Assembly (NCBI RefSeq): GCF_001544015.1
Contig: NZ_AP014924.1
Coordinates: forward strand, 868,001-932,000
From: Limnochorda pilosa
GTDB lineage: Bacteria; Bacillota; Limnochordia; Limnochordales; Limnochordaceae
Length of the DNA: 64,000 bases
Direction of reading: 5' to 3'
In this document: positions 1-64,000 of the stretch, one piece after another
How the letters are laid out: each line of letters opens with the position of its first letter
How positions within the stretch are numbered: position 1 is the stretch's first letter
Translations under genes and position numbers: made by a program
Notes under the pieces: generated by a model
The model's database searches: none
What the model was told of the DNA's origin: nothing
The model's input: only the letters and a program-made list of their open reading frames with translations

Positions 1-641
1 GGGCGCCCTTCGGGGGCGGGGTGCATGGGGCTCTTTACCACTCCCAGAGCCTGGAGGGCCTCTTCTACCACGTACCGGGGCTGAAGATCGTCATTCCCTC
101 GAGCCCTCACGACGCCCGGGGGTTGCTGCGGGCGGCCATGGAGCAGGACGACCCGGTGCTCTTCTTCGAGCACAAGCGGGCCTACCGGCTGGTGAAGGGC
201 GAGGTGCCCGAGGAGTCCTACTCGGTGCCCATCGGCCGGGCGGAGGTGCGCCGGGAAGGGACCGACGCGACGGTGATCGCCTACGGCCTCATGCTGCACC
301 TGGTCCTGGAGGCGGCCGAGCGGCTGAGCCGGGAAGAGGGCATCGAAGTGGAGGTGATCGATCTCCGCTCGATTCTTCCCCTCGACAAGGAGACGGTGAT
401 CGCCTCGGCCAAGAAGACGGGGCGGGTGCTGGTGGTGCACGAAGACAACAAGACCGGCGGCGTGGGCGCCGAGCTGGCGGCGATCCTGGCCGAGGAGGCA
501 CTTTTCTACCTGGACGCCCCGGTCATGCGGCTCACGGGGCCCGACGCCCCCGCCATGCCCTTCAATCCCGTGCAGGAGGCGGCTTTCATGCCCAACGCCT
601 ACACCATCGCCGACCGGATCCGCGAGCTGGTGCGCTACTGA
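1..641 (+). CDS. 2-oxoacid dehydrogenase E1 component, beta subunit (5' end outside window)
   Basis: The reading frame is open from the first bases, so the true start lies upstream; 213 residues are visible. It begins in the conserved GGGVHGALYHSQS stretch of transketolase-like E1 beta subunits and continues through the pyrimidine-binding and C-terminal domains (VVHEDNKTGGVGAE). E1 beta pairs with E1 alpha to bind thiamine diphosphate and decarboxylate a 2-oxoacid in the cytoplasm. An E2 gene follows 79 bases downstream in the same direction, so this is the end of an E1alpha-E1beta-E2 operon. The sequence does not tell pyruvate from branched-chain 2-oxoacids, so I give no gene symbol. Confidence 0.93.
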   Translation, partial: APFGGGVHGALYHSQSLEGLFYHVPGLKIVIPSSPHDARGLLRAAMEQDDPVLFFEHKRAYRLVKGEVPEESYSVPIGRAEVRREGTDATVIAYGLMLHLVLEAAERLSREEGIEVEVIDLRSILPLDKETVIASAKKTGRVLVVHEDNKTGGVGAELAAILAEEALFYLDAPVMRLTGPDAPAMPFNPVQEAAFMPNAYTIADRIRELVRY

Positions 642-720
642 CCGGGGCCTCTTCCCGCTGTCGCCGGGGAGGCTCCCAGGGAGCAGGAAAAGCTTCGTTC
701 CGCGTTGGGGGGAACCGCTG

Positions 721-2112
721 GTGCCCGTGGACGTGACCATGCCTCAGCTGGGGGAGAGCATCACCGAAGGGACCATCGCCCGCTGGCTCAAGGCCGTGGG
801 TGATTCCGTGGACCGCTACGAGCCGCTCCTGGAAGTGGTGACCGACAAGGTGAACGCGGAGGTACCCTCGCCGGCGGCCGGGACCCTGGAGGCCATCCTG
901 GTGTCTGAAGGGGAGACGGTGCCCGTCGGGAAGGTCCTGGCCAGGTTGCGGAAACCGGGCGAGGTGGGCGGCGAGAGAGCCGAGGCCGGGACGGAAAGGG
1001 TGGAGCCTGGACCTTCGCCCGGGGACCCGCCGGCAGCCGCCGCGGCCGCGGGCGCTCGGCCGCAGCCTGCCGCCGTAGCGGAGCGCCTGTCTCACCCGGC
1101 CGCGGCGTCGGGGGAGGTGGCCCAGGCGGGCAACGGTCATGCGGGCCCCTTGCCGCGTGGTGTCTTCTCGCCGGTGGTGCGTCGGCTTGCCTCCGAGCAC
1201 GGCTTCGACCCGCGCGACGTGCCCGGCACCGGCCGGGGGGGCCGGGTGACTCGGGAGGATGTGCTGGCGTTCCTGGAGCAGCGGCTCGCGGCGACGGCCC
1301 TGGACGCCGGGGCTCAGGTGGCCGGCCCGGAGGCAGGGTCCGTCCTGGTCGCGCCGCCGGCAGCCGGCCCCGCGCCGGCGGCTGCCTCGCCCGCGTCGGC
1401 GCCCGCTTCCCCGGCGGACGTGGAACGGATCGTCCCATCCCCGATCCGGCGAACCATCGCCCAGCGGATGGTGCAGAGCAGCCAGGAGATCCCCCACGCA
1501 TGGACCATGGTGGAGGCGGACGTCACCGGCCTGGTGCGGTTGGTGGGGGCCCAGGGCGAGCGCTTCCGGGAGCGGGAAGGGGTGCCGCTCACCTACCTTC
1601 CCTTCCTCATCCAGGCGGCCGTGGACGCGTTGAAGGAGTACCCCTTGCTCAACGCCTCGTGGCGGGACGGCGAGATCCTGGTCCACCGTTCCATCCACAT
1701 CGGGGTGCCCGTGGGGCTGGAGGACGGCCTGATCGTCCCGGTCATACGGGACGCGGACCAGAAGAGCCTGGCCGGTCTGGCCCGGGAGCTGCGCCGCCTG
1801 GTGGACCGGGCGCGCGCCGGGCAGCTCACCGTGCCCGAGGTGGAGGGGGCCACCTTCACCGTCAACAACACCGGCGCGTTCGGCTCGATCCTGTCGCGCC
1901 CCATCATCAACCCGCCCCAGGCGGGCATCCTCACCCTGGAGGCCATCGTGAAGCGGCCGGTGGTGCTGGAGAGCGACGCCATCGCGGTCCGATCCATGGT
2001 GAATCTTTGCCTCTCGCTCGATCACCGGGTCATCGACGGCCTGTACGCCGGGCGGTTCCTCCAGCGGGTGAAGGCGCGGATGGAGGCCTACGGGCCCGAA
2101 ACGCCTGTCTGA
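721..2112 (+). CDS. Dihydrolipoamide acyltransferase, E2 component of 2-oxoacid dehydrogenase complex
   Basis: This 463-residue protein has the usual E2 order. An N-terminal lipoyl domain carries the lipoylated lysine K43 in VTDKVNAE. An Ala/Pro-rich linker follows, then a peripheral-subunit-binding domain at about residues 147-188, a second Ala/Pro linker, and a CoA-dependent acyltransferase domain from about residue 234. That domain ends with the catalytic SLDHRVIDG motif (His435). It transfers the acyl group from E1 to CoA and forms the core of the complex. The GTG start gives a lipoyl domain of normal length. No E3 gene is next to it; the following genes are on the other strand. Confidence 0.93.
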   Translation: MPVDVTMPQLGESITEGTIARWLKAVGDSVDRYEPLLEVVTDKVNAEVPSPAAGTLEAILVSEGETVPVGKVLARLRKPGEVGGERAEAGTERVEPGPSPGDPPAAAAAAGARPQPAAVAERLSHPAAASGEVAQAGNGHAGPLPRGVFSPVVRRLASEHGFDPRDVPGTGRGGRVTREDVLAFLEQRLAATALDAGAQVAGPEAGSVLVAPPAAGPAPAAASPASAPASPADVERIVPSPIRRTIAQRMVQSSQEIPHAWTMVEADVTGLVRLVGAQGERFREREGVPLTYLPFLIQAAVDALKEYPLLNASWRDGEILVHRSIHIGVPVGLEDGLIVPVIRDADQKSLAGLARELRRLVDRARAGQLTVPEVEGATFTVNNTGAFGSILSRPIINPPQAGILTLEAIVKRPVVLESDAIAVRSMVNLCLSLDHRVIDGLYAGRFLQRVKARMEAYGPETPV

Positions 2113-2161
2113 GGCGGGTGCCCGTGAGCCTTGCCCGGGGAGAACGGCGGGTGCGTGCGGA

Positions 2162-2863
2162 TCAGGAGGGGTTGGCCCCGGGCCGGGGGCGGGTGGGCTC
2201 GGGGCGGGGCTCGTTCCGGCTGTCGGCGTCGTTCCGCACCTGGCCGTGAAAGGTCTCTTCGGGGGTGAGCACCTCCGCGTCGGCCCGCAGGCGGGAGGTC
2301 ACCCCGGTTACGCCCCGGGCCCGGGCCGCGGCCGCTTCCGCCTGCCGGGCGGCCTCCCGGTCCGGGACGGTGCCGAAGAGGGTGACCGTGCCCCGGGACA
2401 CCTGGGGGGTGACGTCGTCGCCGAAGGGGAGCTTGCCCAGCTCCTCGGCCACCTCCATCTCCACGTCGGCGTCGTCGACGGTGCCGTCGGTGCTGATGCT
2501 CACCGCCCCCTCGTACCCCTTCACGCCCGGAACGGACCGGACCACTTCCTCCATGTGGCGTTGCTCGGCCAGGCTCTCCACCAGTCCCTGCACCCGGGCC
2601 ACACCGTCCACCACGTCGGCCCGGAGGCCGTAGGGCGCCAGGCCCTCGTCCTGCTGGAGGGCCCGCGTGACCTCGCGGCTCAGGCCGGTGTCGGGGGCGC
2701 GGCCCATCATGGACCCGGTGCGCCGGTCCCCGGCCAGGTCGCGAGGGCTCGTGGCCATCTGGACCTTCTGGGAGTCTTTCTCCCGCGGCTGCGGGTGGCC
2801 CTTGGGCCGGTGGGTGTCCCACTGGGTTTCCGGCCGGTGTCGCTCGGGGGGCTTGGGGCTCAC
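2162..2863 (-). CDS. BON-domain protein
   Basis: This 233-residue protein has a charged, probably disordered N-terminus of about 70 residues. Two BON (bacterial OsmY and nodulation) modules follow, each an alpha-beta repeat ending in a G-x-V-x-L-x-G-x-V type turn (for example VSRGTVTLFGTVPD). A Pro/Arg-rich tail ends it. BON domains are linked to membrane or phospholipid binding and envelope stress. I chose the GTG at 2863 because a GAGGAGG ribosome site precedes it and because it overlaps the stop of the upstream gene as GTGA, the mark of translational coupling. No signal peptide is visible, so location is unclear. Confidence 0.75.
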   Translation of the reverse strand: MSPKPPERHRPETQWDTHRPKGHPQPREKDSQKVQMATSPRDLAGDRRTGSMMGRAPDTGLSREVTRALQQDEGLAPYGLRADVVDGVARVQGLVESLAEQRHMEEVVRSVPGVKGYEGAVSISTDGTVDDADVEMEVAEELGKLPFGDDVTPQVSRGTVTLFGTVPDREAARQAEAAAARARGVTGVTSRLRADAEVLTPEETFHGQVRNDADSRNEPRPEPTRPRPGANPS

Positions 2864-3249
2864 GAGGGGCTCTCCTCCTCTGGGCGCACTGCTGTAGCGT
2901 CCGAGCGGACGGGGTTGCGGCGGCGCCGGCCCGCGCCGCGGAGGGCGCGCACCGCCTGCCCCGCGGTCCAGTCCGACCGGGCGGGAGCCCTGCCGGCGGC
3001 GTCCGCCTCCAGGTCCTCGTACTCCAGTGAGCCGGCCGCCTCTGAGCCGCCGGGGGCGTCGGGCTGGACGGGAGAAGGCGCCGTGGGTTCGCCCTGCTCC
3101 GGCACGTCCTCCCGGTTGGGCCACGAGCCTGCCTCCTCCTCGGGAAACCCGAGGCGGTCGGGCTCGTCGAAGGTGGCCGCCTCCAGGTCCCAAGGGGAGG
3201 GGCTCGAGGCGAGGGAGCGTCGGCTCCAGGGACGCGGGCGCACGGGCAC
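2860..3249 (-). CDS. Small acidic hypothetical protein coupled to the BON protein
   Basis: This 129-residue protein starts at GTG 3249 behind AAAGGAGG. It is rich in Glu, Asp and Pro in the middle and Arg-rich near the C-terminus. I recognise no domain and see no membrane segment or signal peptide. Its stop overlaps the start of the downstream BON gene, so the two are one operon. It is divergent from the gamma-glutamylcyclotransferase/AddAB operon. Low-complexity composition makes function assignment impossible from sequence alone; the ribosome site and coupling are the main evidence that it is real. Confidence 0.6.
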   Translation of the reverse strand: MPVRPRPWSRRSLASSPSPWDLEAATFDEPDRLGFPEEEAGSWPNREDVPEQGEPTAPSPVQPDAPGGSEAAGSLEYEDLEADAAGRAPARSDWTAGQAVRALRGAGRRRRNPVRSDATAVRPEEESPS

Positions 3250-3363
3250 GACCTTTTCCTCCTTTCTCTTAGGGTTGGTCCGGGCGGGTGCGGCCTATGC
3301 CCGCCGGATGCGCGGCAGGCGAGGGAAGGTGGGCCAGTGCTTCCTTCCCGTGGCAAGAGGCCA

Positions 3364-3372
3364 TGGTATAAT
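3364..3372 (+). promoter_or_regulatory. Extended -10 promoter for the GGCT-addB-addA operon
   Basis: TGGTATAAT is a perfect TATAAT -10 box (3367-3372) with the TGn extension, 53 bases before the GTG start of the first gene. No good -35 box lies at the right distance, which is acceptable for an extended -10 promoter. Confidence 0.6.
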
Positions 3373-3425
3373 CAGGGCGGTTCGGCATCGAGCGGTCGAG
3401 CGTGGGCGCACGGGGAGGCGCGCGG

Positions 3426-3869
3426 GTGCTGCTTTTCGTCTACGGGACGCTGAGACGGGGCTTCAAGAACCACGGCCGGTACCTGGCGGGCCGCACGACC
3501 TTCGCCGGGAGGGCGGTGCTGCGAGGCGCCGTCCTGGTCCACCTGCCGGAGGGCTACCCTGCGGCCCTGGGCACGGGTGAAGCGGAGGACCTGGTGCACG
3601 GCGAGCTTTACCGGCTCCCAGACGACGCCGCCCACGCCCGATCGATCGTCGCCGGGCTGGACGCGCTGGAGGACTACCTGGGACCGGGCGACCCGCGCAA
3701 CCTGTACGAGCGGGCGGAGCGGGCCGTGGAGGCCGGCGGCGGAACGCGGCCCGTGGCCCTGGTGTACCTCCATGCACGGCCGCAGGAGGCCCTGGAGCGA
3801 GGGATCCTCGTCCCCGGGGGCGACTGGACTGCGTTCGTCCGGAGGGAGGCAAGCGGCGCGTGGAGTTGA
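3426..3869 (+). CDS. Gamma-glutamylcyclotransferase-like (AIG2/GGCT family) protein
   Basis: This 147-residue protein opens with the family signature VYGTLRRG, the substrate loop of the cyclotransferase fold. It continues with the family's ELYRLPD and LDALEDY elements. Members release 5-oxoproline from gamma-glutamyl amines or peptides. The GTG at 3426 is preferred over one at 3402 because GGGGAGG stands at 3412-3418. Its last 10 bases overlap the start of the AddB-type gene, so it is the first gene of a recombination/repair operon. That association is unexplained and may simply reflect shared transcription. Confidence 0.8.
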   Translation: MLLFVYGTLRRGFKNHGRYLAGRTTFAGRAVLRGAVLVHLPEGYPAALGTGEAEDLVHGELYRLPDDAAHARSIVAGLDALEDYLGPGDPRNLYERAERAVEAGGGTRPVALVYLHARPQEALERGILVPGGDWTAFVRREASGAWS

Positions 3870-6800
3870 CGCCCCGCTCGTGGCCCCATCTGGAGGAGAT
3901 CCTGCGCCAGGAGCCGGGCAGGCGGTACGTGCTCCTGGTCCGGAGCCGCCCTGCAGGCGATCAGATGCTCGAACGTCTGGCGCGGCAGGGGGTCTCCTGG
4001 GCCAACGTGCGGGTGCGCACGCCGGGGGATCTGGCCCTGGAGCTGGCCGCGCCGGAGCTGGCCCGCCGGGGGCTCGAGCGGGCGACCCGGGGCCAGAGCC
4101 TCTACCTGGTGGACGAGCTGGTCCGCTCGGGGTGCGGGGGCGGCTGGTTCCTCCGCCGCGCGGGTCAACCCCCGAACCTGGCCCCGGAGGCGCCTGCCTC
4201 GCCCACCGACGGTCTGGTGCGGGCCGTGCACCGGAGCCTGATGGAGCTTCGCCTCCACGGCCTTTCGGCCGCCTCCCTGGACCCGTCCGCCTTCTCGCCG
4301 CCGGCCAAGGGCGAGGCCCTGGCCCGACTCCTGGCCGCCTACGAGGACCGCCTGGCCCAGCTCTCCCTGGTGGACGAGCCGGGCGTCCTGCGCCTGGCCG
4401 TCGACCAGGCTCCGAGCGACGCCGGCGAGGGCGCCCACGGGGAAGACGGCCCTCTCTGCCTGGTCCCGGCAGGCCTGGAGCTCCTGGGCCTGGAGCGCGA
4501 GCTCGTCCGCCGGGCCGGCCGCGGGCGGGTGGCCCGCTTCGCTCCGGGTCGGGGAGGCCCGCGCACCATCGGCTTCTTCCATGCGACCGGACCCGAGGCG
4601 GAGCTTCGCTCGGTGCTCCGGCGGGTGCTGGCCGGGGGCGTGCCCCTGGACCAGGTGGAGGTGGTGGCCACCGACGGCGCCGCCTACGCCGAGGTCCTGC
4701 ACGCCCTGGCCGTACCCATGGGGATCCCCGTCACCTTCGCCGGCGGGCTCGGCATCGAGCACACGTCCCCCGGCCGGGGAGCCCTGGCCTACCTGGACTG
4801 GATCATTGGCGGGTATCCGGCAGGCGTGCTGGCCCGGGCGCTGGCCTCGGGCGACCTGGCGCCGGGGCCCGCAGCGACCGGCTTCACCCAGCCCTCGGGT
4901 ACTGCCTCCGCCGGGCGTCGTGCGGGCGACCGGGCGCGCTCCCTGGCCGACCGGCTCCTGGAAAGCCCCATCGGCTGGGGACGAGAGCGCTATCGGGCCT
5001 GGGTGGACGGGCACCGCTTGCGGAGACCGGCCCGGGGCGGGCACGGGGCCTCCGGGGCATCCGGTGAGCCGGATCGGGACCTGGCCGCCTTCCTGGAGGA
5101 GCTCCTGGCCCTCACCCCCGACGCGGCCCCCGGGCGGGGCGTGGGGATGGGCGGCGTGGCCCGCGCCCTCCACCGGGTGGTGACCCGGTTCACGGTGGAG
5201 CGCTCCCCGCTGGACCGGGGAGGACGGGCCGCGCTCCTGCAGGCTCTGGAGGGGCTGGAGCGGATCGCAGCCCGGGCGGCGGGAGTGGGGCCCGCCGGTG
5301 GCGTGAGCGAGGCGGAGGCGGCCGTGGCCGGCGAGGATACAGCCGGGGCAGAGCTCGGTACCGAGACCTTGGAACGGGTGGCCGGCCGGCTGCGTGCCTG
5401 GATCGCAGCCCTGAGGGTGGGGCAGGGGGAGCCGAGGCCCGGGACGCTCCACCTGGCCGGCCTGGAGCAGGGCGGCTACTCGGGCCGCCCCCACGTCTTC
5501 CTGGTGGGGCTCGACGAGGGGCGCTTCCCCGGCAGGGGCGGGCAGGACCCGCTGCTCCTGGAGGGCGACCGCTCGCGCCTGCCGGGCGGCCTGCCCCTCG
5601 CCGGCGAGCGGATGAGCGCGCACCGGAAGAGCCTGCAGGACTTGCTGGACCGCCTGGAAGGCTCGCTCACGTGCAGCTACAGCTCGTGGGACCCGCTCAA
5701 CGCCCAGGAGGTGGCCCCTTCCGCGGCGCTGCTCGAGCTCTTCCGCCGCTCCAGCGGACGGGCCGATGCGGACTACTCGGCCCTGCGGGAGGCGCTGGGC
5801 CCTCCGGATGGGGTGGTTCCCGCGGGCGCGCCGCCGGCGCTGGACCGCTCCGAGGCGTGGCTCGCGGCCATAGCGGTAGGGCCTCCGGAGAGCCGCCGTC
5901 TGGCCCATCCGGGGGAGGGTCTCGCCCGGGCCTTCCCGCTGCTGGCCGCCGGCCAGGAGGCGGCTGCGGCGCGGGCATCGGACCGGCTCACCCCCCATGA
6001 CGGCCAGATCGAGCCGGAAGCCGACCTGGACCCGCGGCGAACGGGGCAGCCGGTCTCGGCAGGCCGGCTCGAGACCCTGGCCGGGTGCCCCCTCAGGTAC
6101 TTCTTCCGCTATGTGCTGGAGGTCGCACCGCCGGAGCGACCCCAGCTCGATCCGGACCGCTGGCTCGACCCCCTGAGCCGGGGGGGCCTCCTCCATCAGA
6201 TCTACCGGGCCTTCCTGGAGGAGCGGATCGGCTCGGGCCGGGCCGGGGCCCCCATCGACGCCGCTGACCGGGCCCGCATGGGGGAGCTAGCCCGGGATGC
6301 GGCCGGCGAGATGCGCCTGCGGGTGCCGCCGCCGAGCGAGGGCGTCTTCGAGCGGGAGCGGCGCGAGCTCGTGGACGAGGCCCTCTTCTTCGTGAGCCTC
6401 GAGGCGGGGCGGGAGGACGGGGGCGTGCCCGTGCTGCTCGAGCGGGCCTTCGGCATGGAGGGCGAGCCCCCGGTGGAGCTCGACCTGGCCGGCGACCCCG
6501 CCCGGCCCGAGGTGCTCCGCCTGCTGGGCCGCATCGACCGCATCGACCGGCTTCCGGACGGCTACGCGGTGTGGGACTACAAGACGGGCGCGGCCACCCG
6601 CTACGAGAGCGAGCGCACCCACCTGGACGGGGGCCGCCAGCTCCAGCCCGTGCTCTACGCCTGGGCGGCCGAGGCGATTCTCCGCCGTGCCGGCATCGAC
6701 CCGGACCCCCAGGTGCGCCGCTCGGGCTACCTCATGACCTCCCGCCGCGGGCGCGGCCAGCGGTTGGACAGGCCCCAGGACCCGGCGCGCCGGGAAGCGG

Positions 6801-7000
6801 CACGGGCGCTGCTCCGGCGGCTGCTGGACGTGGCCGCGGCGGGCACCTTCGCCCCCGCGCCCGACGCGGACCGGCAGTGCCCTTTCTGCGACTACCGGTC
6901 CGCGTGCGACGGGCCCGAGGCGGTGCGGCGCGTCCGCGCCAAGGCCGAGGCGGGCGAGGCGCGCCTGGCCCTCTGGGAGGAGGTGCGGCGGTATGAGTGA
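3860..7000 (+). CDS. addB: AddB-type ATP-dependent helicase/nuclease subunit B
   Basis: This protein has 1046 residues. The N-terminal two thirds form a divergent helicase-like region. The C-terminal third is a RecB-type PD-(D/E)XK nuclease with D906 and K908 in VWDYKTG. Four cysteines frame the nuclease: C743 in LAGCPLRYFF, then C1007, C1010 and C1016 in CPFCDYRSAC. This C..CX2CX5C pattern is the iron-sulphur staple of AddB nucleases. With AddA it resects double-strand breaks for RecA-dependent repair. The GTG start sits behind GGAGGGAGG inside the preceding gene, and the stop region overlaps the addA start. Confidence 0.9.
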   Translation: MELTPRSWPHLEEILRQEPGRRYVLLVRSRPAGDQMLERLARQGVSWANVRVRTPGDLALELAAPELARRGLERATRGQSLYLVDELVRSGCGGGWFLRRAGQPPNLAPEAPASPTDGLVRAVHRSLMELRLHGLSAASLDPSAFSPPAKGEALARLLAAYEDRLAQLSLVDEPGVLRLAVDQAPSDAGEGAHGEDGPLCLVPAGLELLGLERELVRRAGRGRVARFAPGRGGPRTIGFFHATGPEAELRSVLRRVLAGGVPLDQVEVVATDGAAYAEVLHALAVPMGIPVTFAGGLGIEHTSPGRGALAYLDWIIGGYPAGVLARALASGDLAPGPAATGFTQPSGTASAGRRAGDRARSLADRLLESPIGWGRERYRAWVDGHRLRRPARGGHGASGASGEPDRDLAAFLEELLALTPDAAPGRGVGMGGVARALHRVVTRFTVERSPLDRGGRAALLQALEGLERIAARAAGVGPAGGVSEAEAAVAGEDTAGAELGTETLERVAGRLRAWIAALRVGQGEPRPGTLHLAGLEQGGYSGRPHVFLVGLDEGRFPGRGGQDPLLLEGDRSRLPGGLPLAGERMSAHRKSLQDLLDRLEGSLTCSYSSWDPLNAQEVAPSAALLELFRRSSGRADADYSALREALGPPDGVVPAGAPPALDRSEAWLAAIAVGPPESRRLAHPGEGLARAFPLLAAGQEAAAARASDRLTPHDGQIEPEADLDPRRTGQPVSAGRLETLAGCPLRYFFRYVLEVAPPERPQLDPDRWLDPLSRGGLLHQIYRAFLEERIGSGRAGAPIDAADRARMGELARDAAGEMRLRVPPPSEGVFERERRELVDEALFFVSLEAGREDGGVPVLLERAFGMEGEPPVELDLAGDPARPEVLRLLGRIDRIDRLPDGYAVWDYKTGAATRYESERTHLDGGRQLQPVLYAWAAEAILRRAGIDPDPQVRRSGYLMTSRRGRGQRLDRPQDPARREAARALLRRLLDVAAAGTFAPAPDADRQCPFCDYRSACDGPEAVRRVRAKAEAGEARLALWEEVRRYE

Positions 7001-10000
7001 CGGGACGGTGACGGGAGCCGCCGGGGTTGCGCCGATCCTTCCGGACCAGGCCGCCCGCACGCGGATCGTGGAGGACCTGGATACCTGCTTCCTGGTGGAG
7101 GCCGGGGCCGGATCGGGCAAGACCCACAGCCTGGTCTCCCGCATGGTGAGCCTCATCGCCTCGGGCCGGGCGCAAACCGAGGGGCTGGCGGCCATCACCT
7201 TCACCCGCAAGGCCGCGGCCGAGCTGCGCGAGCGCTTCCAGATCCGGCTGGAGCAGGCGGCCTCCTCCGAGCCGGACCCCGGCCGCCGCGCCCGCCTGCA
7301 GGCCGGGGTGGCCACCCTGGACCGGGCGTTCCTGGGCACCATCCACGCCTTCTGCGCCCGCCTGTTGCGGGAGCGGCCCGTGGAGGCGGGCCTGGACCCG
7401 GCCTTCCAGGAGATCGACGAGGAGGAGGACGGGCGCTGGGCCCGGGCCGCCTGGGAGGCGTACCTGGAGCGGGTGCGCCGGGACGCGCCCGAGCGCCTGG
7501 AGGCGCTGCGCGACCTGGGGGTGGAGCCCCGGGAGCTCTTCGGGCTCTTCCTCACCCTCCACGGCTACCCTGACGTGGAGCCCGTGGTGGCCGACGCGCC
7601 CCGCCCGGACGTGGGGCTCGTGCGGCAGGAGCTGCTCGCGTACGTGAGCCGGGCGCGGGCCCGGCTGCCCCGCTCCGAGCCCGCCAAAGGCTGGGACGCT
7701 CTGCAGAAGCGGATCCGGCGCATCAGCCAGGAGGCCGGCCACCTGCCGCCCGGGGACGACGTCGCGTTGATCCGGCTGCTGGAGACGTTCGACGTCCATC
7801 CCAGACCCACCCTCAACCGCTGGGCGGACCCCGACACCGCCCGCGAGGCGCTGGCCGCGTTCGAATCCTTCCGGGACGGCACGGCGCTCCCCACCCTCAG
7901 GGCCTGGCGGGGGCACGTGCACGGGCCGGCGGTGGCTTTCGTCCGCCCGGCGGTGGAGCTGGCCGCCCGCATGCGCGAGCAGGCCGGCGTGGCCAACTTC
8001 CAGGACCTGCTCCTGCGGGCGGCCCGGCTCTTGCGGGACGATGCCGACGTGCGGCGGAGCCTGGCCGGGCGGTACACCCACGTGCTGGTGGACGAGTTCC
8101 AGGACACGGACCCGATCCAGGCCGAGGTCCTCTTCCTCCTGACGGGGGAGCCGCTCCACGAGACGGACTGGCACCACCTGACCCCCAGGCCGGGCTCGCT
8201 CTTCGTGGTGGGCGACCCCAAGCAGTCCATCTACCGCTTCCGCCGGGCGGACATCGAGGTCTACCACCAGGTGAAGCAACGGCTCCTCAGGGGCGGCGGG
8301 GAGGTTCTCCACCTGACGGCCAACTTCCGGTCGGTGGAGCCGCTCATCGCGTGGGTGAACCGGGTCTTCGCGGGACCCTTCCCCGACCAGGCCGATCGGT
8401 ACCAGGCGGCATACGTGCCCCTGACCCCCGTGCGGGCTGCCTCCCCCGGGACCCCTGCCCTGGCGGCGGTCCCGGTGCCGCCGGTGCCGCACCACACGCG
8501 GGCGGACGTGGCCCGAGAGGACGCGGCACGGGTCGCGTCCTGGATCGCCTGGGCGTGCGGCGGCGGCCTGGAGCTCGAGCGAAGCCCCGAGGAGCGGGCC
8601 CGGGGGGTGGACGGGCGGGCCCGGCCGGGGGACTTCCTGGTGCTCCACCGGGACCGGGCGTACCTCCTGGCCTACGCGGAAGCTCTGGAGGCCCGCGGCA
8701 TCCCTGCGGAAGTGACGGGCGCCAAGGGGTACGCCGGAGCCTGGGAGGTGGCGGCCTTCCTGGACCTGCTGGGCCTGCTCGCCGACCCCTCCGACCCCGT
8801 GAAGCTCCTGGCCGTCTTGCGGGGGCCGCTCTTCGGCCTGAACGACGGCGCGCTCTACCGGTTGGGGCGGGCCCTGGACCAGGGCTGGACGCGCTGGCTC
8901 GAGGCCCAGGTGGACGGGCTTCCGGACCCGGGCAAGACCGCCCTCGGCACGCTCCGAGCATGGCATGCCTGGACCGAGAGCCTGCCCACCCAGGCGGCCC
9001 TGGAGCAGATCCTGGATGCGACGGGGCTGCTCCCCTGGACCGCGGTCGCACCCGCCGGCGCCGCCCGGGCGGGCAACCTGGTGAAGCTGGCGGAGGTGGC
9101 ACGGGCGGTCGGCTCAGGCCTCTCCTTCCCCGGCATGGTGGAGGCCCTGCGGCATGTGGTGGAGACGCAGGAGCTAGAGGCGGGAAGCCTCTTTCCGGGA
9201 CGCCCCCAGGCGGTGCGGGTGATGAACCTCCACCGGGCCAAGGGGCTGGAGGCGCCGGTGGTGGTCCTGGCCCACCCGGTGGGGGCCACGGAGCACGAGC
9301 CCTCTTTCCACATCCGGCGGGAATGGGGCGGGGCCAGGGGCCGCTTCGTGGTGCGGGCCCCCTCCCCGGGGTCCGGGAACGGGTGGGGCACGCCCCGGGT
9401 GCTGGCGATCCCCCCGAGGTGGGACGAGGCCGCCGCCGAGGAGGCCCGCTACCAGCAGGCCGAGGAGACCCGCCTCCTGTACGTGGCCGCCACCCGGGCC
9501 CGCCAGCTGCTGGTGGTGAGCCGGTACCTGGGCAAGCCCGAGCTCAGCCCCTGGCACCCCCTGGAGGAGGGCGGCGCCCTGGATGGCGTCCCCGAGCTCC
9601 AGGTGCCGGAGGGTGCGGCCCCTGCGGGCGCGGCGCCCTCGCCCGAGCAGGTGGAGGTGGCGCCCGAAATCGTCGAGGCCGCGCTCCGGCGGACGGAAGA
9701 GGCGCTGGCCTGGGCCCGGCGGCCCAGCTCCCTCCATGTGGCGGCGGGCGAGCTGGCCGCGCTGGCGGCAGGCTCGCCGCCCGACGGCACCGGGATCCGA
9801 GAGGTCGAGGCCGAGGCTGCCGCTGCTGCCGAGGTGGAGGCAGGCCCGATGGACACGGAGGGGGCGGGGCCGGAGCCGAGGGGCCTCGCTTGGGGAGAGG
9901 CAGCACACCGGCTCCTGGAGCTCGTGGTGGTGGCGGCGTGCCGGCGGGTGAGGGGCGGAGGCGGCGGGCGCGGCTCTGGCCGGGAGGCCGCCCCCCTCGA

Positions 10001-10505
10001 ACCCATGGAGCCGGGCGAGCTTCGGGGCCTGGCTCGCCACACGGCCCGGGAGGCGGGGCTCGAACCGCAGGAAGGCGTCGAACCCGAAGAGCTCCTGGCC
10101 CGCTGGATGGAGGCCTTCCTCCGCTCCTCCCTCTGGTGCCGGCTGCTCGCGGCAGACCAGGTGGAGGTGGAGGTTCCGCTAGCGCTGGCCCTGACCGCAG
10201 GCGAGCTGGCCCGCCTGGAGCCCCAGGCGGGGCTCCGGGTGACGGAAGGGATCGGGGAGGCCACGCCCGTGGTGGTGCAGGGGCAGGCGGACCTCCTCTT
10301 CCGCGAGGACGAGGCGTGGGTGCTGGTGGACTACAAGACCGACCGGGCACCCCGGGCGGGCGAGGAAGGGCTCGCCGCGCTGGCCGCCCGCTACGGCCCT
10401 CAGGTGCGGGCGTACGCCGAGGCGTGGAGGCGGGCCACGGGCCAGCCGGTGAGGGAGCGGTGGCTCTACCTGGTGCGGTACGGCCGGGCGGTGGCGGTAC
10501 CGTGA
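6993..10505 (+). CDS. addA: AddA-type UvrD-family helicase/nuclease subunit A
   Basis: This 1170-residue protein has the full superfamily 1A helicase set: Walker A EAGAGSGKT (residues 36-44), Walker B LVDEFQDTD (D367, E368), VVGDPKQSIYRFRRAD, an ANFRS motif, MNLHRAKGLEAPVVVLA, and LLYVAATRARQ. A C-terminal RecB-like nuclease domain carries D1113 and K1115 in LVDYKTDRAP. It is the motor and second nuclease of AddAB. The ATG overlaps the end of addB by eight bases. An unusually Ala/Gly/Glu-rich insert of about 150 residues lies between the helicase core and the nuclease domain. Confidence 0.92.
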   Translation: MSDGTVTGAAGVAPILPDQAARTRIVEDLDTCFLVEAGAGSGKTHSLVSRMVSLIASGRAQTEGLAAITFTRKAAAELRERFQIRLEQAASSEPDPGRRARLQAGVATLDRAFLGTIHAFCARLLRERPVEAGLDPAFQEIDEEEDGRWARAAWEAYLERVRRDAPERLEALRDLGVEPRELFGLFLTLHGYPDVEPVVADAPRPDVGLVRQELLAYVSRARARLPRSEPAKGWDALQKRIRRISQEAGHLPPGDDVALIRLLETFDVHPRPTLNRWADPDTAREALAAFESFRDGTALPTLRAWRGHVHGPAVAFVRPAVELAARMREQAGVANFQDLLLRAARLLRDDADVRRSLAGRYTHVLVDEFQDTDPIQAEVLFLLTGEPLHETDWHHLTPRPGSLFVVGDPKQSIYRFRRADIEVYHQVKQRLLRGGGEVLHLTANFRSVEPLIAWVNRVFAGPFPDQADRYQAAYVPLTPVRAASPGTPALAAVPVPPVPHHTRADVAREDAARVASWIAWACGGGLELERSPEERARGVDGRARPGDFLVLHRDRAYLLAYAEALEARGIPAEVTGAKGYAGAWEVAAFLDLLGLLADPSDPVKLLAVLRGPLFGLNDGALYRLGRALDQGWTRWLEAQVDGLPDPGKTALGTLRAWHAWTESLPTQAALEQILDATGLLPWTAVAPAGAARAGNLVKLAEVARAVGSGLSFPGMVEALRHVVETQELEAGSLFPGRPQAVRVMNLHRAKGLEAPVVVLAHPVGATEHEPSFHIRREWGGARGRFVVRAPSPGSGNGWGTPRVLAIPPRWDEAAAEEARYQQAEETRLLYVAATRARQLLVVSRYLGKPELSPWHPLEEGGALDGVPELQVPEGAAPAGAAPSPEQVEVAPEIVEAALRRTEEALAWARRPSSLHVAAGELAALAAGSPPDGTGIREVEAEAAAAAEVEAGPMDTEGAGPEPRGLAWGEAAHRLLELVVVAACRRVRGGGGGRGSGREAAPLEPMEPGELRGLARHTAREAGLEPQEGVEPEELLARWMEAFLRSSLWCRLLAADQVEVEVPLALALTAGELARLEPQAGLRVTEGIGEATPVVVQGQADLLFREDEAWVLVDYKTDRAPRAGEEGLAALAARYGPQVRAYAEAWRRATGQPVRERWLYLVRYGRAVAVP

Positions 10506-10655
10506 AGCCCGGCGCGGGTTTCTGGGAGTGGGGTTGCCGGGAGGCAAGGCCTGGGACTCGTGCTGATGGCCCCCGTCGACGTGGTCCTTTCGGAGACCAC
10601 CGTGGTTCGGCCCGACGTGCTCTTCATGCTTGCCCGATCTCCAGAGGGATGGTGA
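10506..10655 (+). pseudogene. Uma2-family endonuclease (DUF820) fragment
   Basis: The frame ending at 10655 reads ...LMAPVDVVLSETTVVRPDVLFML followed by a short tail and TGA. The core APVDVVLSxxTVVxPDxLF is the conserved centre of Uma2/DUF820 restriction-endonuclease-like proteins. Both the N-terminal half and the catalytic C-terminal half are missing, so this is debris rather than a gene. It lies between the addA stop and the convergent ATPase gene. Confidence 0.5.
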
Positions 10656-10679
10656 CGGGCTCTTCCCTGGCGTGAGGGT

Positions 10680-12464
10680 TCAGCGCGGCCCATCGGTCCC
10701 CCGCACCCGCAGCGAGCGTAGCCGGTTCACGGCTGCCCCCACCTCCAGCAGCCGGGGCATGGCCAGGTCCCCCACGGGCGAACCGAAGGGCGAGAGCACG
10801 TCCAGTCCCTTCTCTTCCAGTTCCCGAAAGGCTTGCTCCAGGCCCTCCCGGAGCGGCGTGCGCCCGTCCAGGTACCGGCCCCCCAGGCGGGAGAGGAGCG
10901 CGCCGATGGCCCGGGTCTGGGACGGGTCCACGATCTGCTCCACCGCCTGGAGGTCGATGGACTCCCAGCCGAAGCGGATCTCGTCGGTCTCGCGGGCCCG
11001 GACCTTCACCCTGCCCCTCTGGGCGCGGGGATCCAGGCCCTGGGCCAGGGGGATGCGGGGCTCGGGCCGGGGGAAGCCCTGGCTCTCCTCCTGGAGCCGG
11101 CCGGTGGGGAAGGTCCGGGCCACCTCCCGAGCCCGCTCGGTGGCATCCAGCGCCCGGTAGCGGTCCATGTGGATCACCGTGTCGGCCACGTCCAGGTAGT
11201 CGCCGGCGCCGCCCACGACGATGACCGATGAGACCCCCAGCTCCTGGAAGAGGGCGCGCACCCGGTCCACGAAGGGGGTGATGGGCTCCCGATCCTTGCT
11301 CACCAGCGCCTGCATCCGCCGGTCGCGAATCATGAAGTTGGTCGCGCTGGTGTCCTCGTCGATGAGGAGCAGGCGCGCCCCCAGCTCGAGCGCCTCGACG
11401 ATGTTGGCGGCCTGGGAGGTGCTGCCCGAGGCCTCGTCGGTGCAGAACCGGCGGGTGTCGGCGTCGAAGGGCAGGCCGCGGATGAAGGGGCTGATGTCCA
11501 CCTGCTCGATCCGCCGGCCGTCCTCGGCCCGGATCTTGACGGCGGTGGCGTCGGTCACCACCCGCTCGCGCCCGTCGCCCGGCACGTGGTCGTAGACCCC
11601 CCGGCTGAGCGCCCGCAGCAGGGTGGACTTGCCGTGGTAGCCGCCGCCTACGATGAGGGTGACGCCCCGGGGGATCCCCAGGCCCCGCACCGGCCCGCTG
11701 TGGGGCGTCTCCAGGGTGACCGCCAGCGAGTCCGGCGCCTCGAAGGCGAGCACGTGCGGTCCCCGGAGGGGCCGGTCGCTCACGCCGCTCTCCCGGGGGA
11801 GGATGGCCCCGTCGGCCACGAAGGCGACCAGGCTCCGCTCGGCCAGAGCCGCCCGGAGGGCCTGCTGGTCTTCCACCGCGTGAATCTGAGCTTCCAGGCT
11901 CCACAGGTTTCCCTCGCGGGGACCCCGCCCCACGAGCTCCGGGCGCTCCAGGGTGAGCGCGTGCTCCACCAGCGCCGGGATCTGCTCACAGAGGAGGTCG
12001 ATGGCCTCACGCCCCAGGATGCGCCGGCCGCCTGCGGGCAGCCCGGCGACGAAGCGGAGCTCCACCATCCGAGGCGAGACCACCGCCGCGCTGCGGGCGA
12101 GGATCTCCTGGCCCGGGCGGTCGATGGCGATGAGGCCGCTCTTGCCGCTGCCCCGGCGGCCGCCCCGGGCGCCGGCGTCCAGGGCCGCGGCGAAGCGGCG
12201 GGCCAGCCAGTCGGCGGTGGCGACGCGGCGGGCAGGTGTCGCATGTGCCCACTCGGGGAGGCCCATGGCCGCGGGCGCCCGCAGGATGCGCAGGCGCGAG
12301 GGCGCGGCGAAGGGGTCCCCCTGAACGTGGTCGATGGCCAGGGTGAAGCCGTCGAAGGCGTAGCGGCCGGTGATCTCCTTGTAGGCCGGGTAGCCCCGCC
12401 CGTCGATGCGGGCCAGCTCCCGCCGGAGGTCGGCCTGGGTGGGAAGGATGCGCGTCGGTTCCAC
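10680..12464 (-). CDS. ABC-class predicted ATPase (COG3044/PF09818-like)
   Basis: This 594-residue protein starts at GTG 12464 behind AGGAGG. The N-terminal third is all-alpha/beta of unknown role. The central ATPase has Walker A GGGYHGKST and Walker B LLIDEDTSATNFMIRD, and a family-typical EASGSTSQAANI stretch sits between them. This matches the stand-alone ABC-class ATPase family that lacks membrane domains; its biochemical role is not established. It follows the molybdopterin oxidoreductase gene by about 40 bases on the same strand and may share a transcript with it. Confidence 0.85.
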   Translation of the reverse strand: MEPTRILPTQADLRRELARIDGRGYPAYKEITGRYAFDGFTLAIDHVQGDPFAAPSRLRILRAPAAMGLPEWAHATPARRVATADWLARRFAAALDAGARGGRRGSGKSGLIAIDRPGQEILARSAAVVSPRMVELRFVAGLPAGGRRILGREAIDLLCEQIPALVEHALTLERPELVGRGPREGNLWSLEAQIHAVEDQQALRAALAERSLVAFVADGAILPRESGVSDRPLRGPHVLAFEAPDSLAVTLETPHSGPVRGLGIPRGVTLIVGGGYHGKSTLLRALSRGVYDHVPGDGRERVVTDATAVKIRAEDGRRIEQVDISPFIRGLPFDADTRRFCTDEASGSTSQAANIVEALELGARLLLIDEDTSATNFMIRDRRMQALVSKDREPITPFVDRVRALFQELGVSSVIVVGGAGDYLDVADTVIHMDRYRALDATERAREVARTFPTGRLQEESQGFPRPEPRIPLAQGLDPRAQRGRVKVRARETDEIRFGWESIDLQAVEQIVDPSQTRAIGALLSRLGGRYLDGRTPLREGLEQAFRELEEKGLDVLSPFGSPVGDLAMPRLLEVGAAVNRLRSLRVRGTDGPR

Positions 12465-12504
12465 GTGAGGGATCCTCCTGGTCCGTCGTTCCGCGACCCC
12501 TACC

Positions 12505-14490
12505 TTACCACACCTTCCGACGGACCTCCACCCACGTGCTCTGGTACGTGGCGCCCTCGCCCATGTCGGTCAGCTCGCTCGAGGTGAGCACGTTCAGCGG
12601 GCCGCCCGAAAGGAAGAAGCGAGCCGATCGCTGGCCGGCCACCACCGCCAGGCCGGGGGGGACGTCGTCGCTCACCTCCAGGTGGAGACCCGCGTGCCCC
12701 CGGTCGTTGTAGAGCTCCACCTCGTCCCCGGGCTTCAGCCCCCGGCCTGCGGCCTCCTGCGGGTTCACCACCACCCGCGACGCTCCGGCCCGGCGCCGGA
12801 GGGTCTCCACCCCTTCGAAACCCGTGTGCGACTGGAAGGTGTCCGGCGTGGAGAGGAGGCGGAGCGGGTACGGAGGGACCTGACCGGGCGGCAGGTCGGG
12901 CACGTACTCGGGTGCCCGGGTGAAATCGACCCGGCCCGACGGCGTGCCCCAGCGTCCGGGCCCGCCGGTGGGCGAGGCCTTCACCCGCCTGCCCCGGAGC
13001 AGTGCCTCCGCCGTCTCCTCCCCCGCCACCGCCCGGAGGTGGTCCGGGACGCTCCGGGTGAAGACCGGGTCGGTGAGCCCCAGGCGCGCCGCGAGCTCCT
13101 GGATCACCCACGCGTTGGAGCGGGCCTCGCCCTGGGGCGACAGGACGGGCCGGGCGTGGCGCAGGTAGAGGTGGCCGTAGCTCCGGAAGAAGTCCTCGGT
13201 CTCCATGGCGGTGGTGGCAGGCAGCACCAGGTCCGCCAGGGCGGCCGTGTCGGTCATGAAAGTGTCGTGCACCACGGCGAAGATGTCCTCCCGCAGGAGG
13301 CCCTGGCGCACCCGGCCCGCGTCGGGGCAGGTGACCGCCGGGTTGTTGGCCATGACCAACAGCGCCATCACCGGAGGATCCTGGAGCTCGGTGAGGGCCG
13401 CCCCCAGGCGCGCATGGTTGATCACCCGGGTGGGCCGGGGCAGCAGGTCTGGCCGCCGGAGGGCGTCGTAGTCCAGACCGAACGCGTGGGCGGTCTCCAG
13501 GAAGGCGCCCGCGCCGGGCCTCTCCCAGGCTCCCAGGAGCGCGGCCAGGAGGGCCACGGCCAGGACGGCCCGCCCGCCGGTCCGGTGCCGGGCGAGGGCG
13601 GGTCCGATTCGGATGAAGGGCGCCCGGGCTGCGGCCAGCTCCCGGGCCAGGCGCTCCACCTGGCCGGCGGTGAGGCCGGTCTCCGCCGCGGCCCACTCGG
13701 GCGTGTACCGGGCGGCCACCTGCTCGGCCCAGGCCTCCCAGCCCGTCGCGTCGCGCCGGAGGTAGTCGAGGTCGGCGAGGCCGTCCCTGAAGAGGACGTG
13801 GGCGACGCCCAGGGCCAGGGCGGCGTCGGTGCCCACCCGGACGGGGAGGAACCAGTCGGCCCGGCGGGCCGTGCGGTTGGGGATGGGCGCGATGGCCACC
13901 AGGCGCGCCCCCTGGCGGCGGGCGTCGTCGATGAAGGGCAGCAGGTGCACGTTGGTGGTGGCCACGTCCGCGCCCCAGGCGACGACCAGGTCCGAGCGGG
14001 CCGCATCCTCCGGATCCAGGGGCGACACGTCGCCGTAGGCTGCCGCCCAGCCCGCCTCGGCCGCGGTGTCGCAGACGGTGCTGAGCTGGACCTGGGAGGC
14101 GCCCAGGGCGTGGAAGAGCGCCCGGGGCAGGCCCCGGCTCACCTGGCCCATGTGGCCGCTGTAAGCGTAGCCCACCAGGGCCTCGGAGCCCCACTCGGCC
14201 TGGATGGCCCGCCAGCGCGTGACGATCTCGTCCAGGGCCTCGTCCCACGAGACGGGCTCCCATGCGCCGGAGCCCTTGGGACCCTTCCGCCGCAAGGGCT
14301 GGAGGAGCCGCTCGGGCGAGTGCACCCGCTCCGGGTAGCGGTTCACCTTGGCACAAAGGAAGCCCCGGGTGAAAGGATCCTCCGGATCACCCGCCACGCG
14401 CACCAGCCGGCCATCCTGGACCATGGCCAGCATGGCGCAGGTGTCCGGGCAGTCGTGCGGGCAGACGGTGTGCAGCCGGGTCGCCGGCAT
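12505..14490 (-). CDS. Molybdopterin oxidoreductase (DMSO reductase family, YyaE-like)
   Basis: This 661-residue protein carries an N-terminal [4Fe-4S] site: C10-x3-C14-x3-C18-x27-C46. The molybdopterin-binding core and the C-terminal molydopterin-dinucleotide-binding domain (about the last 120 residues) follow. STVCDTAAEAG may contain the protein ligand to Mo. It resembles soluble formate-dehydrogenase-like or thiosulfate-reductase-like enzymes, but no electron-transfer or membrane subunit gene adjoins it, so the substrate is open. There is no Tat signal, hence cytoplasmic. ATG 14490 is chosen because GGAGGT lies seven bases upstream; a GTG three codons earlier overlaps that site. Confidence 0.88.
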   Translation of the reverse strand: MPATRLHTVCPHDCPDTCAMLAMVQDGRLVRVAGDPEDPFTRGFLCAKVNRYPERVHSPERLLQPLRRKGPKGSGAWEPVSWDEALDEIVTRWRAIQAEWGSEALVGYAYSGHMGQVSRGLPRALFHALGASQVQLSTVCDTAAEAGWAAAYGDVSPLDPEDAARSDLVVAWGADVATTNVHLLPFIDDARRQGARLVAIAPIPNRTARRADWFLPVRVGTDAALALGVAHVLFRDGLADLDYLRRDATGWEAWAEQVAARYTPEWAAAETGLTAGQVERLARELAAARAPFIRIGPALARHRTGGRAVLAVALLAALLGAWERPGAGAFLETAHAFGLDYDALRRPDLLPRPTRVINHARLGAALTELQDPPVMALLVMANNPAVTCPDAGRVRQGLLREDIFAVVHDTFMTDTAALADLVLPATTAMETEDFFRSYGHLYLRHARPVLSPQGEARSNAWVIQELAARLGLTDPVFTRSVPDHLRAVAGEETAEALLRGRRVKASPTGGPGRWGTPSGRVDFTRAPEYVPDLPPGQVPPYPLRLLSTPDTFQSHTGFEGVETLRRRAGASRVVVNPQEAAGRGLKPGDEVELYNDRGHAGLHLEVSDDVPPGLAVVAGQRSARFFLSGGPLNVLTSSELTDMGEGATYQSTWVEVRRKVW

Positions 14491-14506
14491 GGGTGCCACC
14501 TCCGTG

Positions 14507-16363
14507 TCAGTCCTGAGCCTCCTCGAACGCCTCCACGTCAGCCACCGCCAGGCGTGCGGACTCCCCCCAGAAGCCGGGGCGGGTGAGGTCCACGTCCAGG
14601 TGGCGGTGGGCCAGCTCCTCCACGGTCATGCGGCCCGTGTCGCGGAGCAGGGCGACGTAGCGGGGCGCGAAGGCGGCGCCCTCCTGGGCGGCCCGCCCGT
14701 AGACCCCGGTGCTGAAGAGGTACCCGAAGGTGTAGGGGAAGTTGTAGAAGGGCTGGCCCGTCAGGTAGAAGTGGAGCTTGGAGGCCCAGAACGTGGGGTG
14801 GTACCCGCCCAGGGCATCGTGAAAGGCCTCCCGCTGGGCTTCCTCCATGATCCGGTTCAGCTCGGGCACGCTCACGGGGCCGCCCCGCCGGGCCTGGTAG
14901 AATCGGGTCTCGAAGAGGAAGCGGGCGTGGATGTTCATGAAGAAGGCAGCGGCGTCCTGGAGCTTCTGGTCCAGGAGGGCGAGCCGCTCGTCGGGGGAAG
15001 AGGCCTGGCGGAGGGCGGCGTTGGTGACGATCCGCTCCGCGAAGGTGGAAGCCGTCTCGGCCAGGGCCATGGGGTAGCGCTGGGCCCAAGGCGGCAGGCC
15101 GTCCATGACGTGCTGGTGGTAGGCGTGCCCCAGCTCGTGGGCCAGGGTGGAGACGTTGTCGGGCGTGCCCGAGAAGGTGGTGAAGATCCGGGACTGGCGG
15201 CTCAGGGGGAAGCTGGTGCAGAAGCCCCCGGGGCGCTTACCGGGCCGGTCCTCGGCCTCGATCCAGCGCCTCTCGAAGGCGTTTCGGGCGAAGTCGGCCA
15301 GCTCGGGGCTGAAGCGGCCGAAGTGCTCGATCACGAAGGCGGCCGCCTCGTCGTAGGTGAAGCGCCGCTCCACCCGGCCCACGGGCGCCGAGAGGTCGTG
15401 CCACTGCAGGCGGTCCACCCCCAGGAGCTCCGCCTTCCTCTTCAGGTAGCGGAGGAGCGGCTCCTTGGTCCGCTCCACGGCTTCCCACATGGCGTTCAAG
15501 GTCGCTTCGGACATGTGGTTGGCGTCGAGCGGTTCCTTCAGCACCGACGTCCAGCCCCGTCGCTCGTACAGGTTCAGCCGGAAGCCCGAAAGGTGGTTGA
15601 GGGCCGCGGCGCAAAGGTCCGCCTCCTGGTTCCACGCCTCCTGGTAGCGGGGCCAGAGCGCCTCGCGCACCCCCCGGTCCGGCGACTGGAGGCGGTTGGC
15701 CACCTGGCCCACCGAGAGCTCCTTGGTCTCCCCCTCTTCCTCGACGGGGATGCGGATGCGCCCCACCACCGTGTCGTAGAGGGAGCCCCAGGCGTGGTAG
15801 CCGTCCACCGCCAGCGCGGTCGCGAGGGTCTCCTGCTCGGGCGGAAGCTGCTGGGCGGCCAGGCGACGGCGCTCGCTCAGGGTGAAGCGGACCGGCTGCA
15901 GCCGCTCGTCCTCCAGGAGCGCGGTCCAATCGGCCTCGGGCAGCGCGAGGATCGCCCCGTCGAGGGCGATGAGGAGCCGGTCGTAGGTGGCGTCCATCTG
16001 GGTGAGGCGCCCCCGCAGGAGGCGGGCGGGCTCGTCATGCACGTCCTGTGCGGTGAGGCAGCTCACGAAGGCGAAGGCTTGGCGCAGGCGGGAGGCGGCG
16101 TCCTGCAGCGCATCCAGCACCTGAACCCACGCGTCCCGGCCGGCGGGCCGGGCAGCGGCCGCGTCCGAACCATGGGCCCTTCCCTCTGAGCGGGGGTCCC
16201 CGGCCTGCGCGCCACCGCCGCCGGGACGGCTCAGGGCCTCCACAGGGCCGGCCAGGTCCTCCAGGTCCGCGGCCAGGCGCTCGAGGAAGGCGGCGAAACC
16301 CTCAGAACGGCTGCCTCCGGGAAAGAAGACGTCCAGGTCCCACGTGGGCTGGTAGGCGGGCAA
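14507..16363 (-). CDS. pepF: M3B-family oligoendopeptidase F
   Basis: About 618 residues, the usual length for PepF. The zinc-binding HELGH is at residues 409-413 and the third ligand region is [11 protein letters not shown]. The C-terminal [17 protein letters not shown] region is typical of the family. It is a cytoplasmic zinc peptidase acting on short peptides. The start is uncertain: TTG 16363 has a strong GGGAGGA upstream, while an ATG at 16423 has none. The preceding gene on this strand is the molybdopterin enzyme just downstream. The divergent neighbour is an aldo/keto reductase. Confidence 0.9.
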
Positions 16364-16552
16364 CGGGCATGCTCCTCCCTTGAGGTGGTGTTCCAAAGAG
16401 GATTCCGCCGGCGGGGTCGTCATACCTGCCTTGCGGCAGGAGTTGGGGAACCCCGGGGAGTAACCGTGGCAGGGGCGACGGTCAGGGCGACGCCCGGGCG
16501 GGTGCCAAGACGGCGCCCGAGGACAGCGCGTGTGAACAGGAGGGGTCCTTGC

Positions 16553-17521
16553 GTGAACCACCGGAGGCTGGGCAGAACAGCGCTGCAGGTTTCTGAAATC
16601 GGCTACGGGGCGTGGGGCATCGGCAAGAGCATGTGGATCGGCGCCCAGGACGACGAGTCCCTGCGGGCGCTCCACCGGGCCATCGAGCTGGGCGTGAACT
16701 TCATCGACACGGCGCTGGTCTACGGTGACGGGCACAGCGAGCAGCTGGTGGGCCAGGTGGTACGCGACCACGCCGAGACCATCTACGTGGCCACCAAGGT
16801 GCCGCCCAAGAACGGCGAGTGGCCGGCCCGGGCGGGCGTGCCCGCGGAGGAGGCTTTCCCCGGCGACCACGTCCGCGCCTCGGCCGAGCAGAGCCTGCGC
16901 AACCTGGGGATGGAGGCGGTGGACCTGCTCCAGCTCCACGTCTGGTCCGACGAGTGGGTCGGCCGGGGCGACTGGCTGGAGGCGGTGCAGCGGCTGAAGG
17001 AGGAGGGCAAGATCCGTTTCTTCGGGGTCTCCATCAACGACCACCAGCCGTGGAACGCGCTGAAGCTGATCGAGACGGGCGTGGTCGACACGGTCCAGGT
17101 GATCTACAACATCTTCGACCAAAGCCCCGAGGACGAGCTCTTCCCAGCCTGCCAGCGGCACGACGTGGGGGTCATCGTCCGGGTGCCCCTGGACGAGGGC
17201 GGCCTCACGGGCAAGATCACCCCCGAGACCACCTTCCCGCACGGGGACTTCCGCACCCACTACTTCCGGGGAGACCGGAAGCGCGAGGTGCAGCAGCGGG
17301 TGGAGCGAATCGCCGCGGATCTGGGGATCACGGTGGAAGAGGTGCCCGAGGCGGCCCTCCGCTTCACCCTGAGCCACCCCTCCGTTTCCACGGTGATCCC
17401 GGGCATGCGCTCGGTACGGAACGTGGAGCGGAACAGCGCGGCCGGCGACGGGAAGGGCCTGCCGCCCGCGCAGGTGGAGAGACTGCGGGCGCACCGCTGG
17501 ATCCGGAACTTCTACGAGTAA
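16553..17521 (+). CDS. Aldo/keto reductase
   Basis: This 322-residue protein is an AKR-fold NAD(P)H-dependent oxidoreductase with the complete catalytic tetrad: D52, Y57, K82 and H129 ([23 protein letters not shown]). The C-terminal [14 protein letters not shown] is the cofactor-binding segment. It reduces an unknown carbonyl in the cytoplasm. GTG 16553 is chosen because AGGAGGGG ends seven bases upstream; the frame is open further upstream but has no ribosome site there. The gene converges on acetyl-CoA synthetase across a strong hairpin. Confidence 0.93.
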
Positions 17522-17545
17522 GGTCGGCTCGAATGAGACGGCGTG

Positions 17546-17575
17546 CTGGGGGTGGGGCCACCGCCCCACCCCCAG
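17546..17575. terminator. Perfect 13-bp GC hairpin between convergent genes
   Basis: CTGGGGGTGGGGC pairs perfectly with GCCCCACCCCCAG across the loop CACC. It lies between the aldo/keto reductase stop and the acetyl-CoA synthetase stop, so it could end both transcripts. There is no T-run on either side, so it is not a canonical intrinsic terminator. Confidence 0.6.
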
Positions 17576-17614
17576 AGGTCGTTCCAGGGAAGGCTCGCCC
17601 CGCGCCGGGTCCGC

Positions 17615-19660
17615 CTAGCGGCGCGCGCCTTGGGCCATGGCCCGGATGGTCTCCACCACCTCGGGGTTGGCCAGGGTGGTGACGTCGCCCACGTCGTCGC
17701 TGCCGTTGGAGATGGCCGCCAGGATCCGCCGCATGATCTTGCCCGAGCGGGTCTTGGGCATGTCGGGGACGATGTGGATCGACCGGGGCCGGGCGATGGG
17801 GCTGATCTCCTTCACCACCGCCTCGCTGATGCGCTTCACCAGCCCGTCGCCGGCCTCGTAGCCGGGGTGCAGCGACACGTAGAGGTCCGGCACCGTGCCC
17901 TTCAGCTCGTCGCGGGCGGCCACCACCGCCGCCTCGGCCACCTCGGGGACGCTGAGGGCCGCGTTCTCGATCTCCTTGGTGCCCAGCCGGTGTCCGGCCA
18001 CGTTGATGACATCGTCGATGCGGCCGAGGATGCGGATGTAGCCGTCCTCAGCCTGCATGGCGCCGTCGCCCGCCATGTAGGGCCAGTCGCGCCAGTCCTG
18101 GCTGCCGGGGTCCTTGTTGAACCGGGCGAAGTAGGTCCGCACGTACCGGTCCGGATCGCCCCAGATAGTCTGGAACTGGCCGGGCCACGGGTTCCGGATG
18201 CAGAGGTAGCCGGCCCGGCCGGACCCGGCCGGGATCTCGTTGCCGTTCTCGTCGAAGACGACGGGGTAGACGCCCAACACCCCAGGGCCGGCGCTGCCGG
18301 GCTTCATGGCGTGCAGCGCCGGGGCCGTGGAGCAGAGGAAGCCGCCGGTTTCGGTCTGCCACCAGGTGTCGACGATGACTGCCTCGCCCTTGCCCACCAC
18401 GTGGTAGTACCAGCGCCAGACGTCGGGCTCGATGGGCTCGCCCACGGTGGTCATGTGCTTGAAGTGGTAGTGGTACTTCCCGGGCTCCTCGGGCCCCGCC
18501 TTGCGCAGGCCCCGGATGGCGGTGGGCGAGGTGTGGAAGATGTTCACGCCCAACTCCTCGGCGATGCGCCAGGGGCGGCCGGCGTCGGGGTAGGTGGGCA
18601 CACCCTCGTAGACCACCGTGGAGGCGCCCAGGGCCAGCGGCCCGTAGACGATGTACGAGTGGCCGGTGATCCAGCCGATGTCGGCCATGCACCAGTAGAC
18701 GTCCTCGGGATGGAGGTCCTGGTAGTACTTGGTGGTGCCGGCCACGTAGGAGAGGTAGCCGCCGATGCTGTGCTGCGCCCCCTTGGGCTTGCCCGTGGAG
18801 CCGCTGGTGTACATGAGGAAGAGCGGGTCCTCGGCCGGCATGGAGACCGGCTCCACGGTTCGGTGGCGGTACTCCTTGAGAAGGTCGTTGACGAGGACGT
18901 CCCGCCCCTCGACCAGCGGGGTGGGGCTCGAGGTCCTCCCCGGGTGCCGCTGCCATACCAGCACCTTGTCGACCGTGAGGCCCTCCTTGGCTGCCTCCGC
19001 CACGGTAACGTCGGCCTTCTCCTTGTGGTCCAGGAGCTTGCCGTTGCGGTAATAGGCGTCCATGGTGACCAGCACGCGGGAGCCGGAGTCCACCATCCGC
19101 TCTGCGGCCGCCTTGCCGCTGAACCCGCCGAAGACCACCGAGTGGATGGCCCCCAGGCGGGCGCAGGCCAGCATGGCGATGGGGAGCTCGGCCACCATCG
19201 GCATGTGGATGGTCACCCGGTCGCCCGCCTCGACGCCGGCGAAGTCGCGCAGGAGCGCGGCGAACTCGTTCACCCGCAGGTAGAGCTCCTGGTAGGTGAC
19301 GTGCTGGATGGGCTCGTCCTCGGGCTCGGGGACGAAGTGGATCGCCGTCTTGTTCCGGTGCCTGGGCAGGTGCCGGTCCACGCAGTTGTGGGCCGCGTTG
19401 AGCCGCCCGCCCACGAACCACTTCCAGAAGGGCGGGTTGCTGGTGTCGAGCGTGGTCTCCCAGTACCGGTCCCAGTCCAGGAGGTCCGCGTACTCCTTGA
19501 AGCACTCGGGGAAGTGCTCGAGGCTGAAGCGCTCGTAGGCCTTCCGATCCGCCAGGTTGGCCTGGGCGATGAACTCCGGGGAGGGGTGGTAGTACTCCTC
19601 CTCACCCCAGTGGACCGCGATCTCTGCTTCGGACGGAGTGACATGGTTCTGGTCCGCCAT
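17615..19660 (-). CDS. acsA: Acetyl-CoA synthetase (AMP-forming)
   Basis: This 681-residue protein activates acetate with ATP and CoA through acetyl-adenylate. It has the phosphate loop MYTSGSTGKPKG, the adenylate-binding WWQTETGG, the hinge region ILGRIDDVINVAGHRLGT, and the C-terminal PKTRSGKIMRR with the lysine that is reversibly acetylated in the family. ATG 19660 follows GGGGGTGG and gives the normal N-terminus; an earlier ATG adds 11 non-family residues. It is monocistronic, with its own promoter just upstream. Confidence 0.95.
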   Translation of the reverse strand: MADQNHVTPSEAEIAVHWGEEEYYHPSPEFIAQANLADRKAYERFSLEHFPECFKEYADLLDWDRYWETTLDTSNPPFWKWFVGGRLNAAHNCVDRHLPRHRNKTAIHFVPEPEDEPIQHVTYQELYLRVNEFAALLRDFAGVEAGDRVTIHMPMVAELPIAMLACARLGAIHSVVFGGFSGKAAAERMVDSGSRVLVTMDAYYRNGKLLDHKEKADVTVAEAAKEGLTVDKVLVWQRHPGRTSSPTPLVEGRDVLVNDLLKEYRHRTVEPVSMPAEDPLFLMYTSGSTGKPKGAQHSIGGYLSYVAGTTKYYQDLHPEDVYWCMADIGWITGHSYIVYGPLALGASTVVYEGVPTYPDAGRPWRIAEELGVNIFHTSPTAIRGLRKAGPEEPGKYHYHFKHMTTVGEPIEPDVWRWYYHVVGKGEAVIVDTWWQTETGGFLCSTAPALHAMKPGSAGPGVLGVYPVVFDENGNEIPAGSGRAGYLCIRNPWPGQFQTIWGDPDRYVRTYFARFNKDPGSQDWRDWPYMAGDGAMQAEDGYIRILGRIDDVINVAGHRLGTKEIENAALSVPEVAEAAVVAARDELKGTVPDLYVSLHPGYEAGDGLVKRISEAVVKEISPIARPRSIHIVPDMPKTRSGKIMRRILAAISNGSDDVGDVTTLANPEVVETIRAMAQGARR

Positions 19661-19691
19661 CTTTCCACCCCCGATGGTAGAAGCTCTTACC

Positions 19692-19721
19692 ATTTTAAGA
19701 AATCCTGACGTTGCACGTCAA
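19692..19721 (-). promoter_or_regulatory. Sigma-A-type promoter of acsA
   Basis: On the minus strand, TTGACG (19716-19721), an 18-bp spacer and TAAAAT (19692-19697) form a good -35/-10 pair ending 31 bases before the chosen ATG. Confidence 0.65.
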
Positions 19722-19942
19722 ATGAAAGTGCGCGTGAATACGGGAACGAGAGCGCGACAAGCGGCGTGAGGGTGTCTCCACCGCCGGCACCCGGAAGGTT
19801 CCGGCCCGCATCGGAGGCCCTTCGGCGGCGGGGCTCGCCCGAGCCCTCCGCCGGCGGCCAGGGGATGGCGGTGAGCCTGGCGAAGCTCGAGGTGGCGGGT
19901 TGGGGAAGCTGCCCGAGACGGGGGTCCCGTGTGGGGGGAAAG

Positions 19943-20929
19943 ATGATGGAATGGCGCTCCAGTCCAGTGGTACGGCGTTTCCCGGGGAATCCGGTACTCT
20001 CCGCGAAGGACGTGCCCTTCCAGTCGGTCCTCGCCTTCAACGCCGGGGTGGCCCGCTACCAGGGGCGGTACGTGATGCTCTTCCGCAACGACTTCGACTA
20101 CCACCCCGACGTGAACGTCTTCCGGACCAACCTGGAGTTCGCCTTCAGCGACGACGGGCTCCGCTGGCAGGTGCAGCCCCGGCCGGTCTTCCCGGTGCAG
20201 GGCGACGACGTCTGGCGGATCTACGACCCTCGCCTGACGGTGCTCGACGGGCGTTGTTACGTCACCTTCGCAATGGACACCACGTACGGCATCCGGGCCG
20301 CAGTGGCCGTCACCGACGACTTCGACCGCTTTGAGATCCTGAGCCTGTCGCTCCCCGACAACCGAAACACGGTGCTCTACCCCGAGCGGGTGGGCGGGCG
20401 GTACGTGCGCATGGAGCGGCCCTTCGACATGTACCTGGCCGCAAGCCTCCGCCAGGACCCGCGCCTGCACGCCTGGATCTCCTTCTCGCCGGACCTGCGC
20501 CACTGGGGCGACTCGGAGCTCCTCCTGGCGGTGGAGCACGTACCCTTCGCCAACGAGAAGGTGGGGCCGGGGACGCCCCCGGTCCGCACGCCCAGAGGCT
20601 GGCTCGCACTCTTCCACGCGGTGGACACCGATCCCGCCCGGGGCAAGCGGGGTTGGGAGGAGCGGTGGCAGAAGCGGTACACCGCCGGCGTCATGCTCCT
20701 CGACCTGGAGGACCCGCGGCGGGTGGTGGGCATGTCGAAGGAGCCCTTCCTGGTGCCCGAGGCACCCTGCGAGCGGGAGGGCTTCCGAAACGACGTGGTC
20801 TTCCCCAGCGGGCTCATCCTCGAGGATACGGGCGAGGTGAAGATCTACTACGGCGCGGCGGACACGGTGGTCTGCCTGGCCACCGCGGACCTGGGCGACC
20901 TGCTGGCGCTTTGCACCGCGCCCCGCTGA
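19943..20929 (+). CDS. Glycoside hydrolase family 130 protein (beta-mannoside phosphorylase/hydrolase type)
   Basis: This 328-residue protein has the GH130 five-bladed propeller pattern. It starts with FPGNPVLSAKDVPFQSV and AFNAGVARYQGRYVML. Asp in IYDPRLT is at the family's general-acid position, and IYYGAADTVVCLATADL closes the propeller. GH130 enzymes cleave or phosphorolyse beta-1,2- or beta-1,4-linked mannosides in the cytoplasm. No sugar transporter adjoins it. The ATG at 19943 follows GGGGGGAAAG; upstream codons in frame have no ribosome site. It converges on the universal stress gene. Confidence 0.87.
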   Translation: MMEWRSSPVVRRFPGNPVLSAKDVPFQSVLAFNAGVARYQGRYVMLFRNDFDYHPDVNVFRTNLEFAFSDDGLRWQVQPRPVFPVQGDDVWRIYDPRLTVLDGRCYVTFAMDTTYGIRAAVAVTDDFDRFEILSLSLPDNRNTVLYPERVGGRYVRMERPFDMYLAASLRQDPRLHAWISFSPDLRHWGDSELLLAVEHVPFANEKVGPGTPPVRTPRGWLALFHAVDTDPARGKRGWEERWQKRYTAGVMLLDLEDPRRVVGMSKEPFLVPEAPCEREGFRNDVVFPSGLILEDTGEVKIYYGAADTVVCLATADLGDLLALCTAPR

Positions 20930-20955
20930 CGCTTGGCACCGTGTCTCGATGACGC

Positions 20956-21813
20956 CTACTTCACCACCACCACCGGGCCGGCCGCCACCCGCAGGAGGCG
21001 CTCGCTGACGCTGCCCAGGAAGAGCTCGCCCAGGGTACCGAGGCCCCGGCTGCCCACCACGGCCAGGTCGTAGCCGCCGTCCCGGTAGGCGAGGAAGAGC
21101 TCGTCGGCAGCGCTTCCCGAGGCCGCCCGGGCCATGACGCGGGCGGGATCCAGACGAGCCGCCTCCGCCGTGCGCCGGACCGTCTCCTCGGCGGTCTGCT
21201 CCATGGCCACGTCCAGCGAGAGACCCTCGTGCTCGAAGAGGGTGCGCGCCTCGGGCGCCACGTGGAGGACGTGGAGCGCCGTGATCTGGGCCTGGGGCGC
21301 CCAGCGGGCGGCGAAGGCCAGGGCTCGCGCGCTGTGCTGCGAGCCGTCCACCCCCACCAGCACCCGCCGGAGCGTCCGGGGCCCGCCGTCTCGGGCCACC
21401 AGCACCGGCACGTGTGCCCGGTGGACCACGTCGGCGCTCACGCTGCCCAGGAGGGCGCTGGCCGCCCGGCCCAGTCCCCGGCGCCCGGTGGCGATCAGCT
21501 CCGCCCCCGTCTCCTCAGCGACCTGAAGGAGGGCGGCGGCCGGCGGCTCGGCCAGCACGTGCGGTTCCACCCGCACGCCGGCTCCCGAGAGGGGAGCGGC
21601 AGCCTCTTCCAGAAGCGAGCCGCCCCGGGCGCCCGCCTGGTCCATGTACCGCCGGTACGCGTCGGCGTCCCACTCGAAGGCCTGCGCGGTGACCCAGGCG
21701 GCGTTCACCAGGTGCACCACGGGATCGGGCACGGCCCGCGCCAGCTCCACCGCCCACCCCAGGGCCGCCCGCGCGTGATCCGACCCGTCGATGCCGACCA
21801 CGATGCTCGTCAT
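20956..21813 (-). CDS. Universal stress protein, tandem UspA domains
   Basis: This 285-residue protein is built of two UspA domains. Each begins with an IVVGIDGSD or VLVGVDGSQ strand and ends with the ATP-binding G-x2-G-x9-G(S) pattern (GRRGLGRAASALLGS in the first, GSRGLGTLGELFLGS in the second). Both nucleotide sites look intact. ATG 21813 is preceded by GGGAGGAGG. It is a single-gene unit with a dyad element 30-56 bases upstream. Confidence 0.92.
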   Translation of the reverse strand: MTSIVVGIDGSDHARAALGWAVELARAVPDPVVHLVNAAWVTAQAFEWDADAYRRYMDQAGARGGSLLEEAAAPLSGAGVRVEPHVLAEPPAAALLQVAEETGAELIATGRRGLGRAASALLGSVSADVVHRAHVPVLVARDGGPRTLRRVLVGVDGSQHSARALAFAARWAPQAQITALHVLHVAPEARTLFEHEGLSLDVAMEQTAEETVRRTAEAARLDPARVMARAASGSAADELFLAYRDGGYDLAVVGSRGLGTLGELFLGSVSERLLRVAAGPVVVVK

Positions 21814-22170
21814 GGGGAACCTCCTCCCGAGGGCCATCCGAATGTGAGGACGGAAGACCGAACCTCACACAATTACGAAGAACTTCCAGATGTCCCTCGA
21901 CGGGTCCTGCGTGGGCGGAACCGCAGGGGCGACCCAGCGGTACCAGCGGGCACCCCCTCGACCTCGACATCGCCGTGGAGAGCCTGGCGCTCATCGAGGA
22001 TAGGGGCCCCCGGCAGGTCGTACGTGCGCGGTTCCCCTTCGGCGGATCGCGACGGTCCTCCTGCCGCGCCACACTCCTGGTTACTCAACATTCACACAGC
22101 CATTGAGGTGCCGTAACCGGCCCCCTCTATACAGGAGACGCGTCCAACCCTGGAAGAGGAGGTTCGGTTC
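21814..22170. other. Divergent intergenic region between usp and phoD
   Basis: I see no convincing gene in these 357 bases. They contain a dyad near the usp start. On the phoD side there is an interrupted palindrome (GGTTACTCAA at about 22079, TTGAG and GTAACC further on). A weak TTGAGG-N19-TATACA promoter lies about 40 bases before the phoD ATG. Confidence 0.4.
21843..21869. promoter_or_regulatory. Inverted repeat TGTGAGG-N13-CCTCACA upstream of usp
   Basis: Seven-base perfect arms separated by 13 bases lie 30-56 bases before the usp ATG. The position suits an operator. The half-site recalls Crp/Fnr or Rex elements but the spacing is too wide for either. Confidence 0.35.
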
Positions 22171-23715
22171 ATGCACGTTTCCTGGCGGTGGTGGATTCGG
22201 GCCGGCGCCGTCTTGGCGATGCTGGCGGCGGCCCCTGCGGTGTCCCCCGTCGATGCTGCTGCTCCTCGGGTCACCCACGGGGTGGCCAGCGGAGATGTCA
22301 CGTCCGACAGCGCCGTGGTCTGGGCACGGGCCAGCGGCCCGGGCACGATGCACGTGGCCTACGACACCCATCCCCTCTTCCTGAACCCCCGGCGGGCGGC
22401 CCCGGCTGCGGTCTCCAGCTCAACGGACTTCACGGCTGCCGTGCTGCTCCAGGGGCTCCGCCCCGACACGCGGTACTACTACCAGGTGTGGTTCGAGGAT
22501 GAGGACCGGACAGGGTTGCCCGTGCTGGGCAGCTTCGAGACGGCTCCCGCCCCCGCGGCCAGCCGGCCCGTGGGCTTCGTGGTGGGCGGCGACGTGGGCG
22601 GGCAGCGTCATTGCCGGCGGGAGGGCTTGGGGTACCGGATCTTCACCAGCATCCGGGGGCTCGACCCGGACTTCCTGATCGCGAACGGCGATTTCATCTA
22701 CGCCGACGGCGACTGCCCCGCCGAGGGGCCGGATGGGCCCGGCGGGTGGGAGAACGTTCCGGGTGGCTTCCCCAGCATCGCCGACGCGCGGGTGTACTGG
22801 ACCGACCTCGCCCGGGTGCGGGAGGTCTACCTGGACCACTGGCGCTACAACCGGGCCGACGAGCACTTCCAGCGCCTGCTCCAGACCACACCCGTCTACG
22901 CGCAGTGGGACGACCATGAGGTGATCAACGACTTCGGGGCTCCGTGGTCTTCCTGGAACGCCGAGAACCTGGACCGCCCGGGCTTCCCCAACCTGGTGAC
23001 GGCCGGACGGGACGCATTCCTCCACTGGTGGCCCATCGCCCGGGACCCCTCGGACCGCGACCGGATCTACCGGGCCTTCCGCTGGGGGCAGGAAATGGAC
23101 CTCTTCATCGTCGACGCTCGCTCCTACCGGAGCCGGAACGACCTGCCCGACACGCCCGAGAACGCCAAGACGCTCCTCGGCCCGGAGCAGCTCGCCTGGC
23201 TGAAGGAGGGGCTGGCCGACTCGCAGGCCACCTGGAAGGTGGTCTCGTCGGACGTGCCGCTCTCCGCTCCCACCGGGAGCAACGCGGCCGCCTTCGGGCG
23301 GGACGCGTGGGCCAACGGCACCCAGGATGACTTCTCGGCGGAGACGGGCTTCGAGCGGGAGCTCATGGACCTCATCACGTTCCTGGACGAGCAGGACGTG
23401 CAGAACGTCGTCTTCGTGACCACCGACGTCCACTTCGCGGCCACCCTCCGCTACGAGGTGGACGCGGACGGCGACGGCGAGGCCCTGGTCTTCCACGAGC
23501 TGGTGAGTGGGCCGCTCAACGCGGTGCGGGGGGAGGTACCCGAGTTCGACCCCACCCTCAACCCCACGGTGCTCTACTCGGAAGGCCAGCTCTTCAACTT
23601 CTCCTACGTCCGCATCGATCGGGCTGCGGACGGCACGTTCCACCTGGTGGCCGACGTGCGCGGCGAGGACGGGCGACCGCGGCCGGGCTCCCGGGTGGAG
23701 CTGGCACCCCGCTGA
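22171..23715 (+). CDS. phoD: Secreted PhoD-like alkaline phosphatase/phosphodiesterase
   Basis: This 514-residue protein has a signal peptide of about 33 residues (charged start, hydrophobic run, SPVDAAA). An N-terminal immunoglobulin-like PhoD domain follows (RVTHGVASGDVTSDSAVVWARAS). The metallophosphatase domain has metal-binding blocks FLIANGDFIYADGDCP, QWDDHEVINDFG and VTTDVHFAATL. It hydrolyses phosphomonoesters or diesters outside the membrane. The ATG is preceded by GAGGAGG. It is monocistronic and ends at a hairpin. Confidence 0.92.
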   Translation: MHVSWRWWIRAGAVLAMLAAAPAVSPVDAAAPRVTHGVASGDVTSDSAVVWARASGPGTMHVAYDTHPLFLNPRRAAPAAVSSSTDFTAAVLLQGLRPDTRYYYQVWFEDEDRTGLPVLGSFETAPAPAASRPVGFVVGGDVGGQRHCRREGLGYRIFTSIRGLDPDFLIANGDFIYADGDCPAEGPDGPGGWENVPGGFPSIADARVYWTDLARVREVYLDHWRYNRADEHFQRLLQTTPVYAQWDDHEVINDFGAPWSSWNAENLDRPGFPNLVTAGRDAFLHWWPIARDPSDRDRIYRAFRWGQEMDLFIVDARSYRSRNDLPDTPENAKTLLGPEQLAWLKEGLADSQATWKVVSSDVPLSAPTGSNAAAFGRDAWANGTQDDFSAETGFERELMDLITFLDEQDVQNVVFVTTDVHFAATLRYEVDADGDGEALVFHELVSGPLNAVRGEVPEFDPTLNPTVLYSEGQLFNFSYVRIDRAADGTFHLVADVRGEDGRPRPGSRVELAPR

Positions 23716-23751
23716 CAGGAGCCCGACCAACCGAGTCCCAGCGCAGGTCGG

Positions 23752-23778
23752 GGGCGTGCCGGTTCGGCCGGCACGCCC
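23752..23778 (+). terminator. Hairpin after phoD
   Basis: GGGCGTGCCGG pairs perfectly with CCGGCACGCCC across the loop TTCGG, 36 bases after the phoD stop. There is no T-run downstream. Confidence 0.55.
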
Positions 23779-23847
23779 TCGGGCATCAAAGGACGCCCGG
23801 ACCCGCCTCTGCAGACCCTGGCCCGACGTCGACAGCCTTCGGTGCGG

Positions 23848-25011
23848 TCAGAACCCCAGCGTCGCCTCCAGCATCACGTCCTTCACCCGCCAGGTGTCGC
23901 TTTCCACGCCCACGGCCGCGTCCAGCGCGACGGCGGGCAGGGCGACTCCGACGCCCGCACGGAGGTCCGCGATCTCCAGATTGGGGGCCGAGCCCGCGTC
24001 CAGGGGCTGAATGTACCCGGCCCGGACCGCGACGAGCCCCAGGGGCTTCCACTCGGCGCCCACGTGGAGCAGGCTGTCGCTGTCCACGTCGGCGGCCACC
24101 GTGAGGCCCAGGAGCGGCGGCGTCACGGCCACGCCGGCCCGGTACGACGGTTGGTCGTGGCGGGCATCGGGCTCCTTGATCGACTTGGCCTGCCCGGGGT
24201 GCTCGGTGCCGCTCTCGTCGGCCTGGTACTCGGTCTGCGTGCCCGACCAGGTGACCTGCCCCACGGCGTCGTAGGCGGCCGCGCCCACTGCGACCCAGGG
24301 GCTGATGCGGGCGTGCAGGCCCACGTCCACGCCGTAGCCGCTGGCCCGGAGCTCCCGGACCGTCCGCTTGTAGGTGACCGCCGGCGGGTTGTAGTCGTAC
24401 TCGCCCCAGTAGGTGCCCGCCGCCCCGGTGTAGTAGGCGATCGAGGCGCCCGCCCGGAGCCGTGCGACGCTGGGGACGTCCACCAGCTCCAGCCCGTAGC
24501 CCGCCCGGATCGGCACGAGCAGGCGGTAGGCGGCAGAGCCCTCGTAGACGGTCCGCTCTTCCCCGCCCAGGTTCGCCGTGCGGCTGGTGATGTTCGCGTC
24601 GGCCGTGGCCTCCATGCCGATGCCGATCCCCAGGCCACCGCGACCGATGGCCGCGAGCCCCGAGAGCGGCGCGTGCAGCGGCCGGCCGGCAAAGCGGTCG
24701 AGGGCGCTCTCGTCGGCGGGATCCCAGTCGCGGAGGGCTTGTCCCAGAGCGTAGAGCTCGGCGATCTGCTGGATGTCCTCGCCTCCGAAGGCGAGGCCGA
24801 GGCCGGTTCCCCCAAGGGTCGCGGGATTCCAGTGGAGGGCGGCCGGACCCTCCGCCACGGCCACGAATGCCCCGCCCATGCCGTACGCCCGTGCTCCTGG
24901 CGGCGGGGGAGGTGCCTGGGCCGCGACGCCCGCCTGGCCGGCGAGCAAGGCGACCGACACGGCCAGGACGGCGATGCGCGTGCGGAGAGAGAGCCTTGCG
25001 CGAAAGCGCAT
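23848..25011 (-). CDS. Outer-membrane beta-barrel protein (TraF/PorV-like)
   Basis: This 387-residue protein has a Sec signal peptide (residues 1 to about 31, GQAGVAAQA). The GARAYGMGGAFVAVAEGPAALHWNPATLG block follows, which opens FadL/PorV/TraF-like barrels. Many alternating amphipathic strands come next, and the protein ends in EATLGF. A C-terminal aromatic after a beta strand is the signal for outer-membrane barrel insertion, implying a diderm envelope. Substrate unknown. No clear ribosome site precedes the ATG. It is divergent from the AraC regulator gene. Confidence 0.75.
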   Translation of the reverse strand: MRFRARLSLRTRIAVLAVSVALLAGQAGVAAQAPPPPPGARAYGMGGAFVAVAEGPAALHWNPATLGGTGLGLAFGGEDIQQIAELYALGQALRDWDPADESALDRFAGRPLHAPLSGLAAIGRGGLGIGIGMEATADANITSRTANLGGEERTVYEGSAAYRLLVPIRAGYGLELVDVPSVARLRAGASIAYYTGAAGTYWGEYDYNPPAVTYKRTVRELRASGYGVDVGLHARISPWVAVGAAAYDAVGQVTWSGTQTEYQADESGTEHPGQAKSIKEPDARHDQPSYRAGVAVTPPLLGLTVAADVDSDSLLHVGAEWKPLGLVAVRAGYIQPLDAGSAPNLEIADLRAGVGVALPAVALDAAVGVESDTWRVKDVMLEATLGF

Positions 25012-25319
25012 GTGAAGGTTCCACCCCTTTCCGAGCGAGGGACGCTCGCTCTCCCCCGGGGCGATGGTCGCACGTTCCTCCCGGGCGGGGCGGTACCTCT
25101 TCAGAGCCCTTCGCCGGCAGCGGGATCTTGGGGGAAAAGGGGCTTCCGGCTCGGTGGGCCAGGCTGGGTGATCGCGCTCACAGCCTCCCTGGGCCGCCTT
25201 CGTAAGCTCACGGTAAGGGGGCCGTGGTAAAATGAACCGAAAGAGTAGTCGGACCTGTTCTCCGGACGGAGGGCCTCCGCAGCGGGGCTGGCGACAGAAA
25301 GGCTGGGGGGAGGAGGTTC
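25012..25319. other. Divergent intergenic region with probable araC-side promoter
   Basis: I see no gene in these 308 bases. An extended -10 box and a short dyad lie in the last 115 bases on the araC side. Confidence 0.4.
25209..25233 (+). promoter_or_regulatory. Extended -10 box with overlapping CACGG/CCGTG dyad
   Basis: TGGTAAAAT (25225-25233) is an extended -10 element. CACGG (25209-25213) and CCGTG (25222-25226) form a dyad directly upstream that could be an operator. It lies about 90 bases before the AraC-family gene. Confidence 0.35.
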
Positions 25320-26300
25320 ATGGATTCTCTGCGGTTCTCATCCAGGACCATCCCGGCAAGACACCGTGCTCGGGCCATCCAGGAGTTCTACGCCGCCATT
25401 GCGGGCGTCCGTGTGGACCGCCGCGGAGAGACGCCCCTGTGGGTGGACTCGTCCCTGCGACGGCTGCCGGGGGTCACCATGGCGCGGACCCGGTGCATGC
25501 CGTGCGAGGTGAGGCGCCTGCGCTCCCATATCGCCGACGCCAATGACGACCTGGTCTTGTGCATCGTGACCCGAGGCAGCGTGACCGTTCGTCTGGCGGG
25601 AGGTGAGGAGATCCTCTGCGAGGCGGGAGACGCCTACCTGGGACCCAACGACCTCCCGGCCGAGAGGATCTTCCATCGTCCCACCGCCTTCCTGGACCTG
25701 GGGATCCCGCGCTCACTCCTCAGGCCGTTGGTGGCCAGATCGAACGATGCCTTCGCCCAGCAGAAGCTCGCGCCGGCCACCTCGCCCCAACTGAGGCTCC
25801 TGAACAGCTACGTGCGGGTGCTGGCCCGGCAGCACGAGCCGCTCCATTCCGAGTTCGCCGCCGTGGTCGCCGCACATGTGCGCGACCTGGTCGCGATGGT
25901 ACTGGGAGCGACCCGCGAGGCCGCGGAGCATGCCAGAATGGACGGCGTGCGTGCCGCCCGACTTCGCGCCCTCAAGGCCGATGTGGCCGCCAACCTCACC
26001 CGGGGCGACCTGGCGCTCGAAGAGGTAGCGGCTCGGCACAGGATCTCGCCCCAGTACGCTCGGGCCCTCTTCCACGCCGAGGGAACGACCTTCACCGACT
26101 TCCTGCGAAGCGAGCGACTGAAGCACGCCTACCACAGGCTGGCCGACCCGCGCTTCGCGGGGTGGACCATCAGCGACATCGCCTTCGATTCGGGCTTCAA
26201 CGACCTCTCGTACTTCAACCGGGCGTTCCGGCGCCTTTACGGCATGACGCCCTCGCAGGCGCGGGCCTCCGCGCGGGCGGCCGTCCTCGAGACCGGGTAA
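25320..26300 (+). CDS. AraC-family transcriptional regulator
   Basis: This 326-residue protein has an N-terminal cupin-like sensor region of about 190 residues resembling the AraC_binding_2 type. A C-terminal double helix-turn-helix covers about residues 220-318. The first helix pair is LALEEVAARHRISPQYARALFH and the second is ISDIAFDSGFNDLSYFNRAFRRLYGMTPSQ, which matches the AraC signature. The ATG follows GGGAGGAGG. The position between two barrel genes suggests, without proof, that it controls envelope genes. Confidence 0.92.
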   Translation: MDSLRFSSRTIPARHRARAIQEFYAAIAGVRVDRRGETPLWVDSSLRRLPGVTMARTRCMPCEVRRLRSHIADANDDLVLCIVTRGSVTVRLAGGEEILCEAGDAYLGPNDLPAERIFHRPTAFLDLGIPRSLLRPLVARSNDAFAQQKLAPATSPQLRLLNSYVRVLARQHEPLHSEFAAVVAAHVRDLVAMVLGATREAAEHARMDGVRAARLRALKADVAANLTRGDLALEEVAARHRISPQYARALFHAEGTTFTDFLRSERLKHAYHRLADPRFAGWTISDIAFDSGFNDLSYFNRAFRRLYGMTPSQARASARAAVLETG

Positions 26301-26387
26301 CGTCGCGTTTGGTCCAGGGAAGAGTCGCGCCCCGTCCAAGCGATTTCCCCCACGGCTTGATACCCTCAGTGCCATGCAAGCGCCTCA

Positions 26388-26423
26388 GCCTGGAAGCGCC
26401 CCCGCCAGGGGGCGCCTCCAGGC
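26388..26423. terminator. 16-bp GC hairpin between araC and the PorV-like gene
   Basis: GCCTGGAAGCGCCCCC pairs with GGGGGCGCCTCCAGGC across the loop GCCA with a single G-T pair. It lies 88 bases after the araC stop and 45 bases before the next ATG. It could end the araC transcript or attenuate the next gene. No T-run follows. Confidence 0.5.
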
Positions 26424-26467
26424 CTTGACGGTGCGCGGGTCGGCTTGAAAGGAGCCGTGGTGAGAGA

Positions 26468-27397
26468 ATGCGTGGACGCGCGAGCTTCACCCTTCGCAAG
26501 GTCCGGGGACACCGGTGTGTCACGTCGTGGGGCCGCACCCTCCTGGGGGTAGTGTCGCTCTTCGTACTCGGCGCCTGGGTGTGCGCTCCTGCCCTGGCGC
26601 AGGATCCCACGGGTACCGCCCCCCTGACCGCCTTCGGCCTGGGCGCCCGCCCGCTGGGCATGGCCGGCGCCTTCACTGCCCTGGCCGACGACGCCGGCGC
26701 GCTGTACTACAACCCTGCAGGCCTCGCCCACCTGGACGGCCACCAGGTGACCTCACTCTATGCCAGCCAGTACGGGGGGCTCTTCAGCACCTTCGCCCTG
26801 GGGTACGCGCAGAGGGGCTTCGGGGGCGCCTTTCTCACCTACTCGGTGGGCGACATTCCGTACACCGACGCCTTCGGGACCGAGACGGGCTCGAGCTTCG
26901 AGGTGGGCGAGCAGCTCTTCCTGGGCTCCTACGCCCGCACGGTGGGGCCCGTGGACCTGGGGGCGACGATCAAGTACTACGGTCAGACCATCGAGGCCGT
27001 CTCGGGCTCCGGGTTCACCCTCGATCTGGGGCTCCTCTGGGTGCCCGAGGGAGCCCCCTACCGGGCTGGTCTCACGGCCCGCAACCTCCTGGGTCAGGTG
27101 AGCTACTCCACCGGCAACACCGACGCCTTCGACCCGGTGGTGGTCCTGGGCGGCGCCTACCGGCTGGGGCCCGTGGTGGTGGCGCTGGACAAGGACCTGC
27201 CCGGACCCCTCCGGCTCGGGGCCGAGTACCGGGTGAGCGAGCTCGTCGCCCTGCGGGCGGGGGTCCGGTCTGAGGAAGGGGTCACCTTCACCGCGGGGCT
27301 CGGCCTCACCTTCGACGGCTACCAGGTGCAGTACGCCTACGAGCAGCCGCCGGTGCTGGACGGGACGCACCGGGTCTCCTTCGGGGTGAGCTTCTGA
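26468..27397 (+). CDS. PorV/PorQ-like outer-membrane beta-barrel protein
   Basis: This 309-residue protein has a long signal peptide ending in APALAQ at about residue 45. FGLGARPLGMAGAFTALADDAGALYYNPAGLA, the UPF0164/PorV opening block, follows. Alternating beta strands then run to a terminal SFGVSF with C-terminal Phe. PorV-type proteins shuttle or anchor surface proteins in other diderm bacteria. The next gene starts within its stop codon (TGATG) and encodes an RCC1-repeat protein with a FlgD-like C-terminal domain, so a transporter-cargo pairing is plausible. A near-exact copy of its last 45 bases recurs at 28032. Confidence 0.75.
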   Translation: MRGRASFTLRKVRGHRCVTSWGRTLLGVVSLFVLGAWVCAPALAQDPTGTAPLTAFGLGARPLGMAGAFTALADDAGALYYNPAGLAHLDGHQVTSLYASQYGGLFSTFALGYAQRGFGGAFLTYSVGDIPYTDAFGTETGSSFEVGEQLFLGSYARTVGPVDLGATIKYYGQTIEAVSGSGFTLDLGLLWVPEGAPYRAGLTARNLLGQVSYSTGNTDAFDPVVVLGGAYRLGPVVVALDKDLPGPLRLGAEYRVSELVALRAGVRSEEGVTFTAGLGLTFDGYQVQYAYEQPPVLDGTHRVSFGVSF

Positions 27398-27867
27398 TGG
27401 CGATCCGCGGGTTCGCGGGGCGCACCGCTTCCCTCTGTGTTGCGGCAGCGGTTGGGGTTGCGCTGGTCCTCGGTGCTGCCGCAGACGCTGCATCCGGGGT
27501 CGACCCCGTCGCCGGAGGGACCGTCCACAGCATCGCTCTCAGATACGGCGGTACCGCATGGGCCTGGGGAGCAAACTGGGACGGCCAGCTTGGCGACGGG
27601 ACAACGACGGACCACCACGTGCCTGCCCACGTCCAGGGCCCGGGCGGGGCCGGGTTCCTCACCGGCGTCGAGGGTGTCGCGGCGGCGGGCAGCCACAGCC
27701 TGGGGCGGGAGGTTCACCAGGTTGAACTCCCGGCCGGGAGCAGCGCTCACGAGTGGAACCTGGCGGACCCCGGAGGCCAGCGGGTGGCGGCGGGGCTCTA
27801 TCTCTACAGGGTGGTGCTGCAGGACGGCAGCCGCCTGTCGCAAGGGAGGCTGGTGGTGCTCCCGTGA
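27397..27867 (+). CDS. Short RCC1-repeat secreted protein with FlgD-like C-terminal domain
   Basis: This 156-residue protein starts in the stop of the PorV-like gene. It has a signal peptide (to about residue 31), one RCC1 repeat (IALRYGGTAWAWGANWDGQLGDGTTT), the beginning of a second, and then an abrupt jump at SHSLGREVHQVELPAG into a FlgD-Ig-like/sorting-type C-terminal domain (GGQRVAAGLYLYRVVLQDG). Compared with the next gene, the middle is missing. It looks like an internally deleted paralogue whose frame stayed open; whether it is functional is doubtful. Confidence 0.6.
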   Translation: MAIRGFAGRTASLCVAAAVGVALVLGAAADAASGVDPVAGGTVHSIALRYGGTAWAWGANWDGQLGDGTTTDHHVPAHVQGPGGAGFLTGVEGVAAAGSHSLGREVHQVELPAGSSAHEWNLADPGGQRVAAGLYLYRVVLQDGSRLSQGRLVVLP

Positions 27868-28031
27868 GGGTTCGGGCGACCCCAGGCGCCTCGCATGACC
27901 GCGGATCTGAACGTGCTGGCGAGTCTGTAATGAGGCGGTCTGCCCGGAGATAGGCCGGCCGCCCTGGAAGGAGTCATGGGATGATGCGTGGGTCTGGGAA
28001 GCCTCTCTTTCGGAAGAGCAACCCGACGCCG

Positions 28032-28076
28032 GTGCTGGACGGGACGCACCGGGTCTCCTTCGAGGTGAGCTTCTGA
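28032..28076 (+). pseudogene. Duplicated 3' end of the PorV-like gene
   Basis: These 45 bases encode VLDGTHRVSFEVSF and a stop and match the last 45 bases of the PorV-like gene (27353-27397) at 44 positions. As in the original, the stop overlaps the start of an RCC1 gene. The rest of the barrel copy is gone. It marks a tandem duplication of a porV-RCC1 unit. Confidence 0.75.
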
Positions 28077-29333
28077 TGTCGATCCGTGGGCGGCGCGCGG
28101 CCCGCACCCTTGTCACCTGCGTTGCGGTCATGCTCGGGGTTGCCCTGATCCTTCGCCCTGCATCGAGCGCCTCTTCTAGTGTCGCGGCCGTGGCAGCCGG
28201 AGACCTTCATAGCCTCGCCCGCCAGACCGATGGCACCGTCTGGACGTGGGGGGACAACGACGCCGGCCAGCTGGGGGACGGGACCACCCTCGACCGGAAC
28301 ACCCCCGCCCGGGTGGACGGCCTCAACGGCGTCGCGGCCGTTGCCGCCGGTTCCTACCACAACCTGGCGCTCAAAGAAGACGGCACCATCTGGGCGTGGG
28401 GACGCAACAACTTGGGCCAGCTGGGCGACGGGACGACCACCACCACCCGCCCGACCCCTGTCCAGGTGAGTGGCCTCACGGGCGTCGTGGACGTCGCCGC
28501 TGGGTGGGACCACAGCCTGGCCCTCAGGTCCGACGGCACCGTCTGGGCGTGGGGGTACAACGCCTTCGGCCAGGTGGGGATCGGTTCGACCACCGAGCAA
28601 CACACCCCCGTCCAGATAAGCGGGCTGACGGGCATCGTGGCCGTTGCCGGTGGAGGTTACCACAGCCTCGCACTCAAGTCCGATGGCACCGTCTGGGCGT
28701 GGGGATACAACAGTACGGGCCAGCTCGGCGACGGGACCACCACCGACCGGTACACCCCCGTCCGGGTCGCCTTCCCAGCCAACTCGCCCCCCCGCGGCCG
28801 ACGCTGGTGCCGGCCGCACGGTGCCCGTGGGCACCCCGGTCACCCTGGACGGCTCCGCCTCCTCAGACCCCGATGCCGACCCGCTCACCTTCGCCTGGTC
28901 CTTCGCCTCCCGCCCGGCGGGCAGCAGAGCCGCCCTGGCGGGCGCCGACACGGTGACACCATCCTTCACTCCCGACGTGGCGGGCTCGTACGTGGTCCAG
29001 CTCGTGGTGAACGACGGCACGGCTGACAGTGCTCCCGACACCGTCACCGTGACCGCCGCGGAAGGGTCGGGGGAGACGACCCACGGCCCCAACCCCGCCT
29101 CGACGACGGTGACCTTCCACGTTCCGGACCGCCCGACGGCCGCCACGCTCTACGTCCACGAAGCGACCGGGAAGCTCGTCTGGTCCACCCGGGTGCCGCC
29201 CGGGACCACCGAGATCAGCTGGGACCTGATCGCCTCGGACGGCGCCCCTCGGGCGAACGGGTGGTACCTCTACCGCCTGGTGGGCGAGGACGGGACGCGG
29301 AGCCTGGTTCAGTGGCTGGTGGTGCTCAGGTGA
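28076..29333 (+). pseudogene. RCC1-repeat/PKD secreted protein, frameshifted at a C7 run
   Basis: The first frame (28076-29026) gives a signal peptide and four to five RCC1 repeats of about 50 residues, each with VWxWGxNxxGQLGDGTTT. At the run of seven C (28787-28793) the frame is lost. With six C it would continue as NSPPAADAGAGRTVPVG into a PKD domain (VTLDGSASSDPDADPLTFAWSF). A FlgD-like C-terminal domain (ANGWYLYRLVGEDG) then ends at 29333. The intact product would be about 419 residues, a seven-bladed-propeller-type surface protein. Either the gene is broken, or it is phase-variable at the C run, or the base is an assembly error. Confidence 0.75.
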
Positions 29334-29371
29334 ACGGGGCGCTGGCAGATCTCCCTGGAGGTGCGGCACTC

Positions 29372-29861
29372 ATGTGGCTGTGGCACTGGCTTCAGCAGGA
29401 TTCGGCGCACCGCGCACCGGTGCTCGTTCTGGCCATGGCGAGCGTCTTGCTGATGGTCACGGCTCTTCCCTGCGCCGCTGCCGGCGGGACCGGTCCGGGT
29501 CTGCTGGGAAACGTCTCGCGGCTTGCGGCGGGCGACTACCACAGTCTGGCCGTGATCGCCGACATCGGCGACGTCTGGGCCTGGGGGTGGAACTTGGATG
29601 GCCAGCTGGGCGACGGGACGGTGGACGATTCCGGCCCCGGACGTCCTGGAGCGTCCGGGTACGCTCTACGTCTTCGATGTAGGCGGCCGCCTGGTGCACA
29701 GGGCCGAGGTCCCCGCGGGGGTGAGCACGCACTCCTGGCCTCTGGTGAATGCCTCGGGCAGGCCGGTGGCGCCGGGGCTCTACCTCTACCGGGTGGTCCT
29801 GGAGGACGGCATCACACTGAGTCTCGGACGCATGGTCGTGGTGCCGCCGGGTGAACCCTGA
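29372..29861 (+). pseudogene. Third RCC1/FlgD-domain paralogue, deleted and frameshifted
   Basis: ATG 29372 follows CTGGAGG and opens a signal-peptide-like segment with one RCC1 repeat (VWAWGWNLDGQLGDGT). Near 29635 the coding sense moves by one base into the frame ending at 29861. That frame encodes a FlgD-like C-terminal domain (LERPGTLYVFDVGGRLVHR, GLYLYRVVLEDG). The whole middle seen in the neighbouring paralogue is missing. It is a degraded third copy in the tandem array. Confidence 0.6.
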
Positions 29862-29893
29862 CACATCGTCGTCAGGGGGAACGCCGTATCCTG

Positions 29894-31114
29894 ATGCCGA
29901 GAGGGCTCCTTCGGGGAGGTCGTTCCGCTTCCGTGACCGACGGCGAACACCGTGCCACACCCGACCAGGTTCTCGCCTTTCGGCTTCGCCGTCAGGGGCT
30001 CGTGGAGCCGCGGGAACGGGAAGCCGGGCCGTCTGATCTCGCTTCTGCTGCCCGCGCGGCCTGCGGCATCCAGGCGCAGGTCTTGCGCGCGGCCGAGGTG
30101 GGCCTCGGGGTGCGCACCCACGGGATCGGGGTGGAGGCCGTGGGGCGCGCCCTGTGGTCCGAGCGCCGCCTGGTGAAGACCTGGACCCTGCGCGGCACGC
30201 TGCACCTGGTGGCCGCAGAGGACCATCCGCTCTTCGTCGGGGCCCTGCGCCCGGATCTGCTGCGCGACGTGGAAGCCTGGATGGGGCGCGAGGGGTTGGG
30301 CCAAGGACGATTGCAGAGGCTCGATGAGGCTGTCGGCCAAGCCCTGGAGGAGGGGCCGCTCACGCGGAGAGAGCTCGCCGGAGCCGTGATCGGCCGCCTG
30401 GGCTCGTGGGCGGAGCCGTGGATGGTCCACAGCTGGGGAGGGGCCCTGAAGCACGCGGCCATCGCCGGACGGATCTGTTTCGGCCCGCCCCGGGGCCAGG
30501 AGGTGACCTTCGTTCGCACCGACCGGTGGCTGCCCCCCGCCCCCGAACCCACCGACGACGGCAGCGCCCTGGGCCGGCTGGCCCTTCGCTACCTCGCGAG
30601 CTTCGGCCCCGCCTCCGAGCAGGACTTCGCCTACTGGTCCGGCGTGCGGGTAGGGACGGCGCGTCGGGCCTTCGCAGCATGGGGCGAGGAGCTGGTCTGG
30701 GTGAGCGTGGGAGACGGCCTGCGAGAGGATCTTCCAGGTGGGTGGATCCACAGGGACGACTTGGAGGACCTCGCCGCCGCCTCTGTCGATGAAGAGCGGG
30801 TCCATCTGCTCCCCAGCTTCGATGCCTACCTGCTGGGGCACAAGGAGAAGGCCCTCTTCCTGGACGGGCGCCATCGCACGCGCGTTTGCCGTCCCGCCGG
30901 GTGGGTGGCTCCCGTGGTGCTGCGGAACGGCCGCGTCATTGGTACCTGGGCCCACAAGACGACCGGGCGCACCCTGAAGGTGACGGTGGCGCTCTTCGGG
31001 CGCAGCAACCGCAAGCTTCGGGGCTGCCTGGAGGACGCTGGTGCACGCCTTGGCGCCTTCCTGGACCTGGATCCCGCGGTGGGGTACGGGCCTGCCACCA
31101 CGGCCGCCCGCTAG
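29894..31114 (+). CDS. Winged-helix DNA-binding protein, AlkX/AlkZ (HTH_42, YcaQ-like) superfamily
   Basis: This 406-residue protein belongs to the HTH_42 superfamily, which includes the DNA glycosylases AlkZ and AlkX (YcaQ). It shows the RGTLHLV motif, the catalytic-region pattern GIQAQ (Q-x-Q, as in AlkZ-type enzymes, rather than the Q-x-R of AlkX), and the C-terminal LLPSFDAYLLGHKEKALFLD and VLRNGRVIGTWAHK segments. It probably binds and perhaps excises damaged bases. The start is uncertain: ATG 29894 gives the longest frame, while GTG 29933 lies closer to the conserved region. Confidence 0.8.
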   Translation: MPRGLLRGGRSASVTDGEHRATPDQVLAFRLRRQGLVEPREREAGPSDLASAARAACGIQAQVLRAAEVGLGVRTHGIGVEAVGRALWSERRLVKTWTLRGTLHLVAAEDHPLFVGALRPDLLRDVEAWMGREGLGQGRLQRLDEAVGQALEEGPLTRRELAGAVIGRLGSWAEPWMVHSWGGALKHAAIAGRICFGPPRGQEVTFVRTDRWLPPAPEPTDDGSALGRLALRYLASFGPASEQDFAYWSGVRVGTARRAFAAWGEELVWVSVGDGLREDLPGGWIHRDDLEDLAAASVDEERVHLLPSFDAYLLGHKEKALFLDGRHRTRVCRPAGWVAPVVLRNGRVIGTWAHKTTGRTLKVTVALFGRSNRKLRGCLEDAGARLGAFLDLDPAVGYGPATTAAR

Positions 31115-31281
31115 GCACAAGTCGTTCCTGGCTCCCACGACCGCCCCTTCCCCTCACTTGCACCCCGCCTTAACCCGCGCGTTACCCGCCCCTCACGCAG
31201 TGGTGACCTTTCCTGGATATGGTTCGCCTTGCGGCGAGGGGGACGGACAACGCTGCGCACGGCGCAGGGAGGGAAAGCGGG

Positions 31282-33940
31282 TTGAAGCGGTTCCGATCGT
31301 GGTGGTCTCTCGTAGCTGGGCTCATGCTGCTCGGTCTCCTCGTGGCAGCAGGGCCCGCCGCAGCCGAAGAGAGCCCGGCAGAACGCCCTGCAGGTCCCCG
31401 GCCCGATGGTACCGGCATCACGCCGAACAACTGGTTCCTCAGCCCCGCGGGCTGGCAGGTGCCCGTGGGCGACCGCCCCATGGGCCTGGCGGTGTCGAAG
31501 GACGGCTCCTGGGCCGTGGTGGTCAACAGCGGGGCCGGTGTTCAGTCGCTGATGATGGTCGACGTCAACGCCCGCCAGGTGATCCAGACCCTGGAGTATC
31601 CCCGCCCCGAGTCCCTCTACGTGGGGGTGGCCATCTCGGCCGACGGCTCCCGGGTGTATGCGAGCACGGGCAGCCAGAACATGATCCGCGTCTACGACCG
31701 GGAGCACGGGGGCGCCTCGGGCACGGGCTTCCGGCGGGCCGAGCGGGATCCCATCCGCCTGAGCCTCAGCGACCCGGACGGCAAGACCCGGGTCTGGCCC
31801 ACCGGCCTCGCCCTGAGCCCCGAGGAGGATCGCCTCTACGTGGCCAACAACCTGGCCCACACCCTGAGCGTGGTCGACCTGACCAGCGGTCAGGAGGTCG
31901 CCTCGGTCCCCGTGGGCACCACCGACCACGCCCGCCCCTACGCGGCGGTGCTGAAGGACCCTGGCCTACGTGAGCAACTGGGGTGAGGACACCGTCTCGG
32001 TGGTGGACGTGGGCAGCGCCGAGCCCCAGAAGGTGACGGACGTGCAGGTGGGCCTGCACCCCAGCGCCATGGCGCTCTCGCCGGCCGGGCGCTTCCTCTT
32101 CGTGGCCGCCGAGGGCGATGACACGCTGTCGGTCATCGACACGTCCGACCACACGGTGGTGACCACCTTCTCCCTCACCCCGTACGAGGGGGCCACCGAT
32201 GGCAGCTGGCCCAATGGGGTGGCCGTGTCGCCCGACGGGAAGACGGTCTATGTGGCCAACGCCGGGAACAACGACGTGGCGGTGCTGGCGTGGGATGCCG
32301 AAAGCCACTCCCTCACGGCCCGGGGGCTGATTCCCACCGCCTGGTTCCCCTCGGCCGTGGCCGTCACACCCGACGGCGGCCGGCTGCTCGTGACGAACAT
32401 GAAGGGCCTGGGGGCCGGGCCCAACCCCGCCGGGCCCAACTTCCAGGGCCCCATCTCCAAGGCCCAGTACACGGGATCGATGATCCAGGGGAGCCTCAGC
32501 ATCGTCGACGTCCCGGACCGGCCCACCCTCCAGCGCTACACCCTGCAGGTGCAGGAGAACAACGGCTTCAACGAGCTGGAGGGGCGGCGGGTGAGGCCGG
32601 CCTCCGCGGTACCCGCCCGCCCGGTGCCCTACCGGCTCAGCGAGCCCTCGCCCATCAAGCACGTCATCTACGTCATCAAGGAGAACCGCGCCTACGACCA
32701 GGTCTTCGGCGACCTGCTCGGGGGCGACGGCGACCCGAACCTGCTCTACTTCGACGACCGCTCCGCCCCCAACCACCGGGCCCTGGCCCGCCAGTTCACC
32801 CTGCTCGACAACTTCTACGCCGACGCCGAGGTGAGCGCCGACGGGCACCCGTGGACCGTCGCCGCCCTGGCCAACCCCTACACCCAGAAGAACTGGCCGC
32901 AGCACTACGCGGGCAGGAGAGGACGCGACTACGAGTACGAGAGCGGCTTCCCGCCCGATAAGCCCCGGGCCGGCTACATCTGGGACGCGGTGGCGCGGGC
33001 GGGCCAGACCTACCGAGTCTACGGGGAGTTCGCCACGGCGGAACGGGCGGAGCCGGAGCTGCAGCCGGAAGGCACCTGCGACGGCCCCTCCACCACCTGG
33101 CGCAGCTACGGTCCCAAGGTTGCGCCCGAAGGCCAGGTCTGGTGCTACCCGGTGTCGGGGAACTCGCCCTTCCTTCCTGACATGGCAGGGCACATTGCCC
33201 CCCGGTACCGGCCCTACGACACGGACTACCCGGACATCGCCCGGATCGAGGCGTTCCTGGAGGAGTTCCGGGCCTATGAGCGGGATGGAGACCTTCCCGC
33301 GTTCATGATCGTCCGCATCGGCAACGACCACACGTCGGGCACGGGATCGGGCCGCCCCACGCCCGAGGCTCAGGTGGCCGACAACGATCTGGCCCTGGGG
33401 CTTCTCGTGGAGGCCGTTTCTCACTCCCGCTACTGGCCGGAGACCGCCATCTTCGTGGTGGAGGACGATGCCCAGAACGGCCCGGACCACGTGGACGCCC
33501 ACCGGACGGTGGCGCTGGTCGTCAGCCCGTACGTGAAGCGGGGCCACGTGGACAGCACCCACTACAGCACGGTCTCCATGCTTCGCACCATGGAGCTGAT
33601 CCTGGGCGCGGCGCCGCTCTCCCAGTTCGACGCGGCGGCCATGCCCCTGTACGAGGCGTTCACGCCCCAGGCGAACCTGACGCCCTACAGGGCGATCACG
33701 CCGGCCCAGTCCCTCACCCAGCAGAACGACGAGCGGGCGTACGGTGCGCGCCTCTCGGCCCTGATGGACTTCTCCCTGGCAGACACCCAACCCGAGCAGC
33801 TCTTCAACCGCATCCTCTGGCACTACTTCAAGGGTCCCGACGCCCCCTACCCGACCCCCATCCTCACCCGGCGCAACTGGGTGCCGGAGCTGGAGATCGG
33901 CCCGGACGGGGACGTCGAGTGGCTGCAGCTGGGGTCGTGA
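31282..33940 (+). pseudogene. Secreted YncE-type beta-propeller/phosphoesterase protein, frameshifted near 31960
   Basis: TTG 31282 follows AGGGAGGG and opens a signal peptide (GLLVAAGPAAAEE). YVTN-type propeller repeats follow (RLYVANNLAHTLSVVDLTSGQ). Around 31957-31961 the frame breaks: LKD runs into a short tail ending at 31986, while LAYVSNWGEDTVSVVD continues one base on. The second frame finishes the propeller and adds a phosphoesterase (PF04185-like) domain (IKHVIYVIKENRAYDQVFGD, VEDDAQNGPDHVDAHR) to 33940. The restored product would be about 885 residues, a known fusion type of surface phosphoesterase. The repair needs one base removed or two added. Confidence 0.8.
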
Positions 33941-33947
33941 GGGCGCC

Positions 33948-35231
33948 ATGAAGACGATCGGCATGGGCCTGCTCCTGGGCCTCGCGATGCTGCTGACGCT
34001 GGCCTCGCTTCCTATGGCGGCCCGGGCCCAGGGAGCCACCACGCTGCACGTCTGGTACGCGTCGGACGACGCGGTGGAGCAGGGGTGGTTCCGGGAGCTG
34101 GTGGGCCGCTACATGGAGGCGCACCCCGGGGTCCGAATCGAGGTGCTCTTCCAGGGGAACCGGGAGCTGAGCCGCAACATGATCCTGGCGCTGTCGGCCG
34201 GAGCGCTGCCCGACATGGCCTACATGTACCGAAGGCTCACGGGCTTCCCCGCCCTGCAGGAGCCGGGGGGTCTCCTGGACCTCACCGCCGCCGCCCGAGA
34301 GCGGGCCTGGGACCAGCGCCTGCGCCCCGGCGTGCTGGAAGACTTCAACCGCACCTACGGGGATCGGGTGGTGGCGGTGCCGTACGCCTTGAACCACGTG
34401 GCGGTGCTCTACAACCGGAAGCTCTGGGACGAGCGGGGCCTCCAGGTTCCCCGCACGCTGGACGCGTTCGAGGCGATCCTGGAGCGAGCCCAGGCGGCCG
34501 GCCTCACGCCGCTGGAGTTCGGGAACGCGGACTTCTGGCCGGCGGACACCTGGTACCTCACGCTGGTGAGCGCCCTGGCGCCCGTGGAGGAGCTGGAGCC
34601 GGCCATGGACGGCGCCCCCGGCTTCTCCTACGAGCGCCCCGAGATGGTGCGGGCCGCGGCGTTGCTGCAGCGCTGGGCGCAGAGCGGTTCCTTCACCCGG
34701 GGTTACGACGCGCTCGAGCCTGAGGAGGCCGTCGACCTCTTCTTCCGGGGCCGCACGCTGATGACCCTGGCGCCCAGCATGCTGAGCTCGCTCATCCTGG
34801 AAAACCAGCTCGCAACGGGCATCGAGGTGGGCGTCTTCGCCTTCCCTCGGGCCGAGGACGGGGAGGTACCCGTCGCCCTGGACGGAGGGCACCACGGGTG
34901 GGTGATCCCGGCGTCGAGCCGCAACCAGGACGCGGCCATCGACTTCCTGGACTACCTCCTCTCACCCGAGGCGGGCTCGCTCATGCTCTCCCGGGGCGCC
35001 CTCCCGGCCCACCGGCTGGAGGAGCCCGAACCCGTGGCCGCCTTCCAGGCCGAGTGGCTGCACCTGCTGGAGGAGACCGAAAGGGGGCTGCGCCTGGACT
35101 ACGCTCCCGTCAGGGGCTTCAACGAGGTGATGGAGGGCCAGCTGCAGGTGCTGATGGCGGGGATGATCCCGCCCGAGGAGCTCGCTCGCAGGCTCCAGAC
35201 GGCCTACGATGCAGCCGAGCGCGTTCGATAG
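33948..35231 (+). CDS. ABC transporter substrate-binding protein, family 1 (sugar type)
   Basis: This 427-residue protein has a signal peptide ending near residue 27 (MAARAQG). There is no lipobox cysteine, so it is periplasmic or wall-associated rather than a lipoprotein. It has the type 1 solute-binding fold (TLHVWYASDDAVEQGWFRELVGRYMEAHPGV, VPYALNHVAVLYNRKLWDERGL). It would deliver an oligosaccharide or glycerol-phosphate-like solute to the permease encoded next. It begins seven bases after the phosphoesterase and overlaps the permease start by 23 bases. The permease gene is damaged, so the transporter may be dead. Confidence 0.9.
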   Translation: MKTIGMGLLLGLAMLLTLASLPMAARAQGATTLHVWYASDDAVEQGWFRELVGRYMEAHPGVRIEVLFQGNRELSRNMILALSAGALPDMAYMYRRLTGFPALQEPGGLLDLTAAARERAWDQRLRPGVLEDFNRTYGDRVVAVPYALNHVAVLYNRKLWDERGLQVPRTLDAFEAILERAQAAGLTPLEFGNADFWPADTWYLTLVSALAPVEELEPAMDGAPGFSYERPEMVRAAALLQRWAQSGSFTRGYDALEPEEAVDLFFRGRTLMTLAPSMLSSLILENQLATGIEVGVFAFPRAEDGEVPVALDGGHHGWVIPASSRNQDAAIDFLDYLLSPEAGSLMLSRGALPAHRLEEPEPVAAFQAEWLHLLEETERGLRLDYAPVRGFNEVMEGQLQVLMAGMIPPEELARRLQTAYDAAERVR

Positions 35232-36378
35232 CGCCGCGGCGGGTCGTAGCCGGGCCGTTCCGGATGCCCGGGGGCTCAGGGGAGGGCCGGTTCTCCGGTC
35301 CCTCCCCTGGGCCGGCCCGGACCTGGCCCTCTACGCCCTGGGCCTGGGGTGGCCGCTCGGTTGGACCGCCTGGCTCGCGTTCCACCGGTGGGACGGGCTG
35401 GGGTCGCCCGAGTGGTCGGGATGGCAGAACGTGGAGGACCTCCTGCGGGACCCGCTCTTCCGCCTGAGCCTGGGACGGACGGGGCTCTGGCTCCTCCACG
35501 CGGTGAGCTGGCCGGTGGCCGGCGGGGCGCTGCTGGCCTGCCTCGCCTACCTGCTGCCGGCGCGGCTCCGACGCTGGGCGGCGCTGCTGAACCTGCTGCC
35601 GGCGCTCCTGCCGCCGGTGGCCATGGCGGTCGCCTGGGGCAGGCTCTACCACCCGCAGGCGGGCGCGCTCGCCCGGGTGATGGCACCCGTCGCACGGTGG
35701 GCGGGGGCCCCCGCAGCCTGGGCCCCACCCGCCTGGCTCGCAGATCCGAACCTGGCCCTGCACGCCCTCTACCTGCCCGTGGGGCTGGCCGCCCTGGGGC
35801 TGGTGACGATCCTCTTCCTCGCAACCCTGGAGCGCCTGGAGCCTGCCCTGTGGGAAGCGGCGCTGGTGGACGGAGCGGCACCGGCCCAGGCCGTGCGCCA
35901 CGTGCTCCTGCCCGCCCTGCGCCCGGTGCTGCCGGCGGCGATCCTCTCGAGCGGGGCCTGGTCGCTCCAGAGCTTCGGCGTGGTGCTGGAGACCACCGGG
36001 GGCGGCCCCGCCCATGCCACCCTGCTGCTCTCCGTCTACACGCTGCGCATGGCCTTCGACGCGGGGTGGTGGGGGAGAGCGGCGGCGGCAGGGATCCTTC
36101 AGGCCGTGGTGGCCGGCGGGGCGGTGCTGCTCGCGGCGGGGCGCGCTGCCCGCATCCTGGGTGGCGAGCCCGTTCCCCTGGGAGGTGGCGGGAGCATGCC
36201 GCGCCCGGCCGGTGCGCACTCGCGGGCCAGCCGGTGGCTGGCAGGCCTCGGGGCAGGCGCCGCCCTGACACCCTTCCTGCTCAGCCTGCCTGCCCTCTAC
36301 TGGCTGGCGGTCGTCGCGTTCCGGAGCCGGCGGGAGCTCCTGCTGGGCCCGCCGCTCACGCCGGACCCGGCCCACTAG
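35209..36378 (+). CDS. ABC sugar permease (MalF-like half plus start of a MalG-like half)
   Basis: This 389-residue protein has six membrane segments of a MalF-type permease with the EAA loop EAALVDGAAPAQAVRHVLLP. After a linker, a seventh segment (LPALYWLAVVAFRSRREL) is the first helix of a MalG-type permease. A TAG at 36376-36378 stops translation in the following loop, and the same frame continues in MalG-like sequence. The gene therefore once encoded a MalF-MalG fusion. The truncated product contains a complete first permease. The ATG overlaps the binding-protein gene. Confidence 0.75.
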   Translation: MQPSAFDSAAAGRSRAVPDARGLRGGPVLRSLPWAGPDLALYALGLGWPLGWTAWLAFHRWDGLGSPEWSGWQNVEDLLRDPLFRLSLGRTGLWLLHAVSWPVAGGALLACLAYLLPARLRRWAALLNLLPALLPPVAMAVAWGRLYHPQAGALARVMAPVARWAGAPAAWAPPAWLADPNLALHALYLPVGLAALGLVTILFLATLERLEPALWEAALVDGAAPAQAVRHVLLPALRPVLPAAILSSGAWSLQSFGVVLETTGGGPAHATLLLSVYTLRMAFDAGWWGRAAAAGILQAVVAGGAVLLAAGRAARILGGEPVPLGGGGSMPRPAGAHSRASRWLAGLGAGAALTPFLLSLPALYWLAVVAFRSRRELLLGPPLTPDPAH

Positions 36379-37081
36379 GACAACCTCTCGGCCGCCCTCA
36401 CGCAGGGCGCGGGCCAAGCGACCCTCACGAGCCTGGGGCTGGCCCTGGCCGCAGGTCTCGTGACCCTCGGCACTGCCGTGCCGCTGGCTCTGGTCCTGAG
36501 CGGGCGGCTGAGCCGGGTGCGCGCCAACGCCCACCAGGACGCGGGTGCGGGCTTGCGGCGGGTCCTGACAGTGCTGGTGCTCTTGGGGCTCTTTCAACCG
36601 GAAGCGGTCCTCGCGATCCCATGGTTCCACATCCTGGCCCGCACGCCATCCGGTGGGCTTGCCCCGGTCCTGGTGGCGCTCGAGACGGCCCGGGCGCTGC
36701 CCGGCGCCCTGGCCATCGGCCTTTTCGCCCTTCGCCGGCTCCCGCCCGAGCTGCCTGAAGCGGCGGCCATGGACGGGGCGACGCTGGCGCCCCTTCACCC
36801 GAGGGGTGCTCTTGCCCCTTCTGGGGGGGAGCCTGGCGCTGGCCGGGGCGTGGGGTTTCCTGGTGAGCTGGGGCGAGCAGACCCTGCCCACGCTGGTGAC
36901 CCGGGGGCGGGCGGTGCTCACCCTGCCTCTAGCCATCTCCACGCTGGGGGCCAGGAACACCACCGATCCTGGCCTGGTGGCCGCGCTCACCCTCTTCCTC
37001 CTGGCCCCGCTAGCGGTGGGGGCGGCGGGGGTGCTTGGGAGAGCCCTCCTCAGGGACAGCGTGGGTGGCCGCCGGTGGTAG
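36379..37081 (+). pseudogene. Degraded MalG-like permease half (nonsense and frameshift)
   Basis: Directly after the TAG at 36376 the same frame encodes DNLSAALTQGAGQATLTSLGLALAAG and further MalG-like helices up to PEAAAMDGATLAP, the EAA motif. At the C4 run 36790-36793 the frame is lost. One base on, it reads FTRGVLLPLLGGSLALAGAWGFLVSWGEQ, the expected end of the EAA loop and the last helices, to a stop at 37081. One stop and one inserted C disable this half. Confidence 0.75.
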
Positions 37082-37206
37082 GCGGACCACAGACCGCCTT
37101 AGCATCGGCCTTACGTGCGTCACGAACCCCGGGACGGCCAGAGAGAGCTTGTCCAGCACCTCTGCAGGCGACAGACGCGGTTTTCGGGTATCTGCAGCCT
37201 GCTGCT

Positions 37207-37338
37207 TCAACGGACTTCGTTGAGGATATCCGGAGACCATACCGGCGAGTAGACACGCTTCTCCGCGAGCCTGAGCAGCAAGTCGCGTAGAGGTGCCTGA
37301 TAGAGAACGCATGCGTCGAGCACCACGAGCAGGGCCAT
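37207..37338 (-). pseudogene. Truncated PIN-domain toxin
   Basis: The 43-residue frame begins MALLVVLDACVLYQAPLRD and continues to SPVWSPDILNEVR before TGA. This is the N-terminal third of a VapC-like PIN ribonuclease with its first catalytic Asp (D8). A one-base shift lets more PIN-like sequence (LSPAEVLDKLSLAVPGF) run on to about 37080, where it meets the permease end on the other strand. The C-terminal acidic residues are lost. It starts 15 bases after the HTH partner gene, the usual antitoxin-toxin spacing. Confidence 0.65.
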
Positions 37339-37353
37339 AGTCCGACTGGCCGA

Positions 37354-37794
37354 TCAGTCGTGATAGAGGCCGAGGTCCTCGCTCATGCCTGTGATTCTGG
37401 CCAAGCTCCTCCGACGCGTCTTCATCAGCTGATCTCTGTAGCGCAAGAGGTCGTGAACGCGCACGCGCCGGTGCGAGCCTATCTTGTGAAAGGGGATGCT
37501 CCCACCTTCCAAGAGCCGGATCAGTTGCGGCCGGGAAATGCCGAGGATGTTCGCGGCTTGCTGGGTCGTCAAGCTTTTCTCCACTTCGACCACCGCTGCA
37601 CGATATCCACCCGCCAGCAACTCGGCACCCCGGGCCATGAGCTGCAGAAGCACTCTGGGAACTTCCACGCCCTCAACGTCATCAGAAGACAGACGGGCTG
37701 TCGCGCCGCGAGTGGCAGCGGTCGCAAGCAGTTCCCTCAAGCGCTGGAGCTGTTGCTTTTCCCCGCGACCCGCCCCCCTGGTGGTCGCTACCAT
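37354..37794 (-). CDS. HTH (excisionase-type) antitoxin-like protein
   Basis: This 146-residue protein has a C-terminal MerR/excisionase-type winged helix: LTTQQAANILGISRPQLIRLLEGGSIPFHKIGSHRRVRVHDLLRY. Such proteins are commonly the first gene of PIN toxin-antitoxin pairs. The N-terminal half is charged and helical. ATG 37794 follows AGGAGAT. The toxin gene downstream is broken, so this is an orphan antitoxin that may still repress its own promoter. Confidence 0.8.
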   Translation of the reverse strand: MVATTRGAGRGEKQQLQRLRELLATAATRGATARLSSDDVEGVEVPRVLLQLMARGAELLAGGYRAAVVEVEKSLTTQQAANILGISRPQLIRLLEGGSIPFHKIGSHRRVRVHDLLRYRDQLMKTRRRSLARITGMSEDLGLYHD

Positions 37795-37914
37795 TCGACG
37801 TCATCTCCTGTTCCGTGGTGCACCCATCGTATCACAGCGCGCCGCTAAACGCAATAAACGAACGGGATGACCGTCGATGTGCCTGTACCAGCCGGCGACT
37901 CGCCGATGGCGTCG

Positions 37915-38118
37915 CTACTTCTTACCGCGGCCGGCCTTCCGCAAGGAGCGGGCTTCCTTGCGATCGGTTACCCCGAGGTCCTCGGCGATCTCCTCATGCC
38001 CGCCCGATAGCTCCAGGTCGTGGAGGTCGTCCGCGAACGTGTCCAGACGGGCCGGCTTGCGGGGTGGCCGCCCAGGGTTGCGGGTGTTGGGGGCGTTGCT
38101 GGGGCCTCGATCCGACAT
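37915..38118 (-). CDS. Small charged protein of unknown function
   Basis: This 67-residue protein starts at ATG 38118 with AGGGAGGG eight bases upstream, a strong reason to call it real. The N-terminus is Pro/Arg/Asn-rich, the middle is acidic (TFADDLHDLELSGGHEEIAEDLG), and the C-terminus is basic (RKEARSLRKAGRGKK). I recognise no family. It sits alone between the toxin-antitoxin remnant and chrA. Confidence 0.55.
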   Translation of the reverse strand: MSDRGPSNAPNTRNPGRPPRKPARLDTFADDLHDLELSGGHEEIAEDLGVTDRKEARSLRKAGRGKK

Positions 38119-38282
38119 GATCCGATCCCTCCCTGCGGTAAGATGTGCCGGCGGGCGCGGCGGGCATACCTTTCCGGCGGGCAGGGTGGTAGGGGGGCCA
38201 TGATGCAGCCGGCGCGGCGGCAAGGCCACTGGACCTGCGACACGGTGGCGGCCCTTCCCGCACGCTGGGCCCGGGGAACGGG

Positions 38283-39542
38283 TCACTCGACGCGGGGGAG
38301 CAGCGTTCCCACCAGGGCCGAGAAGACCACCACCGCCCACGGCGGCACCTTCCAGAAGGAGAGCAGGGCGAAGGCGACCAAGGCCGGCGCGACATGCGGC
38401 GGCGCCAGGATCGCCTTGGTCCAGATGGGCTCGTAGAGGGCGGCCAGGAGGATGCCCACCACCCCCGCGTTGACGCCCCGCAACGCAGCAGCGATGCCCG
38501 CCCGGCGCCGGAGGCCCTCCCAGAACGGCAAAGCCCCCGCGACAAGAAAGAACGAGGGAAGGAAAACGGCGACCAGGGCCAGTGCCCCGTACGCCCACCC
38601 GCCCATGGCCGTGCCCAGGTACGCAGAGAAGGTGAAGAGCGGCCCCGGCACGGCCTGAGCGGCTCCGTAGCCAGCCAGGAACTGAGCGTCGCTGACCCAG
38701 CCCGGCGGCACCACCGCCGACTGCAGGAGCGGCAACACCACGTGCCCGCCGCCGAAGACCAGGCTCCCGGCCCGGTAGAAGCTCTCCAGCACCGCAAGCG
38801 CCGGTATCCCCGTGAGCGCCCGCAGAAGCGGCAGCCCCACCAGCAGTCCGAAGAAGAGGATCGACGCGACCAGGGCGCCGCGGCGGGAAGGAAGGCCCGT
38901 CGCGGCGGTGGCCGCAGGACCGCCCGGGGTCTCGTCCCTCGGCAGGAGCGCCCACCCCAGCACCCCCGCGGCGGCGATGACCGCCACCTGGGTGACGGCT
39001 GAGGGCCAGGTCAGGGTGACGACGGCGGCGGCCACGGCCAGAGTGGCCCGCTCCCGGTCGGGGGCCAGGCTCTTCCCCATGGACCAGACCGCCTGGGCCA
39101 CCACCGCCACGGCCACGATCAGGAGTCCCCGGAGCCACCCACTGCCGGTGATGTCGGCGCCCTGAAGCGTCCGGGCGAAGAGGGCGAGCGCCACCGCGGA
39201 GGGGAGGGTGAAGCCCAGCCATGAGACGATCCCGCCCAGGAGGCCTGCCCGCAGCATGCCCACCGCGATGCCCACCTGGCTGCTGGCGGGACCGGGAAGG
39301 AACTGGCAGAGGGCCACCAGGTCCGCGTACCGTCCTTCGTCGAGCCAGCGGCGGCGCACCACGTACTCCTGGTGGAAGTAGCCCAAGTGGGCAATGGGCC
39401 CGCCGAAGGAGGTGAGGCCCAGACGAAGCGTGACGCCCAGGAGCTCCAGGAGCACGGGAAGCCGGCTGCCGGCGGGCACGGAGCCAGGGGTGGCAGGGGC
39501 CGCGACAGGGGTGTAGGTCGCTGGCGGGCGATCTCGGGTCAT
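38283..39542 (-). CDS. chrA: Chromate transporter family protein
   Basis: This 419-residue protein is a two-half CHR membrane protein. Each half opens with the family motif (FGGPIAHLGYFHQEYV and CQFLPGPASSQ in the first; FGGGHVVLPLLQ and GYGAAQAVPGPLFTFSAYLG in the second), and there are about 10-12 membrane segments. It exports chromate or a related oxyanion. ATG 39542 follows AGGGGG. It is divergent from an SDR gene; no ChrB-type regulator is next to it. Confidence 0.93.
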   Translation of the reverse strand: MTRDRPPATYTPVAAPATPGSVPAGSRLPVLLELLGVTLRLGLTSFGGPIAHLGYFHQEYVVRRRWLDEGRYADLVALCQFLPGPASSQVGIAVGMLRAGLLGGIVSWLGFTLPSAVALALFARTLQGADITGSGWLRGLLIVAVAVVAQAVWSMGKSLAPDRERATLAVAAAVVTLTWPSAVTQVAVIAAAGVLGWALLPRDETPGGPAATAATGLPSRRGALVASILFFGLLVGLPLLRALTGIPALAVLESFYRAGSLVFGGGHVVLPLLQSAVVPPGWVSDAQFLAGYGAAQAVPGPLFTFSAYLGTAMGGWAYGALALVAVFLPSFFLVAGALPFWEGLRRRAGIAAALRGVNAGVVGILLAALYEPIWTKAILAPPHVAPALVAFALLSFWKVPPWAVVVFSALVGTLLPRVE

Positions 39543-39761
39543 GGCGTCCCCCTTCGTGCGTGGCGCCAGGCTGAAGCTGCAGGCCGCGGCCCTGGGGCGG
39601 GCCGAAGGTCGTCGCCGCTGCCATTCTGATGGCTCTCTGTTGTGAAGACCATCACGACTTGGTAGGCCGTCCATGTTCGGGGGGCAGGGGCCGGCATGGC
39701 AGTGGAGAAGGCAGCGTTAGGCTGGCTGCGCTGGCCGGAGAGGGACGCGGGAGGGAAAGCG

Positions 39762-41045
39762 ATGGATGCGGAGGGCGACGAGCGATTCGGCCTGCCCGCC
39801 GGTACGCTGGCGGGCCAGGTAGCGGTGGTGACCGGGGCGGCGCGGGGGATCGGACGGGCGCTCGCGCTGCTGCTCGGCAGGCTGGGGGCGAGGGTGGTGA
39901 TCGCCGACCTTTCCCCGGCGGGCGCCGACGTCGAGGCGAGCGTTCGAGCCGAGGGCGGGTCGGCCTTCTTCGTGCCCTGCGACGTGGCCGACGCGGAGGC
40001 GGTGGGTCGACTGGCGGCGGAGACCCACCGGGCCTTCGGACCGGTGGACCTCCTGGTGAACAACGCCATCCACTGCCCGGTGGTCGCCGTGTCCGAGATG
40101 GACCCCGCTACCTGGGACCGGGTCATGGCCGTCAACCTGCGGGGGACGTTCCTTTGCGCCCGGGCCTTCCTGCCGGACTTGGTCGAGCGTCGGGGCACGA
40201 TGGTGAACATGGTCTCCGCCGACGCCATGCCACACCTCTCTGCGTACGTGGCCTCCAAGCAGGGCATCGCGGGGTTCAGCCGCTCCCTGGCGGCGGAGGT
40301 GGGCGAGCAGGATGTCAAGGTGGTCGCCTTGGCGCCGGGCATGGTCGACACGCCCGGCCTGCGGGTGGCCGCCCGCGATCTCGCACCGCGCATCGGCATG
40401 GCGCCCGACGAGCTCCTGGCCATGGCCATGCCCGCACCGCACGCGGCGTTGGCGGCGGTGCTGCTGGCACGGGGCGCGGCGTCCCGGTATCACGGCGAGC
40501 AAGTGGACGGCTACACCGTGCTGGAAGAGGCCGGCTACGGCCACCTGGCGCGGCCGTCCGGCCCGCCTGCCCAGCCGGTGCATCAAGACGGTCCCCAGGC
40601 GGTGCGTTCGGACCAGCCGGGGGTGGAAAGGGGCCGCAAGACGGCGAAGGGGGAAGGAGGAGCGGCCCCGGCCCTACTGGCCCGCCGGCTCCACACAGCC
40701 CTGACGGCCACGGCGCAGGAGCTCGAACGCCTGCCCGTCTTCGCCCGCACGCTGGCCCGGCAGGGGTTCAAGAAACAGGTGGGCCTGGGCGTGAAGGAGT
40801 CCGTGGCCCTGGCCGAGAGGCTAGCGGAGCAGATGGCGGCCAGCGACTCCCCGCCCGGTAACCCGGACCTGCACCGCTGGCTGACCGGTCTGGCCGGCTA
40901 CTTCCACGGCGTCCCCGCCCAGACGGCTCGTTTCACCCGAGACGAAGCCATGCTGGCCGAGGTTGGGCGAACCATGGCCGAGCGGGAAGAGATCGTTCGG
41001 GCCCTGCAGGCGGCGGTTGAGCGGGCTGGAACACGGCCGATGTAG
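39762..41045 (+). CDS. SDR-family oxidoreductase with an unusual C-terminal extension
   Basis: This 427-residue protein has a classical SDR domain in residues 10 to about 260. The cofactor motif is TGAARGIG, NNAIH follows strand 4, the catalytic Ser is in NMVSADAM, and the Tyr-Lys pair is YVASK. The remaining about 160 residues are not part of the SDR fold: a Gly/Lys-rich linker, then helical sequence (LARRLHTALTATAQELERLPVFARTLARQGFKK). I do not recognise that part. ATG 39762 is behind GGGAGGG; an in-frame ATG 22 codons earlier lacks such a site. Confidence 0.8.
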   Translation: MDAEGDERFGLPAGTLAGQVAVVTGAARGIGRALALLLGRLGARVVIADLSPAGADVEASVRAEGGSAFFVPCDVADAEAVGRLAAETHRAFGPVDLLVNNAIHCPVVAVSEMDPATWDRVMAVNLRGTFLCARAFLPDLVERRGTMVNMVSADAMPHLSAYVASKQGIAGFSRSLAAEVGEQDVKVVALAPGMVDTPGLRVAARDLAPRIGMAPDELLAMAMPAPHAALAAVLLARGAASRYHGEQVDGYTVLEEAGYGHLARPSGPPAQPVHQDGPQAVRSDQPGVERGRKTAKGEGGAAPALLARRLHTALTATAQELERLPVFARTLARQGFKKQVGLGVKESVALAERLAEQMAASDSPPGNPDLHRWLTGLAGYFHGVPAQTARFTRDEAMLAEVGRTMAEREEIVRALQAAVERAGTRPM

Positions 41046-41072
41046 AGCTGCACATACGGGCGTTTGGACCCT

Positions 41073-42422
41073 TCACTCCGGGTACTGAGGCGGCGGCGTG
41101 CCGCGGCTCCCGACGACGCGGGGATACGTGGCGCCTGGCTCCCTCGGCACCGCGCCCAGGAACCGGACGTTGTGCCACCACTCGTCGCCGAAGTCGAAGA
41201 GGTACTGGAACTGCTGTCCCGGCTCGAACCCGAGCTCATCCAGTGTGACATCCAGCGTGCTCGGGAACTCCTCCGAGCCGGGGCTCCAATAGGCGTCTTT
41301 GCTCCGCCATCCCCGGCGATCCATGAAGAAGGCGTAGGCGTGGTCCCAGTCCCAGTCGAAAGCTGCCTGGATGGCGTCGTGGAGCTTGTCGAGGGGCTCG
41401 CCGGCGGGAAGCTCCACCACCCGCGAGACGCCGTATCCCGTCAGGGTGACGCGGAAACGGTAGACGCCAGCAGGGGCCTCCTCTATGGCAGCACTTGCCT
41501 TGCGGGCCCTGGCCTGGGTCAACTCCTGGGCGATCGGGACCCCGGGTTGCCCGGGCTTCACCCGCCACTGGACCCGCGTGCGGCCCGCACGCACCAGGGT
41601 GACCGCGCTCGTGTCTTCGTCCGACTTGAACAGGCAGGCGGGCCCGTAGGCGACCAGACCGAATCGGCCGGTCGGGGACGGAACGTCGGTTAGGAAGAGC
41701 AACTCGGGATCATGATAGGCCAGGTGCTCCAGAGGACTCGCGGGATACTCCCTGGACCAGGAGAGGTCGGGCAGGCTGTGGAGGATCGCCGCCGCGTAGG
41801 GCACGATCTCCTCCTCCTGGACGTACGCCCGCAGCACCTCGGCCCACTCCTCGTCCTGCCGGCGGATACGCTCGTCGTCCCGATCCTCCGCTGGCTCCAC
41901 GTCGATGACCACCTCACCTGCACCAATGCGCAGGGTCACGACGATCGAATCGTCGGGGCGAAGGCGGGCTCCCGCTGGCGGCTGGAAACCGACCCATCCG
42001 GGGACGAGATCGTCATCGTCGGCCGGCTCCCGCCGACCGCGGGTCGCCCGCGTCTCGACGCCCTGAAGCGGCCTGGTCGAAGGCCCCACGAACCGGACGG
42101 GGGTATCCCTGTGGCCCTTTCGGTAGAACAGCATGAGATCGAGAACCGAGTCGAGGGGAATCGCCTGGTAGTGGAACATCCGGTCGGTCACCGGCAGGCG
42201 CAGCCGGATACCGTCCAGCACCGGCCAAGGTGGGACGAGCCGGTCCTTCCGCACGATCCACCGCAGGTGGAGTTGCTCCAGCGCCCTGTCCAGGGAGGAG
42301 CGGCTGGTGCGGCTGCTCCCACGGCGCTGCCGGATCTCCTCCAGCACCGAGTCGAGGGAGATTGGCGCGCTCTGCTCCAGCAGGAGATCGAGGAGGTCGT
42401 CTTGATACTCGCGGTAGCGCAC
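41073..42422 (-). CDS. pRiA4b ORF-3-like domain protein with N-terminal winged-helix-like region
   Basis: This 449-residue protein has an N-terminal about 120 residues that look like a winged helix (DDLLDLLLEQSAPISLDSVLEEIRQRRG). An acidic middle follows, and a C-terminal plasmid pRiA4b ORF-3-like domain (PF07929 type) starts at YRFRVTLTGYGVSRVVELPAGEPLDKLHDAIQAAFDWD and includes FDFGDEWWHNV. Function of the family is unknown. GTG 42422 is behind AGGAGG. It converges on the SDR gene and follows the flavin reductase on the same strand. Confidence 0.75.
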   Translation of the reverse strand: MRYREYQDDLLDLLLEQSAPISLDSVLEEIRQRRGSSRTSRSSLDRALEQLHLRWIVRKDRLVPPWPVLDGIRLRLPVTDRMFHYQAIPLDSVLDLMLFYRKGHRDTPVRFVGPSTRPLQGVETRATRGRREPADDDDLVPGWVGFQPPAGARLRPDDSIVVTLRIGAGEVVIDVEPAEDRDDERIRRQDEEWAEVLRAYVQEEEIVPYAAAILHSLPDLSWSREYPASPLEHLAYHDPELLFLTDVPSPTGRFGLVAYGPACLFKSDEDTSAVTLVRAGRTRVQWRVKPGQPGVPIAQELTQARARKASAAIEEAPAGVYRFRVTLTGYGVSRVVELPAGEPLDKLHDAIQAAFDWDWDHAYAFFMDRRGWRSKDAYWSPGSEEFPSTLDVTLDELGFEPGQQFQYLFDFGDEWWHNVRFLGAVPREPGATYPRVVGSRGTPPPQYPE

Positions 42423-42448
42423 GTTCGAGAAACCTCCTAATCTACGGG

Positions 42449-43312
42449 TCAGAAGGTCCGGGTCCACGCCCGGACTGAGACGGGGGCGCCGGCCGCCACC
42501 AGAGGGTCCTGCTGCACCACGGCCTCCGCCGCCTTGAGGCTTGAGGCGCGCAGCACGTACATGCCGCTCAGGTCGCCCAGGCGCAGGTTCGCGGCAGCGG
42601 TCTCCTGGGTGGAGGACGGGCCGGCCATCCACAGGGAGCCCCTCCGCCGGAGGGTCTGGAGGTACTCCACGTGGTGCTCCACGGTCTCTCGAACCACGTC
42701 GTCGTGCCGCCCGATGGCGACCACGAAGTGGGCCTGCTCCGTAGGCCACGGTGCCCCGGCGCGCTTGGCGGTGTCCAGCGAGCCGTAGTACCCTTCTTCC
42801 AAGAAGAAGATGGGCCTGAGGGCGAAGTACTGCTCGGGCGGGCCTCCCTCCAGGCAGGAGGCGTCGATGCTCCCCGCCACTATACGGCCGAAGATCAGCA
42901 CCTCATCGCCGAACTCCTTCACGCTGTCGAGGACGCACTCCAGATGGGCACGGCACTCCTCGACCATGGGGGCGGCCACCTTCGCGGCGGGCTTCAGGGT
43001 GAGACCGGATTTCTCCAGTCGCTGGAGCCCATGATGGCGAGCCATCTCCCAGGCCCGGTCGGCCAGGGGTTCCCCGGGGATGTTGACGACGAACTCGCCG
43101 GTGGCGAGAACGTTGCGGTAGGTCGTGTGCTCCTTGTTGCACCCGAAGGCGAGAATCGGACCTGCGAAGGCAGCCATGGTGATCCAGCTCTTGGGTGCCA
43201 CGTTGGGCTCGCCGTCCGAGTCGACGGTGGACACGAGGACGATCTGGCCGGGCAGCACGGAGGGGTGCCACGCATCCTTGTCCAACACCAACGGGACCTT
43301 CTCGGAAGTCAT
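42449..43312 (-). CDS. Flavin reductase-like protein fused to a YciI-like domain
   Basis: This 287-residue protein has an N-terminal FMN-binding split barrel (flavin reductase/flavoredoxin type) in residues 1 to about 195: VSTVDSDGEPNVAPKSWI, FGCNKEHTTYRN, GEFVVNIPG. The last about 90 residues (HFVVAIGRHDDVVRETVEHHVEYLQTL, GDLSGMYVLRASSLKAAEAVVQQDPL) match the dimeric YciI-like fold. ATG 43312 follows AAGGAGG. It is divergent from the merR-SDR operon, whose MerR promoter lies between, so it may be part of the same response. Confidence 0.78.
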   Translation of the reverse strand: MTSEKVPLVLDKDAWHPSVLPGQIVLVSTVDSDGEPNVAPKSWITMAAFAGPILAFGCNKEHTTYRNVLATGEFVVNIPGEPLADRAWEMARHHGLQRLEKSGLTLKPAAKVAAPMVEECRAHLECVLDSVKEFGDEVLIFGRIVAGSIDASCLEGGPPEQYFALRPIFFLEEGYYGSLDTAKRAGAPWPTEQAHFVVAIGRHDDVVRETVEHHVEYLQTLRRRGSLWMAGPSSTQETAAANLRLGDLSGMYVLRASSLKAAEAVVQQDPLVAAGAPVSVRAWTRTF

Positions 43313-43461
43313 CCGAATCCTCCTTCCGAACACGCTGCTCATCAGAACCCGTCGCGACCGCCTTCGCCATGGGGTATCCCTTCGCCGCGGGTGCATGCTC
43401 GGGCAACAGGCCTAGGATCGCGGCCAACCCGGGCGTCTCTAAACGTCCGCCAGAAAGGACC

Positions 43462-43493
43462 TTGACCCCTACACTGGTGTCAGGCTCTATGAT
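43462..43493 (+). promoter_or_regulatory. MerR-type promoter/operator
   Basis: TTGACC (43462-43467) and TATGAT (43488-43493) are separated by 20 bases, longer than normal as expected for MerR-regulated promoters. The spacer holds the dyad ACAC-TG-GTGT flanked by CCT and AGG. It lies just upstream of the merR-family gene, suggesting self-control. Confidence 0.65.
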
Positions 43494-43524
43494 GAACAGG
43501 GAGACCTGCAAGGTCGGGAGGTGA

Positions 43525-43968
43525 GTGGCGTTGCTCATTGGTGAGCTGGCGCGGCGGACCGGAGCGAGTGTGCGGTCCCTCCGGCACTACGAACGGACGG
43601 GACTCATCCACTCGAGCCGGCGCGGCAATGGGTACCGTGAGTTCGACGAGGCTGCCGTGGAGCGTGTCAGGCACATCCGGGCCCTTCTCGGCATGGGCTT
43701 CAACCTTGACGGTATTCGCCCGCTGTCCCACTGCTTCGGCGGACCGGGGCCTGCCGGCGGGCCGTGCGAGACGGCCATCGCTCTGTACCGCCACAAGCTT
43801 GAAGCGGTCGACGCGCGCATCCGAGAGCTCCACGTGCTCCGGAAGCACCTCGTCGAGCAGGTCGACCGGTTGGAGGCCCGACGAGCGTGGCAGCGCACCG
43901 AGCGAACCCATGCAAGGAGGCGGAGGATGAGTGGCGCTGCAGATGCAGAAGACCTCTCGGGGGCTTGA
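43525..43968 (+). CDS. MerR-family transcriptional regulator
   Basis: This 147-residue protein starts at GTG 43525 behind GGGAGGTGA. The N-terminal winged helix is IGELARRTGASVRSLRHYERTGLI followed by the GYREFDEAAVERVRHI wing-helix. A coiled-coil dimer helix follows around residues 85-120. Two cysteines (C70 and C80 region, SHCFGGPGPAGGPC) could sense a metal or oxidant, but this is not typical of metal-sensing members. Its end overlaps the SDR gene by 38 bases, so the two are one operon. Confidence 0.9.
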   Translation: MALLIGELARRTGASVRSLRHYERTGLIHSSRRGNGYREFDEAAVERVRHIRALLGMGFNLDGIRPLSHCFGGPGPAGGPCETAIALYRHKLEAVDARIRELHVLRKHLVEQVDRLEARRAWQRTERTHARRRRMSGAADAEDLSGA

Positions 43969-44704
43969 GGGTAAGGTCGCCGTGGTGACGGGGGGAGGCT
44001 CCGGCATCGGGCGGGCGACGGCACTTCACTTCCACTCGGCAGGGGCAAAGGTCCTCGTTGCCGGCCGGCGTGCCGATGCGCTCGCGGAAACAGTGGCGGG
44101 TCGCCCTGACATGGCCTGGGTGACGGCCGACGTTCGGCGGGAGGACGATGCGGCCACGGTCATCGCGACAGCCCTCGAGCTTTGGGACCGGATCGACGTG
44201 CTGGTGAACAACGCGGGTGTCTTCAGCCGCGGCCCCTTGGAAGAGGTGACCACCGGGCTCGTACAGAAACTGTTCGAGACCAACGTGCTCGGGCCAACCC
44301 TCCTGGCAAAGGCCGCGGTGCCGCACCTCAAGGTCACCCGGGGTTCCATCGTGAACGTGTCCAGCACGTTCGGGCATAAGGCATCTCCCATGATCGGCCA
44401 CTGCGCTGCCAGCAAGGCGGCCCTCGAGCATCTGACCCGCTGCTGGGCCCTGGAGCTTGCTCCTCACGGGGTGCGGGTCAACGCCGTGGCGCCGGGCCCC
44501 ACGGAGCCCCCCGCACTCGCTGCCTCTGGTCTGCCACCGACGGTCACCGACACGATCAAGAACGAGGAGGCGAGGAAGGTCCCGCTGGGCCGCCGGGGTG
44601 AGCCCGACGATGTCGCCGCATGGATCGTCGCGCTCGCCAACCCCGGGTCCGCGTGGGTTACCGGGCAGGTTCTCTGCGTCGATGGCGGGTTGAGTGTCGC
44701 GTGA
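43931..44704 (+). CDS. SDR-family protein with Cys in place of the catalytic Tyr
   Basis: This 257-residue classical SDR fold has TGGGSGIGRA cofactor loop, NNAGV and the catalytic Ser in NVSST. At the place of the catalytic Tyr the sequence is HCAASK: Cys (TGC) sits exactly 13 residues after the Ser and 4 before the Lys. Standard proton relay would be lost, so it may be inactive, a binding protein, or a variant enzyme. It overlaps the MerR gene, so it is its probable target. GTG 43931 is taken as start; ATG 43943 is an alternative. Confidence 0.85.
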   Translation: MALQMQKTSRGLEGKVAVVTGGGSGIGRATALHFHSAGAKVLVAGRRADALAETVAGRPDMAWVTADVRREDDAATVIATALELWDRIDVLVNNAGVFSRGPLEEVTTGLVQKLFETNVLGPTLLAKAAVPHLKVTRGSIVNVSSTFGHKASPMIGHCAASKAALEHLTRCWALELAPHGVRVNAVAPGPTEPPALAASGLPPTVTDTIKNEEARKVPLGRRGEPDDVAAWIVALANPGSAWVTGQVLCVDGGLSVA

Positions 44705-44817
44705 ACCCGGGAGTGGGAGACTGTTCCGACTGGTGGTGCTTCCCAGGGGGTTCGCTGGTTGCCACGCTGAACCTTGGGAGCTGCTTTGCGAGACTAGTGG
44801 TCCGGATGGACCTCTCT

Positions 44818-45483
44818 CTAGGAGTCAGGAGCGTCGTCAGCCGTGCCCGCACGCCCGAGCGACTGATGGATGAGCGAGGCGCGGAGTTCGGCGAAGAACG
44901 CGCGAAGGGCACCGAAATCCTGCTCGTCGACGTCGAACTCCTCTCGCCGCAGGCGGTCCAGATGGCCGATCATGACGGCGAGAACGTGCGGGTCGAAGCC
45001 GGGATCCTTCTGACGTGCCCACGACATCATCGCATCGATCCCGAACCTGGCGGCCAGCACGTAGACGTCTACGAAGTCGCGAGCCTCCGCCCTGCCGAAG
45101 AGGGCGAGGAGCTTGTCCGCTGCCAGTTCCTCGACCTGCAGGACGCGACCGATGGGGGTCTCCCCGGGCTCCATGAGCCGGTAGTCGTAGCCGATGTCTA
45201 CGAGAGCCTCTTCGCCCGCGGGCTCGCGAACACGGAGGCGTGCGAACGAAGGGGACGCGTGGATCACCTGGAAATCCAAGCCCACCTCGGCGAGGAGCTC
45301 GGCAAAGCGGTGGAAGACCGCCGGTACTTCCTCGACCACGGGCGTGAAGAAGTCGAGGTCCTGGGTCTGGCGCGAGACATCATTTCGGAAGACCAGCGCA
45401 GCACCGCCGGCCAGGGCAAAGTCCTGAGCCTCGGGCATGCTCAGGAAGAGACGTGCAAGGCGCTCCTGGAAGGGTGACAGCAT
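44818..45483 (-). CDS. AbiEii/AbiGii-type nucleotidyltransferase toxin
   Basis: This 221-residue protein shows the nucleotidyltransferase motif FALAGGAALVFR followed by TQDLDFF (GG..D-x-D) and ELAADKLLALFGRAEARDFVDVYVL, the pattern of AbiEii-type toxins. Such proteins nucleotidylate RNA targets and act in toxin-antitoxin or phage-abortive systems. It follows the small 91-residue gene by three bases, in the position of the toxin in a two-gene module. The partner is not an AbiEi-type antitoxin. Confidence 0.82.
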   Translation of the reverse strand: MLSPFQERLARLFLSMPEAQDFALAGGAALVFRNDVSRQTQDLDFFTPVVEEVPAVFHRFAELLAEVGLDFQVIHASPSFARLRVREPAGEEALVDIGYDYRLMEPGETPIGRVLQVEELAADKLLALFGRAEARDFVDVYVLAARFGIDAMMSWARQKDPGFDPHVLAVMIGHLDRLRREEFDVDEQDFGALRAFFAELRASLIHQSLGRAGTADDAPDS

Positions 45484-45486
45484 CCC

Positions 45487-45762
45487 CTAAACACCGCCCC
45501 TTGGGGCCTCTGGATCGATGCCTCGCTTCAAGACGAAGTAGTCCCGCCATGCCGCACGCACGTTCGCGGGTAGCACGAGCTCCTTCCACATGGTGAGGAG
45601 CTGGCCGGGATCGATGTACGTTCGCACGTCCTCCGACCGGCCCTCGCGCAGCACGATCTCGTACACCCGACGCCTGTCGGCGGGGTCATCCAGGTCGTAC
45701 TCCCTGGGTCCGCTCCACTTCAGGTGCAGGGGCAGCCTCACTCGCCCCGAGACGTGCGCCAC
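45487..45762 (-). CDS. Small protein paired with the AbiEii-type toxin (possible antitoxin)
   Basis: This 91-residue protein starts at GTG 45762 behind GGAGGTGA. It has no recognised domain: RVYEIVLREGRSEDVRTYIDPGQLLTMWKELVLPANVRAAWRDYF suggests a compact alpha/beta protein. It lies three bases before the nucleotidyltransferase gene and after a good promoter, the layout of an antitoxin-toxin operon. The antitoxin role is inferred from position only. Confidence 0.7.
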   Translation of the reverse strand: MAHVSGRVRLPLHLKWSGPREYDLDDPADRRRVYEIVLREGRSEDVRTYIDPGQLLTMWKELVLPANVRAAWRDYFVLKRGIDPEAPRGGV

Positions 45763-45845
45763 CGTTTCTCACCTCCGGTGTTCCGCCGGAACCACGTGAT
45801 CTCGACAGAACCGGCCTCGCGGCGTGCCGCCGAGCATCTGGGCCG

Positions 45846-45875
45846 AGTGTAGTATGGTGAGGCCACTCAGGTCAA
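45846..45875 (-). promoter_or_regulatory. Promoter of the AbiEii-type module
   Basis: On the minus strand, TTGACC (45870-45875), an 18-bp spacer and TACACT (45846-45851) form a good promoter about 85 bases before the first gene. The spacer contains the partial palindrome TGAGTGGCCTCA, a possible operator. Confidence 0.5.
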
Positions 45876-45910
45876 CGGGGGGGCTCTGCCTGTGCCGGTC
45901 GTGGATCCGT

Positions 45911-47053
45911 TCACGGCCCCCCCAGCCGATCCTCCAGGGATTCGTAGAACTTGCTCAGGACCCTCAACGATCGGGTGGCCACCGCCTTGGTCCCCAAGGC
46001 TTCGGCAGCCGGGGCGAGAGCGGCCGCGACGTCCCGTCGGTGGACCATGATGCGTCCCGGGATCGCGCGCGTTCGTTCCACAGTGGTGAAAAGGAAGTCC
46101 GTCATGTTGAAGACCTCGGTGGCAGCCGAAACCTCCGCGTTCAGGGCGAGGCCGTTGTCGCGATCGACACAAAGGGCCGCGAAGGCGTGCCGGGGCGGCG
46201 TCCCGCGCTCGCCCAACTGGATGGGCAGCGGCCAGAGGTCCATCTCCCAGGCTGTGGCCGCCTGCCTGAGATACTTCCGCAGCTTCTGCGCGCGGGCTTG
46301 GTCCACGGGGAAGTGTAGAGGGAGCGGTGCTCGAGGGGAGACCTGGGCCCACCCTCGGGTCCACCGGCCGTCGTCTTCGCCGCGCGGATCCTGACTGGAT
46401 ACACCCTTCGGGCCGTGCTGAGACCCAGCCGACGGGACACGGGCACGGCCGGGCGGTATCAGGGTCATGACCCTGTACGTGGCTGCCCCCGAGCCTGGGT
46501 CCTCCCGTTCCATCATCCACCGGTCCTGGGCGGCTGGCTGCTCCCGGGTCTCCTGAGCAAGGAACGTCGCCTGACGGAGAAGGGTCGTGAAGAGCCGCAC
46601 CTGCTGCTCGTTCAGCCGTGTCGGGAAGTACCCGGGCTCCGCGGAGCGGAAGACAGGCCAGGCCTGCTTACCTCGGAACGAGAAACCCAGATCCCGGTAA
46701 AGCGCCCGTTCCTCAGGGCTCACCTCGTCGCGGGAGCCCAGGTCGAAGGAGAGATACCGGCCGCAGGCGATGCGAGCCTCGAACTCGATGGAGCTCAGCG
46801 GCTCCGCGCGACCCATCTGCATGTACGTCCAGAACCCCTCGGCTCCGGGGAAGGCGAGCAGGCCGAAGACCTCTCCGTTCCTCCCGAGAACGCTGCAGAA
46901 GAAGACCTCGCCCGACACCGGGTCCTGCACGCCGAAGGCGGGTGCATCCCAGAGCCACCGCCAGGGCGCGAGCTCGGCGAACTCCAGCGCTGCGTCCAAG
47001 AGCAGCCGCCAAAGGTCTGGATCTAGCTTGCCCTTGCTCGACGTCTTCGCCAC
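45911..47053 (-). CDS. Hypothetical protein, DUF7309/DUF6930-like
   Basis: This 380-residue protein has an N-terminal domain (EFAELAPWRWLWDAPAFGVQDPVSGEVFFCSVLGRNGE) and a C-terminal domain (FLFTTVERTRAIPGRIMVHRRDVAAALAPAAEALG), joined by an Arg/Gly-rich linker. I associate these with the DUF7309 and DUF6930 families, which often accompany pRiA4b ORF-3-like domains such as the protein at 41073-42422. No function is known to me. Its C-terminal ATRSLRVLSKFYESLEDRLGGP has a faint echo in debris at 56937. Confidence 0.65.
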   Translation of the reverse strand: MAKTSSKGKLDPDLWRLLLDAALEFAELAPWRWLWDAPAFGVQDPVSGEVFFCSVLGRNGEVFGLLAFPGAEGFWTYMQMGRAEPLSSIEFEARIACGRYLSFDLGSRDEVSPEERALYRDLGFSFRGKQAWPVFRSAEPGYFPTRLNEQQVRLFTTLLRQATFLAQETREQPAAQDRWMMEREDPGSGAATYRVMTLIPPGRARVPSAGSQHGPKGVSSQDPRGEDDGRWTRGWAQVSPRAPLPLHFPVDQARAQKLRKYLRQAATAWEMDLWPLPIQLGERGTPPRHAFAALCVDRDNGLALNAEVSAATEVFNMTDFLFTTVERTRAIPGRIMVHRRDVAAALAPAAEALGTKAVATRSLRVLSKFYESLEDRLGGP

Positions 47054-47148
47054 CGGCCGTCCCTCCCTCCCGCCCTCCTACTCCAGCCTGCTGGGGAATC
47101 CCTTCCAGGTGGGGAGGGCGGGGGGAGGGGCACGTCACCCCGTGGATG

Positions 47149-47910
47149 CTACACCTCTCGGCGCCGCAGGGCTGCGTGGGCCAGGAACAGGGCCAGGCCG
47201 GTCCAGGCTACGGTCACCAGGGCGGCCCTCCAGAGGCCGGGCACCGGCTGGGCCAGGGCCACCTTGGCCAGGTCCGCCACATGGACGGGAAGCCAGCCCG
47301 CCAGGGCACGGCGGAAGAGCGGCACCAGGCTGAGCCCCATGGGCACCGCGATGGAGGCAGCCACCACGCCCATCTGGCTGCTCAGGAGCGAGCTGAAGAC
47401 CAGGGTGGAGCCCAGGATGAAGAGGCCGTACAGGCTGAAGGAGAGGGCCGCGACCAGCACCGCCCCCCACGCGAGGGGGCCGAAGAGCATCTGGGTGTAG
47501 TACGCCGCGGCCACGGTGCCGAGGACCACGGAGCCCACCACCACCAGCCCGAGCACCGCCCACTTGGCCAGGAGGTACCGGGCCCTGGAGTAGCCCAGGG
47601 TGAGGACCACCGCCGCCTGGCCCAGCTCGATTTCCCGGGAAACGGCGCCCATGGCCGCGAGGATGATGAAGAGCACCCCGAGCTGCCGGTACTGGTCGAA
47701 GACCTGGCCCAGGATCGCCGGCGGCGGGAGCGGCGGGATCTCGATGACCGCGCCCTCGGGCAGCCCGGACATCTGCAGGATCTGGGGCATGAAGTGGGTC
47801 GCGAGCGGCTGGCTCACGCCGAAGAAGACGAGGGCCAGCAGCAGGAAGAGCAGCTTGTGGGTGCGCAGGGCGTCGAGCCACTCCTTGCGCAGAAGGGCAC
47901 CCAGGTTCAC
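47149..47910 (-). CDS. ABC-2 type transporter permease
   Basis: This 253-residue protein has six predicted membrane segments, with the first after RKEWLDALRTHK and a large extracytoplasmic loop between the first two. This is the ABC-2 exporter layout. GTG 47910 overlaps the ATPase stop as GTGA, so the two are translationally coupled. The cargo is unknown. With the ATPase and the small membrane protein it forms a three-gene exporter operon. Confidence 0.88.
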   Translation of the reverse strand: MNLGALLRKEWLDALRTHKLLFLLLALVFFGVSQPLATHFMPQILQMSGLPEGAVIEIPPLPPPAILGQVFDQYRQLGVLFIILAAMGAVSREIELGQAAVVLTLGYSRARYLLAKWAVLGLVVVGSVVLGTVAAAYYTQMLFGPLAWGAVLVAALSFSLYGLFILGSTLVFSSLLSSQMGVVAASIAVPMGLSLVPLFRRALAGWLPVHVADLAKVALAQPVPGLWRAALVTVAWTGLALFLAHAALRRREV

Positions 47911-48809
47911 CGGCCGTTCACCACCCGGAGGAAGACGTCTTCCAACGAAGCCTTGCTCTTGGCGAACCGGAGCACCGAGACCCGGGGGAGGGAGGCCAGG
48001 GTCCGCATCGCCTCGGGTGCCTCTTCGTCGCCGGTGAGGGCCAGCACCAGGGTGGGGCCCTCCACCCAGGAGCCCTGGACCCACGGCTGCTCCGAGAAGA
48101 CGGCCTGCACCCGCTCCAGCTCCCCGTCCGTCCCCGCCAGCTCCACCTCGTAGCGGGCGGGAACCTCCCGGCGGAGCTCAGGCATCGTACGCTGCAGCAG
48201 CGCCCGCCCGTCCCGCATGATGACCACCTCGTCGCAGACCCGCTCGGCGTCGTCGAGGATGTGGGTGGACATGATCACGCAGCGCTCCCGCTTGATCTCG
48301 CCGATGAGGTTCAGCACCTCGTGGCGGCCCACCGGGTCCAGGGACGAGACCGGCTCGTCCAGCACCACCAGGTCCGGCTCGTGAAGCAGGGCGGCGGCTA
48401 GGCCCAGCCGTTGCCTCATGCCGCCCGAGAAGCCGCCCACCCGCCGGCGGCCCGCACCCTCCAGACCCACCTGCCGGAGCCAGCGGGGCACGGCCTCCTT
48501 CAGCTCGCCGGACGGCATTCCCACGGCGGCACCCACGAACTCCAGGTACTCGCGCCCGGTCATCCACCCGAAGAGCCCCGGCTGCTGGGGGAGGTATCCG
48601 ATGCGGCGCGCCCGGCTGGTGATGGCGCCGCCGTCGATGCGGGTGAGCCCCAGGAGGCTCTTGAGGGCCGTGGTCTTGCCGGCCCCATTGGGCCCCAGGA
48701 GGCCGAGGCAGCCCGAGGAGGGCACCCCGAAGCTCAGCCCGTCCAGCGCCCGGACCTCCCCGTACCGCTTCTCCACCTCCTGAAACTCGACCAGCGCCTC
48801 CCGCGTCAC
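47907..48809 (-). CDS. ABC transporter ATP-binding protein
   Basis: This 300-residue protein has Walker A GLLGPNGAGKTT, the Q-loop in GYLPQQPGLFGWMT, signature FSGGMRQRLGLAAAL, Walker B LVVLDEP and H-loop STHIL. A C-terminal about 80-residue domain is typical of ABC-2 exporter ATPases. GTG 48809 is behind GGTGGAG and overlaps the stop of the preceding small gene as GTGA. Confidence 0.93.
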   Translation of the reverse strand: MTREALVEFQEVEKRYGEVRALDGLSFGVPSSGCLGLLGPNGAGKTTALKSLLGLTRIDGGAITSRARRIGYLPQQPGLFGWMTGREYLEFVGAAVGMPSGELKEAVPRWLRQVGLEGAGRRRVGGFSGGMRQRLGLAAALLHEPDLVVLDEPVSSLDPVGRHEVLNLIGEIKRERCVIMSTHILDDAERVCDEVVIMRDGRALLQRTMPELRREVPARYEVELAGTDGELERVQAVFSEQPWVQGSWVEGPTLVLALTGDEEAPEAMRTLASLPRVSVLRFAKSKASLEDVFLRVVNGR

Positions 48810-49003
48810 GCCGACTCCACCTTTCCCCAGAGCAGGTAGCCCAGCGGCCCCAGGGTGCTCACCAGCAGGATCACCAGCGCCCAGACCCACCGGGTGTGCC
48901 AGCGCACCGCGCGGGGCTCCTGTTTCGCGAGGTCCTGCAGGGCGTAGGCCTTGAGCAGCAGTTCCACCACCACCAGCGGCCAGAGGAGCCTCAGGATCTC
49001 CAT
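48806..49003 (-). CDS. PLDc_N-type small membrane protein
   Basis: This 65-residue protein has two membrane helices: EILRLLWPLVVVELLLKAYALQDL and WVWALVILLVSTLGPLGYLLWGKVE. The second with its L-GPLGYLLWGK ending is the PLDc_N (cardiolipin-synthase N-terminal) motif, often found alone next to ABC-2 operons. ATG 49003 follows AAGGAGGG. It is the first gene of the exporter operon. Confidence 0.82.
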   Translation of the reverse strand: MEILRLLWPLVVVELLLKAYALQDLAKQEPRAVRWHTRWVWALVILLVSTLGPLGYLLWGKVESA

Positions 49004-49132
49004 GCCGTGCCCTCCTTCGGGGTGGGACGCAACCCGGAACGCCCCAGCCTTCACATGCCTCCATACGGATCAACGCATCCGGGGCCCGGGCGTTCGGGTG
49101 GATCGATCGATCTTGGGCCTGGTGACGGCGGA

Positions 49133-50122
49133 TCAGGCGTGCCGGGAGCCCAGGAGGTCGCCCCGCGGGACAACCTCCAACCGCGTCATCATCCCGCCAG
49201 GGAATTCCCCCTCGTTGGTGGCGTGGTACAGGTCGCGGTCGAAGATGTAGTACTCCCCCGGCGCCCGAGCCGTCAGGATGACGTCACAGGTCTGTCCGGG
49301 CGCCAGGGTCAGCGTATGCTTCTCATAGGTCGCGTCCAGGGCCGGCGTCCTCAGGGGGTAGCCGTCCTCGGCCACCACCCGGACCGACAGGCCGCCGAAA
49401 TGCAGCGCATGAGGATAGAAGGCCGTGTTGACGCAGCGCAGCAGGACGCGCTGCCCGGTCGTGGCGGTGACGCGCGCGCCCAGGGGCTGGCTCGAATCGT
49501 TGTCGGGCGCCAACGTGTCGGGGAAGGCCCGCCCGTTGATCATCCACCCATCGGGCGCGTAATCGAGCGGGTCGTGAGGCAGGCCGGAGGCGACAGCGTG
49601 GTGCAGCCGACTGTCCACCTCCCCGAGCACCAGCACGCGCTCCACGTCGTATTCCGAACCGGTGCCGGTCCCATAGGCCGTCCAGGTGGCCGGGTCGACC
49701 GGGTCGAGCCCCGCCGGCCGCACGATCAGCACGCCGGCGAGCCCCATCTGCACCTGCCGCTCCGGGTGGGTGCCGCTCTCATACCGGTACGTGCCCGGAC
49801 GCGCCGCCTGGAACGCGTAGGCCACCGAATCCTGGGGTTCCGCGTGGGCCGTGAAGGATACCCACCGGTCGCCGGCGTCCTCCTCCGACCGGGGAACGAG
49901 GGGCTGGCCGGGAAAGATCATCGATACCGGCTCCGCCAGAGTGTTGTGGAGAACCACCTGCAGGGTGTCCCCCGCGGTCACGTCCAGGGTCGGGCCGGGG
50001 ATCATGGACGGACAGGAGTCCATGGCGTACCCCCACACCGGGATGGACACCGGACCACCCGCGCCGGGCATCGCGATGGTCCCGGCCTTGGCCCAGATGT
50101 GCTTGATCACCGTCGCAGGCAC
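49133..50122 (-). CDS. Two-cupredoxin multicopper-oxidase-like protein without copper motifs (MCO-A)
   Basis: This 329-residue protein has two cupredoxin domains. Where copper motifs should be, the sequence is degenerate: VLHNTLAEPVSMIFPGQP in place of HxHG, YESGTHPERQVQMGL in place of HCH...H..M, YPHALHFGGL in place of HPxHxHG, and IFDRDLYHATNEGEFPGGMM in place of HSH. It is probably a structural subunit. GTG 50122 follows GAGGAGA. Last gene of the four-gene operon. No signal peptide is visible. Confidence 0.85.
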   Translation of the reverse strand: MPATVIKHIWAKAGTIAMPGAGGPVSIPVWGYAMDSCPSMIPGPTLDVTAGDTLQVVLHNTLAEPVSMIFPGQPLVPRSEEDAGDRWVSFTAHAEPQDSVAYAFQAARPGTYRYESGTHPERQVQMGLAGVLIVRPAGLDPVDPATWTAYGTGTGSEYDVERVLVLGEVDSRLHHAVASGLPHDPLDYAPDGWMINGRAFPDTLAPDNDSSQPLGARVTATTGQRVLLRCVNTAFYPHALHFGGLSVRVVAEDGYPLRTPALDATYEKHTLTLAPGQTCDVILTARAPGEYYIFDRDLYHATNEGEFPGGMMTRLEVVPRGDLLGSRHA

Positions 50123-50151
50123 GTCGTTTCTCTCCTCAGTCTGATGGTCAA

Positions 50152-51345
50152 CTACGCCAGCACCCCAGCGTCCGGCCCCAGGGTGCCGGCGGGGTAGACG
50201 GCGATGAACGTCATGATCCCGCCGGGGTGCTCACCCCAGTTGGTCATCTGAAACTCGGAATGGGAGTGCAGGATGATGTAATGCTCCCTGATCCGGTTGA
50301 AGGAGGTGACGCCCACGGGGAGATCCCCCTTGTGGCCCAGGTAGGCGCTCCCGCTCCAGTAGGTCCAGCCGTCGGCGCCGATCACCAGGTTGCGCAGGTT
50401 GGGTAGGACCGTCGGGATCGGGTTGGCTGGGGTGAACTCCAGGCCGGTCCATTCGAAGATCATGTCGCAGGTCTCGCCGGCGCCCGCCCGCACCGTGAAC
50501 CGCTTGTAGGACAGGTCGGACGCGCCGTTCCGCAGGAGGTGGCCGTCCAGGGCCACCAGGCGGGTGTGGTTCCCGTGGGGGTGGATCGGGTGGCCGTCGA
50601 CCCCCGCGCCGGCGTACCGCAGCAGCACCCGCTCCCCGGGCTCCATCTCGATCAGCGTCCCGTAGGGCTGGTTGGGCAACTGAGGAACCCGATCCGGGGC
50701 CAGGGTGTCCGGGGCGCAGCGCCCGTTGAGGGTCCAGTAACGAGGACGGCGGGCTTTGACGTCATGCGGCAGCCCCAGCCGGACCGCCCGGTGGAATTCG
50801 GGATCCATCTCCCCGAAGATCATCAGGTACTCGCGGTCGTACTCCGTACCGGTTCCCGCTCCGTACGCCGTCCGGTTGGTCGCCGGGTCATAGTCGGCCG
50901 GATGGACGACGATGGCGCCGTACAGCCCCATGGGCACCTGCCGGTGGGGATCGGTCCCGCTCTCGTAAAGGTACGTTCCGGGACGGGCGGCGACGAACCG
51001 ATAGGTGATCGTCTGGCCGGGCAAAGCCGCGGGCATGAAGGAGACCCGTCTGCCTCCCGCGTCCTGGGGCCGAGCCGGCTCCCAACCCCCGTCTCCCAGG
51101 ACCATGACCTCCTCTTGACCCGGGAACCGGAGGGAGACCGGTTCCGCGAGCCGGTTGGTCAGGTTGACGACCACCTCGTCCCCCTGGTCGATGACCAGGG
51201 TCGGACCGGGCAACTGGGCCGGAACGTCCGGTGCACCCGCGAAACCCCACACATAGAGGCTGTTGCCGTCAGGAATGCTGACAAAGCCGTCCGTGGCCCA
51301 CAGGTCCACGGTGCGCACCTGGGTCGTGATCGCTTCTTCCGTCAT
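50152..51345 (-). CDS. Two-cupredoxin multicopper-oxidase-like protein with only the C-terminal half-site (MCO-B)
   Basis: This 397-residue protein has two cupredoxin domains. The first lacks copper ligands (NRLAEPVSLRFPGQEEV, YLYESGTDPHRQVPMGL). The second has a good half trinuclear site: H252-P-I-H255-P-H257-G and H360-S-H362-SEFQMTN followed by PGGIM. No Cys stands at the type 1 position, so it cannot hold a type 1 copper. ATG 51345 gives seven bases after GGGGGG; an ATG two codons earlier is too close to it. No signal peptide is visible. Confidence 0.87.
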   Translation of the reverse strand: MTEEAITTQVRTVDLWATDGFVSIPDGNSLYVWGFAGAPDVPAQLPGPTLVIDQGDEVVVNLTNRLAEPVSLRFPGQEEVMVLGDGGWEPARPQDAGGRRVSFMPAALPGQTITYRFVAARPGTYLYESGTDPHRQVPMGLYGAIVVHPADYDPATNRTAYGAGTGTEYDREYLMIFGEMDPEFHRAVRLGLPHDVKARRPRYWTLNGRCAPDTLAPDRVPQLPNQPYGTLIEMEPGERVLLRYAGAGVDGHPIHPHGNHTRLVALDGHLLRNGASDLSYKRFTVRAGAGETCDMIFEWTGLEFTPANPIPTVLPNLRNLVIGADGWTYWSGSAYLGHKGDLPVGVTSFNRIREHYIILHSHSEFQMTNWGEHPGGIMTFIAVYPAGTLGPDAGVLA

Positions 51346-51427
51346 GCCCATGCCCCCCTGCCGTTCGCCGCGTCCAGCGCTACGACCGTGAGAGTAGCCC
51401 ATCTACGGCATGCCGCGTCCTCGCCCT

Positions 51428-52459
51428 CTAGCGGTTCGGCTCCCGCTGGGGCTGCAGGGTGCCGTGGCGATGCACCTGGACCGTGGCGATCATGCCCCCG
51501 GGGGCAGCCCCGGCGTTGACGTTCTTGTGATAGCCACGGTTGTAGAACGGGTATTGCCCCGGGGCCGGGGCCGTGAAGAGGGCGTCGACCGTCTGGCCGG
51601 GGCTGATGGGCACCACGTTCCGCCAGGCCGCCAGATCCTCCCCGCCCAGGCCACGCAACCTCTGGGCATCGAGACCCACGATCCGGACGGGGATCCCCAG
51701 AATCTCCATGGCGTGCTCCTCATACCCCAGGTTGATGAACCGCAGCAGCACCCGTTCCCCCACGTTGGCCCGGATGCAGGTCCGCCAGGGCTGCTGGGGC
51801 AACTGCTGGCTTTCACCCTCGACGGTGTCGGGATAGGCTCGGCCGTTGAGCAGCCAATACTTGGGCCGGTAGTCGGTCCAGTCGTACTCCTGCACGTTGG
51901 CGACCAGGTCGTGGCCGACCGGGTCCAGCTCCATGAGGAATACCACGTATTCCCGGTCGTACTCGGTCGACGGGTCGTCATAGGCGAACTTCCGGCCGGC
52001 GTAGGCCGGGTCCCGCTCCAGGGCGGGCCGGACGATGACGGGCCCCACCATCCCCATCTGGATGTGCTCGGCCGGTTCAAAGTGGCAGTGGTACATGTAG
52101 GTCCCAGGGTCTTGGGGCTTGAAGTAGTAGGTGAAGTCCCGACCCACCGGAACCGAGATCGAGACCTCGGGCACACCGTCGTACAGGGGGATCTGGTTCG
52201 GGAACCCGTGCCAGTGGATGGTGTGGGAGTCATCCAGGTCCGGCCTTTGGGGGAGCCCCAGGTTGGTCAGGGTCAGGTAGATGTCGTCCCCCTCGCCGGC
52301 GTCGACCAGGGGCCCCGGGAGTTCGGCCTTGCCCCGGTCGGACCAGATCCTCTTCTCAGGGACGCCGGTGATCTCGACGAAGCCGAAGATGTAGTGGCTG
52401 GACCCGTCGGGCATCCGGACCCATCCGTCGGTGGCGCCGAGCCGCAAGTCCTTTCGCAT
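51428..52459 (-). CDS. Two-cupredoxin multicopper-oxidase-like protein with type 1 and N-terminal half-site (MCO-C)
   Basis: This 343-residue protein has a first cupredoxin domain with a full set of type 1 ligands and half a trinuclear site: H79-T-I-H82-W-H84-G and H124-C125-H126-FEPAEH132-IQM135-GM137. The second domain is degenerate (EEHAMEILG, FYNRGYHKNVNAGAAPGGM). Alone it lacks four of the eight histidines of a trinuclear cluster; the missing four are present in MCO-B. ATG 52459 lies 11 bases after the stop of the large surface protein and follows GAGGAGGGG. No signal peptide is visible. Confidence 0.88.
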   Translation of the reverse strand: MRKDLRLGATDGWVRMPDGSSHYIFGFVEITGVPEKRIWSDRGKAELPGPLVDAGEGDDIYLTLTNLGLPQRPDLDDSHTIHWHGFPNQIPLYDGVPEVSISVPVGRDFTYYFKPQDPGTYMYHCHFEPAEHIQMGMVGPVIVRPALERDPAYAGRKFAYDDPSTEYDREYVVFLMELDPVGHDLVANVQEYDWTDYRPKYWLLNGRAYPDTVEGESQQLPQQPWRTCIRANVGERVLLRFINLGYEEHAMEILGIPVRIVGLDAQRLRGLGGEDLAAWRNVVPISPGQTVDALFTAPAPGQYPFYNRGYHKNVNAGAAPGGMIATVQVHRHGTLQPQREPNR

Positions 52460-52470
52460 GTCACCCCTCC

Positions 52471-55400
52471 TCAAAGGACCTCGTCCGCGCCCGGGTCCAC
52501 GGCGGCGCCCTGGGGCCGGGCGTCTCCGTCGATGTCCCGCGAGGGCGCGTCGTAGCGCACACCGTCGACGGTGAACGCCGCCACGCCCCGGTCCACGACG
52601 GGTGACGGCGGCGTCAGGTGGTAGTCGCCCTGCCATTCGGGTGTCACGGTGACGATCCGGACAACCCTGAAGTCCGGCTCCCGCCGGAAGGCCACAGCGC
52701 TGAGGACGGTGTCGTACTCCTGAACGAAGCCGGGCGGGTTGGCGCCATCGTACACGATGTTCCCGATGCCGCTCCCGTACGGCGCGGACAGGTAGCAGTG
52801 GTTCGGCGTCACCTGCCGTGGCGCCGCCGTCCCGAAGACCTCCAGGTCGATGACCGTGCCGTCCGGTGCCAGTTGGCCCGCGACCGGGTCGAAGTGATAG
52901 GCCCGGTTGTCCCAGAAGAGGTTGTTGAAGAGAACCGGGTCGCTGAAGTCCGGGGCGCCCGGGGGCAGGGAGGCCTGGAAGGGCGCGCTGTGGCCCTCGC
53001 TGACCAGGCCGGCACCGTGGGGGAGGCCGTCGCTGTCCTCGGCCGTGGCCGTGGAGGCGTTCTTGGCGATGGTGTTGTTGAAGATTGCCACGTCGGAGGC
53101 GTCGTCGAGGGCGATGCCTCCACCCAGGTCCGTGGCCACGTTGTTGACGATCAGGTTGTTGTAGATCCGGACCGGGTGGGTTCCCGCCCGGAGGAGGCGG
53201 ACGCCGCCGCCGTCGTCGTTGGACAGGTTGCCCTGGATCAGGTTGGCGTGGATCTCCACCGCCCCGGACCCGGCCGAGAGCGTCGCCGGCGGCAGGGGCT
53301 GCTCGCCGCCGATCAGGATGCCTCCCCCCTCGTCGAAGGCCGCGTTGAAGAGGATACGGTTGTGGTGAATGCGCCCGCCGGGGCTGAGCCCCAGGTGGGA
53401 GATCCCGCCCCCGTACTCGGCCGAGTAGTTGCCGCCGATGTCGTTGTAGGCGATCTCGTAGTCGTCGGCGCCGTTGAAGAGGCCGATGGCGCCGGCCAGG
53501 CTGATGCCGCCGTTGTTCAGGACGCGGTTGTGGTGGATGCGGATGTTCTCGTTGTGGTTGGTGCCGGCGTACGGCCTGCCCACGGTGATGGCCCCACCGA
53601 AGCCGCCGCCGTTGTATTGGATCACGTTGTTGCTGATCTCCAGGTGCCGGGCGAAGGCGTTGATGAGGATGCCCCCGCCCTCCTCGCCCCGGGCGCCGGT
53701 GAGGGTCAGACCGTCGATCTGGGCGTTGAACCGGCCACGCCGGCGGAAACGCCCATCCTTGGCGAGGACGGTGATCACCTGGCCCCGGGGGATCTCCTGG
53801 GGCCCGTCGAAGTCGATACCGGCCAGCTTGGCCTCCCGCGCCTGCTGTTGGTTGGCGAAGAAGCGGCCGTCGACGACGGTCCGCTTCCAGCCCATGCCCT
53901 GCAGCTTGACGTTCTTGTAGAGGATCGGGTTCTCGTAATAGGTGCCAGGCTGGATCACGATCAGGTCGCCGTCCCGGGCGCCGTCGATGGCCGCCTGGAT
54001 CGTGGAGGTCGCCGTGGCGGTGATCACCCGCGGGTTGTACCCCCGGCCGAGGACGTGGAAGGTGATCCCCGTCGGGCTGACCTGTCCGTTGGCGGCGGTG
54101 ACCAGGAGTTGGGCCGGGCCCGCGGGGAAGGTCGCCGGCACCGTGGCCTGGATCCGGGTATCGGTCCAGGAGGAGATGGGGATCGGCACGCCGTTCAGGG
54201 TGACCCGTCCCGTCCCGGCGCCGAAGCCGGTGCCGGTGAGGGTGACCGTACGGGAGGCTCGCCGCGTGACGTACACCGGGTCGACCAGGTGGACCTGGGG
54301 CGTCCCGGCAGGGAGGTCGATGACGGGCGGCTGGCTGAACTGGGCGCCGGGGAAGGCGACGAAGGCGGTGATCGGGAAGAGGGCCACGTCGGCGTAGGTG
54401 GTCTTGCCCGGCCAGACGTCGAAGACCAGCTTCAGGCTCTGATAGTTCGGGTTGTAGTTCGGGTTCGGGTCGTCGGGATCGCCCGGATCGTTGCCGATGA
54501 CCTGGACCATGGCCGGGGCGACACCCGAGGGCGTCGGCACGTTCCGGGTGTAGGTGGACGGCAGCAGGACCTCGAAGATCCCGTTGGCGTCCGAGTGGAC
54601 CGTGGTGAGCAGCTTCCCGGTGAAGTCGCGGATGCCGACCGGCGTGTTGGGGATGCCGCGCTTTTCCCCGTAGTAGATGAAGTTCGGATCAGTCTCGATG
54701 TTGACGTCGTCCAGGAGGAACCCGACGATCCGGCCGGGCACCGGGACGTCGGTGAAGAGGAAGAAGTCGGCCGCGGCGTTCTGCCCGGACTCGAGGGTGA
54801 CGACCTTCCGGTCGCGGGCGGCGCCCAGGTACGGCGGCGGCATCAAGAGGGCCCGGAAGACGTCGCCCTCCGCCGTGTTTTCGGTCCCCTCCGCCAGGAC
54901 TCGGTAGCCGGGCGGCGGGACCACCTCCACCACGTAGGTGCCGGGGTCCAACCCCAGGAAGGCGTAGCCGCCGTCGAAGAGGCCCTCCCGGACCTGGTTC
55001 GAGTTGTTGGGCACCTCCAGGCAAAGGGGATCGGCGGTCCCGTCCGGCCGCGGGCAGTCCGCCGGGTGCCGCCAGGCGTCGGTCTGGACCGAGTCCACCG
55101 GGGTGAGGCTACCGTCCGGCTCCTGACGGTAGAGGTTGACGGTGACGTTGGGGATGCCCGGCTCGTAATCCTCGACGGCGGCCATCCGAGGATCGGTCTC
55201 GTTACGCATGACGGCGTAGTAGACCACGCCGGTGATCCCGCCGTTGGTCACGTCGTCGGCCGTCCCGGCGATCCCGTCGGGACCGAGCAGGGGGTACCGC
55301 TTCATCCCCCAGTCGACCCGGTTGACCTTGGCGGCCCAGGTCAGCTCGGCCACCAGCAGGGCGGCCAGGCCGGCGCCGGGAACGGGCAGCGACGGCCGGG

Positions 55401-56766
55401 GCGGGCTCACGTTGGCGTCGGGCGCGGCGACGGCGCCGGTGACGCCGAACCGGGTGAAGCCCAGTTCGGCGACGGCGAAGCGCTCCAACTCGAAGACCTC
55501 GTCCAGGGAGAAGCTCCCGTCGGGGTCGGTCACGGTTCCGTACTGGACGCTGCCGTCCTTGAAGCGGGTCCCGACCGCGACGAAGGGGATGCCCGCCTCC
55601 CCGGGGTCCCGGACGCCGTTCTCGTTGGTGTCGTGGAAGACGGTTCCCTTGATCCAGCCAAACCACCGGGGGATGCCGACGTCTCCCATGGCCACCGTCT
55701 CGCCGGCGGCCACCTGCACCGTGCGGAAGGAGATGATGTAGTCCAGGGGTTCGTCCCAGATGGCCATCTGGTAGAGGCCCGGCGGCACGTTTTCGATGGT
55801 GAAGGTGCCGTCGGGGTTGCCCCGCCCCAGGTAGACCTGCTCATCGGTGTTGCCGATGTCGGTGAGGGCGATCCAGGGGCGGTCCACCGGCTCGCCCAGG
55901 ACGATGGGGTTCACCGGCGGCGTGAATTCGACGACGGTCCGGACGCTCCCGGTGATCGTCCCGGTCAGCACGCCGGGCGCCGGGACCGGGAATTCCATCG
56001 GACGGACGAAACCGAACCAGACCAGCGGCACGCGGAAGCCCTCCCGCGGGCTGTAGCCGTCGTTCCCCTCCTCGATCCAGGCGTCGATGACGTGGGTGCC
56101 TTCGATGGTCGTCGTCTGCACCCAGTCGGTGCCGTCGGGCGGGATGGCCTGGACGCCGTACTTGCCGGGTGGCAGGTTGTCGATGAGGGCCTCGCCGTTG
56201 GCGTCGGTCAGGATCAACCCGCCGGTGTCGGGGACCGGGACGGGGTTGCCGTCGGGATCCAGGACCACGTTGCCGTCGCGGTCGCGCCGGTACTGGGTCC
56301 CCAGGGGGTTTCCGAAGGAGTCGACGGTCACCTCGCCGACCGCGTCCTGGATCACGATGCGGAAGCCGGGCAGGCCGGACTCCAGCGGGATGTCGTCCTC
56401 GCCGTTGACCGGGTGGTTGTCGTGGAAGACCCGGACGCGGATCTTGGAAAGCGGCAGCGGGTGCGGGTGGAGTTCGACCCTGACGGTCGTGTCGACGCCG
56501 GTGAGGGCAACCCAGTTCCCGCCCATCTTGTGCCCAGGCGCCAGGACGGAGACCAGGTAGTGGCCGGGTGGCAGGTCCACCGTGGGACAGGTGGCATCCC
56601 CGGTGGCCACCACCGGGCTGTGGCTGGCCCCCGGCCGCAGGGAGGGCCAGTTCGCCGGGTCGGAAGCGAAGGGGTCTCCTACGTTGTCCTCGTTGACGAC
56701 GAACCTGAAATCGGTGACAGCGGCGCCTGTCTTCACCTGCACCACGTCGATGGTCAGCAGGGCCAT
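52471..56766 (-). CDS. Giant SdrD-B-like/TIG/right-handed beta-helix protein
   Basis: This 1431-residue protein starts at ATG 56766. From about residue 110 to 740 it has several carboxypeptidase-regulatory or SdrD-B-like beta-sandwich modules (GTVFHDTNENGVRDPGEAGIPF; DANGEALIDNLPPGKYGV; AFLGLDPGTYVVEVVPPPGY). A TIG/IPT domain lies near 835-900 (TVTLTGTGFGAGTGRVTLNG). A right-handed beta-helix follows at about 905-1330 with repeated HxN/NNxI turns (IRIHHNRVLNNGG; IYNNLIVNNVATDLGGG; AIFNNTIAKN). The C-terminus is short. Such architecture is normally extracellular, but no signal peptide is present. It is the first gene of the operon with the three copper proteins, so it is a likely scaffold. Confidence 0.88.
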   Translation of the reverse strand: MALLTIDVVQVKTGAAVTDFRFVVNEDNVGDPFASDPANWPSLRPGASHSPVVATGDATCPTVDLPPGHYLVSVLAPGHKMGGNWVALTGVDTTVRVELHPHPLPLSKIRVRVFHDNHPVNGEDDIPLESGLPGFRIVIQDAVGEVTVDSFGNPLGTQYRRDRDGNVVLDPDGNPVPVPDTGGLILTDANGEALIDNLPPGKYGVQAIPPDGTDWVQTTTIEGTHVIDAWIEEGNDGYSPREGFRVPLVWFGFVRPMEFPVPAPGVLTGTITGSVRTVVEFTPPVNPIVLGEPVDRPWIALTDIGNTDEQVYLGRGNPDGTFTIENVPPGLYQMAIWDEPLDYIISFRTVQVAAGETVAMGDVGIPRWFGWIKGTVFHDTNENGVRDPGEAGIPFVAVGTRFKDGSVQYGTVTDPDGSFSLDEVFELERFAVAELGFTRFGVTGAVAAPDANVSPPRPSLPVPGAGLAALLVAELTWAAKVNRVDWGMKRYPLLGPDGIAGTADDVTNGGITGVVYYAVMRNETDPRMAAVEDYEPGIPNVTVNLYRQEPDGSLTPVDSVQTDAWRHPADCPRPDGTADPLCLEVPNNSNQVREGLFDGGYAFLGLDPGTYVVEVVPPPGYRVLAEGTENTAEGDVFRALLMPPPYLGAARDRKVVTLESGQNAAADFFLFTDVPVPGRIVGFLLDDVNIETDPNFIYYGEKRGIPNTPVGIRDFTGKLLTTVHSDANGIFEVLLPSTYTRNVPTPSGVAPAMVQVIGNDPGDPDDPNPNYNPNYQSLKLVFDVWPGKTTYADVALFPITAFVAFPGAQFSQPPVIDLPAGTPQVHLVDPVYVTRRASRTVTLTGTGFGAGTGRVTLNGVPIPISSWTDTRIQATVPATFPAGPAQLLVTAANGQVSPTGITFHVLGRGYNPRVITATATSTIQAAIDGARDGDLIVIQPGTYYENPILYKNVKLQGMGWKRTVVDGRFFANQQQAREAKLAGIDFDGPQEIPRGQVITVLAKDGRFRRRGRFNAQIDGLTLTGARGEEGGGILINAFARHLEISNNVIQYNGGGFGGAITVGRPYAGTNHNENIRIHHNRVLNNGGISLAGAIGLFNGADDYEIAYNDIGGNYSAEYGGGISHLGLSPGGRIHHNRILFNAAFDEGGGILIGGEQPLPPATLSAGSGAVEIHANLIQGNLSNDDGGGVRLLRAGTHPVRIYNNLIVNNVATDLGGGIALDDASDVAIFNNTIAKNASTATAEDSDGLPHGAGLVSEGHSAPFQASLPPGAPDFSDPVLFNNLFWDNRAYHFDPVAGQLAPDGTVIDLEVFGTAAPRQVTPNHCYLSAPYGSGIGNIVYDGANPPGFVQEYDTVLSAVAFRREPDFRVVRIVTVTPEWQGDYHLTPPSPVVDRGVAAFTVDGVRYDAPSRDIDGDARPQGAAVDPGADEVL

Positions 56767-57107
56767 GATCCAACCCCCCGGCGCATTCCTCCCCTGCCAC
56801 CCGCGACCGAGAGAAGAGCAGGATCGACAGCAGCCTATGGCTCGTCTCGGGAATATGTGACAGCCTATCCTACCGCTTGAGGGTCGGGGGCTTTAGAGAC
56901 CGCCACCCGGCAATCGTCCCCGACCACGAGCCGCACTCATGGCGCCCCCAACCGCTCCTCCCTGGAGTCGTAGAACTCCCTCGGGATCTCCAGGGAGGTG
57001 GTGGCCACGGCGTACTCCTCCAGGAATCCCAGGCCGCCGAAGAGCTCCATGGCGAGCCGCGCGCGCTCGGCAGCGTGGTCCGCGGTGCGCCGGGCAGCGC
57101 GCGGGCC
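56767..57107. other. Region between hydrogenase operon and copper-oxidase operon
   Basis: These 341 bases hold the leader of the copper-oxidase operon, a pair of direct repeats and a minus-strand coding remnant. I see no intact gene. Confidence 0.4.
56831..56868. repeat. Direct repeats CAGCCTAT, 30 bp apart
   Basis: CAGCCTAT occurs at 56831-56838 and 56861-56868, exactly 30 bases apart (about three helical turns), in similar contexts (GACAGCAGCCTATGG and GTGACAGCCTATCC). They lie 65-102 bases before the first gene of the copper-oxidase operon, so they could be regulator sites. Confidence 0.4.
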
Positions 57108-57109
57108 TC
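56937..57109 (-). pseudogene. Coding remnant, acyl-CoA-dehydrogenase-like then DUF6930-like
   Basis: The minus-strand frame ending at TGA 56937-56939 reads RARLAMELFGGLGFLEEYAVA then TTSLEIPREFYDSREERLGAP. The first part resembles the C-terminal helix and GGLGFLEEY loop of acyl-CoA dehydrogenases. The end resembles the last 20 residues of the hypothetical protein at 45911-47053. No start or upstream gene body exists. It is probably a chimera of two decayed genes. Confidence 0.35.
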
Positions 57110-57683
57110 ACGGGCTCACGCGAGGCGAGGCCCATCCGAAGAGGCGCCCCAGTCCCTGCTGCACCGCGGGCCCCAGCCCCAGGACCATCACAGCCCCCGC
57201 CAACGCGGTGACCAGCTGCGGTCCCTGCATCATGCCTGCCACAGGCGCCGGCACCGTCACCAGGTGCGTGGCGGCGTAGCCCAGGAAGGCGGCCTTCAGG
57301 GCCGCTGCCACGCCGGCGCCCAGCCAGGAGGCCCAGCGCCAACCGAAGCGCCGGCCGGCACGGTGAAAGCCCCAGAAGACCAGCACCAGCAGCGCGTTCC
57401 CCGCAGCAATGAAGGGCACCATGGGTGCCGCGGGCGGCGGGATGATGCCCCGTGCCAGCGCGACCACCGGGGTGAGCACCCCCACCGAGGCGCCGTAGAG
57501 GGGCGGTGAGGTGAGGGCGGCGGCGAGCAAGACCGCGTTCACCACCGTCCCAGTGATCAGCTGGGGCCATCCCAGCAGCTGGACGGCCACAGCCAGCACC
57601 AGCAGCAGGGCGCTGCGGAGCAGGTGGTAGCTGTTCGCCGCCAGCGCGTGGCCGGCTTCCGCCGAGATCGAGCGACCTTCCAT
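57108..57683 (-). CDS. Integral membrane protein, ECF S-component-like, in hydrogenase operon
   Basis: This 191-residue protein has about six hydrophobic helices with short loops. VVALARGIIPPPAAPMVPFIAAGNALLVLVFW and GHALAANSYHLLRSALLLV resemble S components of ECF transporters. ATG 57683 is preceded by GGAGGGA; an upstream ATG has no ribosome site. It begins 44 bases after hydA, so it is probably cotranscribed. Its substrate is unknown. A link to nutrient or metal supply for the hydrogenase is possible but unproven. Confidence 0.65.
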   Translation of the reverse strand: MEGRSISAEAGHALAANSYHLLRSALLLVLAVAVQLLGWPQLITGTVVNAVLLAAALTSPPLYGASVGVLTPVVALARGIIPPPAAPMVPFIAAGNALLVLVFWGFHRAGRRFGWRWASWLGAGVAAALKAAFLGYAATHLVTVPAPVAGMMQGPQLVTALAGAVMVLGLGPAVQQGLGRLFGWASPRVSP

Positions 57684-57727
57684 TGCCGATCCCTCCATTT
57701 CAACGATGGTTCCGCCAGAAACACCGT

Positions 57728-59659
57728 TCAGTTGTGCTGCGGCGAGGTATGGCCGTTCCTCACGGCCGCCCCCTGCTCCCCCTCGGCCTGCCCTTCGTCT
57801 GGAGCGCCCACACCGCCGGTGCGGGCCGCCGGATCCCCGTCCCCGCCCAGCAGCAGCTCGTTCAAGGGGAGGGGCGTGTAGCTGGTGTGGAGCAGGTGGT
57901 GCGCCTCCACGGAGCCGGGCTCACCCAGCAGGTCCCGGTAGACCCGCTGGATCGTCTCGTTCTCGTGGGAGGTGTGGGCGGGCTTCCTCGAGTCGATGGC
58001 ATCGAGCCCCGCGCCCCGCCGCTGGACCCGCTCCAAGGGCGTGTGCCTGGGCTGGCCGCCGCCGTCGATGCAGCCGCCGGGGCAGGCCATCACCTCCACG
58101 AAGTCGTAGGAGCGGTACTCGCCGGTCTCCAGCAGCCTGCGGGCGCCCTTGAGGCCGCTCACCACCGCACAGCGCACTTGCGTGCCGTTCAGGTCGAACT
58201 CGACGGCGCGCAGGTCGTCCCAGCCCCGTACCAGGTGGAACTCGGGGCGGGCGGCGGTCTGGCCGGTGGCCAGGTGGTAGGCCTCCCGCAGGGCCGCCTC
58301 GGCCACGCCGCCGCTGGCGCCGAAGATGGCCGCCGCCCCCGTGGACTCGCCCAGCGGGTCGTCGAAGGGCTTGGGCGGCAGGGCGCCGGGGTCCACGCCC
58401 GCCTGGCGCAGCAGCCGGGAGAGCTCCCGGGTGGTGAGGACGATGTCCACGTCGGAGCGCCCGTCCGTACCCAGCTCCGGGCGGGTGGCCTCGTACTTCT
58501 TGGCGGTGCACGGCATGATGGAGACCACCGTGACCCGCTCGGGATCCACGCCGGCCAGGCGCGGGTAGTAGCGCCGCAGGAGCGACCCCATCATCCCCTG
58601 GGGGGAGCGGCAACTCGAAAGGTGGTGGACCTGGTCCGGGAAGTGGAGCTCCACGAAACGGACCCACGCCGGGCAGCAGGAGGTGAAGAGAGGGAGCTCC
58701 TTGCCGGAGCCCAGCCGGGCCAGGAGCTCATGGGTCTCCTCCATGATGGTGAGGTCCGCGCCGAACTGGGTGTCGAAGACGGCGTGGAACCCCACCGCCT
58801 TCAGCGCGCTCACCAGGCGGCCGGAGACGTCTGCGGGTATCCCCGAGCCATCCGGCTCCCGCCCCCGCGCCCAGGCTTCGCCCACGCTCACCCGCACGGC
58901 GGGGGCGATCTGGGCCACCACCACCCGCGTGGGGTCCTCCAGCGCCTCCCAGACCCGGCTGACGTCGTCCTTCTCGGTGAGGGCGCCGGTGGGGCAGACG
59001 AGGGTGCACTGGCCGCAGTAGGTGCAGCCGCTCTTCGCCCAGTCCAGACCGAAGGGTGGCGAGACCTGCATCCGCATCCCGCGGCGCACGAGGCCGATGG
59101 CCTCCACGCCCTGAACCTCGCTGCAGGTGCGCACGCACCGCTGGCAGAGGAGGCACTTCTGGGGGTCGTAGGCGATGGACGGACTGCTGGGGTCCGGAGG
59201 GAGGGGACGGAGGTCCGTCTCGTAGTCCCTGGAGCGGACGCCGTACTGCCGGGCCAGGGCCTGGAGGTCGCAGTCGTCGGACCGCTGGCAGAAGAGGCAG
59301 TCGTTGGGGTGCCCGGCCAGCATGAGCTGCAGCACGGCCCGGCGGGCCTCGAGCACCCGCGGGGAGTGGGTGAGGACCTCCATCCCCTCCCGCACCCGGG
59401 TGGCGCAGGAGGCCTGGAGGCGGCGGTCGCCCGCGAGCTCCACCAGGCAGAGGCGGCAGGCGCCGATGCCCGGCAGCCCTTCCAGGTAACAGAGGCTGGG
59501 TACGGGAAAGCCGCTGGAGCGCAGGACCTCCAGGAGGTTCGCGCCCGCCGGGGCCTCCACGGGGTGCCCGTTCACCCGGATACGGGCCGTGGCGGGCGCT
59601 GCTCCGGCGGCTCCGCTTCCGCTTGCGTGGGTCCCTGCATTGGCTGGCATGGCTCCCAT
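57728..59659 (-). CDS. hydA: [FeFe] hydrogenase catalytic subunit
   Basis: This 643-residue protein has an N-terminal [2Fe-2S] domain (SLCYLEGLPGIGACRLCLVE), a His-Cys [4Fe-4S] site (HPNDCLFCQRSDDC), two [4Fe-4S] clusters (CLLCQRCVRTC, CTYCGQCTLVC), and the three H-cluster motifs: FTSCCPAW, MPCTAKKYE and EVMACPGGCIDGGGQP. The HENETIQRVYRDLL small-subunit-like segment and a charged tail follow. It oxidises or evolves H2 in the cytoplasm. HydB and HydC genes precede it, giving a trimeric NADH/ferredoxin-type enzyme. ATG 59659 follows AGGGGGT. Confidence 0.95.
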   Translation of the reverse strand: MGAMPANAGTHASGSGAAGAAPATARIRVNGHPVEAPAGANLLEVLRSSGFPVPSLCYLEGLPGIGACRLCLVELAGDRRLQASCATRVREGMEVLTHSPRVLEARRAVLQLMLAGHPNDCLFCQRSDDCDLQALARQYGVRSRDYETDLRPLPPDPSSPSIAYDPQKCLLCQRCVRTCSEVQGVEAIGLVRRGMRMQVSPPFGLDWAKSGCTYCGQCTLVCPTGALTEKDDVSRVWEALEDPTRVVVAQIAPAVRVSVGEAWARGREPDGSGIPADVSGRLVSALKAVGFHAVFDTQFGADLTIMEETHELLARLGSGKELPLFTSCCPAWVRFVELHFPDQVHHLSSCRSPQGMMGSLLRRYYPRLAGVDPERVTVVSIMPCTAKKYEATRPELGTDGRSDVDIVLTTRELSRLLRQAGVDPGALPPKPFDDPLGESTGAAAIFGASGGVAEAALREAYHLATGQTAARPEFHLVRGWDDLRAVEFDLNGTQVRCAVVSGLKGARRLLETGEYRSYDFVEVMACPGGCIDGGGQPRHTPLERVQRRGAGLDAIDSRKPAHTSHENETIQRVYRDLLGEPGSVEAHHLLHTSYTPLPLNELLLGGDGDPAARTGGVGAPDEGQAEGEQGAAVRNGHTSPQHN

Positions 59660-59670
59660 GGCCAGACCCC

Positions 59671-61647
59671 CTAGGCCGCCGTGACGGCGGCGAAGTTGCA
59701 GATCCTGAGGCAGAGCCCGCACCGCTGGCAGAGCTCAGCGTCGATGTGGTACGGTTGGCCCTTCTCGCCGCCGATGGCGCCCTGGGGGCACGAGCGGGCG
59801 CAGAGCCCGCAGCCGGTGCAGAGGGCCGGGTCGATGGCGTAGGCCAGCAGGTCCGTGCACTGGCCGGCCGGGCACCGGTGCTCGAGCACGTGGGCCCGGT
59901 ACTCGTCGGGAAAGTAGCGCAGGGTGCTCAGGACCGGGTTGGGCGCCGTCTGCCCCAGCCCGCACAGCGACGCCTCGCGCACGCTGCGGGCCAGGGCCTC
60001 CACCTTCCGGAGCACGGCCTCTCCGTCTTCTTCGGCCTCGCTTGCCGTGCCCGGCGCGTGCCGGCGGGTCATCTGCTCCAACATGCCGCAGAGGCGGTCC
60101 ACCCCCACCCGGCAGGGGGTGCACTGGCCGCACGACTCCTCGCGGCAGAAGTTCAGGAAGAAACGGGCCACGTCCACCATGCAGTTGGTCTCGTCCATGA
60201 CCACCATGCCGCCGGAGCCCATGATGACGCCCGCCTCCACCAGCGACTCGTAGTCCACCGGCGTGTCGAGCTGCTCCTGGGGCAGGCAGCCGCCGGAAGG
60301 GCCGCCCATCTGGACCGCCTTGAAGCGGCGCCCATCCGCCACCCCGCCGCCGATCTCCTCGATGATCCGCCGCACGGGCATGCCCATGGGGACCTCGATG
60401 AGGCCGGGCCAGCTCACCTTGCCGCTGACGGCGAAGACCTTGGTGCCCTTGCTGGTCTCGGTGCCGATGGAGGCGAACCAGCGGCCGCCCCGGACGACGA
60501 TGTCCGGCACGTTGGCGTAGGTCTCCACGTTGTTGATGTTGGTGGGCCGCCCGAACACACCCTGCTCGGCCGGGTAGGGCGGCCGGGGCCTAGGCATGCC
60601 GCGCCGGCCCTCGATGGAGGCGATGAGGGCTGTCTCCTCGCCGCAGACGAAGGCGCCCGCCCCGATCTTCAGCTCGATGTCGAAGGAGAAGCCGCTGCCC
60701 AGGATGTCCTCTCCCAGGTAGCCGTGCTCCCGGGCGAGGGCGACGGCCTTCTCGAGCCTGCGGACGGCCAGGGGGTACTCGGCCCGCACGTAGACGAACC
60801 CTCGGCTCGCGCCCACGGCGTAGGCCCCGAGGGTCATGCCCTCCAGCACCCGGAAGGGGTCGCCTTCCAGCACGCTCCGGTCCATGAAGGCGCCGGGGTC
60901 CCCCTCGTCGGCGTTGCAGACCATGTACTTCTCCTCGCCCGGGCTCCGGCGGGCCAGGGCCCACTTGCGCCCCGTGGGGAAACCGGCGCCGCCCCGGCCC
61001 CGCAGGCCCGACACGGTGACCTCTTCGATGACCTGCTCGGGCGTGAGCTCCAAGAGCGCCCGGCGCAGGCCCCGGTAGCCGCCCCGGCCCAGGTACTCCT
61101 CCAGGGACTCGGGGTCGATGAGGCCGCAGTTCTGGAGGACGATGCGCGTCTGGTGCCGCATCATCGGATGCTCGCTGAGCAACGGCAACCGCCCGGGGAA
61201 GGCAGGCTCGTCGGGGCCGGGCTGGATGAGGGCCTGAAGCGGGGCCTCAGGGGCGGAATCGGGCGAGCCCGGGGCATCGCCAGGCAGCGTCTCCTCCACG
61301 ACGCCCAGCAGGAGGTCGCCGGGCACGACACCGTGGTCCACGTACTCGTGCAGGATCCGCCTCAGGTTCCGCTCGTCGCACGGTCCGAAGGAGAGGCGGA
61401 GCCCACCGGGTAGACGAACGTCGACGATCGGCTCCCAGTGGCACATGCCGATGCACCCGACCTGCTTGACGGTCGCCTCCTGCCCGCGGGCGGCCAGCTC
61501 CTGCTTCAGGAGTGCCATCACCCGGTCGGCACCCGCGGCGATCCCGCACGTGCCCGAGCCCACATAGAACTGGGGCAGCGCGACCTGCGGCCGGCGGGTC
61601 GCGTCCGTGGGACGAAGGGAGGCGGCCTGGCGCGCGGCGGTAGCCAC
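59671..61647 (-). CDS. hydB: NuoF-like diaphorase subunit of [FeFe] hydrogenase
   Basis: This 658-residue protein has an N-terminal thioredoxin-like [2Fe-2S]-type domain (GTCGIAAGADRVM, GCIGMCHWEP), the NADH/FMN-binding region (SGLRGRGGAGFPTGRKW, ACNADEGDPGAFMDR-type block CNADEGDPGAFM), an SLBB segment, the [4Fe-4S] site ESCGQCTPCRVG, and C-terminal two-cluster ferredoxin repeats (CTGCGLCARSC, CQRCGLCLRIC). It exchanges electrons with NAD(H). GTG 61647 follows GGAGGAGG. Confidence 0.94.
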   Translation of the reverse strand: MATAARQAASLRPTDATRRPQVALPQFYVGSGTCGIAAGADRVMALLKQELAARGQEATVKQVGCIGMCHWEPIVDVRLPGGLRLSFGPCDERNLRRILHEYVDHGVVPGDLLLGVVEETLPGDAPGSPDSAPEAPLQALIQPGPDEPAFPGRLPLLSEHPMMRHQTRIVLQNCGLIDPESLEEYLGRGGYRGLRRALLELTPEQVIEEVTVSGLRGRGGAGFPTGRKWALARRSPGEEKYMVCNADEGDPGAFMDRSVLEGDPFRVLEGMTLGAYAVGASRGFVYVRAEYPLAVRRLEKAVALAREHGYLGEDILGSGFSFDIELKIGAGAFVCGEETALIASIEGRRGMPRPRPPYPAEQGVFGRPTNINNVETYANVPDIVVRGGRWFASIGTETSKGTKVFAVSGKVSWPGLIEVPMGMPVRRIIEEIGGGVADGRRFKAVQMGGPSGGCLPQEQLDTPVDYESLVEAGVIMGSGGMVVMDETNCMVDVARFFLNFCREESCGQCTPCRVGVDRLCGMLEQMTRRHAPGTASEAEEDGEAVLRKVEALARSVREASLCGLGQTAPNPVLSTLRYFPDEYRAHVLEHRCPAGQCTDLLAYAIDPALCTGCGLCARSCPQGAIGGEKGQPYHIDAELCQRCGLCLRICNFAAVTAA

Positions 61648-61649
61648 GG

Positions 61650-62309
61650 CTACTTCCTCCTCCGGTAGCGGGCCAGGATGCGGGGAACCTGCCGGGAGGT
61701 GACCCGTCCGAAAACCTCGCCGTCGATGACGACGGCCGGCGACATGCTGCACGCACCCAGGCAGGCCACGGTCTCCAGGCTGAAGAGCCCGTCGGGCGTG
61801 GTCTCGCCCGGCTGGATGCCCAGCTCGGACTGGACCCGCTCCAACAGCCCCTGGGCGCCCTGGACGTGGCAGGCCGTTCCCTGGCAGATGCGGATGGTGT
61901 GCTGCCCGGGCGGGGTGAGCTTGAAGAAGTTGTAGAAGCTCGCCACCCCGTAGGCCTGGGCGACGGAGATGCCCGCCTCCCCGGCGCAGCGCACCACCTC
62001 GGGGCGGGGAAGGTAGCCGTGCTGCTCCTGGACCTGCTGCAGGAGAACGATGATGGAGGACCGGCCCGCTGCAGGAGTGTCTCGCCCGGGTTCCGCCCGG
62101 CGAACGGGGAGGGGGACCACCTTCAGGTCCGGCGGGGCCGGAGAGGCGGTGGCTGCGCCGTTCGCCCGCGCGCTGTCCGTCCGCAGCGCAGCCCGGTCCG
62201 CGGCCCCCGGAGTGGTGGTTGTCCCCGGAGAAGCGGGCACAGGGCGGCGTGCGGCATCAACGGTCTCTAGGCCCTCCAGGGGAAGGCTGGGAACGGATTC
62301 GAACCCCAT
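61650..62309 (-). CDS. hydC: NuoE-like [2Fe-2S] subunit of [FeFe] hydrogenase
   Basis: This 219-residue protein has a disordered N-terminal about 75 residues. The NuoE thioredoxin-like domain follows, with [2Fe-2S] cysteines in ICQGTACHVQGA and TVACLGACSMSPAV. It bridges electrons to HydB. ATG 62309 follows GGAGGGT. The stop overlaps the ribosome site of hydB, so the genes are coupled. The N-terminal extension is longer than usual for HydC and is Ala/Pro-rich. Confidence 0.92.
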   Translation of the reverse strand: MGFESVPSLPLEGLETVDAARRPVPASPGTTTTPGAADRAALRTDSARANGAATASPAPPDLKVVPLPVRRAEPGRDTPAAGRSSIIVLLQQVQEQHGYLPRPEVVRCAGEAGISVAQAYGVASFYNFFKLTPPGQHTIRICQGTACHVQGAQGLLERVQSELGIQPGETTPDGLFSLETVACLGACSMSPAVVIDGEVFGRVTSRQVPRILARYRRRK

Positions 62310-62362
62310 CCGGGACCCTCCTGCCTGCAACCAGCGGGACCAAGATGATCCCGCTGGGGAAT

Positions 62363-62380
62363 TTGTGATCCATATCACAA
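62363..62380. promoter_or_regulatory. Rex- or Crp/Fnr-type palindrome over the hyd operon transcription start
   Basis: TTGTGATCCATATCACAA has two perfect 7-base arms (TTGTGAT and ATCACAA) with a 4-base centre. It fits the Rex pattern TTGTGA-N6-TCACAA and also the Crp-type TGTGA-N6-TCACA. On the minus strand it begins five bases after the -10 box, so a bound protein would block initiation. Confidence 0.75.
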
Positions 62381-62384
62381 TACC

Positions 62385-62413
62385 ATCTTACGGTGAGACG
62401 GTGCGGAATGCAA
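62385..62413 (-). promoter_or_regulatory. Promoter of hydCBA operon
   Basis: On the minus strand, TTGCAT (62408-62413), a 17-bp spacer and TAAGAT (62385-62390) form a near-consensus promoter. The ATG of hydC is 76 bases downstream. Confidence 0.7.
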
Positions 62414-62936
62414 GGGGGAGATCGGGGGCGCGCGTCATCCGTGGCGGTCATCGGGGGGTGGTGATCCACCCGTTCGCCCTTCCACCCCCTAAAGGTCCCA
62501 CCCCATGCACGACGAAGCTGAAAGACGAGGACCGGGCACGCGGGCGATGGGATCAGCTGGGCGGGTTGGTTCTTCCGGCTGCAGCAGGGCCGGGCGCACT
62601 TCGTACCATACCGGCGTTCCCGCCCAGCACACCCCGCGACGGTGTCCGGCATCCTCGCCTCTCGATGGGGGCGCGGCGTTGGTAACGGCCCCGCTGCCGA
62701 AGGAAGGACGCGTGAAGGAGCCCCATCCAGTGCGGGCCCGGAGACGTGGCGCCCCTCTGGTGCGGGTGGGGAGTTGCGGTGCCATGCAGCCCCAGATGCC
62801 CGTGGGCAGCCTGGCGGTGGCCGTGGCGGCCGTCCGGGAGGATGGAGCCAGCCGCATGCACGCGCCCGAAGGCTACCCCGCCAGGTGTGGCTCCGAGAGG
62901 CGTGAGGTCGAAGGCATCCGAGGAGGTGCACGTGGA
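62414..62936. other. Long region upstream of ECF S-component gene
   Basis: These 523 bases contain no frame that looks like a gene. They could hold a long 5' leader for the S-component gene. I looked for thiamine-pyrophosphate and cobalamin riboswitch core motifs and did not find them. No clear promoter for the plus strand is seen. Confidence 0.35.
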
Positions 62937-63551
62937 GTGGCCGTTGGATCGAAAGGCAGTCCGTGGGCTCTGCGGTTCACGACGCTCACCGTCGTCCTCA
63001 TCCCTGTGGCCGTCGGCATCAACTATGTGGGGAAGCTCTTCGCGGCGGCGTTGAAGCTTCCGCTCTGGCTGGACTCCATCGGCACGGTGCTCGCCGGGAT
63101 GCTGGCCGGTCCGTGGGTGGGCGCCATCTCGGGCGCGGTGAACAACGCCATCTTCGGCATCACGGCGGACCCCATCTCCTTCTGGTACCTGATCACCAGC
63201 ATCGCCATCGGCCTGGTGGTGGGCTACCTGGCCTTCACCGGCTGGATCTCGAGCTTCGGCCGGGCGGTGGTGCTGGGCCTCATCGTGGGTGCGGTGGCGG
63301 CGGTGGTCTCGACGCCGATCAACGTCATCCTCTGGGAGGGGCAGACGGGCAACGTCTGGGGCGACGCTCTCTACACGGCCCTGGTGGGGAGCGGCTGGCC
63401 GATCTGGCTCGCCTCCTTCCTGGACGAGGTCGTGGTCGACATCCCGGACAAGCTCGCCACCGTCATCGTCTCGTTCCTGATCTTCAAGGCGTTGCCCGAG
63501 CGGCTGGTGGGTCTCTTCGGCGGCGCCCGCGGCGAGGTGGCGTCGCTCTGA
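62937..63551 (+). CDS. ECF transporter S component
   Basis: This 204-residue protein starts at GTG 62937 with AGGAGG upstream. It has six hydrophobic helices, with the first starting at LRFTTLTVVLIPVAVGINYVGK and the family's LDSIGTVLAGMLAGPWVGAISGAVNNAIFG block. S components bind the vitamin or metal substrate and dock to the T-A module. The substrate is not evident. The T-component gene follows 47 bases later. Confidence 0.82.
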   Translation: MAVGSKGSPWALRFTTLTVVLIPVAVGINYVGKLFAAALKLPLWLDSIGTVLAGMLAGPWVGAISGAVNNAIFGITADPISFWYLITSIAIGLVVGYLAFTGWISSFGRAVVLGLIVGAVAAVVSTPINVILWEGQTGNVWGDALYTALVGSGWPIWLASFLDEVVVDIPDKLATVIVSFLIFKALPERLVGLFGGARGEVASL

Positions 63552-63598
63552 TCCACGGAGGGGCGGTCTCCATTCGGACCCGTGGCAGGTGACGAAGG

Positions 63599-64000
63599 GT
63601 GCGCGTGAGCCTCTACGCCCCCGGCGACACGTGGGTGCACCGGCTGGACCCCATCACCAAGCTGCTCATGGCCGGGGTGGGGATCGTCCTCACCTTCCTC
63701 CTGCCGAGCCTGCAGGGGGGCGCGGCGCTGCTCGCGGTCCTGTTGCTGGTGCTGGGTACGGCAGGCGTCCTCCACCGGGCGGTGCCCGTGTACGTGGGCG
63801 TGGCGGTCATCGGCGTGACCTTCGTCGTGGTGCAGGGCCTGGTGAATCCGGCGAACGTGCACCCGCTGGCGAGGCTGGGGCCCGTGGTCCTCTACCGTGA
63901 GGGCCTGCTGGTGGGCCTCCGCCTTGCCCTTCGCCTCTACGACATCCTCTCGGCCACGCTGATCCTGGTGCTGGTGACCAACCCCTCCGACCTGGTGGAG
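63599..64000 (+). CDS. ecfT: ECF transporter T component (3' end outside window)
   Basis: GTG 63599 follows AGGTGA and opens VRVSLYAPGDTWVHRLDPITKLLMAGVGIVLTFLL. The DPxTKLL element with the following helices is characteristic of EcfT/CbiQ transmembrane coupling proteins. 134 codons are present without a stop, so the gene runs off the window. Next to the S-component gene it forms the membrane part of an ECF importer; the ATPase genes would be expected just beyond. Confidence 0.82.
   Translation, partial: MRVSLYAPGDTWVHRLDPITKLLMAGVGIVLTFLLPSLQGGAALLAVLLLVLGTAGVLHRAVPVYVGVAVIGVTFVVVQGLVNPANVHPLARLGPVVLYREGLLVGLRLALRLYDILSATLILVLVTNPSDLVE

Follow-up and report, generated by a model that had tools for sequence, protein, structure and literature searches.

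Three adjacent genes in the 64,000-nucleotide stretch of Limnochorda pilosa DNA that we analysed (the window) very probably encode the subunits of a single multicopper oxidase, an A:B:C heterotrimer whose only active site lies between the first domain of MCO-C (C1) and the second domain of MCO-B (B2). The case for this rests on what we observed: the order of the genes, their homology and fusions, the way their ligands complement each other, losses that go together, and matches of fold. The genes lie on the minus strand. MCO-C (51428..52459) has two cupredoxin domains, an active first one with the type 1 copper (T1) ligands and four trinuclear histidines, and a dead second one. MCO-B (50152..51345) has a dead first domain and a second domain that holds the other four trinuclear histidines and lacks a T1 site, and MCO-A (49133..50122), which starts with GTG, consists of two dead cupredoxin domains. 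The gaps are 82 bp between C and B and 29 bp between B and A, and Shine-Dalgarno-like sequences precede C and A. An upstream ATG at 51402 is a possible alternative start for B, leaving 25 bp after C, but the residue numbering of an earlier, sequence-only reading of this DNA fits the start at 51345.

That reading had described the genes as adjacent paralogues of two cupredoxin domains each, and the description stands: the open reading frames are where it had placed them, Pfam multicopper oxidase models (Cu-oxidase_3, Cu-oxidase_2, Cu-oxidase) match all three chains, and profile scores indicate a common ancestor. Both Pfam and AlphaFold fold comparison match C and B over their full length as two-domain chains, and matches to PF00394 in this genome are restricted to the C and A of the locus. 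The gene unit was nevertheless drawn too narrowly, since it omitted a gene that belongs to it (52471..56766, minus strand). This gene ends 11 bp before C and encodes a large surface-type protein of 1431 aa with SdrD_B, carboxypeptidase-regulatory, TIG and beta-helix domains in Pfam. An operon including the downstream ABC transporter (47149-48800) was considered and rejected, because the transporter is absent from the recurrent neighbours. A promoter and terminator scan at the locus returned no matches and is uninformative for a high-GC genome.

The division of the copper ligands between the chains is the central observation. In C, the motif HTIHWHG at residues 79-85 (52205..52225, minus strand) provides His79 to the T1 site and His82 and His84 to the trinuclear site; it is intact in 95 of 96 aligned C sequences, and the sole altered one comes from a locus without B. 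The second motif of C, HCHFEPAEHIQMGM at residues 124-137 (52049..52090, minus strand), which reads H124CHFEPAEHIQMGM, combines trinuclear His124 and His126 with T1 ligands Cys125, His132 and Met137. Positions H79, H124, C125, H132 and M137 are kept in 96/96 aligned C, and H82, H84 and H126 in all but one. In B, the motifs HPIHPHG at residues 252-258 (50572..50592, minus strand) and HSH at residues 360-362 (50260..50268, minus strand) contribute trinuclear His255 and His257, and His360 and His362, respectively, all of them present in 97/97 aligned sequences. MCO-A has no HxHG, HCH or HxH set, and neither B nor A has T1 ligands, the set H79, C125, H132 and M137 being found in C only. The motifs named in the sequence-only reading (H79TIHWHG and H124CH in C, H252PIHPHG and H360SH in B, none in A) were thus confirmed, and they are conserved across loci.

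Some genomes are sampled twice in these alignments (96 C and 97 B), which contain 83 distinct C with an adjoining B. The ligands are also invariant in diverse alignments of 58 C and 64 B rows with 37-66% identity to the window proteins. Across about 97 loci, the T1 ligands and four trinuclear histidines occur only in C1 and the other four only in B2, never the reverse. Between them, C and B thus have all eight trinuclear histidines without variation, and T1 and trinuclear ligands are complete only in the pair. Such conservation in both alignments excludes a motif pattern arising by chance. Judging by sequence, no homotrimer of a single one of the three chains can have a complete active site. 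The dead domains tell a similar story of stability. The first domain of B has YESGT where YHCHF would stand, with C125 replaced by Ser in 97/97 sequences, H126 by Gly in 96/97, H132 by Gln in 96/97 and M137 by Leu in 94/97, and in the second domains of C and A the HxH has mostly become aromatic-x-Arg. Because these positions hold conserved residues of their own, the sites must have been lost long ago and the losses fixed, as opposed to decaying recently.

The trio is widespread and has so far gone unrecognised. A search with B across 398 genomes of the window's phylum found it repeatedly, every time in the order C-B-A. Scanning the B alignment against 84,980 species genomes gave 216 relatives, and among the best 80 of these (loci L058-L137) C, B and A are consecutive on one strand in the same order in 76, the other four being cut by contig ends (L075, L096, L107, L131). 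The B tree spans nine phyla, namely Bacillota, Chloroflexota, Actinomycetota, Pseudomonadota, Myxococcota, Acidobacteriota, Nitrospirota, Planctomycetota and Thermodesulfobacteriota, although coverage of phyla other than that of the window comes from the genome-contig scan alone. The complementary loss of ligands that the sequence-only reading proposed to look for in other genomes is conserved in all nine. Cupriavidus metallidurans CH34 has a further copy on its chromid (NC_007974.2, about 1.336-1.346 Mb), and more occur on Paraburkholderia replicons, where all are annotated as "hypothetical protein". No relatives of C were found in viral contigs. In some high-GC loci, such as L099, L105 and L110, open reading frames that would extend the N terminus of A or B by a long stretch were taken to be overlapping spurious frames. 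The distance matrices of C, B and A correlate at 0.85-0.92, but host phylogeny confounds this correlation and we do not count it as evidence. We found no description of a C-B-A trio in the open-access literature, in line with the earlier remark that no described oxidase is known to be divided in this way.

One could think of the trio as the gene of a six-domain MnxG-type oxidase broken into three. This would account for the six cupredoxin domains with one active site, and Bacillota are known to have MnxG-type proteins (PMC3600357). Yet there is no fused C-B-A reading frame in any of the best 80 loci among the 216 relatives, and the chain with the T1 site carries it in its first domain, whereas prokaryotic six-domain oxidases have it in domain 2, with the cluster between domains 2 and 3 (PMC3600357). 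More generally, the T1 sites of six-domain oxidases fall in even-numbered domains, and their cluster lies between domains 1 and 6 or 2 and 3 (PMC3600357). We thus regard a broken six-domain gene as extremely improbable. Ceruloplasmin, hephaestin, Fox1 and MnxG do resemble the trio in that they have six cupredoxin domains, have lost some of their copper sites and keep one trinuclear cluster, but they are single chains, and the trio, with three chains and T1 in a first domain, has neither of these six-domain traits. The Bacillus Mnx complex (MnxG with MnxE3F3), which occurs on spores, is comparable in that its oxidase depends on other products of its operon for activity. However, MnxE and MnxF, of about 12 kDa and resembling no characterized protein (PMC5622069), bind copper of their own, whereas the partners in the trio are paralogous cupredoxin chains that would donate ligands.

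The two-domain oxidases offer a better template. Profile comparison of the six domains of the trio gave scores of 107-345 among C1, B1 and A1 (B1 and A1 being the closest pair) and of 171-232 among C2, B2 and A2, against at most 40 across the two sets, which indicates that A, B and C are paralogues descended from one two-domain ancestor. The single-chain AlphaFold models of C and B (mean pLDDT 90.3 and 89.6) have their best fold matches in 2zwn and 3g5w, both of them two-domain oxidases that carry T1 in the first domain (Z of 30.1 and 29.6 for C, 31.3 and 30.9 for B; 269-282 residues aligned, rmsd 2.4-3.0). Two-domain oxidases are trimers in which the trinuclear site takes residues from two protomers, and those with T1 in the N-terminal domain are called type C (PMC13151041). 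The type C enzymes mgLAC (2zwn) and the Nitrosomonas europaea blue copper oxidase (3g5w) likewise have two cupredoxin domains per chain with T1 in the first, and they carry the same ligand motifs as C in domain 1 and as B in domain 2. They differ in that each chain holds both half-sites, so that the homotrimer has three active sites, while in the trio the half-sites are on separate gene products and a C-B-A ring can have only a single complete site. The defining trait of both trinuclear half-sites on one polypeptide is accordingly missing in the approximately 97 loci. The sequence-only reading had invoked both trimeric two-domain oxidases and MnxG or ceruloplasmin as structural precedents; the former holds, type C being the best fold match, and the latter fails on the even-numbered T1 domains. 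The trio does not fit the spore-coat laccase CotA either, which has three cupredoxin domains per chain and T1 in domain 3, since it has two domains per chain and T1 in domain 1. A related genome encodes a self-sufficient type C oxidase with 32% identity to C (L057, 1907-3358, minus strand), with HTIHWHG, HCH...H...M, HMHG and HAH on one chain and an extra cupredoxin domain. It is akin to C and to the domain 2 family but, unlike the trio, has both half-sites on the same chain.

Copper nitrite reductases were the next-best structural matches (Z of about 26-30). Many of the Bacillota hosts, such as Moorella and Desulfotomaculum, are anaerobes, for which an O2-reducing role is not obvious. The trio might thus be nitrite reductase-like, or otherwise independent of O2, and no oxidase at all. 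We find this very unlikely, because four-copper oxidases remain the top fold matches and the invariance of all eight trinuclear histidines is at odds with copper nitrite reductases, whose type 2 site is mononuclear and whose eight-histidine set is incomplete, a trait that the trio does not share.

Loci without B provide a natural counterpart to the intact ones. The sequence-only reading would have been refuted by homologues of B or C that occur alone and active, and these were sought. Three C genes without B were found (G114, G464 and G235); the first two lack trinuclear ligands, and the last is a broken pseudogene. The genome of G114 (L040) has no B, and its C, 9 bp from A, reads HTIYWEG and HCYFETVEH, with the T1 site intact and three of the four trinuclear histidines gone. 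In G464 (L202), which belongs to another family, no B separates C from A, and C reads ESLQPDWRIPP and YYCPFEPVERIQMGM, with nearly all ligands gone; as this genome is only 72% complete, a B elsewhere in it is not strictly excluded. Another genome of the same genus (G466, L203) has the full trio with all ligands. The third case (G235, L047) is a recent wreck, in which a deletion took B and half of A and the frameshifted C keeps its motifs. Loss of B and loss of the trinuclear ligands of C are thus correlated in two independent lineages: trinuclear ligands were lost in 2/3 C without B, in separate lineages, against 0 of about 86 C with B (hypergeometric estimate of about 8e-4, or 2.6e-4 without the G235 wreck). 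The large surface-type protein is also missing from L040 and L202. C and A remain open frames in both B-less genomes, which suggests that they may have a copper-free role too. In a Moorella genome (G430, L056), a single deletion took out C, the greater part of B and some of the large protein but spared A.

These losses also bear on the possibility that C and B act separately, C as a type 1 copper electron carrier and B in copper storage or delivery, with no shared trinuclear site. C does hold a complete T1 site, the C of G114 indicates that a form with T1 and without the full trinuclear set can persist, and genes for CopC/CopD recur near some loci, with SCO1 near five. But separate functions would leave unexplained why a C beside B always has four trinuclear histidines, why B has exactly the complementary four, and why C loses its own once B is lost. 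We consider them very unlikely.

The full set of metal ligands is found only in two incomplete chains together, and the enzyme is therefore probably a ring of three proteins. Its assembly, 1:1:1 stoichiometry, copper loading and O2 reduction are inferred. By homology with the two-domain trimers, C1 should face the second domain of a neighbour, and the missing ligands are in B2 only. The two-cupredoxin chains would close head-to-tail into a ring of six cupredoxin domains with three domain-1/domain-2 interfaces, of which only C1/B2 would carry copper. The T1 copper of C (His79, Cys125, His132, Met137) would receive electrons from the substrate, and these would cross the His-Cys-His motif of C to a trinuclear cluster that His82/84/124/126 of C and His255/257/360/362 of B would hold between them, where O2 would be reduced to water. 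Candidate substrates are metal ions (Cu(I), Mn(II), Fe(II)) or phenols. B also has an insertion in domain 2 (residues 301-350, 50296..50445, minus strand) that is missing from C and A, has a conserved SGSPYLG core and is modelled with low confidence in the lone chain; this 50-residue segment is a candidate contact with C. Both low-confidence stretches of the models (C 80-100 and B 301-350) fall on the half-sites or close to them, leaving the local geometry there unproven.

In the proposed ring, A would be a structural third member that closes it without binding copper. Alternatively, B and C could work as a pair, A being a dispensable remnant or serving the large surface protein. A is indeed the least conserved and most variable in length of the three (domain identity of 0.40-0.43, against 0.47-0.54 for the others), and in Burkholderiales it is the chain that carries the large protein. 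Yet no complete locus lacks A, and a ring of two-domain units requires a third one, by homology with the known trimers. A pair without A thus seems very unlikely.

The large protein is the most constant companion of the trio, with a homologue in 76/81 loci, most of the others being truncated. It is tied to both C and A by two different fusions: in an Acidobacteria locus (L108) it forms one reading frame of 2281 aa with C, 52% identical to the L115 homologue, and in Paraburkholderia (L141) one of 2723 aa with A. A further fusion to C (L136) was rejected as an extra frame without similarity, leaving L108 as the only true C fusion. A protein of about 190 aa without a Pfam match comes next after A in about 49 loci. 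In our reading the SdrD_B/beta-helix protein is a stable partner of the complex, and its likely role is to present the enzyme on the cell, or on the spore in spore-forming Bacillota, both locations being inferred. By eye, the leader of C in Chloroflexota and Actinomycetota is twin-arginine-like and those of B and A are Sec-like, while the Bacillota copies show no leaders. The genome of the window has SpoIVA and thus probably sporulates, and in Desulfallas and Moorella the trio has Coat_F or Mn-catalase genes next to it. From this context one may infer that the Bacillota enzyme is located in the spore coat, as with CotA and Mnx. Taken as a whole, it seems reasonably likely that the trio represents an undescribed, domain-wide class of multicopper oxidase, an obligate heterotrimer of paralogues with one shared site and a giant surface protein, found on cells and spores.

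Ceruloplasmin and its six-domain relatives are thought to have arisen by triplication of a two-domain protein and loss of copper sites. If our reading is true, the trio is a living parallel to the hypothetical stage of triplication and complementary site loss that preceded the six-domain fusion, on the type C branch and without the fusion step. With a triplicated system divided between chains, one can test whether the subunits became locked together by neutral complementary loss. Such a system also means that annotation of single chains misses a whole class of oxidases, as with the Paraburkholderia copies. The presence of a copy in Cupriavidus metallidurans CH34, a model of metal resistance, makes the proposed enzyme experimentally testable.

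Upstream of the trio of two-cupredoxin paralogues (C, B and A), the minus strand of the window carries an operon resembling an NADH-type [FeFe] hydrogenase (57728-62378), with hydrogenase-like catalytic (57728-59722), flavoprotein (59671-61752) and thioredoxin-like (61650-62378) subunits encoded on that strand. Downstream of A, also on the minus strand, lie genes for an ABC transporter ATPase, an ABC-2 permease and a small membrane protein (47149-49003), and these were not recurrent beside the trio at other loci. The plus strand has a 1420-aa open frame (52618-56880) antisense to the large SdrD_B/beta-helix surface-type protein next to C, which is most likely a shadow frame of the high-GC coding sequence.

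At homologous loci in other genomes, a protein of ~190 aa is encoded after A in most loci from Chloroflexota and Actinomycetota (for example L083:13127-13690); it has homologues in about 49 loci and no Pfam matches. The trio proteins themselves are sometimes fused or extended. In a Planctomycetes genome, C is preceded in one 809-aa chain by a vanadium-haloperoxidase/PAP2-like domain (L135:1668-4097, plus strand), and B of Kribbella and Actinoplanes has an extra ~250 aa of unknown kind at its C-terminus (L118, L123, L128, L136). The Paraburkholderia A (L141:13517-21688) owes its length of 2723 aa to a fusion with the large SdrD_B protein, which follows it in the same chain; all three trio members of this locus are annotated as 'hypothetical protein'.

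Some loci have kept only part of the trio. In one Moorella genome (G430, locus L056), C and almost the whole of B were lost in one deletion, which also took away part of the large protein and left A intact. Two other loci (L040 and L202) retain a copper-poor C together with A and lack both B and the large protein; the persistence of this pair hints at a copper-free role for C and A.
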